Below are positions 1 through 64,000 of a DNA stretch of 64,000 nucleotides, one piece after another (position 1 is the stretch's first letter; each line of letters opens with the position of its first letter). Source of the stretch: Thamnaconus septentrionalis (Eukaryota; Chordata; Actinopteri; Tetraodontiformes; Monacanthidae); the NCBI GenBank assembly GCA_009823395.1, contig CM020509.1, positions 6,405,001-6,469,000 on the forward strand, read 5' to 3'. The notes under the pieces are model-generated. The model saw nothing but the letters and a program-made list of their open reading frames with translations. It did no database searches and was not told the DNA's origin. Position numbers and translations under genes: made by a program.

Positions 1-61
1 CCGTATGATGGCATTCTACTCTGTACGTCGACTGCATTTGAAAAGCAAAGACCACAGACAT

Positions 62-63
<2 letters not shown>

Positions 64-94
<31 letters not shown>
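64..94. repeat. (TG)n microsatellite
   Basis: A perfect TG dinucleotide run of about 31 bp. It sits 46 bp from a second TG run, so the two may be one interrupted microsatellite locus. The Cys/Val frames it generates are not genes. Confidence 0.97.
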
Positions 95-102
<8 letters not shown>

Positions 103-138
103 AGGCAAAGCAAGATTTTTTTTGTCATCATGCATTCA

Positions 139-140
<2 letters not shown>

Positions 141-177
<37 letters not shown>
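141..177. repeat. (TG)n microsatellite
   Basis: A perfect TG dinucleotide run of about 37 bp, the second of a close pair at the left edge of the window. Confidence 0.97.
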
Positions 178-178
<1 letters not shown>

Positions 179-1734
179 CCGTGTCTCCAAAAGTTATCCG
201 TGCAGACTCTCAAACCTTGCTGCACAAATCAATATCAGGGACCCAGTTAATTTCTTCAGTCACTTGACAAATGAAGGCAACAGGGGTGGCAAGTGCAAAG
301 TACAAAATGAGGAATGGGGAAAGAAAAGTGTGGCCGGACATCAAGAAGGTACAAGCAGTAGCATCAACAGGGAACAAGATCCTTCTCACCGTTCAATGGG
401 TCATAAATCTGCTGGCGTATGTTGTCATCACACTGTCTTTACCTGCAAGCAGACTTTCAAATTGTGATTATCATTTGTCATGCATACAGAAAGAAAAAAA
501 AATGATTAACTGGGATCAAGGCTGATAGTAAAAACTACAAACAGATCATCACGGTATGTTTAACTGCTGGATATCTATTCAGAAGGCTTTCATTAGTCTC
601 CTTATATGCAAAAAAACCCACCCTGATCTATGAATCTCTTCAATCGACATCTTGGCAGCATTAACACAGACCGCTTATCCCACTGCTTTCTGCCTGCTTG
701 GTAAAGCAGACATTCCAGAAGTAGAAAATTCATTTTTAGGTCAGTGTGTCAAAGGGACGTCAGCAGCTCTGAGTTCGCAAATCAGTCGCACAGTTCACGA
801 GTCGCTTGGAGTGAGCTTAGCTTCCTTAAAGGATGCTGTTTTGTGCTCTACCCGTGTGTACATTACTGTTCTGCAGTGCAGTTTGCAGGCAGAGCTTTCT
901 GTAACCCATCCCCCGACTTACAGCCGGAGTGCCGTGAACTCAGTCGTGCCTTCGCATGCCCCTCACTCGGGGATAAAAGAACTCGCAGTTCGGAACTCAG
1001 AACTCTTTTGTGTTTGCAATTCAATGGCTGCCTCCTTTAAATGACAACTGTAATTACCTTTTATAACCACTTGGTGTGCCTTTGATAAACCACAGCAGCA
1101 GGATTGAGCAACACTTACCTCGGAGTGTCCCCCTGTGCACAAAGTCTATGATATGATATTTCAAGGATTCCAATTCTTAAATTGTATTATTCCCTTTTAT
1201 TAGTTTTTAATAATGAGGTGGGTGTAAAAAAAAAAAAAACTATTAAACTCTTGAACTTGAATCTTTATGGCGTTGAAGCAGATAGCCAGGAAACACCACT
1301 CCCCCTCCCCTCACGTATCAAGCAGACAAAAACAGAGGTGCTCAGCAGTGCCTGTTAGGCGGCGTTTAATTCCAAAGCCATTATTAAGAGCAGATATGTA
1401 TATGATCCCACTGCACACTAGCCCACACTTGGTATTCAAAGGCATTTTCTGGCCTCTGTGCCATTGTATTACTTTCAGTTACAGCTCATGAATAACATCA
1501 AACAGAGCATGAAGTGCATAGAAATAGAAAATGTGATAACTACCAGGGTGTATCCAGCCACTGTTTGAAGTACCTCTGAGCCTCTCGGATCTCGGAAACG
1601 TGCGGACGCGACGGAGGCCAGGAAGGAAGCGAGTCGCCTGAGTGCCATGTAATAAAAATCACGGGGGGGGAAATTGGTTGATTTAAAGATAAGGGACACA
1701 CTGAGAGAAGAGACAGCCATGGGCTTCAGATTAA
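178..1734. other. Non-coding stretch, no gene recognised
   Basis: Open frames here are at most 130 codons, lack a recognisable domain, and have no convincing splice signals at their ends. There is a poly-A run near 1227-1240 after an AT-rich segment, and a G-run near 1664-1671. I see no clear dispersed repeat. Confidence 0.6.
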
Positions 1735-2235
1735 TAAAAACCAGAGCCTCAATACTTCTAATGTTGGCTTTAAATCAATGGGCCGACTTACTAGGAGCCC
1801 ACATCGGCTCGCCTTGCGGCAATTGGCGAATCGGAGGGTAAAAGATAACATTCAGCGTCAGTTTCTTTATCTATATTCAACATTTAAATGAGTCGCGCCG
1901 GGGCCTGTATGGGTGATTTGGAGCTCCTGGTTATTGAGAACATTATCGTCTCCTCCTCCAGTCATGCATGTCAAATAGTCGTACAAATGCAAATGTGTGT
2001 TGTTGTTTTTTTCTTTTAATTTTCAGTTGGCCCCAACTTTGCATCTAAGCAAAAGAGGCGTCATCTGGGAACACACAGGGTAATAATGCCTGCTCATCGA
2101 ATTCTTTCAGCTACAGCTTGAGAAGTTCAGATTTTGTTGGGCACCAGTGGCTAACACGACGGTCATTCAGCTCATGTGACTCCAGTTTAATTTGAATAAT
2201 TTAATTATTTGAAACCCTTTTCTGCCTTCTTGATG
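1735..2235. promoter_or_regulatory. Candidate conserved regulatory element
   Basis: This is unique-looking, repeat-free sequence rich in homeodomain-type AT cores (TTAATTATTT, ATTAAT) mixed with GC-containing blocks around 1800-1960. That texture is typical of vertebrate conserved non-coding elements. Conservation cannot be seen from one sequence, so this is a guess based on composition. Alignment to other percomorph genomes would decide it. Confidence 0.2.
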
Positions 2236-4106
2236 GACAGCTCCTTTTTTCTTTCTTAATAAATCTATTTAAACATCTCCTACATCAGTTTTGAGAAGTA
2301 CTTGTTAAAGTGCCTCAGTGCTCAAAAGAAAAAAAAAAATAGAAAACAAAATCTCTTAGGCCACAAGTCATTCCGAATTGCACAAATAGTGCACTTAGAC
2401 CCGTGTTAACGGCAGCGTGTGGTTAGCACTCGAATTGGCTCTTTAATTCATCACTGTCCTCGTCCCAGTGTACAAGCACGAAGGAGGAATCAGTGCACTG
2501 ACCCAGTTAACCATTTGCTGACCAGGACCAAACATTCTGCGCACAAGTCCAGCAACCAAGGATGCAAGACGAGTTGGTAGGTCACACGCTTGGCTTTGGC
2601 CTCTGGAGTGTTTGGTTGCTTAGATAATGTTGGAGAACTGCTGGGGAACAGAAAGGCACCACGTTGGAATCAACCCTGCACTTTTCTGGCTGCTAGGCAC
2701 CACAGTGCTGCTCCTGAACTCAGAGAACCTCAATTAGAATAACATTAAAACAAAAAGAAACTTTTTACATACAAGTCCTGAAAATATGCTGAAATACAAT
2801 GAATTTGAAATGATGGTTAAAAATTGGTTTTGTGTGAAATGATGCAAGTAAATATGCATCTAAACTGAACTAAAGTTATTAAAAAGAGTTATCAAATGTT
2901 TTCCTAAACTTTGTGTACATGAAGCTGCACAAATAAAGGCTTCATTAGACTTTCAGGCAATTCCACATGCATGCCTGCGCTTCTTCCCACTTAGATATTG
3001 CTTTCACTAAGTATGTTTTGGATGTGTCGAAGATAAAGCTGCCTTTATTTACATTCTGGTAGTCGGTATACATACATAATAGCTGATTTCACTGACAACT
3101 TATTCAGTTGTATTTTTTTTTGTTTTCAATGAAATATTTAACATGGGTAAATCCTTAGGAAGGACACCCAGGACTCTCTGGCCTATATTACCTCTTCTAT
3201 GCAGTTAAGGATGTATGACCTGTTGGGCTGGTCATATGTTGGGATCTTTGACAGAAAAAGAATGATGGAGCTGGTTCATGTGACTTTGGAGATCATAAAT
3301 GGGTCACATCCGGAGTCTTGCCTGATGTGAGACCTCCTGCTGGACTGGTGATAGGAGAAAAGTGCTTGGGGTCATTGAGCAACACAGAGTCCTTTCAGAC
3401 CAGAGCAGAGTGGAGAGTTGTCACCATAAGTTGCCATTTTAATCATTTTGTACCCTTTTAAAATGGACTCCTGCGGTTAACAGTCTGTAGTGATATAACT
3501 CATCTGCTGAATTTGATTAACAGAAAAGGAACTGTACGTGTATTTATTCCATTTGTCTGAAAAACGTGTTAATGTTTTATCCCATCTGTCTGTTAAATAC
3601 CCAAACCTCCCTAAGCAGGTTGAAAGTTTTATTTTTTTCATTGGGTCTATTTAAGATGAAGCAGGACAGATCTCACATGAAGTACATCTTGTAATTCATT
3701 ATTTATTATAATGCTGCTTTTATGTTTATCTCTCCAGAGCCGAGAGTGAACTTGCGTTGACTGAGCTCCCGTCAGCCTCGCGAGTCCTCGCTCCGGCTCC
3801 GGTGGCTCCTATCCAAGCCCAACACTTCCTTGACTAATCATCGTACGCTGGCCCTCGTACAAATGTAATGACGGCTGAAGGTGAGCTTTATTCAAAGTAA
3901 CGCAACCCCAGTGTGGCATACTCTATATTCATGCATATTATAAAAGCTAAATTCTTGTAAATGAGTCGATCTGACAATATCATTGCATCCAGTTGATCTG
4001 ATGACATGCTTACTTTCTTCTTCAAACGTGACCCCGAACTGAACTCTACATGTACGCCAAGTTGGTGTACATGTAGACATCAAATATCAACTTGCTTGCG
4101 TCGTAG
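2236..4106. other. Non-coding stretch, no gene recognised
   Basis: AT-rich sequence with short A and T runs and no credible open frame. A GC-richer patch at 3735-3880 separates two AT-rich parts. No tandem repeat is visible. Confidence 0.6.
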
Positions 4107-4165
4107 GGCTGCAACTAACGATTATTTTCTGTTGTCGACTAATGTTTTTGATTAGTTGATCGTGT
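4107..4165 (+). repeat. Fragment of a common fish dispersed repeat
   Basis: The core GGGCTGCAACTAACGATTA followed by a diverged TCGACTAATGTTTTTGATTAGTTGATC-like stretch matches, from memory, a very common teleost dispersed repeat whose left end pairs a GCTGCAACTAACGATT motif with TCGATTAATC-type blocks. I believe it is a non-autonomous DNA transposon but cannot name the superfamily. Only about 60 bp remain recognisable, so this is an old, truncated copy. Confidence 0.55.
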
Positions 4166-4406
4166 TTGTGTTTGGATTCTCTGGTGGTGCAATATTGGTT
4201 TTATTATGAGGTGCATTAATGTAGGAAGGACAAAGTATGACATCACTGATTCTTTGGGCGTGAAATGCATTGCCCACCACTTCGGCAGGACTACCAGCTG
4301 CATGTCTACCAAATGCGAATAAATATTCTAACATATTTTTAAAATGTTAGCATCTTTTTGGTTTTGTGTGAAAAGAGGGCAAAATAACAATGACTCTGCA
4401 ACCATT

Positions 4407-4445
4407 GGACACGATCGGACACGATCGGACACGATCGGACACGGG
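4407..4445 (+). repeat. 10-bp minisatellite, about four copies
   Basis: The unit GGACACGATC is repeated without error three times, with a partial fourth copy. Each unit contains CGATCG when joined to the next, so the array carries several CpG and GATC sites. Confidence 0.95.
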
Positions 4446-5431
4446 ATTTTATCTGGTGACGACTACATTTATGACTGTGACATCTACGTATGTGACATGA
4501 TACCGCACATGCGTTCGCGCCTTCGGTGATATATTGCCTGCTTAGTGACCATTGAATAAGCTAAATTTGACAAACGACCCCCGGCGGCAGCCGCTTGTGC
4601 ACGGCGATAGATCATCCTGCATGCGCGAAAAGGTTCGAGGCGGGAGGAGGGCAGGTAACGTTTGATCACCCTAATTGGTGATCTACGTCTTCATCACTTA
4701 GTTCTTTGGCAGACAACAGCCCACGGCAATCAAAGACAAAGGCGGCGGCGGGCGAGGCGAGCGCTCCCTCATTAGGCTCCGCTTGGACAAAAGGCAAAAA
4801 GCAAAGGAATAATGGAGATGCCATTTGCGTGGCCGCCGCCACTTTCCACTTGCGTGATTGTTGCCGTAACCTATTTCAGCTGTTCCAGCCCACGCGGTAA
4901 AAACCTGGCTGATAGTTTATCACCGCATCATCAGTCTGCTTGAGAACGTCTAGCTCTCCACACACAGCACGCTGGTGGTGTTCAGTGGTTGCTACTTGAA
5001 GTGCTTCCGAAGTCCAGGTGCTGCGTGCGGTTAGTACATTTGAAAAGAAAAAGTGATGGACGTTATTTTCCCATGCGCGTTTTGCATGTGTGAGTGCGTG
5101 CTCGTGCCCACCTCATTTATATGCATAGCCACCAGCACCCTATGGCACCCACGCCGGCCGCCCAATACTCCCCATCCCTCGCGTGCCCCTCCCCCCAGCA
5201 CCCCACTCCACCACAGCGTGTCTTTCATTGTCGCATGGTAACACTTTGACCCCTTCCTGCGTACCTTGTAAATATCAAAACAGTGCATCTCCGCCACCGC
5301 AATCTCCCATTCAGATCACAGTCTGTGCTGCAATGATGTTTGCAGCGACACGTGCAGCATCTTAATGCTTAAATACATGAAGGAGAGATGGCGCGGCACA
5401 GTGCAGGTGTGAGCTGCACCCTTTGAATTAA
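4446..5431. other. Non-coding stretch with a GC-rich block
   Basis: The segment 4575-4900 is richer in GC and CpG than its surroundings (for example around 4739-4762) and is followed by ordinary AT-rich sequence. The part at 4660-4900 looks unique and could be regulatory, but nothing specific supports that. No open frame here has features of a real gene. Confidence 0.55.
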
Positions 5432-5438
5432 ATATATG

Positions 5439-5536
<98 letters not shown>

Positions 5537-5549
5537 TATACATATATGT
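5432..5549. repeat. (TA)n microsatellite
   Basis: About 90 bp of nearly perfect TA repeat, with ATGTA and CATA interruptions at both edges. The Tyr/Ile frames on both strands come from this repeat. Long TA runs can extrude as cruciforms and are often length-polymorphic. Confidence 0.97.
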
Positions 5550-5689
5550 AGCCGTATAATTTGTATATTGGTTCCACGACTGGATGTATTGCAACACCTC
5601 TGTTTGCATTTGGCCGAAAGACATGATTCAAAATGGCTTGAACACAGCCAACGTACAGAATCCAGAATCGTTCTATAGCTGTGCATGAG

Positions 5690-5692
<3 letters not shown>

Positions 5693-5725
<33 letters not shown>
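5693..5725. repeat. (GT)n microsatellite
   Basis: A perfect GT run of about 33 bp. Confidence 0.97.
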
Positions 5726-5726
<1 letters not shown>

Positions 5727-8334
5727 CTCTTGCTATTTTTTTTCCCTCTGCCTTTCAATGCCTGCTCCATGGCAACACGTTCAAGTGACACATTTTCACA
5801 TTCTGCCCCTCATAAATCTCTCTTTCACAGAGAACACTTTGCCACTGTGCCACTTTGATTATTTGGTGCTCTCAAATTAACTGCATGTGAAATTCCCAGC
5901 CGCACGCAGGTGCGCTACGCAGAGATCTTCGCTCGCAGCGTTTTGTTGACAGTTGCCAGGCATTTGCAGTTTGGGTCCGTCGCACCGTCTTTGCATTGGA
6001 TTTTTTTTTTCTTTTTCTGTGTGTGTGTGTGTGTGTGGCTGAGTGTGTACTTTTCAAAGGTGATCTTTTGCCATTAAATGGGATTTTAAAACAATCCAAT
6101 GCACAGTGCTTTCACATTATATGTGTTTTTTGTTCATTCTCTAATAAACACATAAATCTCCTTTATAGAGCTGGTCCACATGGAAGGAAGTGGCCGTATT
6201 GTTCCCTCTATGATTTCACCTCAATGTCAAAGCTGGTTATAAGCAAAAAAATGAGATCAAGCAGGGCATCAGGGGAAAAAAATTGAATAAAGTAAGCGTT
6301 GTTGTAGTACCACTCTCTTACCATTAGGCGCTGTTGAGTTTTTGGAAACTAGGCTTCTAATGTCCACACGAGCCGGGGAGGAAGAGTGTTGAAAAAACAA
6401 CCGCCAAAGTCGGCTCCCTCTCCCTGATGAGAAACGGCATTTGAACAGCTGCCTTGCAGTTCTGTTCGTTACGCCACTAATCTGCACTCGCTAGTCAGCT
6501 CGGCCCAAAGTGAGTCTCAGCAAGTCGCCGCAAGCCCTCAGAGTGGAAGCGACTGATACGTCGTGAGGTACATCTGCCGGTGAGAGGCTTGATTAGGATT
6601 TGTTTTGGCAAGGACCTGGATTAAAAATGCTAACAAACATTTTATTTATTTACCCCCCGCCCACACACCTCATCCCTGTAGATGCGTCCAGTACTTGCAT
6701 GCAAACTAGTTAGCAAGTTGCACAAACTCCACTTTGCAAACCTCTGCATGCTTTGGTCTCGATCACATGGAAAGGTAAATTAACGGGCACAGTTGTTCTC
6801 TGATGTATCTGGTTTTAAAAGCAAAATTATTTCAGGCGTGATGAATATGACATGTAGTACGAATGATTGAGTAGTTTGCACATTTGATTTCCCAATGGTT
6901 TGTGGAACTAATGACTATTGATTACCTGCGGAACTACGAACTTTCCTCAATAATTGTATTTCAACATTATTTTCAACAGCATTAGCACAGTGTGAAAGCC
7001 AGGCTCTAGCTAAATAGCAGACTGACGAAAAGAAGGTGATTATGGTTGTTTCAACCAAAAGTTTAGGGCTACATATCTGTGGTAGTGCAGACCACACAAA
7101 CCACTATGTGTCGTGAAGCTGAGTTAACGCTCTTTGTGCGTCTGCTCAGGAAGTGTTTAAGGACTTGGGCGTCCTGTGGGCCTTCTCGTCCATTCAGATA
7201 TTTAATCCTTAACGACCGCCGCTTCATTCTCCTCCACTCCCTCTGTATTATCGCCGTGAATGACTCTTGATTAAAGAAACATAGCCCAGCACATCAAAGC
7301 GCCCTGGGCTTCAGAATACACTTATTCAGCATTTGTTGACAGCCCTACACAGCACTCTGGGCGCTCTCACATACGCTGGAGAGTAAAAACAACCTCTTTC
7401 AAGGTTTAGGGGATAATTATAGATTATTATACAGTAAGTCGGGGGGGAGTTGGGTGGGATCTAGCCCGTGCCAGGTGGATAATGCAAGGGTCACCACGGG
7501 GGCATGTTGACGACGGGCCAAGGCATCACCGACCAGATGACTTTTAAAGACTGCGCATGTTGGATGTTTAGCATGCAGAACATCGAACGCCGACGGGCTC
7601 CGCATGCGTATTAGCTGTGCGATGTGTCAGGGTGTTGTGTAGCCGTTGTTTTGAAGAGCTGCAAACGGGATTTAATTAATAGCCGCAAAGTTGACGCGTA
7701 CACAAGCCAAGCATGGAGAGTCCTCGTTCCACTGTGTACTGAAGTTGTCGTCCTCTTCTTCTCTGCAGTGCACGCACACAAACACAAACACACGCACACA
7801 CATTCTCGAAGAAAGGTCATCCATCCCTCTTAGGTTTTCCGTCAGACCCGTCACAGTCACAAGAGGATGCGCCACTTCCACCGGCTGTGAGTTAGCTTGC
7901 ATTAATGGACTGACTCGCTTTTGTCTTGTTTTCACGTCGATTAGACCTCCAAAGTAAATAAAGCATCTGCAATGTTTTTTTTTTTTGTTTTTTTTTTAGC
8001 ACTACAACACTTTAATGTGTCAGATTTGCCTCGATTTGACACATTTCATTGGTTTATTTTGGGACCATGTTAGACTTTGTGTTGTCTCCTGCTCCTTGTT
8101 TCCTGGCTGGTCCAGACGCATTGGTACTGTGAATCAGTACTTCATCCCAGCTATTGAAAACCCCTCCTGCTCCTGATACCATGTCAGTAACAACTGTTAG
8201 CGTTGGATGGACACCACTTGGCACTGATGGTAGCATGGCTTGTTAAACTGGGGGCCTAAATTACAATAAGTGGGAAACTTTAATAGTACAGAAAAAAGTC
8301 AGTGCAATATTTATACTACCTAATTCTTTCACTT
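5726..8334. other. Non-coding stretch, no gene recognised
   Basis: It holds a short GT run (6020-6038), an imperfect CA run (7771-7802), a T-run pair at 7974-7999 and a G-run at 7441-7447. Open frames reach only 96 codons. I see no splice-flanked exon and no repeat I can name. Confidence 0.6.
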
Positions 8335-8470
8335 GACATTGTCCACAAAATGGTGATGGCTATGCAATGTAATGTTCTATCCTTGGGTGGAGGTTTAGTG
8401 CTGCTACACCAGAGGCTGCTGAGGACGTGCAGGGGGCCGGTTGGTTTTGGTACACATGCATAACAAAAAA
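8335..8470 (+). repeat. Dispersed repeat family A, copy 1
   Basis: This segment aligns by eye with 59627-59770. Both carry an ACTGTCCAC or ATTGTCCAC block, then the shared core GTGCTGCTACACCAGAG (8398-8414 here), then a GCAGGG..CC..TTGGTTTTGG-like block. The spacing of the blocks is the same in both copies, so they derive from one ancestral dispersed element. I cannot name the family. Confidence 0.7.
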
Positions 8471-10954
8471 TACAACATCTAAAATGATATTGTCTACTTC
8501 AGCATTAACGTACCCAGAGCCAAATTTTCAGGGGGCAGGGAAAGAAAAGATGTAGCCTGCTGAGAAAATCTCTGTAGTGGTGTGAAAATACCATCCAGTT
8601 CTAATGAACCTGCAGCTACTTCAGCATCCACGCTAGTTTCTTGAGCAGCAGCAGCCACTGTGTTGTCTTCTTCTTTGTCACAGTCAAAAAGTAGCAGATT
8701 CTAGTTAGGGATTAAATAGTGATTTGGGTTGGAGCTCAGGCGATATTTCATGTCTAAATGAGCGATCCAGCTGCCGTGCAAGTTTCACAAAAATCCAAAT
8801 TATCGGACTTTATTAGAGCTGGAATTAATAAAATACAGAAACATGTCTTCAAAGCCATCAGCTGGCTTTTTTAAAAGCTAAATTAGCATCCTTCTCATTA
8901 TCTAAGATAAGAAGTCATTCATTTCAAGAGAGACGTTACCGTCAGTCATTTCTTCTCCTTAGGAAACCTGTCCCAGAGAAAAAGAAGCACTGCTCCTTCA
9001 TCTCTGCTGCAGTCTGAACGGTGGCCGCCACCCTGTCGACCAAAGGGCACATGTCCCAGAGTCTTAAGCCAACACCACTGACCTGGAGTGCAGCACCATC
9101 TGTTAGTCTGATACGGCATCTGGGAATCGCCGCTGAACTTTGAACTGCAGTGTCCCTCTCTCTCCTCCTATCATTGTTGCTTGTTTCTATCTTCCTTTGT
9201 TCTTCCCACAACAAATACTGTTGTGTATTCATTAAAAAGTGTTGTTTTCGTAAGCGTCAGACTACTTTGCGTCCAAAAACTCACTTCTCTTTTGGCGAAT
9301 CACTTTTCTGTTGCTGCGTTTGGTGAGGTGTGCTGGGCCCAATCGATCTGCACCTCAACACAACCTGCAAACTCATTTCCTAGATTCTCCCAGTTCTCGG
9401 CTCTTTACCAGCAGGCAAACAAAAAAGCAAAAAAAGCAAAAAAAATCCAAACTGTATATATAGAACTCCAGAAAGAAGAACTTTTAGCCCGTGCACAGTT
9501 GTCTGAACATGGAATCCCAGAAAGAATTGTGGTGTTGGCCCACATGAATAAAATCTATAGGTGACCACGGAACAAACATTTGCTAAGACCCACATGCCAC
9601 ATGACTTCATGTCATCAAGGTGCACTGCAAAATACAGAAGAAGGAAGTTGACTGATGGAAATGTTCCACAGTATCCCAGCCTGTAGAATTTTTATTGAGG
9701 CAATATCCATCCATAACTATAAAAAATTAAACAACTTGTGATTTGTTGTCTCTGTTGGTGATACAGTTTAAATCCAAAAAGGCTTTTGAGGATGTTCGGA
9801 CTCTGCAGGCAAAAAGCTGCAGAGCTCTGGAGTGCACGTTAAAATCAACATGATTACATAACCTCAAGTCAGAGATCAGGCTAATCTGATGGAGATGCTA
9901 CTTGAATCACATCAGTGGCCCAAATTTTGCGGAGGCCCGGAGGCCCATTCACTTCTGCTTCATCTGCTCTTTTAGTGTTGAGGAGAAACATTAAGCATCA
10001 TTTGCATGACAGAGGCATGACTGTCAGTGTGCTTCCATAACTTGACTGTGCTTTAGAATTAATATGGGAGATTTCAGTTTTGTAGGGGATGCTATCCGTT
10101 ATGTGTCAAGGCGATTATTCCCCGTAAGCTAAATAAACTTTTTGAAAACTCTTTTTTTTTCTTTGTTTTGGTTTAGAGGAAACAGAATAGAGGGCTGTTT
10201 TTTTCTCCTTAAAAATCATACAAATAGTTTTTCTTGACAGACCTGATCTTGTTAAATGTGAAGCATAGCTATGTGTTTCAGAACCCGGGTGAAATACATT
10301 ATTTCAATAAGTAATTCCAGTGGTTGCTTGTTGGAATTTAGTCCGACAAGCCGTCTTGTGGTTAGTTGACTGGTAGACTCCGGTAATGAAGTAGTGGCTG
10401 GCAGTGGTGCCACTGGCAATGTTGGATCCAATGAGTGTAAATCAGTTGGGGCCCCCTCTAGGGCCCTCCAACTCTTTGCACTTTTGCCAGCTGTTTGATT
10501 TTTCTGGCGCTTAACAGGTTAAATTCACTTTACCAGAAACTTTTTACAGTGTACATTTATTATCATATCATGAGGTAACTCTCAAAAAAGTGAAAATCAT
10601 ATTGTATCTGGTGTCTCACTGATCGTTACTTTAACGAGGCCTAATGAGGTATCTACCCACCCCTAAACCCCTTGCAATTAGTTCTTGCTTTACATGTCAG
10701 GGTTTCAATTCCACAGCTGATCAATAGGCGGAGACAGGTCGTTTCATTTACCTCAAGGCTAAAAGCGGAGTGGGTGGGAGGCGTTTTACGGTGCTCGCAA
10801 GCGTTAATGATTTGCAGCAGTGGTGCCTGCAGTGCATCCGATGGCACCAGTCCTGCCAGACAAACCATGAACAACTGGTTGAAATGGAGAAACTTCCAAA
10901 GGGAATGAGCAGGGGAGCGGCTGGGCGGAGAGTCGAAATGCATAATTATGTCAC
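8471..10954. other. Non-coding stretch, no gene recognised
   Basis: The part at 8540-9180 may be further decayed repeat related to family A, but I could not align it. A short A-rich tract lies at 9420-9447. The longest open frame, 127 codons at 9181-9564, has an unstructured composition and no splice context. Confidence 0.55.
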
Positions 10955-11215
10955 GACGGCACCTGTCTTTCAGTTCCTGGGTTCAATTCCCAACCACTGT
11001 GGACCCTTCTACAGTCCAAAGACATGCATGCATGTGTGCGTCCGTCTGTGTGTGTGTGTGTGAATGCTTGTTTGTTTCTGTGGCTGCTGGTTCAGTGTGT
11101 GAGCTCACCTCTACCCTTAGACAGCTAGGATAAGCTGCCACATATCCAGTGCAAGATAAGCATGGATAAGCAGTGTTAGACGGAGGGATGGACGGATGGA
11201 TTTGATGGATGGATT
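10955..11215 (+). repeat. Degenerate tRNA-derived SINE, same family as 21196-21570
   Basis: The B-box-like GGTTCAATTCC lies at 10980-10990. It is followed by CAGTCCAAAGACATGCATG, a GT-rich segment, a TGTTTGTTTCTGTGGC block, a CCTTAGACAGCTAGGATAAG block and a GGATGGA tail. The same blocks occur in the same order in the intact copy at 21196-21570. This copy lacks a good A box and has lost an internal segment, so it is old and inactive. Confidence 0.85.
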
Positions 11216-14193
<2,978 letters not shown>

Positions 14194-14274
14194 TAATTTT
14201 GGGTACCTGCGTTGTCATTGGACATGCACATGTTTTAGCTTGGGATGAAAATTTACTGTGAAATTAAAGTCCCC

Positions 14275-14450
14275 TGCGCGCGAGCCAACAAAGATTACCA
14301 ATAAAAGACTTAATAATTTCACAGAATTTAAAACTTAATTCCCCTCTAAGGCACTGACAAACCCGCCGACTGGCAGCGTGACCTTCATATTTTAGTCTCT
14401 GGCCGACAGTCCAAGCAGTAAAGTCAATTACTGTAAGGCTCTGTGAGACA
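14275..14450. promoter_or_regulatory. Candidate conserved regulatory element
   Basis: Unique sequence with homeodomain-like cores (CTTAATAATTT, CTTAATT, TCAATTAC) and an ordered, low-repeat texture next to the TA tract. Composition is the only support. Confidence 0.15.
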
Positions 14451-15045
14451 CACTGAGTGCAGCTTTGTGATTATGTTTTTTTTTTTGTATTATTATCATC
14501 ATTATTATTATTATTGTTATTGCGATTTGCAAAACAACATTAATTACTTGCTTCTACACATTGAGCGAAGGACAGAAATCCAGTCAATGTATTCTGGCCT
14601 GGCAAAAAATAAAGTTGTACCAATAAATGGAGGTTGACGAGTCCTTGGACTATAATATTGCTCATAGAAATACAAAATGACTGTGCAGGGACAAAAATGT
14701 TGTATATTAATAAGTTGATATACATTATATATGAAGTTGCCACAATGCACAAATTCATTTTGATTGTTTTTCCTAGCAATCATCTTTGCCTCCATCCCGG
14801 TCCATCCTTTACTTCTTTTTGCACCTAAATACACAGTTTTGCCGACCAGCCCCTTGTGATGTCACCCAATGTATGACTCCCCCAGGTTATTGCAGACATC
14901 CCAAGCTGAGTGTTGGCTCCGCCCTTATAGATTTACTGTTTTTTTGTTGCCACCCCAAGCATGTGGAGGGTCCCTGGTAAGATCAGTAGTCGCAGGAAGG
15001 TAAAATCCAGAATTTTAGCTGGAGGCTGTGAACAGCGGGCTAAAC
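14451..15045. other. Non-coding stretch with a short ATT repeat
   Basis: A T-run at 14475-14484 is followed by an imperfect ATT/ATC trinucleotide tract to about 14520. The rest is AT-rich and without genes. Confidence 0.6.
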
Positions 15046-15292
15046 ATCTGTTGGGAGGGTTGGCAGTTTGAAACCCTACTCCATCCCAGTCTCTGTTGAT
15101 GTGTCCTTGGGCACGGCACTTCACCCACACTGCCTAGTATGGCACGAGTGGCTCGGGGCAGCTGTGGCTACACGTCATTTACCGCCACCAGTCTGAATGT
15201 AGTGTGAATGAATAAAATATGGTCTCAATGTGAGCGCTTGGAGTACCTCGTTGAAAAGCGCGACATAAATCCAAGCCATTATTGTTATCATT
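15046..15292 (+). repeat. Fish SINE-type dispersed repeat
   Basis: The order of blocks is a B-box-like GGCAGTTTGAAACCC (15062-15076), TGTCCTTGGGCACGGCACTT, a CACTGCCTAG block, GCAGCTGTGGCTAC, a CACCAGTCTGAATG block, and a right end with TTGGAGTACCTCG, AAAGCGC and ACATAAATCCAAGCCATTATT. From memory this is a very common teleost repeat of tRNA-derived SINE type with a LINE-like right end. The copy is complete in layout but diverged in its polymerase III boxes, so it is probably old. Confidence 0.8.
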
Positions 15293-16974
15293 ACATTTCA
15301 CATTTCTGTTTGTAAAATATATAAAATTACTTGGCTGGACCTTATTGAGTGAATAACTTACTTTACAAAGTAGGGAGCCTTCAAAATATGCAGGCATTTT
15401 TTATTCATTTTTCGAAACCGAAACAAAAGAGGGCAACTTGCCTCATAGAAATACAAAATAAAATGAAACTGCCACATTAAGAATAATTAGTTAACAGATG
15501 CCATGGCAGCACCGCCATCAAGGCAGCAGCAGGAAAGTGTTATTCTGCGAGTGAAAGAAGTGGCTTCACCACCGCAAGTGTTGACAAGCTACAAGTTGAC
15601 AATGAGAAATGCGACAGCTGACAACCATGCAGGTTACATAATATTGGTGAGTGTGTTTGTGTGTTTGTGTGTGTGTGTCAGCTATAGGTTGCAAGGCGGA
15701 ATTTGGCAGTGCGTCGTTTGGGGTGTGGGTGGGAGTGACAGCCCCACGTTGTTCCCGCCCCTCCTCCTCCTCCTGCCACGGATGCGACGTGATGAATGGA
15801 ATAAGGACGGGTGACCCTGCCGGCGGCGCCTCGCGTCTCAGCTCCGGCGACGAGGTGCTGATGAGACGCGACCTTGGGCGGACCTTATCAAGGACGCCGC
15901 CGCCGCATCCACACCCGCCACGAATGAAACCGGGTGCGTCACAGTGGAAGCGATCAATACTTTGTCGCTGTACTCATGGTCTGGCGGCCGCCGGGCCTTA
16001 TCGGCAGCTCGGGAAGCGGGATGTGAATTGGTAATTGGGGGGTGAAAGAGGAAACAGCCGAGCTCTGGTGGATCGTGAAGTCCAGCGTTAGCGACGCCAC
16101 CGCTCGCGGTGTTTGAGTGCAAGCGCGTGTTGTTGACATTCAACGCTGGCTGCAAGACAGGACAAAGTGTGCTTTGAATATTCCGTCAAAAATTCCATTG
16201 ATTCTGATTCTGATCCTTTCTAGAAATGTTTGGCTTGGTTTTTTTCTCGTCATTCTTGTCATCATTTTTTTTTTTTGGTCCCCCCCATTGTTTGAATGGT
16301 GCCTCTCCCGGGTAGTAATCACTGTGTATGTACACACAATGACAACAGAAACCCGGTAATTTGTTCAGGTGGCTAATTATATAATTATACAGCTGCTGCT
16401 CCCACAAATGCATTGTGCATCATTCCCATGCAGTGTCTCGCCTCTTCTCATTGTCTGCTGCAGTCTGGGTTGGACAGAGTCAACTGTCCAAATCACAATG
16501 TGAGGCAAACCAAAGTCTTGACATGTTTGATGCTAATCTGTGAACATTTCCAAATCGTCAATTCAAAACAGCTCTGCCCAGCGACAATTTAAGTACATTT
16601 TTTTTTCAAGTTAAATAACCCAGCCACGATGATGAAACAGTAGCAAGCTGTATCTATTTTATTTTTTAATTTCATCCCAGACTCCAGTGGAGCAGCCTCA
16701 GATGATTTATTATTACCCAGATCGCTGCAGATCTCCCTCTGTTGACTTTTGAGTGAGCTTCCACATGAAATGAAATGAAATCAAATATTATTTAGAGAGC
16801 ACTTTTCATGCAATTAAACTGTAACTTTAAAACAGTTAAAAACAATGGCAACAAAATAATAAGAACGGAAATAAAACAGAAGTCCCTCTTCTCCCCAAAG
16901 CATGTTAACACACACACACTCTCTCTCTCTCTCTCCATGGGCGATCATATGTTCATCTACATGTTCTGAAATTG

Positions 16975-16978
<4 letters not shown>
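15293..16978. other. Non-coding stretch with a CpG-rich block
   Basis: The segment 15760-16110 is GC- and CpG-rich (for example around 15818-15905), while the rest is AT-rich. There is a short GT run near 15665-15678. Open frames up to 127 codons cross the GC-rich part but have low-complexity Pro/Arg/Ser content and no splice context. Confidence 0.55.

Positions 16979-17067
<89 letters not shown>
16979..17067. repeat. (AT)n microsatellite
   Basis: About 89 bp of perfect AT repeat. It lies inside a 378-codon minus-strand frame built almost wholly from simple repeats, which I reject as a gene. Confidence 0.97.
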
Positions 17068-17071
<4 letters not shown>

Positions 17072-17124
17072 TTTGCACGCACTTTCTGGAAAGTGGTAAA
17101 AGCAAAATAAACTAATGATGAGCT

Positions 17125-17125
<1 letters not shown>

Positions 17126-17166
<41 letters not shown>
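17126..17166. repeat. (ATT)n microsatellite
   Basis: About 13 perfect ATT trinucleotide units, which read as poly-Ile on the opposite strand. Confidence 0.96.
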
Positions 17167-17167
<1 letters not shown>

Positions 17168-17449
17168 TGGGGCGACCTGACCAGCTAGACACACAGCATA
17201 TTGCCATATGTCACTGAAAAGGTGATTTTGCATAACATGGCTACAAAAAGAAAAGGAAGAAAAAAAAATATCACCCCCTGATTGGCTGCTCCCCTTTCTT
17301 AATGTCGATTTAACGCCGAGTATCGGCGCCGCACCTCCATCCCCTCTTCCATCCTTCCATCCCTCCATCCCTCCCTGCCTGATGCCTGCCGTCGCTGCGT
17401 GGCGGTGGCAACAGCCGTAATTGTGCAAAACCCATAGCGAGGGAACGTG

Positions 17450-17463
17450 TGTGCGCGCGCGCG

Positions 17464-17506
<43 letters not shown>
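17450..17506. repeat. (CG)n/(TG)n alternating tract
   Basis: About ten bases of alternating GC run straight into about 42 bp of TG repeat. Alternating purine-pyrimidine runs of this kind are the classic substrate for left-handed Z-DNA. Confidence 0.9.
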
Positions 17507-17517
<11 letters not shown>

Positions 17518-17913
17518 ATGAGCAAGAGGAGGAGATAGAGAGCGAAAGGGTGGGGAGGTGCAGCAAGAGGCACTGAGGAGGGCGGGAGGGAGGTGGATGT
17601 GCGAGGCGTGAGAGAGTGAGGGGAGAGAGAGACCGATAGAGGCAGAGTGAGAGGCAGAGAGAGAGAGAGTGAGTGAGAGAGAGAGAGAGTGAGTGAGAGA
17701 GATAGATGCAGAGTGAGAGAGAGAGACGCAGAGAGAGAAAGTGAGTGAGAGAGATAGAGGCAGAGTGAGAGAGAGTGTGTGTGTGAGAGAGAGAGAGAGT
17801 GACTGAGAGAGATAGAGGCAGAGAGAGAGAGAGAGAGTGTGTGTGTGTGAGAGAGAGAGAGGCAGAGTGTGTGAGAGAGAGAGAGAGAGAGTGAGAGAGA
17901 GGGAGTGGGAGAG
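17507..17913. repeat. GA-rich purine tract, about 400 bp
   Basis: The plus strand is nearly all purine, built from GA runs broken by GTGA, GATAGAGGCAGA and short GTGT blocks. The motif GAGATAGAGGCAGAG recurs several times (17750-17765, 17808-17823 and a variant at 17634-17649), so part of the tract is itself a tandem repeat. Mirror-symmetric GA runs can form triplex DNA. Confidence 0.93.
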
Positions 17914-18505
17914 CGGTGCGGCTCGCCTCATCCCGCTCCTTCCTCAGCATCCATTCGGCGAGACCGGATTCGCGAGCCGAGCATCATCACACAGGACGAC
18001 GGCGAACCCCCCACCACCCCCCACCGTCCACCCAGCGGAGGGTCCAGGGGAGGATGTCGAGGAAATTAACGCACTAGCGAGACTCCAGCAGCTGTGGCAC
18101 GGGTGTCTGAAAGTTTTTTTTGTTGTTGCCGTTGTGTGATTTTTTTTTATTTTTTTTTTTTTTTAACGTCCCTCTCCCATCCCGGAGGTGGTGTCGGTGG
18201 CGCCGGCGAGGCTGAGGGGGGCGGAGGCTGAATTCTATCTCCCTAAAAGGTCGAGGGAGAGGAGCTGCGAGCGGGATTCATTCCAGCGCACCAGCCCAGA
18301 GAGATCTGACAAGCGCCTCGGCTCATTCTGCTCCTCTCCATACGCACGCACGCACGCACGCAGCTTTTTCTTTTTCCTTTTTTTTTTTCTTTCCTCCGGC
18401 ACCCCCTTTTTTCTATTCCCGTAGAATACAAAACACTGTTTTCCCGGCGCCGAAGTGGAATATCAGCAGCGGCGGTGGGGAAGAAAGCGACCCTGAAACA
18501 ACAAC

Positions 18506-18536
<31 letters not shown>

Positions 18537-18591
18537 TCTCAAGAAAACTGGGCGAGTCGAGAGGAAGCGGATTACCCATCCATCGACAAAA
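17914..18591 (+). other. Candidate non-coding first exon with splice donor
   Basis: A CpG-rich segment beginning with GGTGCGGCTCGCCTCATCC-like sequence runs to AAAA|GTAAGT, a near-consensus splice donor at 18592-18597. Inside are T-runs (18113-18164), a GCAC tetranucleotide repeat (18344-18361) and a 25-base A-run (18512-18536). No open frame reaches the donor from a well-placed start codon, so the exon would be 5' untranslated. CpG content, the upstream purine tract and the donor together suggest the 5' end of a plus-strand gene. The start is uncertain and may lie inside the GA tract. The gene is not identified. The next good plus-strand exon candidate is at 62887. Confidence 0.45.
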
Positions 18592-18604
18592 GTAAGTTCC
18601 TATC

Positions 18605-18606
<2 letters not shown>

Positions 18607-18654
<48 letters not shown>
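18607..18654. repeat. (GA)n microsatellite in the intron start
   Basis: About 24 GA units begin 15 bp after the splice donor. A GGT/GGA-rich segment follows to about 18690, continuing the purine-rich theme on the other side of exon 1. Confidence 0.96.
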
Positions 18655-18657
<3 letters not shown>

Positions 18658-19935
18658 GGTGGTGGGGGGTGGTAGGGTGGTGGTGGAGGAGGGAGAGAAA
18701 GAAAAAAAGGGTTCAGATCCCCAGTGACGTGGAGAATTTCTGCTCCTTCTTCCCTGCGGCCAGCTTCAAACAGTATTTTTTTTAATTTATTTTATTTTTT
18801 TTTCTATCTTCTATCGGGACTATACAGCCATCTGAACGCCACTCTGAGGTAAGGACGCAGCCTCAACCCAAGGATCCCTCCAGGTCCCCCCACACACACA
18901 CACACAAACCCCCAGCTTCGTCTGGAGGAGGAGAGACGAGGGTGAACAGTGGGGGGAAGGCACCTCCTCGGAGTGTCATTGGGTAGTTTTAGAGCATAAA
19001 GTTGCAGAGGGTGCAATGATGGCGTGTGAGGAGCATCCCTGGCCTTCATCACCATTCATTTATCTTTTTCTGGTGGGGTTGAGGGTTGAAATAGACCAGT
19101 GCTGGCTGTTGCATTATGACAGTTGTTGACGGAGGGATGCATCAGTGCGTATCTGCATATTTGTGCGTGTGTATGTGTGCGTGCGTGCGTGCGTGCGTGT
19201 TCATCTGCTCCTTCTGCTGCTGGCCACACAGCAGTTATCACCCGGGGAGGCTGCCGGTGCGCACCGTAATTGCGGCTGCTGCTGTTTGCCTGCGACTGCG
19301 GACCACCAGGCGATCTGCAAGGGTTCTGTTTTCTGTTTTTATTCAACCTTCTTCTTCTTCTTGTGAGGGGTCTGGGGGGGGGGGGGGTACATTACGGCCA
19401 GTGCCGCCCTGCATCTTGAGACAGCACCGCCGACAGAGAGCTGATTGTCTCCCCGCAAATGACTTTGCGACGACACCCACCGCCGCATTCTTTCACCGTT
19501 AGTTTGCGCGCTTGGACAAGTTCTCTTTTCTAGATAGATGGAGAGATTCTCTGTCACTGGCCATTTGTTGTTGTTGTTGTTGTTTTTTTTCCGCCCGCAC
19601 CTCTGCAAACGGAATAGTCGCGGCATGGTGATTCCTTAATGCGTCTGCTTGGGTGCCCAGAATCCCTTTCAGATGGGAACTGGGTAGTGAGTGTGGGGAG
19701 GATGTGAGCGCCACAGACGGATTGCTGTGTCCCTCCCTGGGAGGAGCGGTGGGTGCGCTGCCCTCCCTCCTGATCGATACCAGACAAGTGCATCCTCCTC
19801 CTCCTCCGTCCTCCCCCTCTCTCTCTCTCTCTTTTCGTCGGGGAGGGGTTGAAATATTAATGACTGCGTGAGAGGGGGTTTGAAGAGCAATGAGAAAAGG
19901 GTTTAATATGCAGTCGAAGTCCAACTTTTACCCCC

Positions 19936-19937
<2 letters not shown>
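18655..19937. other. GC-rich non-coding sequence, probable intron 1 start
   Basis: It holds CA repeats (18892-18905), a GCGT run (19180-19199), a G-run of about 12 at 19375-19387, a TTG run (19566-19583) and a CTCCTC/CTCTCT block (19794-19834). Open frames of up to 141 codons here are made of these repeats. Raised GC compared with the flanks suggests the edge of a CpG-rich promoter domain. Confidence 0.55.

Positions 19938-19970
<33 letters not shown>
19938..19970. repeat. (CA)n microsatellite
   Basis: A run of eight C residues leads into about 16 perfect CA units. Confidence 0.96.
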
Positions 19971-19972
<2 letters not shown>

Positions 19973-20099
19973 CCCAGCAGGTGATTAGGACGACTCCCTC
20001 GTGATCACGTAACATGCAAGGCATGACCATTGCCATCCAGAGATAAGCATTTCAGTGTGTATAAACACATTTATCGGTTTACATACCGACAGCGCAGGT

Positions 20100-20101
<2 letters not shown>

Positions 20102-20131
<30 letters not shown>
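20102..20131. repeat. (GT)n microsatellite
   Basis: About 15 perfect GT units, about 50 bp upstream of a TATATA motif in GC-rich sequence. Confidence 0.96.
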
Positions 20132-20132
<1 letters not shown>

Positions 20133-20164
20133 CTGAAGTGGAGCCTGATGGGAAGTTGACGACA

Positions 20165-20290
20165 GCTCCCGCGCGCGGTATATATCTGACACCGGCTGAC
20201 GCCTCGGCCGCGCGCCTCGGCCGCGGTCGCAAGGAGCCGCTGCACGCGCACAAATGCTCCATTTGGAAGAAGTCGCAATTTGCATTCGGG
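20165..20290 (+). promoter_or_regulatory. Weak alternative promoter candidate
   Basis: A TATATA motif at 20179-20184, set in GCGCGCGG sequence, is followed by a CpG-dense segment with a direct repeat of GCCTCGGCCGCG around 20201-20226. A TATA motif in a CpG-rich block is suggestive, but no splice donor or open frame follows to support transcription. Confidence 0.15.
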
Positions 20291-21195
20291 AGAGCGCCAC
20301 AGCAAAGCTCTCATCTGCTCTCGCCGGCTGTGTTCATTTAGTCTAATGAACTGAATCCACAGACCCTGCCGCCGCTCACGCGCACGTGCGTGCCTGCCTG
20401 CCTGCATGCGTGCGCGTGGGCGCACTCCCATGTCTTCCAAAAAAAAAAAAAATGCCGAGTGAAAAAAAAAAGGGGAGTGGGAGGGGGGGGATTTTCAGAC
20501 TGTATCTGGTGTCTGCGTGGGTGTGTATGTGTGTTTGTCCAGAGCTTCTGAGCTTCATCCCTTTTGATGTTTTATTGAGTGTTAACCACGGCAGGACTGA
20601 CGCATCGCCTCTGATATCGAGCAGCGCGGTTAAAGGAGAGCACGGCTACATCCTCTGTTCTCTCCTTGTACTTCCTTATCTCTGACTTGGTAATCCTTGG
20701 TCTGCCTCTACCCACCCACCCCCTTTTTTGGATTGTGGTAAATGATTCGGCTCAGATGATCTGGCTTTGGCACAAGACTCGGTCTGTGGCTGTGGCTTCG
20801 TTTTTCATCCAGCGCGGTTTTGTGTACGTGCACGGTGCCCCTTTGCTCTGTGTAGCCTGCGTGTGATGAGTGGAGGCTACCTGCATGAAGCCCGTCTGCA
20901 AGGGTGTAAGCTAAAGACACAGTGGAGTGTGTTTTTTCAGTGAGGATGAAAGCAAGGCCTTCTCTCCTCGCTGATAGTATCCATCCACTGAATCACCGCA
21001 TTGACCGAACTAACGCACTGAGAGAAGGGGTCCTTCGTCTACCAAGATTATTCATCGGTGTTGACAGCGTGTTTTCATCGGCCAGATGGCTAAAAAAAAA
21101 AAAAAAAAGGTCAGGGTTTTGAGTCATTTCACCACAAAATGTGTGATTGTCTGATGGAAAGTTTTGGTTTTCAACCATTTATTATAATTTTGTCT
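20291..21195. other. Non-coding stretch, no gene recognised
   Basis: It contains TGCC/TGCG repeats (20388-20412), two A-runs (20440-20471), a G-run near 20485 and an A-run at 21091-21107. No gene or dispersed repeat was recognised. Confidence 0.6.
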
Positions 21196-21570
21196 GGGCG
21201 ACACGGTGGCGCAGTGGTTAGCGCTGCTGCCTCACAGCAAGAAGGTTGTGGGTTCGATTCCTTGGCCCGGGCCTGGGACCTTTCTGTGTGGAGTTTGCAT
21301 GTTCTCCCTGTGTCTGCGTGGGTTCTCTCCGGGTTCTCCGGCTTCCTCCCACACTCCAAAAACATGCATGTGAGGTCAATTGAATATTCTAAATTGTTCG
21401 TAGGTGTGCATGTGAGTGTGAATGGTTGTTTGTTTCTATGTGGCCCTGCGATGAACTGGCGACTTGTCCAGGGTGTCACCCTGCCTTCGCCCTAAGACAG
21501 CTGGGAAAGGCTCCAGCAGACCCCCGTGACCCTGAATAGGAATAAGCGGGTATAGAAGATGAATGGATGG
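21196..21570 (+). mobile_element. Complete tRNA-derived SINE with target-site duplication
   Basis: This is a 375-bp retroposon. Its left part is tRNA-like, with a polymerase III A box TGGCGCAGTGG (21207-21217) and a B box GGTTCGATTCC (21251-21261). The body carries blocks typical of percomorph repeats (GTGTGGAGTTTGCATGTTCT, CCGGCTTCCTCCCACA, TGTGAGTGTGAATGGTTG, GCGACTTGTCCAGGGTG). The right end is GAATAAGCGG plus a GAATGGATGG tail. A perfect 12-bp direct repeat, ATAATTTTGTCT, flanks it at 21184-21195 and 21571-21582. That is a target-site duplication, so it arrived by LINE-type target-primed reverse transcription. The intact duplication and intact boxes point to a young insertion. Confidence 0.95.
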
Positions 21571-21582
21571 ATAATTTTGTCT

Positions 21583-22849
21583 TGTATTTGCTATGCTAGG
21601 GACTAGACTAGTGCTAGCTGTTGGTGAAGTCAAATATAAAAGTCCTAATAGCTGTTGATGCAATATGAAACCATGTATATGGAATGCACCATTCCCTTTT
21701 TAATGTAAGACAAATTTGCCAGATGGCATTGCACTGATTTGGTCCTGTAAATACTTTTGTAAAAAAAATAAATGCAGCTGGTTGGTGCCTCGGCCTCGTG
21801 GTTATAACTTCATTGCACTTTTGTGAATGAGGTTCCTAAAATGGAATTTCTGCCCATTTGACTCTTATATGTGAGGAACCCAACATCATCATCAACACTT
21901 AGTCAACCAGTCAAGCAGGCAACCATGGGAACGGTTGACATGTCGCCACCTCCAGATAGTTACCGAGTGACGGCAGTCAAATTACCACTAGAATTATACA
22001 GACTTGACATCTTTATTTTTTGTGATGTGAGATGAAAGGGGCACATGGTACATTTTAATGTAGGGTTATTGAAATGGTTCAAGCATTTTTGTTTTGTTTT
22101 GTTTTCAGCCAGGAGGGACTGCTGGGACTTATTGTTTGCAGCCATTGACTCCAAATTTGGTTGCACAGTTATTGTTGCTAAGACATTTGTGTATTTACAT
22201 TTTTTAACAATAGTGAATTGTTGAGACAGTCTAAATATCCACTATGCAACAAAGACACATACGGCTCCACACCTGGCCAGAGAATATCCAAATAGAGAAT
22301 GATGTACCCGCCTTCATATGTCGCCAGCTACGAAGACTAAAGGCATAATATGCTTGGATTCATATGGAATTCCTTTTTTACCTCTTTCCCGTCAATTTAA
22401 AGATAATGCGTTTGCAGAAAGAAAAGAAGGTTCTTGCCCAATAGCAGCGAAGCTTATTTTTAGCCGGTCGATAATAAACATGGGCAAGGAATTGATTATC
22501 AAAGGCAGGAATTTCCATTGACCTCTGAATCTAACCTACGTTTGTGTGACTTATTGATCCTTGTTCCTCGCTTGATATTATGAAATCATGCGTGATTTAC
22601 ATATGTGTACGCAGGTATTTCACTCAAAGATGTGCATATAGTTTTCCCCTGTGTGGTTGCACAGTGTCTTGGTAGTATCGCTCTTAACTGCGCGCTTCAT
22701 TTTCCCAGGCTAATATTTACATCCAAATCTTTCACAATAAAGTGGCCCATCTTGGGCCACACACACACACACGCACAAATGCATCTGCAGCGAATCTCTC
22801 TCCAGCTGGTTGCGACTAGCAAATAGCTCATTTCCAACATAGGGTCTGG
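21583..22849. other. Non-coding stretch, possible SINE fragment
   Basis: The block near 21777-21812 (TGGTTGGTGCCTCGGCCTCG) resembles the head of a tRNA-derived SINE, but the rest does not follow. The segment 22380-22520 is unique and AT-rich with ordered GC words, and could be regulatory. A short CA run lies at 22759-22776. No gene was recognised. Confidence 0.5.
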
Positions 22850-22975
22850 TCAGCTGGAGTCCGCACCGCAAACGGAATTGGCTGATCTGCCGTCAGCCCC
22901 TTTTGAGTCCCTGATGAGGCGATTCACAATATGCTCCACCAGCTGGGTCATTTTAGAAATGCGCTTGCTCATCAT
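22850..22975 (-). CDS. Hypothetical minus-strand terminal exon, unrecognised
   Basis: On the minus strand a long C/T-rich tract ending in CAACGGCAG (acceptor complement at 22982-22984) is followed by ATGATG and a 41-codon frame ending in TGA at 22850-22852. The peptide starts MMSKRISKMTQLVEHIVNRL. It has balanced composition and a probable amphipathic helix, unlike the simple-repeat frames elsewhere. A good polypyrimidine tract and a clean frame are the only support. I do not recognise the peptide, see no poly-A signal downstream, and cannot exclude chance. Confidence 0.2.
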   Translation of the reverse strand: MMSKRISKMTQLVEHIVNRLIRDSKGADGRSANSVCGADSS

Positions 22976-23077
22976 AGTTGTCTGCCGTTGGGGAAAGGAG
23001 GGTGGGAAGGTGGTGGGTCGGCGGGTGTCTTGGTAAAGAATGTTCCACTGAATGTCCTCTTTTAAAATAAAGCTCAT

Positions 23078-23296
23078 TAATTATTTATCAGAAGCAATGG
23101 CAACCCTCTTACATAAGACCAGGGGAAGAACGGCTGCGGCTGTATTAATCTCACTGAGCGGCGTCGCCAACTCTGGCGCATTGTGTGCCTCCTTTGGTGC
23201 GATAAGGCATATTTATTTATGTTTCACAGCAACATTGAATTAAACTGCCGCAAACGGCCACTGTGTCTCTGATACACAATGGGGTAAAGTGGATAA

Positions 23297-23331
<35 letters not shown>

Positions 23332-24096
23332 AAGAAGGATTTTCTGTCTGCTGAGAATGTATTGAGCTAAATGACTGCTGGTGGCAGTGTGGCCCCTTCT
23401 GGGATACAGTACTGCAGGAAGTGTCTGTCTGGGGCCCGATACACGAAAACAGCTTCCATCGACGCTGACCTTGATGTCCGCTTCACTTTGTAGCGTGACC
23501 TTCCCCGGCGAGCTGCCGACGGCAACGACTGTCGTAGCCACCAAAGGGGAAAAAAAAATAAAAACGTTTAGTTTTTTTTTCTGTGTGTGTTGACAGGGAG
23601 CATTAGCGAGGGTCAAAGGTGAGCTAGCAGGCTAAGAAGTTGTGTGTGTGTGTGTGTGGGGGGGGGGTTGTCGAAGTGTGTGGCAGTTGAGATAAAACAA
23701 GAAGGGAGAAAAGGTCTTTGGGCCGAGTCCTCTGAGAAAGCCGGGTTCAGATGTCCTGGAGCGCCGTCCACTGGGGAGGCGTCGGTGTTCTAACCTTGAG
23801 CCGAGCTCCCGCGCAGCCCGCACAACCGTATAGGTGACTTGTTTTCACGTGAGTGGCGATTGTGATTATTGCAAGTTTAACTGTGGTAAACGAACTGAAT
23901 GAGGAGGAGAGCTGGAAATCCCACCGCGGTACGACAGTGAAAGAAAATGTTCCATCTTTACCAGTTGTTTACCGGTTAGAATCTTTGTTTATAACGTCGT
24001 TAAATGGATTATAAATGGATGGATGGTTGGTGTATTTACAATTTTCACACACATACATACATGCATGCCCCCGCTACCAAAAAAATAAAAAAAATA

Positions 24097-24127
<31 letters not shown>

Positions 24128-25387
24128 CGTTTGAGACAATGCACATAAAATATCCAGCACAAAACAAGGTCGCATCCGGATGATGATCCGTCCTTGGTAC
24201 AAACACACGATCGCAATTGAAAGGCGACGTCCCGCCGTACCGGTGTTGCTGTTCCAGTTCTGTTCTTCGGCTGATCGTGGCTCATTGTGGCTGCGCACAA
24301 TGTCGCGTCCAGTCACGCGGCCGCCACCTGCGTAGTACGAGTGGTTAGAAGAACGCACGTCACCCATTTACTAGCGTGTGTGCTCTCGATGGTTGACAAA
24401 AGGCGTTTTCGTGAATGGACACCATGTCCGTGGAGTGCGGAAGGTTTCGATGTTATGTACCTCACTGATCAATAGACCATTTAGCGGCTAGATTGGCAGA
24501 GACTGCAGAGCGGGCTGACGTGTGTGTCTTGTGAAATGAACGCTATGCAAACAAGAATGGTGCTTTGCCTTCAAGAGCTTCAATAGGGCCGTCCAACACT
24601 TGCACACCTATCCGGAAAACTAATGTTGTTCTCTCGCCCTTTGAGCTAAAAGGTTCAACTTGATGACTGTCTTAATGCCGTTCTATTAATGAGACCTAGT
24701 GATGGGCAAGTTATTCTCGTGCAGATATTTGACAGGGATTAACCATATGCCTGAGCCTTGTTTCAAGAAGAACAAATAATCCCCAAGCCCAATTCATAAT
24801 GTACGCTCACGCTGTGAGGCAGTCGGCCAGTCGCCAGAAAGGTTAGTTTCCTTATTTACAACCACCGAGGCACTTTTTTCAAAGTTTGACAGAGCAGAGT
24901 ACCACTCGCATGTCTTTCATTCCAACAACAGTGGGAATGTCAGCACATGGAAAGCTCCTGTGCTCTCTGTGGATCCTCCAACAGGAGCGACTGTGTCCTG
25001 CGCTGGACGAGTTCCCACCTCCCTGCTCCTGCCAGACCATGAAAGGCTCTCAACAGGACGCTGGGCAGGCACTTATTAGTGCGGGTCACCGGTCACGGCC
25101 TCCTCTGGGCTTGAGATGAAAGTACAGACTGGACGTTTGTACAAGTTTGTTAGTTTACTTGTGAGTTGCCGGCCTTAACGAGCCTGTCGGCGGTCGATGG
25201 CGGCGGAGGCGTCCTCGCTGCGAGGGGAGGAAGTAACTCGTCTCTGCGGGTGGTTTTGTGCGGCCCGGCGTCAAGCTGTGTCTCTTGGGTCCCTATATAT
25301 ATAAACAGGGTCAGGATCAAACGGTTTATATTTGGATTGACTTTAATTTGGCAAATTAGTTTGAATATTGTTTTTTACAATTTTAAT
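23078..25387. other. Non-coding stretch with small microsatellites
   Basis: It contains a GA run (23300-23327), GT and G runs (23641-23667), a SINE-tail-like ATGGATGGATGG (24013-24025) and an AT run (24099-24127). Open frames are at most 130 codons. A C-rich to G-rich patch at 25180-25290 precedes the tandem array. Confidence 0.6.
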
Positions 25388-25740
25388 TAGGGACTGAGCC
25401 AGTGAAAGACCAGTTCGAAACGAACTGGTCTTTTCAATGGCGTAAAGACCCTATTGTATTTGCTATGTTTATTAGGGACTGAGCCAGTGAAAGACCAGTT
25501 CGAAGCGAACTGGTCTTTCGCAATGGCGAAAAGACCCTATTGTATTTGCTATGTTTATTAGGGACTGAGCCAGTGAAAGACCAGTTCGAAACGAACTGGT
25601 CTTTCGCAATGGCGAAAGACCCTATTGTATTTGCTATGTTTATTCTTATTATTAGGGACTGAGCCAGCGGAAGACCAGTTCGAACGAACTGGTCTTTCGT
25701 GAATGGCTTAAAGACCCTATTGTTTTTTGCTATGTTTATT
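25388..25740 (+). repeat. Four tandem 86-bp hairpin modules (unit 1 head)
   Basis: GGGACTGAGCC occurs at 25390, 25475, 25561 and 25655, giving periods of 85, 86 and 94 bp. Each module contains GACCAGTTCG, a 2-3 base loop, and CGAACTGGTC, forming a perfect stem of 10 to 14 bp (25404-25434 in the first). Loops differ (AAA, AAG, AA) while the arms stay paired. Each module ends GACCCTATTG then TTTGCTATGTTTATT. Confidence 0.95.
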
Positions 25741-27009
25741 CTTATTATTTACAAAACATGCTCCAAAACTCACCAAATTCGGTATGGAGGTAGAAACTGG
25801 TACACAATGAAAGAAAATGAAGACAAAAAGGCAAATTCCACTTCTAGCGCCCCTAGAGGGGTCCAACTACAATTGTCCAAAAATTACAAAAGGCCCTAGC
25901 TACCACTAGGAAGGTCGAAAAAGATGGGGAAACACCCACGCGTTCGTCTCTTCAAGCCCGACATTTTCAGACGCTCTAACCTATGTCGCCCGACAAACAG
26001 GGAGTGAGTTATTCCACTTTTCGTTTTCACATTAAAAGCACAAGGCTCAGAAAGCGCCAAGTCCGACGGGCTTGAAAATTCAGTATGACATAGACTGGAC
26101 GTCCATTACAAAGAATCATCAAAAAAAAAAGTGATTTTTCCAACCGTTTGCTTTTGGCGCTCTCAAGAGGCGTCCAACTACAATTGGCCACTAATTAAAA
26201 TGGCCCTAGCTTCCACTAGGAAGGTCGAGAAAAAGATGGGGAAAACACCCACGCTTTACGTCTCTTCAAGCCCGACATTTTGCACCTCTAACCTTTGTCC
26301 CCCGACAAACAAGAAGTGAGTTATTCCCACTTGTTTGGTTTTCAAATTAAAATCATAAGGCTCAGAAAGCGCAAGTCCAACGGGCTTGAAAATTCAGTAA
26401 GACATAGTCTGGACCTTCATTACAAAGAATCATCAAAAACATTTTTGCTTTTTCCAACCGTTTTCGTGCAACGGCCCTCCAACCAGACTCTAACTCATAA
26501 CTCTTCATATTTATGGATATAGTTAGAACATTGGATCGGCTTTGACAATGCAAGATCCACTATAAAGGACACTGATTGCGTAACATTCTTTTTTTCTTTT
26601 TTTTTTCCTCAACTGGCAGACAGAACATGATCAAAGGCCATTAAAACATGTCAGTCATAAATGCTGGCTTGTGATTGAACAACGCCCCATAACAACAGAC
26701 ATTTAACTGCAGCACAGCCTAGCTAAAAGATGATACTAGTATCTTTCATGTAGACGCCGAAATGGCTGAGTTCTAAGCTTAGGTGTCCAAGGTTGCAAAA
26801 ACGCCTTTCTATCTCTCCTCTTTAACACACATAAATGGCTGCAGTTTCCTTTAGGGAAGTCGTACAGACGTCATTCAAACATCCACGTGTTTGTCTCATC
26901 AGTCGCCGGGCGTCGGCAGAGGACGGGGGCAATTGCAGGCGGTCGGGGTCATCGGGGTCGCGTCGGCGCGGCGGCTCAGTCCCGCTCAATCCTGCTTGCA
27001 GGGCTAGTT
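25388..27009 (+). mobile_element. Array unit 1
   Basis: This unit has four hairpin modules, a short TTATTATT run, the body from ACAAAACATGCTCC (25751), and two full internal 310-bp repeats starting near 25847 and 26157 with a third start near 26467. The right end has GGCTCAGTCCC at 26973-26983, the palindrome at 26991-27002 and CTAGTT to 27009. Its right part carries the variant GGTGTCCAAGGTTGCAAAAA (26782-26801), shared only with unit 6, and TTTAGGGAAGTCG, shared only with unit 7. It therefore belongs to the older-looking subtype. Confidence 0.9.
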
Positions 27010-28296
27010 ATTATTATTATTATTTACAAAACATGCTCCAAAACCCACCAAATTCGGCACGGAGGTAGAAACTGGTACACAATGAAAGAAAATGAAGACA
27101 AAAAGGCAAAATTCCACTTCTAGCGCCCCTAGAGGGGTCCAACCTGGTGTCCAAAAACTACAAATGGCCCTAGCTTCCACTAGGAAGGTCGAAAAAGATG
27201 GGGAAACACCCGCGCGTTCGTCTCTTCAAGCCCGACATTTAAATGACGCTCTAACCTATGTCGCCCGACAAACAGGAAGTGAATTATTCCCACTTTTCGT
27301 TTTCACGTTAAAAGCATACAGCTCAGAAAGCGCAAGTCCGACGGGCTTGAAAATTCAGTATGACATAGACTGGACCTTCATTACAAAGAATCATCAAAAA
27401 AAAAAAGGATGCTTCCAACCATTTTCGTGCGCCCCCAAAAGGCGTCCAACTACAATTGACCACAAATTACAAATGGCCCTAGCTTCCACTAGGAAGGTCC
27501 AAAAAGATGGGGAAAACACCCATGCGTTGCTCGTCTCTTCAAGCCCGACATTTTGCACCTCTAACCTTTGTCCCCGACAAACAGGAAGTGAGTTATTCCC
27601 ACGTTTTTGGTTTTCAAATTAAAATCATAACGCTCAGAAAGCGCAAGTCCAACGGGCTTGAAAATTCAGTAAGACATAGTCTGGACCTTCATTACAAAGA
27701 ATCATCAAAAACATTTTTGCTTTTTCCAACGTTTGCGTGCAACGGCCCCCAACCAGACTCTAAGCCATAACTCTTCATATTTGTGGATATAGTTAGAACG
27801 TTGGATCGGCTTTGACAATGCAAGATCCACTATAAAGGACACTGATTGCGTAACATTCTTTTTTTTCTTTTTTTTTTTTTCCTCAACTGGCAGGCAGAAC
27901 ATGATCGAAGGCTATTAAAACATGTCAGTCATAAATGCTGGCTTGTGATTGAACAACGCCCCATAACAACAGACATTTAACTGCAGCACAGCCTAGCTAA
28001 AGATGATACCAGTATCTTTCATGTAGGCGCCCGAAATGGCTGAGTTCTAAGCTTAGGTTGCTCCTGCTCGTTTGGAGGCTTAACGCCTTTCTCTATCTCT
28101 CCCTCTTTTTAACACACATAAATGGCTGCAGTTTCCTCTAGGAAATCGTACAGACGTCATTCAAACATCCACGTGTTTGTCTCATCAGTCGCCGGGCGCC
28201 GGCAGAGGACGGGGGCAATTGCAGGCGGTCGGGGTCATCGGGGTCGTCGCGTCGGCGGCGGCTCAGTCCCGCTCAATCCTGCTTGCAGGGCTAGTT
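27010..28296 (+). mobile_element. Array unit 2, no hairpin module
   Basis: A 1287-bp unit that begins directly with a TTA run and ACAAAACATGCTCC, without any 86-bp module. Internal repeats start at 27123 (GCGCCCCTAGAGGGG) and 27429 (GCGCCCCCAAAAGG), with the third start at 27739. GGCTCAGTCCC is at 28260-28270. It carries the GGTTGCTCCTGCTCGTTTGG variant that marks units 2 to 5. Confidence 0.92.
27123..27738 (+). repeat. Internal 310-bp direct repeats (example, unit 2)
   Basis: Two consecutive copies share, in order: TCCAACTACAATTG-type start, ACAAATGGCCCTAGCTTCC, CACTAGGAAGGTC, AGATGGGG, TCTCTTCAAGCCCGACATTT, CGACAAACAGGAAGTGA, GCTCAGAAAGCGCAAGTCC, GGGCTTGAAAATTCAGTA, GACATAGTCTGGACC and ACAAAGAATCATCAAAAA. 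The copies differ at fixed places (ACCTATGTCGCC against ACCTTTGTCCCC), and every unit keeps the same two types in the same order. The duplication therefore predates amplification of the array. Confidence 0.92.
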
Positions 28297-29677
28297 CTTA
28301 TTAGGGACTGAGCCAGTGAAAGACCAGTTCGAAGCGAACTGGTCTTTTCGCAATGGCTAAAGACCCTATTGTATTTGCTATGTTTATTCTTATTATTATT
28401 ATTATTATTATTTACAAAACATGCTCCAAAACCCACCAAATTCGGCACGGAGGTAGAAACTGGTACACAATGAAAGAAAATGAAGACAAAAAAGGCAAAA
28501 TTCCACTTCTAGCGCCCCTAGAGGGTCCAACTACAATTGTCCAAAAACTACAAATGGCCCTAGCTTCCACTAGGAAGGTCGAAAAAGATGGGGAAACACC
28601 CACGCGTTCGTCTCTTCAAGCCCGACATTTCATGACGCTCTAACCTATGTCGCCCGACAAACAGGAAGTGAATTATTCCCACTTTTCGTTTTCACGTTAA
28701 AAGCATACAGCTCAGAAAGCGCAAGTCCGACGGGCTTAAAAATTCAGTATGACATAGACTGGACCTTCATTACAAAGAATCATCAAAAAAAAAAAGGGAT
28801 GCTTCCAACCATTTTCGTGCGCCCCCAAAAGGCGTCCAACTACAATTGACCACAAATTACAAATGGCCCTAGCTTCCACTAGGAAGGTCCAAAAAAGATG
28901 GGGAAAACACCCACGCGTTCGTCTCTTCAAGCCCGACATTTTGCACCTCTAACCTTTGTCCCCCGACAAACAGGAAGTGAGTTATTCCCACGTTTTTGGT
29001 TTTCAAATTAAAATCATAACGCTCAGAAAGCGCAAGTCCAACGGGCTTGAAAATTCAGTAAGACATAGTCTGGACCTTCATTACAAAGAATCATCAAAAA
29101 CATTTTGCTTTTTCCAACGTTTTGCAACGGCCCCCAACCAGACTCTAAGCCATAACTCTTCATATTTGTGGATATAGTTAGAACGTTGGATCGGCTTTGA
29201 CAATGCAAGATCCACTATAAAGGACACTGATTGCGTAACATTCTTTTTTCTTTTTTTTTTTCCTCAACTGGCAGGCAGAACATGATCGAAGGCTATTAAA
29301 ACATGTCAGTCATAAATGCTGGCTTGTGATTGAACAACGCCCCATAACAACAGACATTTAACTGCAGCACAGCCTAGCTAAAAGATGATACCAGTATCTT
29401 TCATGTAGACGCCTTGAAATGGCTGAGTTCTAAGCTTAGGTTGCTCCTGCTCGTTTGGAGGCTTAACGCCTTTCTCTATCTCTCCTCTTTTTAACACACA
29501 TAAATGGCTGCAGTTTCCTCTAGGGAAATCGTACAGGCGTCATTCAAACATCACGTGTTTGTCTCATCAGTCGCCGGGCGTCGGCAGAGGACGGGGGCAA
29601 TTGCAGGCGGTCGGGGTCATCGGGGTCGCGTCGGCGCGGGCGGCTCAGTCCCGCTCAATCCTGCTTGCAGGGCTAGT
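28297..29677 (+). mobile_element. Array unit 3, one hairpin module
   Basis: One 86-bp module (28301-28388, GGGACTGAGCC at 28304) with the paired GACCAGTTCG / CGAACTGGTC arms is followed by a TTATTA run and a 1.29-kb body very similar to units 2, 4 and 5. GGCTCAGTCCC is at 29642-29652. The right end CTAGT joins the left end of unit 4 with no spacer. Confidence 0.92.
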
Positions 29678-31133
29678 TAGGGACTGAGCCAGCGGAAGAC
29701 CAGTTCGAAGCGAACTGGTCTTTTCGCAATGGCGAAAAGACCCTATTGTATTTGCTATGTTTATTAGGGACTGAGCCAGTGGAAGACCAGTTCGAACGAA
29801 CTGGTCTTTCATAATGGCGAAAAGACCCTATTGTATTTGCTATGTTTATTCTTATTATTATTATTATTATTATTTACAAAACATGCTCCAAAACCCACCA
29901 AATTCGGCACGGAGGTAGAAACTGGTACACAATGAAAGAAAATGAAGACAAAAAGGCAAAATTCCACTTCTAGCGCCCCTAGAGGGGTCCAACCACAATT
30001 GTCCAAAACTACAAATGGCCCTAGCTTCCACTAGGAAGGTCGAAAAGATGGGGAAACACCCACGCTCGTCTCTTCAAGCCCGACACATTTCGTGCGCTCT
30101 AACCTATGTCGCCCGACAAACAGGGAGTGAATTATTCCCACTTTTCGTTTTCACGTTAAAGCATACAGCTCAGAAAGCGCAAGTCCGACGGGCTTGAAAA
30201 TTCAGTATGACATAGACTGGACCTTCATTACAAAGAATCATCAAAAAAAAAAAGGGATGCTTCCAACCATTTTCGTGCGCCCCAAAAGGCGCCCAACTAC
30301 AATTGACCACAAATTACAAATGGCCCTAGCTTCCACTAGGAAGGTCCAAAAAGATGGGAAAACACCCACGCGTTCGTCTCTTCAAGCCCGACATTTTGCA
30401 CCTCTAACCTTTGTCCCCGACAAACAGGAAGTGAGTTATTCCACGTTTTGGTTTTCAAATTAAAATCATAACGCTCAGAAAGCGTAAGTCCAACGGGCTT
30501 GAAAATTCAGTAAGACATAGTCTGGACCTTCATTACAAAGAATCATCAAAAACATTTTTGCTTTTTCCAACTGCTTTTCGTGCGGCCCCCAACCAGACTC
30601 TAAGCCATAACTCTTCATATTTGTGGATATAGTTAGAACGTTGGATCGGCTTTGACAATGCAAGATCCACTATAAAGGACACTGATTGCGTAACATTCTT
30701 TTTCTTTTTTTTTTTCCTCAACTGGCAGGCAGAACATGATCGAAGGCTATTAAAACATGTCAGTCATAAATGCTGGCTTGTGATTGAACAACGCCCATAA
30801 CAACAGACATTTAACTGCAGCACAGCCTAGCTAAAAGATGATACCAGTATCTTTCATGTAGACGCCGAAATGGCTGAGTTCTAAGCTTAGGTTGCTCCTG
30901 CTCGTTTGGAGGCTTAACGCCTTTCTCTATCTCTCCTCTTTTTAACACACATAAATGGCTGCAGTTTCCTCTAGGGAAATCGTACAGACGTCATTCAAAC
31001 ATCCACGTGTTTGTCTCATCAGTCGCCGGGCGTCGGCAGAGGACGGGGGGCAATTGCAGGCGGTCGGGGGTCATCGGGGGTCGCGTCGGCCGCGGCGGCT
31101 CAGTCCCGCTCAATCCTGCTTGCAGGGCTAGTT
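29678..31133 (+). mobile_element. Array unit 4, two hairpin modules
   Basis: Two modules (GGGACTGAGCC at 29680 and 29767, period 87) are followed by a TTATTA run and a 1.28-kb body. GGCTCAGTCCC is at 31097-31107. The stems of both modules are intact, with loops AAG and AA. Confidence 0.92.
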
Positions 31134-32413
31134 ATTATTATTATTATTTACAAAACATGCTCCAAAACCCACCAAATTCGGCACGGAGGTAGAAACTGGT
31201 ACACAATGAAAGAAAATGAAGACAAAAAGGCAAAATTCCACTTCTAGCGCCCCCTAGAGGGGTCCAACTACAATTGTCCAAAAACTACAAATGGCCCTAG
31301 CTTCCACTAGGAAGGTCGAAAAAAGATGGGGGAAACACCCACGCGTTCGTCTCTTCAAGCCCGACATTTCGTACGCTCTAACCTATGTCGCCCGACAAAC
31401 AGGAAGTGAATTATTCCCACTTTTCGTTTTCACGTTAAAAGCATACAGCTCAGAAAGCGCAAGTCCGACGGGCTTAAAAATTCAGTATGACATAGACTGG
31501 ACCTTCATTACAAAGAATCATCAAAAAAAAAAGGGATGCTTCCAACCATTTTCGTGCGCCTCAAAAGGCGCCCAACTACAATTGACCACAAATTACAAAT
31601 GGCCCTAGCTTCCACTAGGAAGGTCCAAAAAAGATGGGGAAAACACCCACGCGTTCGTCTCTTCAAGCCCGACATTTTGCACCTCTAACCTTTGTCCCCC
31701 GACAAACAGGAAGTGAGTTATTCCCACGTTTTTGGTTTTCAAATTAAAATCATAACGCTCAGAAAGCGCAAGTCCAACGGGCTTGAAAATTCAGTAAGAC
31801 ATAGTCTGGACCTTCATTACAAAGAATCATCAAAACATTTTTGCTTTTTCCAACCGTTTCGTGCAACGGCCCCCAACCAGACTCTAAGCCATAACTCTTC
31901 ATATTTGTGGATATAGTTAGAACGTTGGATCGGCTTTGACAATGCAAGATCCACTATAAAGGACACTGATTGCGTAACATTCTTTTTTCTTTTTCTTTTC
32001 CTCAACTGGCAGGCAGAACATGATCGAAGGCTATTAAAACATGTCAGTCATAAATGCTGGCTTGTGATTGAACAACGCCCATAACAACAGACATTTAACT
32101 GCAGCACAGCCTAGCTAAAAGATGATACCAGTATCTTTCATGTAGACGCCGAAATGGCTGAGTTCTAAGCTTAGGTTGCTCCTGCTCGTTTGGAGGCTTA
32201 ACGCCTTTCTATCTCTCCTCTTTTTAACACACATAAATGGCTGCAGTTTCCTCTAGGGAAATCGTACAGACGTCATTCAAACATCCACGTGTTTGTCTCA
32301 TCAGTCGCCGGGCGCCGGCAGAGGACGGGGGCAATTGCAGGCGGTCGGGGTCATCGGGGTCGCGCGGCGCGCGGGCGGCTCAGTCCCGCTCAATCCTGCT
32401 TGCAGGGCTAGTT
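31134..32413 (+). mobile_element. Array unit 5, no hairpin module
   Basis: A 1280-bp unit that, like unit 2, goes straight from CTAGTT to a TTA run and the body. Internal repeats start near 31247 and 31557. GGCTCAGTCCC is at 32377-32387. It shares the unit 2-5 variant in its right half. Confidence 0.92.
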
Positions 32414-33494
32414 CTTATTATTATTTACAAAACTTGCTCCAAAACTCACCAAATTCGCACGGAGGTAGAAACTGGTACACAATGAAAGAAAATGAAGACA
32501 AAAAGGCAAAATTCCACTTCTAGCGCCTTCTACAGGGGTCCAACTACAATTGTCCAAAAATTACAAATGGCCCTAGCTTCCACTAGGAAGGTCGAAAAAG
32601 ATGGGGAAACACCCACGCGTTCGTCTCTTCAAGCCCGACATTTCGTGACGCTCTAACCTATGTCCCCGAAAAACAGCGAGAGAGTTATTCCCACTTTTCG
32701 TTTTCACGTTAAAATCATAAGGCTCAGAAAGCGCAAGTCCGACGGGCTTGAAAATTCAGTATGACATAGACTGGACGTTCATTACAAAGAATCATCAAAA
32801 AAAAGAGGATTTTTCCAACCGTTTTCAAAGTGCGCCCCAAGAGGCGTCCAACTACATTGGCCACAAATTACAAATGGCCCTAGCTTCCACTAGGAAGGTC
32901 GAAAAAGATGGGGAAAACACCCGCGTTCGACTCTTCAAGCCCGACATTTTGGACCTCTAACCTTTGTCCCCGACAAACAGGAAGTGAGTTATTCCCACTT
33001 GTTTGGTGTTCACATTAAAATCATAACGCTCAGAAAGCGCAAGTCCGACGGGCTTGAAAATTCAGTAAGACATAGTCTGGACCTTCATTACAAAGAATCA
33101 TCAAAAACATTTTTGCTTTTTCCAACCGTTTTCGTGCAACGGCCCCCCAACCAGACTCTAAGACATAACTCTTCATATTTGTGGATATAGTTAGAACGTT
33201 GGATCGGCTTTGACAATGCAAGATCCACTATAAAGGAAACTGATTGCGTAACATTCTTTTTCCTTTTTTTTTCTCCTCAACTGGCAGGCAGAACATGATC
33301 AAAGGCTATTAAAACATGTCAGTCATAAATGCTGGCTTGTGATTGAACAACGCCCCATAACAACAGACATTTAACTGCAGCACAGCCTAGCTAAAAGATG
33401 ATACTAGTATCTTTCATGTAGACGCCGAAATGGCTGAGTTCTAAGCTTAGGTGTCCAAGGTTGCAAAAACGCCTTTTCTATCTCTCCCTCTTTT
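32414..33494 (+). mobile_element. Array unit 6, right end missing
   Basis: The body starts after CTAGTTCTTATTATT and carries the first internal repeat (altered at 32524, GCGCCTTCTACAGGGG), the second, and the unit 1-like variant TGTCCAAGGTTGCAAAAACG. It then stops at CCCTCTTTT (about 33494), where the sequence jumps to the middle of another unit. The right 190 bp, with the inverted motif and palindrome, is lost. Confidence 0.9.
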
Positions 33495-34408
33495 GTATGA
33501 CATAGACTGGACGTTCATTACAAAGAATCATCAAAAAAAGAGGGATTTTTCCAACCGTTTTAAATGCGCCCCAAGAGGCGTCCAACTACAATTGGCCACA
33601 AATTACAAATGGCCCTAGCTTCCACTAGTAAGGTCGAAAAAAGATGGGGAAAACACCCACGCGTTCGTCTCTTCAAGCCCGACATTTTGGACCTCTAACC
33701 TTTGTCCCCCGACAAACAGAGAGTGAATTATTCCCACGTTTTTGGTTTTCACATTAAAATCATAAGGCTCAGAAAGCGCAAGTCCAACGGGCTTGAAAAT
33801 TCAGTAAGACATAGTCTGGACCTTCATTACAAAGAATCATCAAAAACATTTTTGCTTTTTCCAACCGTTTTCGTGCAACGGCCCTCCAACCAGACTCTAA
33901 GTCATAACTCTTCATATTTGTGGATATAGTTAGAACGTTGGATCGGCTTTGACAATGCAAGATCCACTATAAAGGACACTGACTGCATAACATTCTTTTT
34001 CCTTTTTTTGCCTCAACTGGCAGGCAGAACATGCTCAAAGGCTATGAAAACATGTCAGTCATAAATGCTGGCTTGTGATTGAACAACGCCCCATAACAAC
34101 AGCCATTTAACTGCAGCACAGCCTAGCTAAAAGATGATACCAGTATCTTTCATGTAGACGCCGAAATGGCTGAGTTCCAAGCGTAGGTTGCTCCTGCTCG
34201 GTTGGAGCCCTACCGCCTTTCTCTATCTCTCCTCTTTTTAACACACATAAATGGCTGCAGTTTCCTTTAGGGAAGTCGTACAGACGTCATTCAAACATCC
34301 ACGTGTTTGTCTCATCAGTCGCCGGGCGTCGGCAGAGGTCGGGGGTCACCGGGGGTCGCGTCGGCCGTGGCGGCTCAGTCCCGTTTAATCCTGCTTGCAG
34401 GGCTAGTT
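33495..34408 (+). mobile_element. Array unit 7, left end missing
   Basis: It begins at GTATGACATAGACTGG, within the first internal repeat, so it lacks the left end, hairpin modules and TTA run. The remaining body is complete to GGCTCAGTCCC (34372-34382) and CTAGTT. Its right part mixes features: TTGCTCCTGCTCGGTTGG like units 2-5, and TTTAGGGAAGTCG like unit 1. It has a short deletion in the G-rich segment near 34337. Confidence 0.9.
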
Positions 34409-36779
34409 AATATTTGCATTCTTAACTGTGTATTTATTTATTTTCTTTTTTGCACAGTGTAGCATGGTTAGATAAGTAAGCCGACTTTCTTCACTGGTTA
34501 AGTGAAACTATGTTTGTCCAAACACACATCTTTGTGGCAGACCTTTTGTTCAAACCTCCAACACCAGACTGATCCTAAACCGCAATAAAAGCTTGTGGCC
34601 TTCCGTTGAATTATCTTTTAGTAGTGTTAGATTGTGAGGATAAATTGATAATAGATTAAATAATGCGCAGTAGAGTGCTTATGGCAATGTCGTTCAAGGT
34701 TTTAATGCAACATGGTTGTTTGATTCATGCCAACTGTGAGTGCCGAGTCTCTCCTGTAGGAACACATGACAATGACACTAAACCTGAGGAAGTTAGTTTC
34801 TTCCATGAACTGTTGAACTTCTGGTGTGGACCATCGACTTTGTCCAGGGGCGGGACACAACGCTGATTCTGCCTCCTGCCAAGGTTAAATTAAAGCTTTA
34901 TGTTAAGTCATCAATCAGACACAGAGCCGCCAATAAGTGAAGCTTTAGCTGTAAACGATCAGCCCCAAGCGACCCCTCTCGTAGTGACGGGATCAGAGCC
35001 AGCAGGATCACATCCGTCATTCCCAATCATGTGACTGAAGGTGAGAAGGTCCTTGGAGTTTGTTTTCTGTTTGCTTGTTTGTTTTTTATTTGTTTGTTTA
35101 TTGGGAGCGGCATAACTATAAAATAGGCCATTCAATGATACTGCACGACAACATAACACAATGCTAAATTTAGCCACTGTAACTCAATTTTCTCAAACAT
35201 TCTGCGAGTCATGAACCCATTCAACGTCCATTTTCTTCATCATTCTGGCCTTTTGTGACAGCAGCCAATGAGTGGCGAGGAGGGGCTCCTTTATTCCGTG
35301 TGGCCTTTGTCATCCTTTACATGCCTCTTTTTTTCTTAGATTGGACTAATCTCAGATAGCCATCGGTTTTGTGGGAGCCTCATTAGAATCTTTGTCAGGC
35401 CGTTTCTCCCAGGCCAGGGAACATTGCCAGTCGATAAGAACTCTCTCCTTTCTGCGCCTCCGCTCTTTTTTTTTTTTTTTTTTATCTCCCCAGCCTTCTC
35501 TCTTCCTCTTCCCAGGCTTCCCCCTGTGTAAGCAGGGGGTTTTAATGTGAAGTGGAAGCCCTAGACATTTTGTCTAGTCTTTCTGGAGTCTTTCATGGAG
35601 GCGATGGAGGTTCTGGAGGCAGCACATAATCTTCTGCCTGCTGCTGTTTTACTCCTCTTGAGCTTTTGGTGACAACAGAAATGTTGTCTGAGTAGCAAAA
35701 ATAAGAAGGGAGTGGAAGAAGAAGAAAAGCTTGGGCACAATTGTGTTTTTTTTTTTTTTTTTTGAATTGGCAGTCAATATAAACAGATTATGATTAATGT
35801 CAAATATCTATGTTAGATAAATAAAATATCAAAGGTTGAGTAGGTCTAAAACAGCCTCTTACAGCGAACTGTTCGCACTGAAGTGACAGTGACAAGCAAA
35901 AACTGGCAGTAACCTCCAGCAGGATTAAACAAACAAACAAACAAACAAACAGCTGGATGTGATCGGAGATTTGTGCGGCGTGTTAACCTGCTGAAAGTAG
36001 CAAATCAAATCAGAAGAGGAGCACGCTGTGCTCATAAAGGGGTTGGACAACAATGCTCAGGTTGGCTGTGGCGCTGAAATGATGATCACTTGATAATATG
36101 CACTCCAAGAAAAGCCCCTTTTCAGCAGCAGCAGCAGCCAGAACCACTGACTCAACCTGAACCTGAACCAACCGTCCACTGGCGGAAACCACGGCTCCTC
36201 ACATTAGACAAGGTTTTCCTCTCCTGGCCAGTCTTGGTGAGTCTTGGTGAGCTCAGTGGCCTCAGTTTCCTGCTCACAGTGATGTGGAACCCTGCTTGGT
36301 CGTCTGCTGCTGCTACCACTGCAGCCAATCCGCTTCCAGGTTTGACTCAGATCTGTTTAATATGATCTGCTGTGTTACTGCAGCTTACTTAATGAGCGCT
36401 GCCTCATATTTTCTTACTTTAGTTGGCCAATTCTGAGTTGTTGTTTTGTTTTTTTTGCATCAGTGTCTTCCACAGCTGGTCTGTCTGTCTGTCCCTTTGG
36501 TGTCTTTGTCACAGACGCGTCCATTTTGCGCTACCTCGGCGTATCATTTTGGATAATATTAAGTAATAATGATTATACTTGATGATCATAATTTAAAAAA
36601 TAAATCATTTGATTCACTGCCATGTGTTCCGCATTGAATCGAATAGAATAGAATCAAATCGAATTGAAAATCGAATGATCCGCACATCGTCGCGTTGTGA
36701 CTTATGAGTTCCAAACGAAAAAAAGCCCGGCGACTTTTTCTTGACCTCTCTCGTGATGAGGCTACCGTGACAGGGGTTG
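34409..36779. other. Non-coding stretch right of the array
   Basis: It holds T-runs at 35465-35483 and 35746-35763, an AAAC run (35927-35951), CAGCAG repeats near 36125 and a GAATAGAATC-type short repeat near 36638-36662. Open frames reach 91 codons. No dispersed repeat was recognised. Confidence 0.6.
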
Positions 36780-37290
36780 TGAGCACAGGTCTTCAGAAAT
36801 AACTCCGCTAACGGCCCGCCACATTAGCCGTCGCGGGAACTGCGTCATGCATCCGTTCCGCCTTGACAGAACGCAAATTAAGGCTCCGCATTTATACGCT
36901 GACCTTTACTTCCGAGCACAGGCGCACCGCCGCCGCTGCTGCTGCTGCTGCTGTCAACGTGTTCAATTCCCAGCCGCGGATGCCGACGCCCTCGCTGAGA
37001 ATTACAAATCAATGAGTGCGTATTAGGCTAAAACCCCTTTAGCGCTGCGGGGCTTTTCTGGTGACGGAGGGCTGAATAGGGGAGAGAAACCTCAGGGGCG
37101 ACGGCCGACTCTGTCCAAGTGCGAATGAAGTGCTGGTCACGGGCCGGCGCTTCGCCGCGCAGACACGAGGTTCTCGGAGATGCAGCGGGGAAATCGTTGC
37201 GTTGGTGTGTGTGTGTGAGGTGTGTGCAACGACGTACGCAACACTGAATGTTTTTCTAAGCAGCCGGTGTGGGGGAAAAAAAAATTAATA
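36780..37290. promoter_or_regulatory. CpG-rich block, possible regulatory element
   Basis: A GC- and CpG-rich segment (36780-37190) with a GCT trinucleotide run (36934-36952) and ordered unique sequence, flanked by AT-rich DNA. It could be an intronic enhancer or an alternative promoter. No TATA box or donor is evident. Confidence 0.2.
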
Positions 37291-37313
37291 ATTGATGTTT
37301 TCATTTTATCCAG

Positions 37314-37651
37314 GCTCCGGCTGCAGCGTATCGCTTCCTGCTAAGAGCAGCGGCTCGGCCCGAAAGTCATTTGGATGCGTGTCTGGCGGCAGCGTGGCCC
37401 TGTGCTTGATTGAACAGACAAAGAGTAAAGATTCTCCACCTACAGGAGCTGCGAGTTCATCCATTAAAGAGGCGGAGGAAGCGATCAGAGGCCTGGAAGC
37501 GGGCCCTCTATTTGATGAAGAAGTGATCTATGTGATGTGTCATGCAAACGCAAAGGAACGTGGCCGGCGTAGCAACGAGGATGCCGCCTCTGCCAGAGTA
37601 AAACAACAGCAGCAGCAGCAAAAATGTGATGGGGAAGAGCTACGGCGTTGA
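37314..37651 (+). CDS. Hypothetical exon-like open frame, unrecognised
   Basis: A plausible acceptor (TTTTCATTTTATCCAG, AG at 37312-37313) opens a 112-codon frame ending in TGA at 37649-37651. Its content is mixed and charged, with a Ser-rich start, a KEAEEAIRGLEAGPLFDEEV segment, and a short Gln run just before the end. There are no domains I recognise. The composition is better than in other frames of this region, but the sequence could equally be a conserved non-coding element that is open by chance. Confidence 0.2.
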
Positions 37652-37899
37652 CAAACTGTTTAATCAGCGAGGCGTGAAGTAATAAAATGTTGACAAGCCT
37701 TTTGCCAGGGTCGAACCCGCAGTTTTTGCAGTGAATGTTGCCTGAACTGCTGCATTGAGTTTTATGTGGGAGGTATTGAAAAATGATTTTGTCTGTTTAT
37801 TGAACTTTCAATGAGGAATGTTTCCCATTCATTTCTAATGGTCAAAGGGCACTGCCAACACATCGGTTAGAACAGGAAGACAAAAAGAGCCAGCATTTA

Positions 37900-38010
37900 A
37901 GTAGGAGGCCACAAACAGAGGGCTAAATATGCTGTTTTCTGGACTTCTATAGCTGATAACGGGCACAATATGGAGCAGTTACATGAGAACATGGCACAGA
38001 AAATTGGTGT
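37900..38010 (+). repeat. Dispersed repeat family B, copy 1
   Basis: It carries AAACAGAGGGCTAAATATG (37913-37931), then TTTTCTGGACTTCTATAG. The first block recurs exactly at 51494-51512, and both recur in altered form at 58498-58530. The shared order of blocks shows a common element. I cannot name it. Confidence 0.65.
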
Positions 38011-40973
<2,963 letters not shown>

Positions 40974-43599
40974 CTGTCCACCATTTCCCTCAGATCAGAA
41001 TCTTAGAATGTTGAAAAGAATTCTGAAGAAGCTGCAGCATCGACGTTCCATTTTTTCCATCTCCTCTGGATACATTTTACACCAGAGTTGCCTGACAATA
41101 TTATCCACATTATTTTTTAGAAATCAGTTTGGTTTTTTTTTGTTTTTTTCTTTTTTTGGTTTGGTTTTCCCTTAAGTCAAGTTCACGACCCCCTGCTGGC
41201 AGTGTTTAGTATTGTACCTGTTCACTGTCTGGGATGCGAAAGGTTAACTACTAACACACCTGTGAAAAAACAAGCAGGCGCGGGGCAGGACAAAGGCCAG
41301 GTTGGATTCATTAGTGTGTTTGATGCAATTTAGGAGAGAAAAAGCAGTGGAGGCTGGAAATTGGAGACGGCAGCAGGCGAATGGTTTTTCAAATGAATCA
41401 CATTGAATCAGTTTGCATCATTTTGCATCCTTCTTTTTTTGCCCTTTTTTTTGTATAATTTTGGAATCCTGGCATATCGGGCGAATGGAATCTTTCTGTT
41501 TTTTTGATTAACGAAACAAGAATAATTACCTGTTTTATTCTCAACATGTTGACTTTTTGACCTTTTTGCAATTGATCTATTTAAACAATATTGGCATTTG
41601 TGTCTTATTATGATGAAGAATGATTCATTTAGAGAGCATCAGTGAAAGAGGAAATGCAAGTCAAAGTGGTTTGCAAAGTTGCGTCATAGTCATGAAACAA
41701 CAGAAAACAGTAACAAAAAAGGACGTAAAATTACTTGAATAATAGAATAATAATAATAGAATGAATTAATAAATCCACTTTAATCTGCACAAAAGTCGCA
41801 ACTTGCCCAATTTCAAAAAAACATTCTTGTTTTTGGAAGCAAAAGAACTTTCAGCGCATGACCCCATAAATTCTGATGGTTTTGCAAAAGTAAATCACGG
41901 CAGCGCGGTGCGTCTCCCAGTCTCCTCCCTCTCACCTCAGCGTTCAGCGGCGAGGGAAGAATTTATAGAACGGCTGGAAGACGGGCAACAGATTGCGAGC
42001 TGCTAATCACGGCGCCGCTTCCCGTCATGGAGGATTTGCTGGCGGGAAGCGTCTCCTCCTGTCGCTGGCGTCTAATGTCAACACCCCACTAATGAAATCA
42101 ACTTTACGGCGTGTCGGCGGAGTCGTTCCCGATTAAATATTCAACACAGGTGCATCATGAAAAACTCCTGAAATAGAGGAGACGAGGAAGAGGAGGAGGA
42201 GGAAGGAAATAAAAAACAATTTGACGTTCATTAACAGAAATGAAACTCTTGGGTGCCCGTGGAGGGATGAAATTAAAAACGTTTTGAGTGGCCCTGCTGA
42301 TAAAGAGTTAACGCAGTTCCACCTCCCCTTTTTCCCCCGCCGCCGATGTTGTTTTCTTGATCAAGCACGATAAAGAGTCGCTAATCCGCAGTTTGTGGCG
42401 CGCGCTTGAGCGCTTCGCCCAGCTCATTTACCGGCTTTTGGGAAATGTCGAAAGTGACTTCTTGTTGACACCGAGCCCAGGCGAGCTCCCGTGCCCTGCT
42501 TTGATGGCGGGAGGGGTTGGAGGAGGAAGAGGAGGAGGGGATGTGAGGATTTTTGTGAGACTTTTTTTTTTCTTTTAAAGTAGGTCACTGTCTGTGCAGC
42601 GGCGGCGGGATACAGTAGATTGTCTGCCTGCCAGCGAGAGGAGGAGCTCACCTGGGAGACGCAGGGCTCGGCCTTGATAGCAGAAGACAAACTTTATGTA
42701 ACTGACTTTTTTTTTGTTCTGATGCTAATCTAGGCCAGGGTTATTATGTTAGCGCGATGATGATTAGAATCATTGTCATTCATATAATGGGAAATCAGGT
42801 AGGCGGGATTCTTGCGGCGAAACGCTGAGGAACACGTCCACATCATCTGCGTGTGTTTGTTATTCAGCATCGTCGACGTCCCCGGCAAGATGGATGGAGG
42901 AATAGATGGAGCGGCTTTATTAAACCCTGAGGGAAATTCAGAGACGGTCAACTGCTCAAACAAAAGCAGACCAACAGCAGCGGTACACGGAAACAAATAG
43001 CCGAAGATCAGCAGATGTAGAGAAAAGATTGTGGATTCTAAAACCGATGCATGTTTTTAGGGTCTTACCCCAGTTTGTGTTCTTGTCATTTCTGCCTTTT
43101 GTCCTACCCCCTCGTGCACCATGTGGAAAGCCACAGTTTGAATTGAACTTTGGCTCTTGCAAAACTTTCTAAGCCAAATCTTCTCTGAGCCTGCAGGTTT
43201 ATCCAAGACTGAACAAAGTTCTAGCAGGAGGGAATGGGTCAGTTTTGGGTCACCGACAGACAGAGACAGTCAATGAAAGTCAGATACTGGCTACAGTCAG
43301 CACCAGGCATCAAGACCTGTGATGTTAATCCTACTTTTGCCCTCTAACTGTTGATCTCTGTGAGCGGGCGGCGACGTGCGACCGCTATTTGTGAGCAGCA
43401 GGCGTTGCTCGACACATCTCTTCTTCTTCGTCTTCTTATTTTTTCACATTGCATTCGGAGCGTCTTTTTCTGCTTCTTCCCTCTGCACGCATCGGCGTTT
43501 GAACTCATTGCCACGTTCCTGCCAAGACCTTGCAATTGGGACTGCTGTCTCTCAGGCTTTGTGGAAGCATTGAAAATATCTCAGTGTCAGGTGTGTTTG
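40974..43599. other. Non-coding stretch, includes candidate regulatory DNA
   Basis: The segment 42000-42180 is unique, with TAATCAC, CTAATGAAATCAAC and GATTAAATATT words in a GC-containing background, and resembles conserved developmental regulatory DNA. The rest is AT-rich with T-runs (41132-41162) and short TAA repeats (41740-41762). No gene was recognised. Confidence 0.5.
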
Positions 43600-43925
43600 C
43601 TTTAAAGGTCCATTTTATGATATTCGTAATTGCTAAAAGCTTACGTTATTTGGTTTTTCTAGCTATAGGAAACCTAGCCACATTCTTAGATATATTTGTA
43701 TAAAAGAAATATACATGGAGTAACGCTGACATCCTCAAATAAACCAACAAAGAAGAAGGTGGACGAGCTATCCAGGTTCGTGTGTGCAGGCCACCGTAGT
43801 TCACTGGCAAACTCAGGAAAGGGAGTGTCAGCGAAAGATCGCTGCAATCTAAAATACAACCACTTGATGTCACTGTTTTTTCCTCAAAATCCAAAAATTA
43901 CACACTTAACCTTTAGCTCCTGTTC
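43600..43925. repeat. Possible old DNA-transposon remnant
   Basis: The start TTTAAAGGTCCATTTTATGA and the AT-rich body resemble fish non-autonomous elements whose left end begins TTAAAGG. No terminal repeat or target duplication can be seen at the right side, so the call is weak. Confidence 0.25.
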
Positions 43926-46129
43926 TGTGTGATGCGTGTGGGCTTCGAGCTAATCCCCTCCTGGTCGGAGTCCCGCCAACCCCTCTTGCTCGACTTTGAC
44001 TGTATTTCTCCACCTTTATCCAAGAGGCTGGTGTTCTTACCGGCATGGATTCTCTGCCGAGCCCCTGTCCTGACAGTTTCGCAATCGCTCGCATCTGGTC
44101 GTTACATGCCAATGATTTCCCATCTGCCTCGCCGTATCTGACTCAAAGCACAAGGTACCCTTTGGCGTCGCCGCTCGATACGCGGCTTTCACTGACGCGC
44201 CACATGCCCTTTTGGCGCCCGCGGTCCAGGCGCTGAGCCCGCTGTCAGTGGCTCGGCGCGATGCAGAGCAACTCTCGCTCTCGCGCACAACGTGTGAGGA
44301 ACGTTCCACCTTTTAGAGAAGTTTCCACTGTTTTGCGCAGGCACGGTGGAGCGCAGAAGTGCAGTCAAAAGTGCGTCTTGCTCGGGCAAGACGTCACGTG
44401 CCGTGACTCACACCAATCTTTCACCTTGACTGTGTCCAGTTAAGGAGTAGGTCCGGACAGTGTTAGTGGGTATTCAGACCCATCTAGCGTATTGTTCTTC
44501 TAGCTTCTAACCAATAGTCCCTCTCTTCCTCTAAGCATGTCAGAGCAGACGTTTATACCTTTGTGTCCAGTCTGGAAATGAATTGTGCATAAAAACCCAG
44601 AAAAAAATAGAAGAATTGTCAATGTTGACTGGGTTTATGTTTCAAACGTTCTGTTTAAAATGGTAACTTTGTTCTCAGTTACAATAGTTGTGATTACCTA
44701 TGTGGTGCTTTTACTTGTCACGTGTCGTAGGCTCCTACGTGGACCATTAAGTAATGTTAAAAACTCTGAAGCAAGTTAATTTGTATTTCTAGACATATTA
44801 AACATATTTATGTCTCTCCTCAAGACATTATTCCTGTCTTAAACAGCCAAAGTCACGAGCCCAAATCTCATGACTGTTAGGACAGCCAATAGCTACTTTA
44901 CTTACTCGATAGTTGGCAAAACAGAGGCCGTAGTATGTAACCAATTTTCACATTTAAGCCAGAACCTCGCTGTGTGTGGTAAAGATCCAGAAGTCAGTCA
45001 AGTGGTCGATGGCACACTCTTCAAACGTTCATCATGTGTGAGGTGGACGGTTGGCTCGTCTCACTTTGGAAAGCAAAGTCATCTGTTGTAGTCTCCTGTT
45101 GATGACACTGGTTATGTATATTTGTAAGCTGCAGCGACGCTGTTGGATGTATTTTACGGCTGACCTGCTTACAACATTTGCTCAGAGGTGGCATGAATCA
45201 AATTAGAACAGGAACCGGTTTGCAGGGAAAGTCAGATGTTACCCACCTGGGCCCAGGACACCGTCACATGTAAGAGCAAATAGGATATGAGTCAAATATC
45301 TGCCAGTGCGTCTCTTTTCTAAGCAGAAATATTGGAATCAGTCAGTGAAAATGTGACACTCAGACGTGATTTCAATGACCTATTTGCATGTGCTAATCAA
45401 TAGACGTCCGTGATGCTAATGAGCTAACCGGCGGTGCGCTTCCTTTTTCTTTTGCCTTTAAACAATCTTTCTCCCGGCCTACATAGACTTTGGGACAGCT
45501 GTTGGTTGCTTTTGTTCTTATTTTGTCTGCTGAAACAGTAACTCTCGTGCCTTGAGTGCCTGCGAGTTTGTTTTGTTTTAGGCGTCATGGGAGAATGGGT
45601 CACTCTAAGCAGACGATGGGGGAAGGGGAGAAGATAATAATAAAATAAATCCAGATATTGGTCATGCCTACTCATTGGACCTGTGGTGGACGATGCAACA
45701 TGGGAACTATTCTCTTTTGGCTTTCGGGGAGAGAGAGAAAAAAAAGAGAAAAGATTCTCACGGCTGAGGCTGATGCACGGGAGGCGTGGTGTCGTGTGAC
45801 AGAGGGCCGGGGAGCGCCGAGCGATGATGCCACTGGGCTTCAGGAGCTTACGCTACCAGATCCTTTGAGGGTTCAACCTGAGTGTCTGTGTGACCCTTTA
45901 AAGCAAGGAGTTGATCCTCTGGCTGCGGTGGGAGGTGCTCGTGTTTGGCCAGCGTTGACCCCTCCCAGCTGATTTTTAAAAATGTATGTACTCAAGATTT
46001 ATTAGTTAACTTCACATATATATTCCCATCCTGTTTCATATTAACCTTTACGCTGCACACTAGTGGACTATGGGTTAGGCGGAGGTTCAATATGGGGTGG
46101 CTGGTTCACACCATCCACATGCTTTCTAC
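43926..46129. other. Non-coding stretch, no gene recognised
   Basis: A GC-richer part at 44040-44410 gives way to AT-rich sequence. Open frames up to 104 codons have no recognisable content or splice context. Confidence 0.6.
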
Positions 46130-46400
46130 ACATTTCCGACGAGAGAGCCCCAGCGGGGCCTCGCTTTGGCAGAACAGCACATTTAGCCCTCTGTTTGCAG
46201 CCTCCTGCAGAGAAGAAAGCGCAATCGCAGGGTTTTGGGTCCCAGCAAAAAATGATGCTTTGCTGGACTCTCTACATGATTGGAAGGAAACAAAATCTAG
46301 GTGGTATCAGAGGGCGGAGCCAAGACCTGACAGGGGGTGTAGTCACCATCCTTCGAGAGCTTCTGGTGCCTTGTTTTGACATCAAACAGGGCTGATTTTC
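46130..46400 (-). repeat. Possible family B relative, inverted
   Basis: TTAGCCCTCTGTTTGCAG (46181-46198) is close to the inverse of the AAACAGAGGGCTAA core of family B. The surrounding sequence is too diverged to align, so membership is tentative. Confidence 0.3.
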
Positions 46401-47883
46401 CAAAAACGCCTACATAGCAAGTTGATGAAGTAAAGTCAAATTGACAGTATTTATTCTTATTTTTTTATTTGTTTCATCATTTAGTTTGTTTAACTAAAAG
46501 TAAACTCTTCTGGAAAGACAGTGATTTAACAATCCATATTGGGACTGAGTGCCAAGACAACCCTGGACCCAGCGTGGATGTTACATTGGGAATGCAATGC
46601 AATCTGTTTCTTTTGGTGACAGATTTGAAATATATCGGTCAAATATATCAAATCAAGGCTCCTGGCCTGAAATTAAGATTTAACCGTGGTAGACGCCGAC
46701 AGACAGCCGGTGACAGCGCACGACGGTGATGCAACTGTGACCAATATTTCGGTCAGACCCTCCGTCTGGCTGCTATTTGTGCCCAGGTTCACTGAAGGCA
46801 GACGGCTGCAGGGTTTTTTTTTCCTTGTGGGTTGTTAAGGATTTCAACAGACTCGACCTTGATCGTTCTGACGCGACGGCGTCCGCTTCTGCTGCGCCTC
46901 ATGTTTGTTTCATGCGTCTCTTCCCCTCTTGGACCTTTGAACACTGTGCTCGAGAACGCCTGCCGACAAATTAAGCTGCAGTCCCGCCATCAAACAAACA
47001 GCGGATCTCTCGCCGGGCTAATTTTAAGTAACAACGGAGGCACTTTGGCTGAGTGACACAGGAGAATATTTCTGGCTGGTAAAACGGAGCATTTCCTCTT
47101 ATCGATTACACGGCGATGGCAGAAAGATGATAATTTGATTTGGCTGATATTTAAAATGCGATGATGAGAGGGGGCGAGCGATTGTTTTCCTTCCATCTCA
47201 CCGGTCGTCCGCATTAAGCTGCGACGCCGCGGCTGTTTATCGCAAAACAAATCTGCTTTAATGCATCCGGGGCCAGAGACGCTGCGGCGGGCCTTCGGGA
47301 GGGATGCGTCACAGCGCTCCCGGGGGGCGGGGTTGTAAACGGTAAACTACTTACCTATCCAAAACTGCAGCTCCTTCAATCTATCTGGGGCGGGGGCTGC
47401 AGGGGAAGGCAGCGCGGTGACTGAACCAACTGGGCCGGAGGGGGAAAGGGAGACAGGACGGGAAGCAGAATGAATAATAGCCAGCCGGGTTTTAATGATC
47501 TTTCTGGCAGGGCTGCGTTTTTAATGAGCGGGGTGAAGGAGGCCGACCCAGGTGGTAAACGAGTGCAGGTGTGTGTCGTGCAATTAGGAGTTTCAGTTTT
47601 TTTTTTTTTTTTTCCTTCGGAATAGCAGCTTATTTGCGACGCAACGTGACGAGACTCAGCGATGCGATCGCGTCGCTGATGTGATTACGCAAACAAGACG
47701 AGACGGCGAGACATCAAAAACATATTTTACATAATCAGGAGACAAAGTATCGTGAAATAGGCTTGGATCGCAAATTTTTAGGGAGCCGATTTGGTTTCGT
47801 TTAAACCCGGATTCCCTTTGTTCTCTCTTGAGAAATATTTCGTACAAAGGATAAATCAGGAATTCTGTCTCGGGCTTTTCTTC
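46401..47883. other. Non-coding stretch, includes candidate regulatory DNA
   Basis: The part at 46960-47270 is unique and holds words such as AAATTAAGCTGC, GGGCTAATTTTAAG and TGATAATTTGATTTGG, a texture typical of developmental enhancers. It is followed by a GC-rich block at 47270-47460 and a T-run at 47597-47613. No gene was recognised. Confidence 0.5.
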
Positions 47884-47932
47884 CGTCAGAGCGTCTGCCC
47901 TCAGACTGGAGGGTCGTGGGTTTCAAACTACA
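47884..47932 (+). repeat. tRNA-derived SINE head fragment
   Basis: The order AGAGCGTCTGCCCTCAGACT, GGAGGGTCGTGGG and TTTCAAACT matches the tRNA-like head of a common fish SINE, ending in a decayed B box. The body is missing, so this is a 5' fragment or a heavily decayed copy. Confidence 0.5.
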
Positions 47933-48959
47933 CTTCAAACTGCCAACATATCGTTAGCCTAATAGCATAATTGCCTAAGTCATTTTTTGGCCAAATTGTG
48001 ATATCTGAAAAAAAATACCAATGTGCTTGCTAAAAAAAAAAATGTTTTTTTCTTGTCCAAAAACGATCAAATATGACTTAACTAGGCTATTAGACGAACG
48101 ATATGCAGGTTGTGTCGTTGTGGCTAAAAATCATCGGCGGTGCCACTCAGTCATTGGCAAAATGTATTTCTAAACATATGAGCGCCTTGTAAGACATTCA
48201 GATTTTTTTTTTTCTGATTGAATATGAAAAGTGCAAACGTAATTTTACATTTTCTACACATTTACCAATCTAATAAGAAAAACCTATTAAGTAATAATAA
48301 TGGGAAACGCTGCAGGCGCCTGTCGTTGGATGACAAATTGGGACCTTAACAACTTTTTTTTTTCTCCTCTCTCTCCCTGTAATTACAAGCAAAAGGCCTC
48401 AGTTTTCCTGCCGCACTTTTCGTCCGCACTTTATTCCTGGAGCACAGCTGTCAGAACTCTGGCGCCAATGATTATCTCCTAAATAGAAGCACTATTAAGA
48501 AAAAAAAGACAACCAGTTAAAAACCAGAGAGCTGCAAGCGCCCGGCCTGACAGCTGTTTCTGCCTGGCAAAGCGGGGTGTTAATGAGCAGAAGGGATTGC
48601 CGCTGAGGTTCGCTACCTTGCTTGCGTTCCTCACCTGGGACCGCCCGCATCACCTCCGGGAATAATTGCTCTTTTTTTTTTTTTTTTTAAGCTCAGCCTG
48701 GCGAGCTGCGACTTGCTCAGCGACGTGGTGTTTACGGGGCCGTGGCTCCGTGGCTCCTCCACACAGAGCGCCGCCACCGCTGATCACTGATTGTTTTTTT
48801 GTTTTTTTTGCTGGCATACACAGTCTTCTTTAGAACACACTGGGAAGGTTTGCTCACTGAACAGCATCCTCACGCATGAGGTCATAAGCCAACACGAGGA
48901 CCGAGCAGAGGAGGTGCCGTTTGTTTCGGCCTTTGAAACCAGTTAATACACGTCAAAAG

Positions 48960-49090
48960 CGCAGAAACAACAGAGCCGATCTAATTAGCTCTGCAACAGA
49001 GCTGCAGCTCAATAAGTGCCCACTGCCGGACTGGACGGCATTTCCAGCCGGCAGCCTAATGGTTCATTAGGAATGAGTGATTATCAGTCC
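48960..49090. promoter_or_regulatory. Candidate conserved regulatory element
   Basis: A compact unique segment with CTAATTAGCTCTG, CAGAGCTGCAGCTC, GCCTAATGGTTCATTAGG and GTGATTATCAG. The dense homeodomain and bHLH-type words are suggestive only. Confidence 0.25.
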
Positions 49091-49579
49091 TCCAGTCTGA
49101 GCAGTCGGGACTCGTTGGAGCGTTATTGCAAAAGGAATCCTGCACACAGAGCAGAGGGAACAAGAGGGTCGGTGGAGCCGGTTTGGACTGCAAGCCTTTC
49201 TTCCCAGCAAGATGAAAACTGTTAAAGGCATCACAGGAAAGAGGAGAAAGCATTTCAGATTGGGGGTGCGGGGGGATGACTTCCATCAATTAGCCCTGGA
49301 ACTTTCTGATTGTCACGTATCACAAGTGGACCAGCAGGACTTTGTTCCTGGTGTTTCAGCTCAGGTCAGCCTTCCTCGTTGCTACATTAGCCGCATGTCA
49401 TCTCCATGTTGCTCACTGTTGTGCACTGTGGCGTTCAGGAAAAGCCTGATCAACACCTGCAAAGACATTGTGCTGCGATTTTCATGTGAAAATGCAGTGT
49501 GTCTAATGCTGATGTCTTGGCCATTTCCTTCTTCCCGGTCTGCACTCCTCTGGTCTCTTTATGCATAAATTAAGCTGAC

Positions 49580-49890
49580 CCGTTATGGAATGCAGATGCA
49601 GATGACTGAAAACATTTCCACTGCAGGGGAAGGTTGGCAAAATGGAATAATGAGCCGTTATAATAATGGGCCGTTGGTGCTAGACCGGCGTCCATCAGGG
49701 AAAAAACAACACACGCTTTCAACGTATTTAGACATCATCGGGGAGAGAGGAGGAAGTGATAATTTCCTACTGAAACAAATCACCGTGAACTGCTGGGACG
49801 CAATCATCACTTCACCCTCAAATAGAAGTGATAATCAGGTTGCATGGCTGAAGTGACAGACGGCTTCCAGCATCTGACAAGGCTCCTCTG
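49580..49890. promoter_or_regulatory. Candidate conserved regulatory element
   Basis: About 300 bp of repeat-free sequence with repeated AAGTGATAAT words (49755-49764 and 49826-49835), TAATAATGGGCCGTT and CAAATCACCGTG. It is bounded by less ordered sequence. Composition and word structure alone support this. Confidence 0.25.
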
Positions 49891-50444
49891 TAATCCCCTG
49901 GCAACTGCCACACTGCACCTCCAGGCCGCCTCTCCCCTGCTCCTCCACCTCCTTATTGTTTATTATTATTTTCAACTTTTCCTTTTTGTATTTGTTTTTG
50001 GTTTTGTTTTTGTTTTTTTGGCTACCATACATAACAAGGGCCAGACGAAGGCAAAGACAATGAGCGCGCCAGGACATTGTGGCAGGAGGAGGCTGAGAGC
50101 CTGAATAAGAAACAGACGTTTGCTTGTCCCCGAGACAAAAAGAGCCCAAACAGTGATTTGTTGTTTCAGAACAGAAGCCGGCTGGAGATGAATAGTGGCA
50201 TGACATTGGGAGAACAAAAAAGAAAGCGCTGCAGTAGAGAGATAAGGCTCCCTGCATAAAGGTATGGGGGAAAAAAGTACAGGAGGGGAGAAAAAAAATG
50301 AAAAAGATGCTCCTGCTCACCCTGAAAAATGGTTTAGGCAAATTTCCGCACATCCTTCCTGCCTCTGTATGTGTTGACTGTGCATCCGGAGCGGGCGGGC
50401 GGGCGGGCGATGATAAAAGTAGCATCTCACACTGGATACCGAAC

Positions 50445-50790
50445 AATGCACCGTATTAAATTATAGAAAACCGTTCATTAGTAAGTCCAGCGCGGGGTAG
50501 GGGAGACGTCAAGAGATATTAATGTGCTGCTCGCCGCACGCCGCTCTTTCTAATCAGTCCAACTTTTATTTATTCCGTTTAATTAACCTCTGCAGCGAGC
50601 GAGCTACAGATTTTTTCTAAATGTAAATGGGGAGGGAGGGAGAAAAAAAGCCTCCCACTGGAGGAGGAGTGTGTTTCGTTAAATATCGCTCGGCGCTGGA
50701 GGCCATCGGAGGGAGCCGATGCTTAGCATCTCCTATATTGCGTTGTTGACGTCTAAATCATAAATGAGTCACGCTGGTGAAGCTGGATTA
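50445..50790. promoter_or_regulatory. Candidate conserved regulatory element
   Basis: A unique segment with GATATTAATGTGCTG, CTAATCAG, a TTATTTATTCCGTTTAATTA run and AAATATCGCTCGG words. Its alternating AT and CpG words resemble neighbours at 46960 and 49580, which may together form an enhancer cluster. Confidence 0.22.
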
Positions 50791-51329
50791 AAATCAAACC
50801 GCCGAGGAGGAGCAGGGGGAGAACAATAACAACAATAATCTGCATCGTTTACAAGTGTGGTGAGGGGAAGCAAACTTTCCCGACAGCCTCGCCCTGAGAG
50901 ACGGGCCAGTATTATCTCCAGAAACTGGTCACGACCGGCCTGTCGAGGCTCCGGGCAGGTGGTCAGAGCTGGCGCCGTCGGGGTCAGATAAACCCGACCA
51001 GATAAAAACACAAAGTGTTTTTTTTTTTGGCGCGGGGCAGGGGTGTGTGGTGGTGGCAGAACTCTGTGCGAGAGCTGCACCCTTGGACTCACTTTGGGCC
51101 GAAAACAAGGCGAGACTCCACGGAGCTCGGCGGTCTTGTTTCACGCGTTCATCTCAGCCCCGGACTGTCGACAGCTGAGTCAAGTCTGGATCCGCTCAGA
51201 CTCGAGTTTCCTCTTTGTTTTTCCTTCTGACTAAACCGGCACTTTGAAAGATCCCGTGTGACGCTAAATTCACAATGTTTCGCAATGTTTACCCTGCGAC
51301 GATCTGCATCTCGAAAACTGCAGATCCAT

Positions 51330-51520
51330 CACAGAGATCCATCTGTCCATGGGCAAACCTCCCCTGCATGAGTGGAAGCACTCCCAGCCAGGTGGTGGCT
51401 CCACCCTCTGTGACCGTCTCCTCCCCTTCCAACACATGTGACCAAGGTCCAACAAAGCATCCGTTTCAGAGCGAAGCTCAAGTAGCGGACTGTAAACAGA
51501 GGGCTAAATATGCAATTTTA
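51330..51520 (+). repeat. Dispersed repeat family B, copy 2
   Basis: The right end carries AAACAGAGGGCTAAATATG (51494-51512), identical to 37913-37931. Upstream blocks (CCCAGCCAGGTGGTGGCTCC and CAACACATGTGACC) resemble the diverged copy at 53885-54020, so the copy may start near 51330. The left limit is uncertain. Confidence 0.55.
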
Positions 51521-51538
51521 CATCCATTTAAAGGGGAG

Positions 51539-51760
51539 CTTCTTCTTCTTCTTCTTCTTCTTCTTCTTCTTCTTCTTCTTCTTCTTCTTCTTCTTCTTCT
51601 TCTTCTTCTTCTTCTTCTTCTTCTTCTTCTTCTTCTTCTTCTTCTTCTTCTTCTTCTTCTTCTTCTTCTTCTTCTTCTTCTTCTCCTCCTCCTCCTCCTC
51701 CTCCTCCTCCTCCTCCTCCTCCTCCTCCTCCTCCTCCTCCTCCTCCTCCTCCTCCTCCTT
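51539..51760. repeat. (CTT)n/(CTC)n homopyrimidine tract, 220 bp
   Basis: About 48 CTT units (to 51683) change abruptly to about 25 CTC units (to 51758), then TTCTCC and an ATT run. The plus strand is wholly pyrimidine for about 220 bp. It reads as poly-Leu, poly-Phe or poly-Ser depending on frame and poly-Lys/Glu on the other strand. None of these is a gene. Confidence 0.98.
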
Positions 51761-51799
51761 CTCCTTCTCCATCATCTCATCATTATTATTATTATTATG

Positions 51800-52626
51800 A
51801 ATATGCAAAGTTTTTCACTGGAGTGATGGAGAGCCTCTAATTTTCATTGAAAGGAGGACAGGAGAGAGAGACAACCCTGCAGTTTTCCAGCTGGCCAGCA
51901 GGTGCGCCTCTACAAATTCTGATCTTCTTATTGACGCCGTGGGATATTATTGCAGGCAGGCCTGTTGTCGTCTTGCCGGCCGGCCGAATGCCTCGGCTCT
52001 CTCCCCAGGTGCCCCCTCCGCGACGTTTGTTGAGTCAAGATGCAAAAAACTCCGTCGATCGCCCCCGGCCACGGCAGACCTTTCCCGCCACAGAGGAGCT
52101 CATTGTTCTCCGTTAGCGGCGCGCACATGCTCCGTTCTCCCGTCGTGCGCAAAGACAGAAGACCTCTGTTTGAACTTTCTTTTTTTGCATATTAAAAGTT
52201 CTTTTAACTCTTCGCTCCCAGGGTGGAACACATCCATCAGAATCCAGAATGAGGAACGTGGACGCGAATCTCAATAGCAATTATTCAAAGTGCAGCGGAG
52301 GAGGGAAGGGAGGGGAAGGAGGGGAAGGAGGGAGGGGTTCATCAGGGCGGAACAACTTTTGGACATGTTTTATTCAGTCACATGTGATCGCGGCGCATTA
52401 GAGAAGCATCGTGTCGACCTCCGTGCCATCAACACACGGACCCGTGCCCAGGTTCGGCTCGGGTCAACGAACAAACCAGGAAGGGGAGGGGCCTGAGGTC
52501 GATGCTAAAACTGTTTGGTGTGCTTGCGAAACTGGCACTGAGCCAGCAGTGTTTCAGCATGCTAATGAAACACTGCAGCATTTTTTAGAAGGAGAATGCA
52601 GTCGATTTTCCCTATTTAGTTGGACA

Positions 52627-52657
<31 letters not shown>

Positions 52658-53884
52658 GAAAGGTTACAAAATGGAATTTAGCTTTTAACAGAAGGGCAGA
52701 TCTGGGAAGACATTTTGACTGTTAAACGTGGAGGATTTCCTCCTTTAAAGGGCTGTGTGACAACGAATCTTCCGTCTACGTTGGCGGACGACGTGATTTA
52801 GATCTCCGCTCGGTAATTGCACATTGTGTGAAGATGCTCCAGTGTGGAGCTGTGACATTTAAAATTCCCCTTGCACAGGTGGCAACAGCGGGGTGGTGGT
52901 GGTGGTGGTGGTGGCGTCGAACACAGGGAGCAGCATGTGAAGATGATGAGCTGCTGGCTGACAGACAGAACATGCAGCCCATCATGGATGAATATTGTAT
53001 CAAAGACCAAAGAGAGAGAAAAAATAAAAAAGGGTCTGATGAAAGATGAGTTTGAAAAGTTAGAAAAAAAAAAAAAAGGTTCTCATTTCACCTCCAGCCA
53101 GAGCGCCGTGGGCTGAAGTGTTGACTCGGCCAGGACTGAAAATAAAGTCATCACAAAATTCACTTGGCTAGCATGAATACACCCAACTGCCGCTGTTCCA
53201 TTTGCTCGGTAAATATGTTAAGTAAAAAAAAAAAGAAATGCAGATTCACGAAATAAAATGAAATGCTCAAAAGTTCCGGCTTTGCTGGACGACATCACCA
53301 GAGATGAGAGCAGAAGGGAAGTTTCCGCTGCGGTGTGTTTCCCCGCCCTTTGATGTGCGGACAGGTTTGCGTCACTGATTGCGTCTCGTGCGCGTGGACG
53401 AAGGTGGGCAGACTGCAGAGCGTTTCCCTGCGTCTGCGTCCCGGCCGAGTTTAGAGTTCATCGCAACGGTGCCGAGAATCTGAAGGTCGCATGAAGCAAA
53501 TCTGAAAGGGACTGAACTGCTGGTCTTGGACTCAGAGGGTGTTTTCACACACACACACACACACACACACACGCCGGTGCAGAGGGCACGTAACGTGTCA
53601 GAATGATACATTGTTTCATTTTTCAGCCTGTACGTTTCGCATTAACACTCGTTTGTTTCCACACTGGTGGGGACGCGGCGGCACTGGCAGGGAGTCATGT
53701 TTCCATGACGACTGGCCAGAAGAGGACTCCTGGCACGTCATGTTTGCGTGACTCCAGTTGCATCGCTGGAACTCTGAGACGTAACGCTGAACTTTAACCA
53801 ATCAGACGGTGCACAAGTGTGCAGCGCGTTTGCGGCGCCGCTCATTTCATTCCGTAATGAAAGCCACTTTGGTGAAGAAACTTT
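51800..53884. other. Non-coding stretch, no gene recognised
   Basis: GGAA-type repeats occur at 52300-52336, a T-run of about 28 at 52630-52657 and a GGT run at 52893-52914. A (CA)n microsatellite lies at 53546-53573. Open frames come largely from these runs. Confidence 0.6.
53546..53573. repeat. (CA)n microsatellite
   Basis: About 14 perfect CA units. Confidence 0.96.
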
Positions 53885-54020
53885 CCTTTCAGTTTTGGTC
53901 ATGGCAGACAACTGGGACCAGAAAATCTGGCAACACCAGTCATATATGTGATGTCACAAAGGGCATATCTCTCCCAGATGAGTGCTGGCACTCTCAGCAG
54001 CCAGGTGTTGGTTGAGAGAT
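53885..54020 (+). repeat. Dispersed repeat family B relative
   Basis: GATGTCACAAAGGGCATATC with CTCTCCC (53951-53977) matches GAGGTCACAAAGGGGATACC with CTCTC at 58423-58447. A CCAGATGAGTGCTGG block and a CAGCAGCCAGGTG block follow. The copy is more diverged than those at 51.4 and 58.4 kb. Confidence 0.5.
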
Positions 54021-54680
54021 GTTCAGAAACAAGTTTGCAAATTTCGTAACACATTTCCAGAATGTCGAGTGCAAAATGTCCTCTTCTGATGCAGAACTCA
54101 TTTTTTGCTTTTGCTTTTTTTCACCCTTTTTTCTTTTTTGTAATTGGTCAGATTATGTGTGAGAGCTTGTTGATGAGGGTGCCGTGTGTACCGGCCAAGT
54201 TTTAAAAGTTTAAACCAGTGGCAGTGTGCCTCCCTTTAATGTGTTGCTGGAATTACTTCATGTTGGCAAAGTAACACGAAGGGAACGGGCGGTTGTGTAG
54301 CGAAGCAGCGGCTGGAGCGACTGCTCGACTTGTGCGCCTGTCCGCCCATCCGTCTCTCCGTCCATGCAGCGCACTTTGTAAAAGTGATAATTTCCTCCCA
54401 CTTGTCTCACCTGTTGCGCCGCAGCAGCAGTGGAGCGCGAACTGCCTCTCAGCTTGGGCCAAAGTTGTAATTTAAACGCCTGAAGTGAGTGAAATACTGT
54501 AATTATCATCGCCTAACAAATATAATGAGAATATACACCTTTGAAAATCTATACAATTTACACGTAACAATTTATTTTCCAGATTCTACCTTGAGCAGCT
54601 AAAAATAAATGGCCAACTGCTTCCGACTGGTCTAGGAAGATTTGAGGATTATGATGCTATCGATCTATCAATCAATTGAC
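54021..54680. other. Non-coding stretch, no gene recognised
   Basis: T-rich runs lie around 54110-54140. The rest is unique-looking sequence with no gene. Confidence 0.6.
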
Positions 54681-54681
54681 C

Positions 54682-54717
<36 letters not shown>
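54681..54717. repeat. (CTGT)n microsatellite
   Basis: About nine perfect tetranucleotide units. Confidence 0.96.
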
Positions 54718-54794
54718 GGTCGTTATATTTTCTGGCATGCCAACATTTTTCTTTTTTATAAAACTCATTAGTCCGAATTCTCTCATAGTCTTTT

Positions 54795-54960
54795 TCAGTC
54801 TAAAGTGGTTGTACGTGATGTACTATTGCCACTAGATGTCGTAGTTTTGCACTGAACGAACACCAAAACAAACCGACTCCCTGCACATCCTCAGCAGCCT
54901 CTTCCGTTTAGATTAGATTAGATTATATTAGATTGGATTACATTAGATTAGATAGACTTT
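54795..54960. repeat. Repeat remnant plus (GATTA)n run
   Basis: TAAAGTGGTTGTACGTGATG and TTGCCACTAGATGTCG (54802-54841) resemble common fish non-autonomous transposon words. An imperfect GATTA pentamer run (54910-54952) follows, ending in AGATAGACTTTGTTAAT, which resembles a common fish repeat end (ATAGACTTTATTGAT-like). The boundaries cannot be fixed. Confidence 0.4.
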
Positions 54961-55942
54961 GTTAATACAAAAAAGAAAAGAAAAATGACAAAAAACATAT
55001 ATTTTACAAACATAAATTACCCTAAACAATTTTTGATATTCACTTTTCATACCTAAAAGTAAACCTAGACTGATCTATATACACTATGCAATACCTAAAT
55101 ATATTCCAAGACTGTATACTCTTGTACTGTATGTCTCTATGTACTAAGAATATAAAAAAAAAAATGCAGTGGAAGCTTCTCCTGAACAAGCAGGAATAAA
55201 CTAAGTGTTGCAGCCGGAGGACGCCTCTCTTGGTGTTTTCTCTGCATCATGTTTCCAGTAAATAACAAGCTTTGTCATATATTGACAGAGGTGGCGCCGA
55301 TGGTTCTGTCTAGATCATCGTCTGTTTATCCTGAAGCGCGATAGGCTGAATTTGGCCCACAGCTCCTTTCAACCCCTGTCACAGGCCTTTGCCTTCACCT
55401 TGTTGTTGCCCTCTCGTCACCTTGTCACCGCAGTCTCCCCCACTCGCAACTCATTTGCAAACAAGGCTTTACGCAGATATTCAATTTGTACTACTGCTGC
55501 GTCTGGGGAATCGCAGGCGAGGAGCGCGAGGCTTCCTTCTGTTTTTGGAACGGGACAAGAATGCGGAAAGCAGGGCGGAGCGCGCACTTTGCCTTCGCTG
55601 AGTGTTAGAAGCACTTTTCAAAAATCTATTTTACAAACACTCTGTGCCTTTGTGGTCAAGGTAATGTTTTTACTAAACCACTCAAAGCTCCGTTCATGAA
55701 GTTTTCATAAATTTACTGGTTCCACAGACATTTTCTCTGCGCTCACTGGGATAAAAATCTTTGTTCGCTTTGTTTGCGGGTTATTCATTTGTAATTATGG
55801 AATTTTAACATGTCGCACTGAGAAGGATTAGTTCACATGAAAAAAACAGGGCCCTTTGTGGTTTTATAATAATTTCTTTTGTAATTTGAATAATATTTCT
55901 TCGTAAAAATCCACGTTTAGAAATTGAAAATGTTTTGCTCAA

Positions 55943-55945
<3 letters not shown>
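54961..55945. other. Non-coding stretch, no gene recognised
   Basis: AT-rich at 54961-55160, then mixed composition. A 115-codon frame at 55352-55699 has no domain or splice context. Confidence 0.6.

Positions 55946-55981
<36 letters not shown>
55946..55981. repeat. Poly-T tract, about 36 bases
   Basis: The longest T-run in the window. It could be the A-tail of a minus-strand retroposon, but no element is recognisable next to it. Confidence 0.95.
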
Positions 55982-55982
<1 letters not shown>

Positions 55983-58394
55983 AGTAAAACTGAAAAAGTA
56001 AAATAATAACAAGGCTAAGCTCCGATGCAGGGCTTCCTCGAGGGTTAACGAGAAATGCAGAATGCCTTTAATTGACACGTTTTATACCGAAGTTCTTTGC
56101 AAGAATCCTATTAAAGCGAGAGTTCTTTGCTTTGTTTATCACAGCAGGATCGTGATGAGATATTTTGCTGCTGATGGCAGCTGATTGGTCGGGGACAGGA
56201 GCTGAATTAGGCTCCGGCACGAGCCGAACAATCTTCGGCAGAATAGTTTATGGAAAACAGGGAATTGATTCATCCCCACCCGCCATACACACTTGACTAT
56301 ATTGTCGCTCGAGTTGGTGGCTTTAGTATTAAAGTTGTGGTTATGAGCCGTTAAAATGTACAAAAAAACAGCTTCATTCGAAAGTGATAGTTTTCATCTC
56401 CTATAATTGTGTAGCATAAAATCACGTCTCAATCTTTCTGTGCTTTGAAATATAATACTATTCTATATAAATTGTTCTTTTCTCTCTCTCTATTAAATAC
56501 TGAACCCGATCTAATGTGGACACTGGTTACAATGTGCAGCATGAAGGTCAGTTTTATTCCCCTAGGATTAAATTCATGACTTTGCCAGTCGTTGTTGCTC
56601 TTCCGTCTTTTCACCTTTACAATCCCGTGTTCGCAGATTTCCTATCGGCTCATGAAACGCCTCGCAGTCGGCGGTGATGTGACTTGGTGTTTAAATCAGC
56701 TCTTCACCAGTGTGATCCGTCTTCATGTTTTCTCAGAGTGTGGCCCCGCAGTAAATCTCTCCTGCTTGTGACATTTAGAGTGTGTGAACGTCTCCGGTCT
56801 TGAAGTTCTATGAAGTTGGAAAAGGAAAAGTGTGTCGCTCCACGAATGTCATCACACAGGTGTCAGGTTATAACATCTTCAGTTTTTCATTGTATACATA
56901 CTTGTGAGATTAGGACTCAGTGCCCTTGGTGACATCACAAAGTGTTGATTCCCAAAATGTGTCTAAGCACACTTTTTTTTGCAAAACTGAGCAGGCCGAA
57001 AGAAGTAGAAGAAAAAGGTGGCTGTTCTCATCCAATTGTTGACAGAACAGAGACATATTATGGATGAAGTAAACGTTGCTGAATGTGGAGACCTTTAAAT
57101 GACATTTAGTCTAGTAGTCTACATTGAGACTCTTAAAACAGCAGGCCGGGAGTCTCAGATGGTATCTCCGATGCGGTCTCCCATACACACTCCTCCCTTG
57201 TTGTCTCTAGATTCCTGTCTTGCCTCCAGGTTTAAAGACTTTCCTTATTTCAGCAGTATAAACGTTCATAATGAAACTGTCAGTGTTTCTCTTTGAAATC
57301 GGCCCTGGCTGCATCTGCATTGTCTGGGCAAACCGGAGCTGAGATGAAACCGGGCCTTTGATGTCTCTTCCTGCGAGGTTCTGTTTTTATTGGAACCGCA
57401 CCGCATTGTCTCGGCGGCAAATGTTTAGGATGACAGAACACAACGCTAATTACAAGTGAGGCTCGCCCGTTTCAAAGCTTCTGCAGCTGCTGCCGGATTT
57501 TTATTTGGTGTTTCCTTTTATTTAACTTTTTTTTTTTGCTTCTTCTTCTCCTGCTTCCTCGGGGAGTTGCTGCTGGTGTGCAGGGAGGCAAACATCTTTC
57601 AGGCCTATTAATTATTTAGTGCATGTTGCCTTCAGGATACTACGGAGAAATTAGTATGATGACAGCAATCTGGATCAAGGACACAATAAGTGTATACTGT
57701 ATAGTTTTAATATATCTTCATCAGCACCGGAAGGCAGATTTTTCATTATTTTTTTTAATGGAAATATAAGAATTTTTTGCTGAACTTGCCTTTCCATGCA
57801 AGTACAAAGACATTAAACAGCAGCATGACCAAAGGAACTTTGAGTAAAAGGCTGGCAGGGATCACAAAAGGCACTCCAGGTCAGAGAAGCACCCTCCTCC
57901 AAGTGTGCGTGTGCACTCCTTCATTATGAATAAGCATCAATATTTCAAGGCCTAACTAGCTCAACAAGCAGAAGAAAACAAAGAACGATGCTTTTGTCTC
58001 ATTGTAATTTCATAAACAGAAGACGGAAAGATGAAGAATCTTTCTACATTTGCCATACAGTTATATCACATCACTTTCATCCCTGCAGAAATGGGGGGTC
58101 AGGTGGAGGCACCCTGCGGGGAGACAATCTGGGCCATGACACAGCAATTCAGTCTGCTCAACACATCACTCAGTGTTAAGTCAGAAAACAGCAGTAAAAT
58201 CTGGTGCAGTGCTTCAATGTATTGGAATTATTCCATCATACAGTATTTGCGATATTCTGTAAGAACTTGGAACCAGAGCGCTAACAGGCTAATGGCTATT
58301 GAGCCGTTAACTTTTGATGTGTGTCACTGATGTTCTACTTTTCTTTCAAATCAGTTTCAAATCAGGTGAAATTGCTGTTCTTTTTGGTGCTAAA
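55982..58394. other. Non-coding stretch, no gene recognised
   Basis: The part at 58060-58330 may be the left portion of a family B element. TGACATCACAAAGTG at 56932-56946 is similar to the family B core. Otherwise AT-rich and without genes. Confidence 0.55.
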
Positions 58395-58535
58395 ACATAC
58401 AGATCTGGAAATCGGCCATTTGTGAGGTCACAAAGGGGATACCTCTCATTCGTAAAATCTTCCAAACACTTGGATGGATCTCCAGCAGGAGGACAGTAAA
58501 CAGAGGCCTACATTTTCAGGACATCTATAGAATGT
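58395..58535 (+). repeat. Dispersed repeat family B, copy 3
   Basis: It contains both marker blocks of the family in one copy: GAGGTCACAAAGGGGATACC with CTCTC (58423-58447) and AAACAGAGGCCTACATTTTC with AGGACATCTATAG (58498-58530). The second aligns with 37913-37955. This copy links the partial ones elsewhere. Confidence 0.65.
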
Positions 58536-58813
58536 CTTTATTTTTCTGTTGTCGAAAAACCATAAACTTTAACGTTGAATATTTAAGATTTGTAAGATTG
58601 AAGTGACAAAAATATGGTTTGTTCAATTCCATAGTTTCAGAGATCCATTCACCGGCTGACCATTTTTTTGCCCAAGTCAATGAGTTTGGAATAACTTGGC
58701 TGAGAAAAGTACGTGTGAGTGTCTCTAGTTGCGCTGGTGCCAAGTTTTACCAACAGTAATTTAGCAGCTCTCAGCACGTTAGTTTCAGGGAAGAGCTAAT
58801 GTAGTGGATGTGT

Positions 58814-58815
<2 letters not shown>

Positions 58816-58865
<50 letters not shown>
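58816..58865. repeat. (GT)n microsatellite
   Basis: About 25 perfect GT units, the longest GT tract in the window. Confidence 0.97.
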
Positions 58866-58868
<3 letters not shown>

Positions 58869-59626
58869 GCAGCAGCTCATTTCACCGGGAGAGTTCTGCT
58901 GACCTTGGCATACTCAAGATTTCATCCCCACCGGTGTTTCATCCCTCCTCGCTTCCGTCTCTTTAGCCTCATTCTCTTGTCCTCGCTACACCCAAATCCT
59001 CTTCTAGGACACAACAGCAGCAACCTGTGGTCATTGACACGAAGGAACTGAATGATGGCAGCCCGAACTCATTAAAGAAATGAATAAGCGCAAAGAATAA
59101 ATGGTGTCCCAAGACGTTAGCCGGGGGCAATTTCTCACAGGGCTCAACTCCAGACAACAACAACCGCCGTTGCCGTTCAACGTTTAAAAATTCATGTTTG
59201 ACTTTTCCTGGCATCCTCATTTCTGCTGTGTCATGTCTGCAGGCTAAACCTTGCCAGAAATCTCATTATTTTTTAAGCCTTGATGCCAGGAAGGCAGAAA
59301 TGCAGTGAATGGCAGAAAGACTTTCGCTTGTCATCCTTCCAGCTCTTCTCAAATACATATAACACAAAACGCGTAACTCCATATAGAGTTAAAGGTGAGA
59401 TTAGACTCAAAGAAAAGACATTTTTATTATGTACAGAGTCATTGTGATATATGTGATAGAGAATGTAGCATTGCAGCGCCTCCTGTGGGTGTTATTCTAG
59501 TCTACCCTCCTTCTTCACTCCATTTTCTCCGCTAAAACTGTTGCCTAAACTGAAATTTTTCAGAAAACTACAGAAGAACTACTGAGGTGGATGTCCAGAG
59601 GCTGCAGTACTGTATTCACACTCTCA
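58866..59626. other. Non-coding stretch, no gene recognised
   Basis: A TTAAAGGTGAGATTAGAC-like segment at 59389-59580, with CATTGCAGCGCCTCCTGTGG, resembles fish non-autonomous transposon sequence but cannot be delimited. No gene was recognised. Confidence 0.5.
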
Positions 59627-59770
59627 CTTGGCACTGTCCACCAAACATGTCCAGCATCCTTTTTGTTCAGTGCAGGTTCAGTGCTGCTACACCAGAGGGC
59701 TGCTGAGATCCTGCAGGGAGCCAGTTTGTTTTGGTGGAAATGCAGCAAAACAATGACTGCATTTAGTGCT
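59627..59770 (+). repeat. Dispersed repeat family A, copy 2
   Basis: It aligns with 8335-8470 through GCACTGTCCACCAAACATG, the identical core GTGCTGCTACACCAGAG (59681-59697), GGGCTGCTGAG, CTGCAGGGAGCCAGTTTG and TTTTGGTGGAAATGCA. It is slightly less decayed than copy 1. Confidence 0.7.
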
Positions 59771-61560
59771 GAAATAGTTTCACATTTACCTTTGTGTGGT
59801 GTCCATGACACAGCCTCACACCCCGATGTCAATGTTTGCAGAAAAAAAAAAAAAACGTATTTATGTCACACATCTCTCTCCTGAGCCTAAAGACAGATTT
59901 TGGAGGGCTGGCTGAACCCTCTGTTTATCACCTTCAGGTTTCTTCTTGAAAGCGCTGCTAGTCTCCCTAGAAGCAGCTCGGCTTGTGTTACTTCCTGCGG
60001 TTCCCACTCCGTCTTCTCCTGGGGCTTTTTAAGGCCAACCAGCAGAGGCGTTGCTTCCTGGTTTCATCACCAGCTGAAAGAAGCTGTTTCTGGAATCGAA
60101 TGCAATTTTACGACGGATTCAAAAAGCTTTCTTTTTTTGTTGGTGGTTGGCTAGCTATATGGGCAGGAATTTTCGGCGTTGAAATGGCAGCAATTCAGGG
60201 TTAAGCCCACCGTTTGCAGACGTCAAGCTGAAGTAAAAGGGGCTGAGCAGAAGTCGTTAACAATCCTGTTAAAAGAAGGCAACTTTTGACTGAGAGAACT
60301 CGAGTGCTGCTGCTTCACAGACATGTTCTCTTTCTGTGTGTGTGTGTTTCACGGTGCTCCAGGTTGACAGCATTCAAAGCCATTCTGCACTGCTGCTGGA
60401 AAACATCAGGCAAAAGGCAACGCGACTGAAATGCCAAAGCATTGTTGTTTGTTGTTGTTGTTTTCTGCCTGCTTGTCTGTTCGTGTTGAGTGTTTCCCAA
60501 AATGACTTGCCCCCTCCAACATATGGCATTAATATTGAAATTTCACAAAGCGGAATCTTGCTGCGTTTCCCATTACAACCCTTCTTAGGCTAATCTACCG
60601 GATAAAATAGCAGACAGCACCACGGATTTTATCATTTTGATGAAATAAGCCTTTAATTCCAATTTTGCCATAAAGCATTCCTGCAGATCCGTCCTTTCAG
60701 GAAATTCAAACCAACAATTTACTGTTGCACCAGTCGCAGTACAATGAAGGTTTATTCTTGCAAACTCTGCGCAGCATCACCAGGGTCCGTAGCCTTGGCC
60801 TCTCTTTTTTTTATACATATACATGTGTTCTTTTGATACTGAATCACTTTGAAGCCAAGGCGTCGACGGGCAAAATGCATATTTCAAGTAGCCCCTTTGT
60901 CATCTTTCTTTGTTTCTCCAACTGTTTTAATATTTCAAGTACGGTCGGTTTTGGCTCTGCAATCGCGTCGTGAAAGACGAGCGGCGGCGCAAGATCGTGA
61001 CTGGTTAAAAAAAGAAGAAGGAAAAAAAACAGCAACCATGTGTCACCCACATGTAAAATAAGGAAAAAATATTGCAGTGAAGCTCAATGTTCAATTCGTG
61101 AGGGTTGACAGATATGCAAATCATCCCGGGGGTTGCTAACGCTGATGCGTTTGTGGCACTTTGTTATTCTAAAATGTGTTTTGTGGGAAACGTGTGAACC
61201 TGACGAAGGGGCTCGATGTTCGTGTTTTTCAACAGACTGAATGATTACTAAGAATTAAGAATCACTCAACGTCATCTGAAAGCTCTCGGGTCTTGCAGGT
61301 GAACTGGCTGAGGCAGATCTGAAGCTCGTGGCACTGAAGGCTTTTCTCTGCTGCTCACCGACTTTAGAAACAGGTTTTGTGGCTTCCTGTCCATTGCACA
61401 CTGATCACCATGCTTTGACTAGACAGGTTCGGCTCCTGCCAGCCCAATTGTGTGGCTGGCAGGAGTGTCTTCTGACTGGATGGACACTGGAAGCCGGTTG
61501 GCCGTCTGATTGGAGGGACACCTGCCAAAACTTCCAGCCCTCTTAATCAGCACTCAGCTG
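59771..61560. other. Non-coding stretch, no gene recognised
   Basis: An A-run lies at 59840-59854, and TGAACCCTCTGTTTATCACC at 59911-59930 hints at an inverted family B fragment. Open frames are below 100 codons. Confidence 0.55.
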
Positions 61561-61564
61561 GCAG

Positions 61565-61712
61565 TGCGCCTTTATAAGCCGCTGCAGCTCAAACGCGCGG
61601 GGATGCAGGATGCAGAGCTCCAGTGCGCCCCGTGTTTGTTTTTTGTGTTTTTCTTGGTTTCGGACTTGGACCGGATCAGGCTAAGACCTGGTGTACTGAC
61701 GTCGCACATCTA
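61565..61712 (+). promoter_or_regulatory. Weak proximal promoter and exon candidate
   Basis: CCTTTATAAGCCGC gives a TATA-like motif at 61573-61577 in a GC-rich setting. A good donor, CTA|GTGAGT, follows at 61713-61718. The pair would make a short first exon of about 110 bp that could splice to the acceptor at 62887, about 1.2 kb away. The two signals are individually common, so this is tentative. Confidence 0.22.
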
Positions 61713-61718
61713 GTGAGT

Positions 61719-62886
61719 AGCCCCGTAAATGAGTTAGATGTTGAATTCTGATTTATTTAGCTATTTAGCTTTTCTCTTAGCGTTTTATTCTTTTTAATCA
61801 ACAAACCACCAAGTGGGTTAAATCAATTTGTTTAACTTGCATTCATCCAGATTGTAAAACTGCTGGGCCAACCAGCATTCAGATTTTCCAATGCATGAAG
61901 ACGACACTAATGACACCAATAGCTTTTGCTTCTTCACCGGCCCACTTTAAAAAGGCACCCGTTAACTGGAAGCCCAGCTGGCAGGAGGAGATCTCTGACC
62001 CGTTACAGCACCACTTACTGGAGCCGGTAGCCCGGCTGCTGCAGGCGAGCTGGAAGCTCTTCTTTCTAGGTTTGAATTCCCACAGTAGCAGCAGCAGGTC
62101 TCAGACCCCACATGCCGGGTCTGTGTCTTAGATCCGGAACAGAATAAAGCTGGAACAAAGTGGCCTCCAACAGGCGGCGTGGGCGTAGCTGAACATCATG
62201 GCTAGTTGCTCTTCCCACCAGCTGCTCCTTCCTCCAGTGCGAGTGAAGGCGGCTGAATCTCCAAGTTAAGTTATGGCACCAAGTCGAAAACATGTGGTCA
62301 CCCTCCTGCCTGAGAGTTTTTGTTTCCCCCCCAACCTCCGTCAGAAACATTTTCTGATGGGTTGTTTCTGCCCCTCTGACCCAAGATTGACGTGTCCAAT
62401 CAGTAAAACCGCTTGTGAAAATGCACCAGGTGGCGAATCACAATGGTCTCAGCAGCCTCGTGTTCATACCAGCACAGACTTCACTCTGACAGAAGGCATC
62501 GCAGAAGGTACCCGGGAATCTGAACCAGCGGCTCCATCATGCTAATACTGATGGGCCAGTTCCACTCTCTCAACTACAACACTATTGAACCTGTGCCCTT
62601 ACGCCATGAAATCACTCTTTTAATTCAATTGCACTATGAAATAAAAAAGCACTATTGGAGACATGCACGGTTTCTCTAGTCCTGAACCAGTAGGCAGTTT
62701 GTTTTCATGATCCAAACTGGCAGTTGGCACACAGCAATAAAAAAAAAAAAAAAAAATAAGGAATAAGTCCATGACACACGCTTGAGACACGTGCTGACAG
62801 TCCGGTCTGTACGTCCGCCTTGGAACGCCATGAGTCATCCTGGCGTGCACTTACCGAACCTCTTCCCTCTGCGCTCTGTGTTCCAG
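61719..62886. other. Non-coding stretch before the 62.9-kb exon
   Basis: No open frame above 94 codons. An A-run of about 20 lies at 62738-62757. The last 30 bp before 62887 form a C/T-rich tract ending in TTCCAG. Confidence 0.6.
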
Positions 62887-62960
62887 GAGTGAATCTGCGT
62901 AGGCACCTATCAGCTCTCCAGGCGGGAAGCAGGCATGGCCATCACCTCACTTCCGGCATG
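62887..62960 (+). CDS. Candidate exon with start codon, gene unrecognised
   Basis: A 74-bp exon with strong signals at both ends. The acceptor is a C/T-rich tract (CTCTTCCCTCTGCG, CTCTGTGTTCCAG) and the donor is ATG|GTAAGT at 62961. The start codon at 62935 has G at -3 and G at +4, and an in-frame TGA at 62890-62892 upstream shows the frame begins here. It encodes MAITSLPA and stops two bases into the next codon, so the following exon must start in that phase. It would fit exon 2 behind the non-coding exon at 18 kb, or behind a nearer promoter at 61.6 kb. Eight residues are too few to name the protein. Confidence 0.5.
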
Positions 62961-64000
62961 GTAAGTCTTCGGCTTCTCAATTAGCGTGAACACGCTGACG
63001 GGTCAAGGAAATGTCAGTTGACTGATGACTGCCATGGCGGGAAATGGATTTTGCAACCAAGACAATTGTTCCAGAATAAACCCTGGATCTTTTTTTTTTC
63101 TGCCTTCCTCCCCCTCTTGTTTATCTTTATTTATTCTGAAGAGGAGGGAGGCAGTTGGCGCGGTGCGGGGAGATGTGACACACTCAAGCCGTATTGCGCT
63201 TCCTCCCCAAGATTGCATTTATTCATAAAACTGCAGGTTGCATCAATACAGTGGGAATCCAAAGAAAATAGGTCAGTCGAATGCTCGCCTCTCCTCAGTA
63301 ACACAACAGAGACTTTCTTATGCAATCAGTTTTTAAATGTATTTTTGCTAAAAAGTAAGTCCTATTTTTTTCCCCTCTTGGCTCCCAACTACAATCAAGC
63401 ACAATCTGTTCTGGGCCGATTAAGTCCAAACAAAGTACTGGTATCACGTTTTGATGGCTCTAACTTAGCTTGTTGTACTGATGAGCAAAAGGTTTTCTTA
63501 AAATGTTTGACTTTTTATAAACCCAACAACATAAACTTGAACCAGTCCATTGTTCTGTTAAAGAGAATAACAAACATGATTGTTGGTAGAAACTCAAACT
63601 ATTCCAACATTTTACAACAAAACCTTTTTTGGAGTAAAGAGACCTTTGCAATGTCTGTTCCTTCAGCGTGTGTGTGTGTGTTTCCCCTTTTATAAAACGG
63701 TGTCGGCCTGAGCGACATTGATTATTAGATTAGGATTGTTCTGTTTGAATGTAAAGTCCAACCTTGGTCATCGTTCCTGGGTCAGTATGACCTGTGAATA
63801 TTGCCTGAGGTTTATGGGGATCCTGTAAAACCCTGATTGCTGTCGGCTGGCTGACAAGATGGAAGCAGACGTTTCCGTTAGTGCCCCGCAGTTACGGGTA
63901 TTGTGACGACCGTAAAAGTGATCGATGCCAACGGGATCTTCCCGGGCAGCTTGTGATTCCTCACGCACAAATATGATTGTGGGTGACAGGATGGAGGGTG
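62961..64000. other. Probable intron after the start exon
   Basis: It includes a 225-codon plus-strand frame (63018-63695), with a hydrophobic stretch near residues 23-39 and no domain I recognise. The sequence is AT-rich with T-runs and ends with a GT run near 63670. I treat the frame as chance, but its length is noted among the findings. Confidence 0.5.

What the first reader, a model, noticed from the sequence alone, without database searches (positions are those of the whole stretch)
25388..34408. Seven-unit head-to-tail array with Helentron-like ends
Seen: the unit is about 1.28 kb, in one direction, with GGGACTGAGCC at the left end and the exact inverse GGCTCAGTCCC about 25 bp inside the right end, then a CCTGC-TT-GCAGG palindrome and CTAGTT. 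Known: Helitron2/Helentron non-autonomous elements have asymmetric terminal inverted repeats, a 3' palindrome, internal tandem repeats and TT insertion. Inferred: this is a trans-mobilised rolling-circle element that has formed a 9-kb array. I cannot tell whether this family has been described in fish.
Basis: partly seen in the sequence, partly recalled or inferred. Interest (0 to 1): 0.8.

Follow-up and report, generated by a model that had tools for sequence, protein, structure and literature searches.

The report
Jumping DNA nested inside itself
A small mobile DNA element of the Helentron kind seems to carry its own preferred landing site just inside its left end, so new copies insert into old ones like Russian dolls and leave what looks like a simple tandem repeat.

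Summary
The array at 25387-34408 is real: six complete right ends and seven 85-bp left repeats (L), one direction. It belongs to a dispersed family: 115 matches, the window's included, with 39 of 523 candidates scored. Of 35 places read, 13 are solo copies with near-identical ends. A probable autonomous Helentron (OTU, DUF6570, Rep, PIF1 helicase, endonuclease in one 2690-aa frame) shares the right-end motif; its left end was not seen.

The array is probably not a rolling-circle concatemer but serial nested self-insertion. New copies enter the TT/(ATT)n tract just after an older copy's L, so left ends stack outside and L-less bodies follow, like brackets. Removing complete inner copies collapses three of six fully read arrays to a bare TT; the window array does so if one extra L is dropped; two lack outer Ls. 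All 13 solo copies have one L; all 15 arrays with a readable left end and at least two bodies seen start with two or more. A sister family stacks its left ends the same way.

Helitron self-insertion was proposed before, in Fusarium (PMC5148889). A self-carried landing site and bracket-decodable arrays I found in none of my searches.

The parts
25377..25386 (+). host sequence up to the insertion point; joined to 34407 it gives the inferred empty site acaattttaa^TTAATATTTGC
25387..25471 (+). L1, outermost left repeat (subTIR TTAGGGACTGAGCC plus an internal palindrome), short tail GTTTA^; pairs with the last body, 32414-34408
25472..25557 (+). L2, left repeat, short tail; its tract resumes as CTTA at 28297 and its body at 31134-32413
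25558..25651 (+). L3, left repeat with long tail GTTTATTCTTATTA^; pairs with body 27010-28296, which resumes with ATT
25652..27007 (+). innermost complete copy (subfamily S1): L4, tract, body, right end
26973..27009 (+). right end R1: GGCTCAGTCCC subTIR, CCTGCTTGCAGG palindrome, CTAGTT
27010..28296 (+). body without its own L (subfamily S2), resumes L3; right end 28260-28296
28301..29676 (+). complete copy (S2): L5, body, right end; inserted at CTTA^TT of L2's resumed tract; right end 29642-29678
29677..29763 (+). L6, extra left repeat with no matching body; it shares one TT with the right end before it
29764..31131 (+). complete copy (S2): L7, body, right end; right end 31097-31133
31134..32413 (+). 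body without its own L (S2), resumes L2; right end 32377-32413
32414..34408 (+). outermost body (S3) with internal duplication at about 33495, resumes L1; right end 34372-34408; host TTAATATTTGC from 34407

Best explanation
A non-autonomous Helentron (HINE-type) family inserts at TTA^TT, often in (ATT)n tracts. Each intact copy carries such a tract just inside its left end: L ... GTTTA^TTCTTATTATT ... body ... R. A new copy that lands there in the same strand sense splits the old one into L and body. Repeated landings give L L L L body-R body-R and so on, a bracket-like nest that reads as a head-to-tail array. The movement is probably driven in trans by an endonuclease-bearing Helentron with a matching right end. 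Shown by sequence: ends, target, dispersal, bracket structure, partner domains. Inferred: trans-mobilisation, the order of insertions, and rolling-circle chemistry.
For: (1) All 13 solo copies have one L; all 15 arrays with a readable left end and at least two bodies seen start with two or more; a further place (L023) has three Ls but its right part was not read, and six of the 35 places have no intact left end in the stretch read. (2) Excising complete inner copies, leaving one TT, collapses L030 (2 L, 2 R), the C10 array (5, 5) and the C4 array (8, 8) to a bare TT, in C4's case inside another element, F2; the window array (7, 6) collapses if the L at 29677 is dropped, the only one of the four Ls directly followed by another L whose removal restores the tract at every join. 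(3) The cut point in an L's tail predicts how its body resumes: long or mid tails with ATT in 6 of 6, short tails with CTT in 20 of 24 (Fisher P 3.5e-4, pairs taken as independent, 4 of 34 rows set aside). (4) In adjacent pairs the TTTTT variant of L sits on an S1 body in 16 of 17 (S1 bodies have it in 16 of 20); among 24 bracket-matched separated pairs the single S1 body falls to the single TTTTT L. (5) Of 46 units in arrays of three or more, 41 (body start) or 40 (body end) are closest to, or tie with, a unit in another locus. (6) Insertion sites are TTA^TT: T at -3 in 27 of 29, A at -1 in 26 of 29, two of the 29 lying in F2 elements; the element's own tract has this motif, and its asymmetry explains the single orientation (0 of 77 right ends reversed). 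(7) The sister family F2 stacks left ends, with GTTTA^TT joins at the one place read.
Against: Two of six fully read arrays lack outer Ls (L012 2 L to 3 R; C2 7 to 9) and the window has one L too many, which needs loss or gain among tandem Ls. In one search, 6 of 34 informative resumptions mismatch; three are a CTAGTT-A-TTAGGG join at C2, C4 and L010 where CTT is missing, one more follows from it at L010, and two in the window vanish if the L at 29677 is dropped. Bracket order alone is weak per array (shuffle P 0.20 to 0.66). Inner copies are not clearly younger: less diverged in 16 of 33 pairs. Four of the six window units are of one subfamily, S2. No pre-insertion allele of an array was seen.
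Confidence: 0.85

Rival explanations
1. Rolling-circle concatemer: termination at the right end was bypassed and several units were laid down in one transposition.
For: Ten right-to-left joins share one TT, as a circle junction would. Tandem Helitron arrays elsewhere are explained this way (PMC4067079, passage).
Against: Arrays mix subfamilies; adjacent window units are 92-98 percent alike while each has a 98.6-99.6 percent match in another locus. Left repeats are displaced: of 50 right ends followed by another unit, 34 lead straight into a body without L. PMC7492417 (passage) says inner copies of such arrays are often cut at the 3' end; here inner right ends are mostly complete.
Confidence: 0.06
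2. Insertion first, then unequal exchange or replication slippage between (ATT)n tracts and between tandem Ls multiplied units locally.
For: Counts of L and R differ in three of six complete arrays, so some gain or loss of L must occur. L012 has three S3 units in a row.
Against: Local multiplication predicts that neighbours are closest relatives; only 5 or 6 of 46 units have their closest relative in the same locus. It does not predict tail-to-resumption matching.
Confidence: 0.08
3. Whole nested arrays jump as single composite elements, so structure is inherited from a few founder arrays.
For: Composite movement and multiple 5' termini were proposed for Fusarium Helitrons (PMC5148889, sections 10 and 16). 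The extra L at 29677 would fit a two-L element.
Against: By eye no two arrays read share a long common order (not formally tested), and the S1-like copies nested in C-type copies at C2 and L025 are not sisters in the trees. All 13 solo copies have one L.
Confidence: 0.08

Closest known systems
Helentron-derived non-autonomous elements (HINE, DINE-1), PMC4067079 (passages seen)
   Same: Subterminal inverted repeats near both ends, 3' palindrome, microsatellite in some copies, TT target, autonomous Rep-helicase-endonuclease partner.
   Different: Here the microsatellite has the motif of the target and receives further copies, giving nested arrays. The passages seen mention clusters and bypassed termination, not nested self-insertion at this tract.
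FoHeli Helitron2 elements of Fusarium oxysporum, PMC5148889 (passages and sections 10 and 16 seen)
   Same: Asymmetric terminal inverted repeats, several 5' termini on one element with duplicated 5' pieces of about 31-85 bp, and self-insertion proposed as the cause.
   Different: There self-insertion is inferred from one nested example and from multiple 5' termini; long nested arrays and a self-carried target are not in the parts seen.
Tandem Helitron arrays in bats and plant centromeres (known here only through passages of PMC4067079, PMC5148889 and PMC7492417)
   Same: Head-to-tail copies of a rolling-circle transposon.
   Different: Explained there by bypassed termination or a circular intermediate, with inner copies often cut at the 3' end. 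Here 3' ends are kept and 5' ends are displaced.
Cg_HINE elements of the Pacific oyster, PMC7492417 (passages seen)
   Same: Left flank of subTIR, inverted repeat and microsatellite; right flank of subTIR and palindrome.
   Different: There the tandem repeats are internal satellite-like monomers, not whole copies nested in the microsatellite.

Membership tests
Helentron / HINE | subterminal inverted repeats near both ends | tested here: met
   GGGACTGAGCC 3 bp from the left end and GGCTCAGTCCC 26 bp from the right end
Helentron / HINE | palindrome near the 3' end | tested here: met
   CCTGC-TT-GCAGG shortly before the end in the right ends printed
Helentron / HINE | insertion in TT with no longer target duplication | tested here: met
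   Right TT in 18 of 19 sites, left TT in the left ends printed. The joined L016 flank aligns to 38 other copies of a repeat across the junction (query 86/87 to 162-183, junction at 150; 40 of 1134 candidates scored), though only 12-33 AT-rich bases lie past it. One locus only
Helentron / HINE | autonomous partner with Rep, PIF1 helicase and endonuclease that shares both ends | tested here: inconclusive
   PF14214 six matches in the genome (0 of 14 control genomes); a 2690-aa frame with OTU, DUF6570, Helitron_like_N, PIF1, Pif1_2B and Exo_endo_phos; right-end motif shared, left end not found in 3.5 kb upstream
Helentron / HINE | non-coding | tested here: met
   the only frame of 120 aa or more inside the array (178 aa) has no Pfam match; shorter frames were not scanned
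Canonical Helitron (Helitron1; features as given in a passage of PMC5148889) | 5' TC and 3' CTRR ends, insertion in AT | tested here: not met
   the left end is TTAGGG. The right end CTAG fits CTRR and most sites are A^T, but the related autonomous and F2 right ends read CTTTAA before TT, so the fit may be coincidence
Helitron2 without endonuclease | asymmetric terminal inverted repeats, Rep-helicase only | tested here: inconclusive
   the ends fit, but the only long frame scanned carries an endonuclease domain; the partner is not proven by transposition
Satellite DNA | copies confined to arrays of homogenised units | tested here: not met
   13 of 35 places read are solo copies and arrays mix subfamilies

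The most novel reading that the evidence does not exclude
The microsatellite next to the left end of Helentron-type elements is a self-carried landing pad. The transposition machinery prefers that exact place in its own kind: in L-to-L joins the cut is at GTTTA^TT in 34 of 44, although further TTA^TT sites follow in the tract. Nested arrays would be a safe haven for new copies and a readable record of insertion, and many tandem arrays credited to rolling-circle read-through could be nests.
Probability: 0.35. Interest if true: 0.75.

Novelty: new variant of a known kind. Interest (0 to 1): 0.62.

Why it matters
Tandem arrays of rolling-circle transposons have been taken as a sign of bypassed termination or circular replication (PMC4067079, PMC5148889, passages). 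A family whose arrays decode as nested insertions gives a counter-example and a test that can be applied to other arrays. It suggests a role for the microsatellite of HINE elements. It also points to a Helentron gene with a long open frame in the same genome, with which transposition could be assayed.

Tried and rejected
Rejected: rolling-circle concatemer, satellite DNA, canonical Helitron. Age order of nested pairs gave no signal: 16 of 33 (subfamilies were binned by short motifs and 11 of 73 units stayed in a mixed bin). Bracket-order shuffles per array were not decisive. A Pfam scan of ten other open frames of the window found nothing (one search lists 33 frames). The autonomous left end was not found in the stretch held. 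Never answered: a search with the right-end DNA, a whole-genome count of right ends by pattern and a second empty-site query, L031. The insert of the C-type copies was only looked at. A TTAGGGCCTGAACC motif in that insert was left out of the L tokens by rule. Tokens came from fuzzy patterns; L037's second L was missed by the pattern and seen by blastn. Rows dropped from the Fisher test: 4 of 34, whose tail state had been set by an earlier partial resumption (2 matches, 2 mismatches). One search was a failed script, redone; one search read the loci on one strand only for frames and was redone.
Full report
What is there. The array runs from 25387 to 34408 in the window, which is G000:C9:6405001-6469000 of an unnamed 474-Mb genome. 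It has six right ends and seven 85-bp left repeats (L), all in one direction. L begins TTAGGGACTGAGCC, contains the palindrome AAGACCAGTTCG..CGAACTGGTCTT, and ends GTTTA followed by a tract TTCTTATT(ATT)n. The body follows the tract. The right end is GGCTCAGTCCC .. CCTGCTTGCAGG .. CTAGTT.

A dispersed family. One unit gives 115 matches, its own place included, with 39 of 523 candidates scored. I read 35 places (the window among them). Thirteen are solo copies with one L and one right end. Fifteen are arrays with a readable left end and at least two bodies seen, and all fifteen start with two or more Ls. One place (L023) has three Ls but its right part was not read. Six (L009, L015, L021, L035, L039, L045) have no intact left end in the stretch read. 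The solo left end is the same in 13 of 13; the right end is CTAGTT in 11, CCAGTT in L031 and CTAGTA in L032. Some solo copies differ inside: L029 and L040 have internal duplications, L044 a deletion in L. Insertion sites are TTA^TT: T at -3 in 27 of 29, A at -1 in 26 of 29, right TT in 18 of 19; two of the 29 lie in F2 elements. The joined flank of L016 aligns to 38 other copies of a dispersed repeat across the junction, although only 12-33 AT-rich bases lie beyond it.

The arrays are nests. Of 50 right ends followed by another unit, 34 lead straight into a body without L, starting CTT (25), ATT (8) or TTT (1); ten are followed at once by an L that shares the TT, and six by an L after a short gap. 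Insertion into the tract after L predicts this: the old L stays outside and the old body resumes after the new right end. I removed complete inner copies one at a time and left one TT. Of six arrays read at both ends, L030, C10 and C4 collapse to a bare TT (for C4 this TT lies in a related element, F2). The window array does so if the L at 29677 is dropped; of the four Ls directly followed by another L it is the only one whose removal restores the tract at every join. L012 and C2 keep one and two bodies, so outer Ls are missing there.

Independent checks. The cut point in an L's tail predicts the start of the matched body: long or mid tails to ATT in 6 of 6, short tails to CTT in 20 of 24, Fisher P 3.5e-4 with pairs taken as independent and 4 of 34 rows set aside. 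In all, 28 of 34 resumptions match and 6 do not. In adjacent pairs the TTTTT variant of L goes with an S1 body in 16 of 17; S1 bodies have it in 16 of 20. In 24 bracket-matched separated pairs the one S1 body goes with the one TTTTT L, at the two outer ends of the C4 nest about 14 kb apart. Bodies group by subfamily across loci, and of 46 units in arrays of three or more, 41 or 40 are closest to, or tie with, another locus. Per-array bracket order by itself is weak (P 0.20-0.66), and inner copies are not clearly younger (16 of 33).

A sister family does the same. The C4 array sits in the tract of a related element F2 whose left end is TTCGGGACTGAGCC. The F2 left end has 91 matches with 40 of 221 candidates scored, many of them abutting or overlapping in stacks. 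At C12:21264 kb an F2 right end is fused to two F2 Ls with a GTTTA^TT join. Three F2 right ends stand in a row before the F1 body of L015, with no L between them in the stretch held.

The partner. PF14214 has six matches in the genome, two of them in open frames of 2690 and 2744 aa; 14 control genomes have none. The C16 frame has OTU, DUF6570, Helitron_like_N, PIF1, Pif1_2B and Exo_endo_phos domains, the domain set reported for Helentrons in the passages of PMC4067079 (OTU, Rep/helicase, endonuclease). The C12 frame was not scanned further. About 2.5 kb downstream of the C16 frame on the same strand is the right end GGCTCAGTCCCGCAAACGCTGCTTGCAGCTTTAATT, the same as that of F2 and sharing subTIR and palindrome core with the window element. 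It is followed by an F2 body without L (88 percent over 1768 bases), so this Helentron seems nested too. Its left end was not found in 3.5 kb upstream of the frame.

What is known. HINE elements with subTIRs and a 3' palindrome, TT targets, and tandem arrays explained by bypassed termination are described in PMC4067079 (passages); PMC7492417 adds the left-flank microsatellite (passages). Self-insertion giving multiple 5' termini was proposed in PMC5148889 (passages and sections 10 and 16). My literature searches listed no other paper that I recognised, from titles and abstract openings, as describing nested arrays at a self-carried tract. Most subscription journals are not held and Repbase was not searched, so a named family may exist.

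Verdict. A non-autonomous Helentron-type element whose own left-end microsatellite serves as landing site and yields nested arrays: a new variant of a known kind. The nested reading is well supported. A preference for the own site beyond TTA^TT (34 of 44 L-to-L joins at one position) is suggestive only, because tandem Ls can also multiply by exchange.

Noticed in passing
L010:4990-5759 and the C-type copies of other loci: C-type copies carry a ~770-bp unrelated stretch (up to ~1.36 kb in some) between unit positions 1075 and 787, flanked by a repeat of the element's own 787-1075; it may be a captured segment.
   Followed up: partly
L029:1625-5194, L040:1469-3557, window 32414-34408: S3 copies carry a ~740-bp internal tandem duplication, three extra copies in L029; solo copies have it, so it probably moved with the element.
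   Followed up: partly
G000:C16:19611-19619 kb and C12:21247-21248 kb: Helitron_like_N matches in open frames of 2690 aa (domains scanned) and 2744 aa (not scanned); possibly still active.
   Followed up: partly
L055:1000-2820: An old Helitron_like_N copy with a third right-end variant, GGCTCAGTCCCGCCAACCCTGCTTGCAGGTTTAATT.
   Followed up: no
window 14020-14186, 17610-17913, 51539-51770: Long microsatellites: a perfect (AT) run of 83.5 copies, an impure (GA)n stretch, and a CTT run of 48.7 copies followed by a CTC run of 29.3.
   Followed up: no
C2, C4 and L010 loci: Three arrays share a CTAGTT-A-TTAGGG join in which the CTT of the tract is missing; unexplained by simple nesting.
   Followed up: partly
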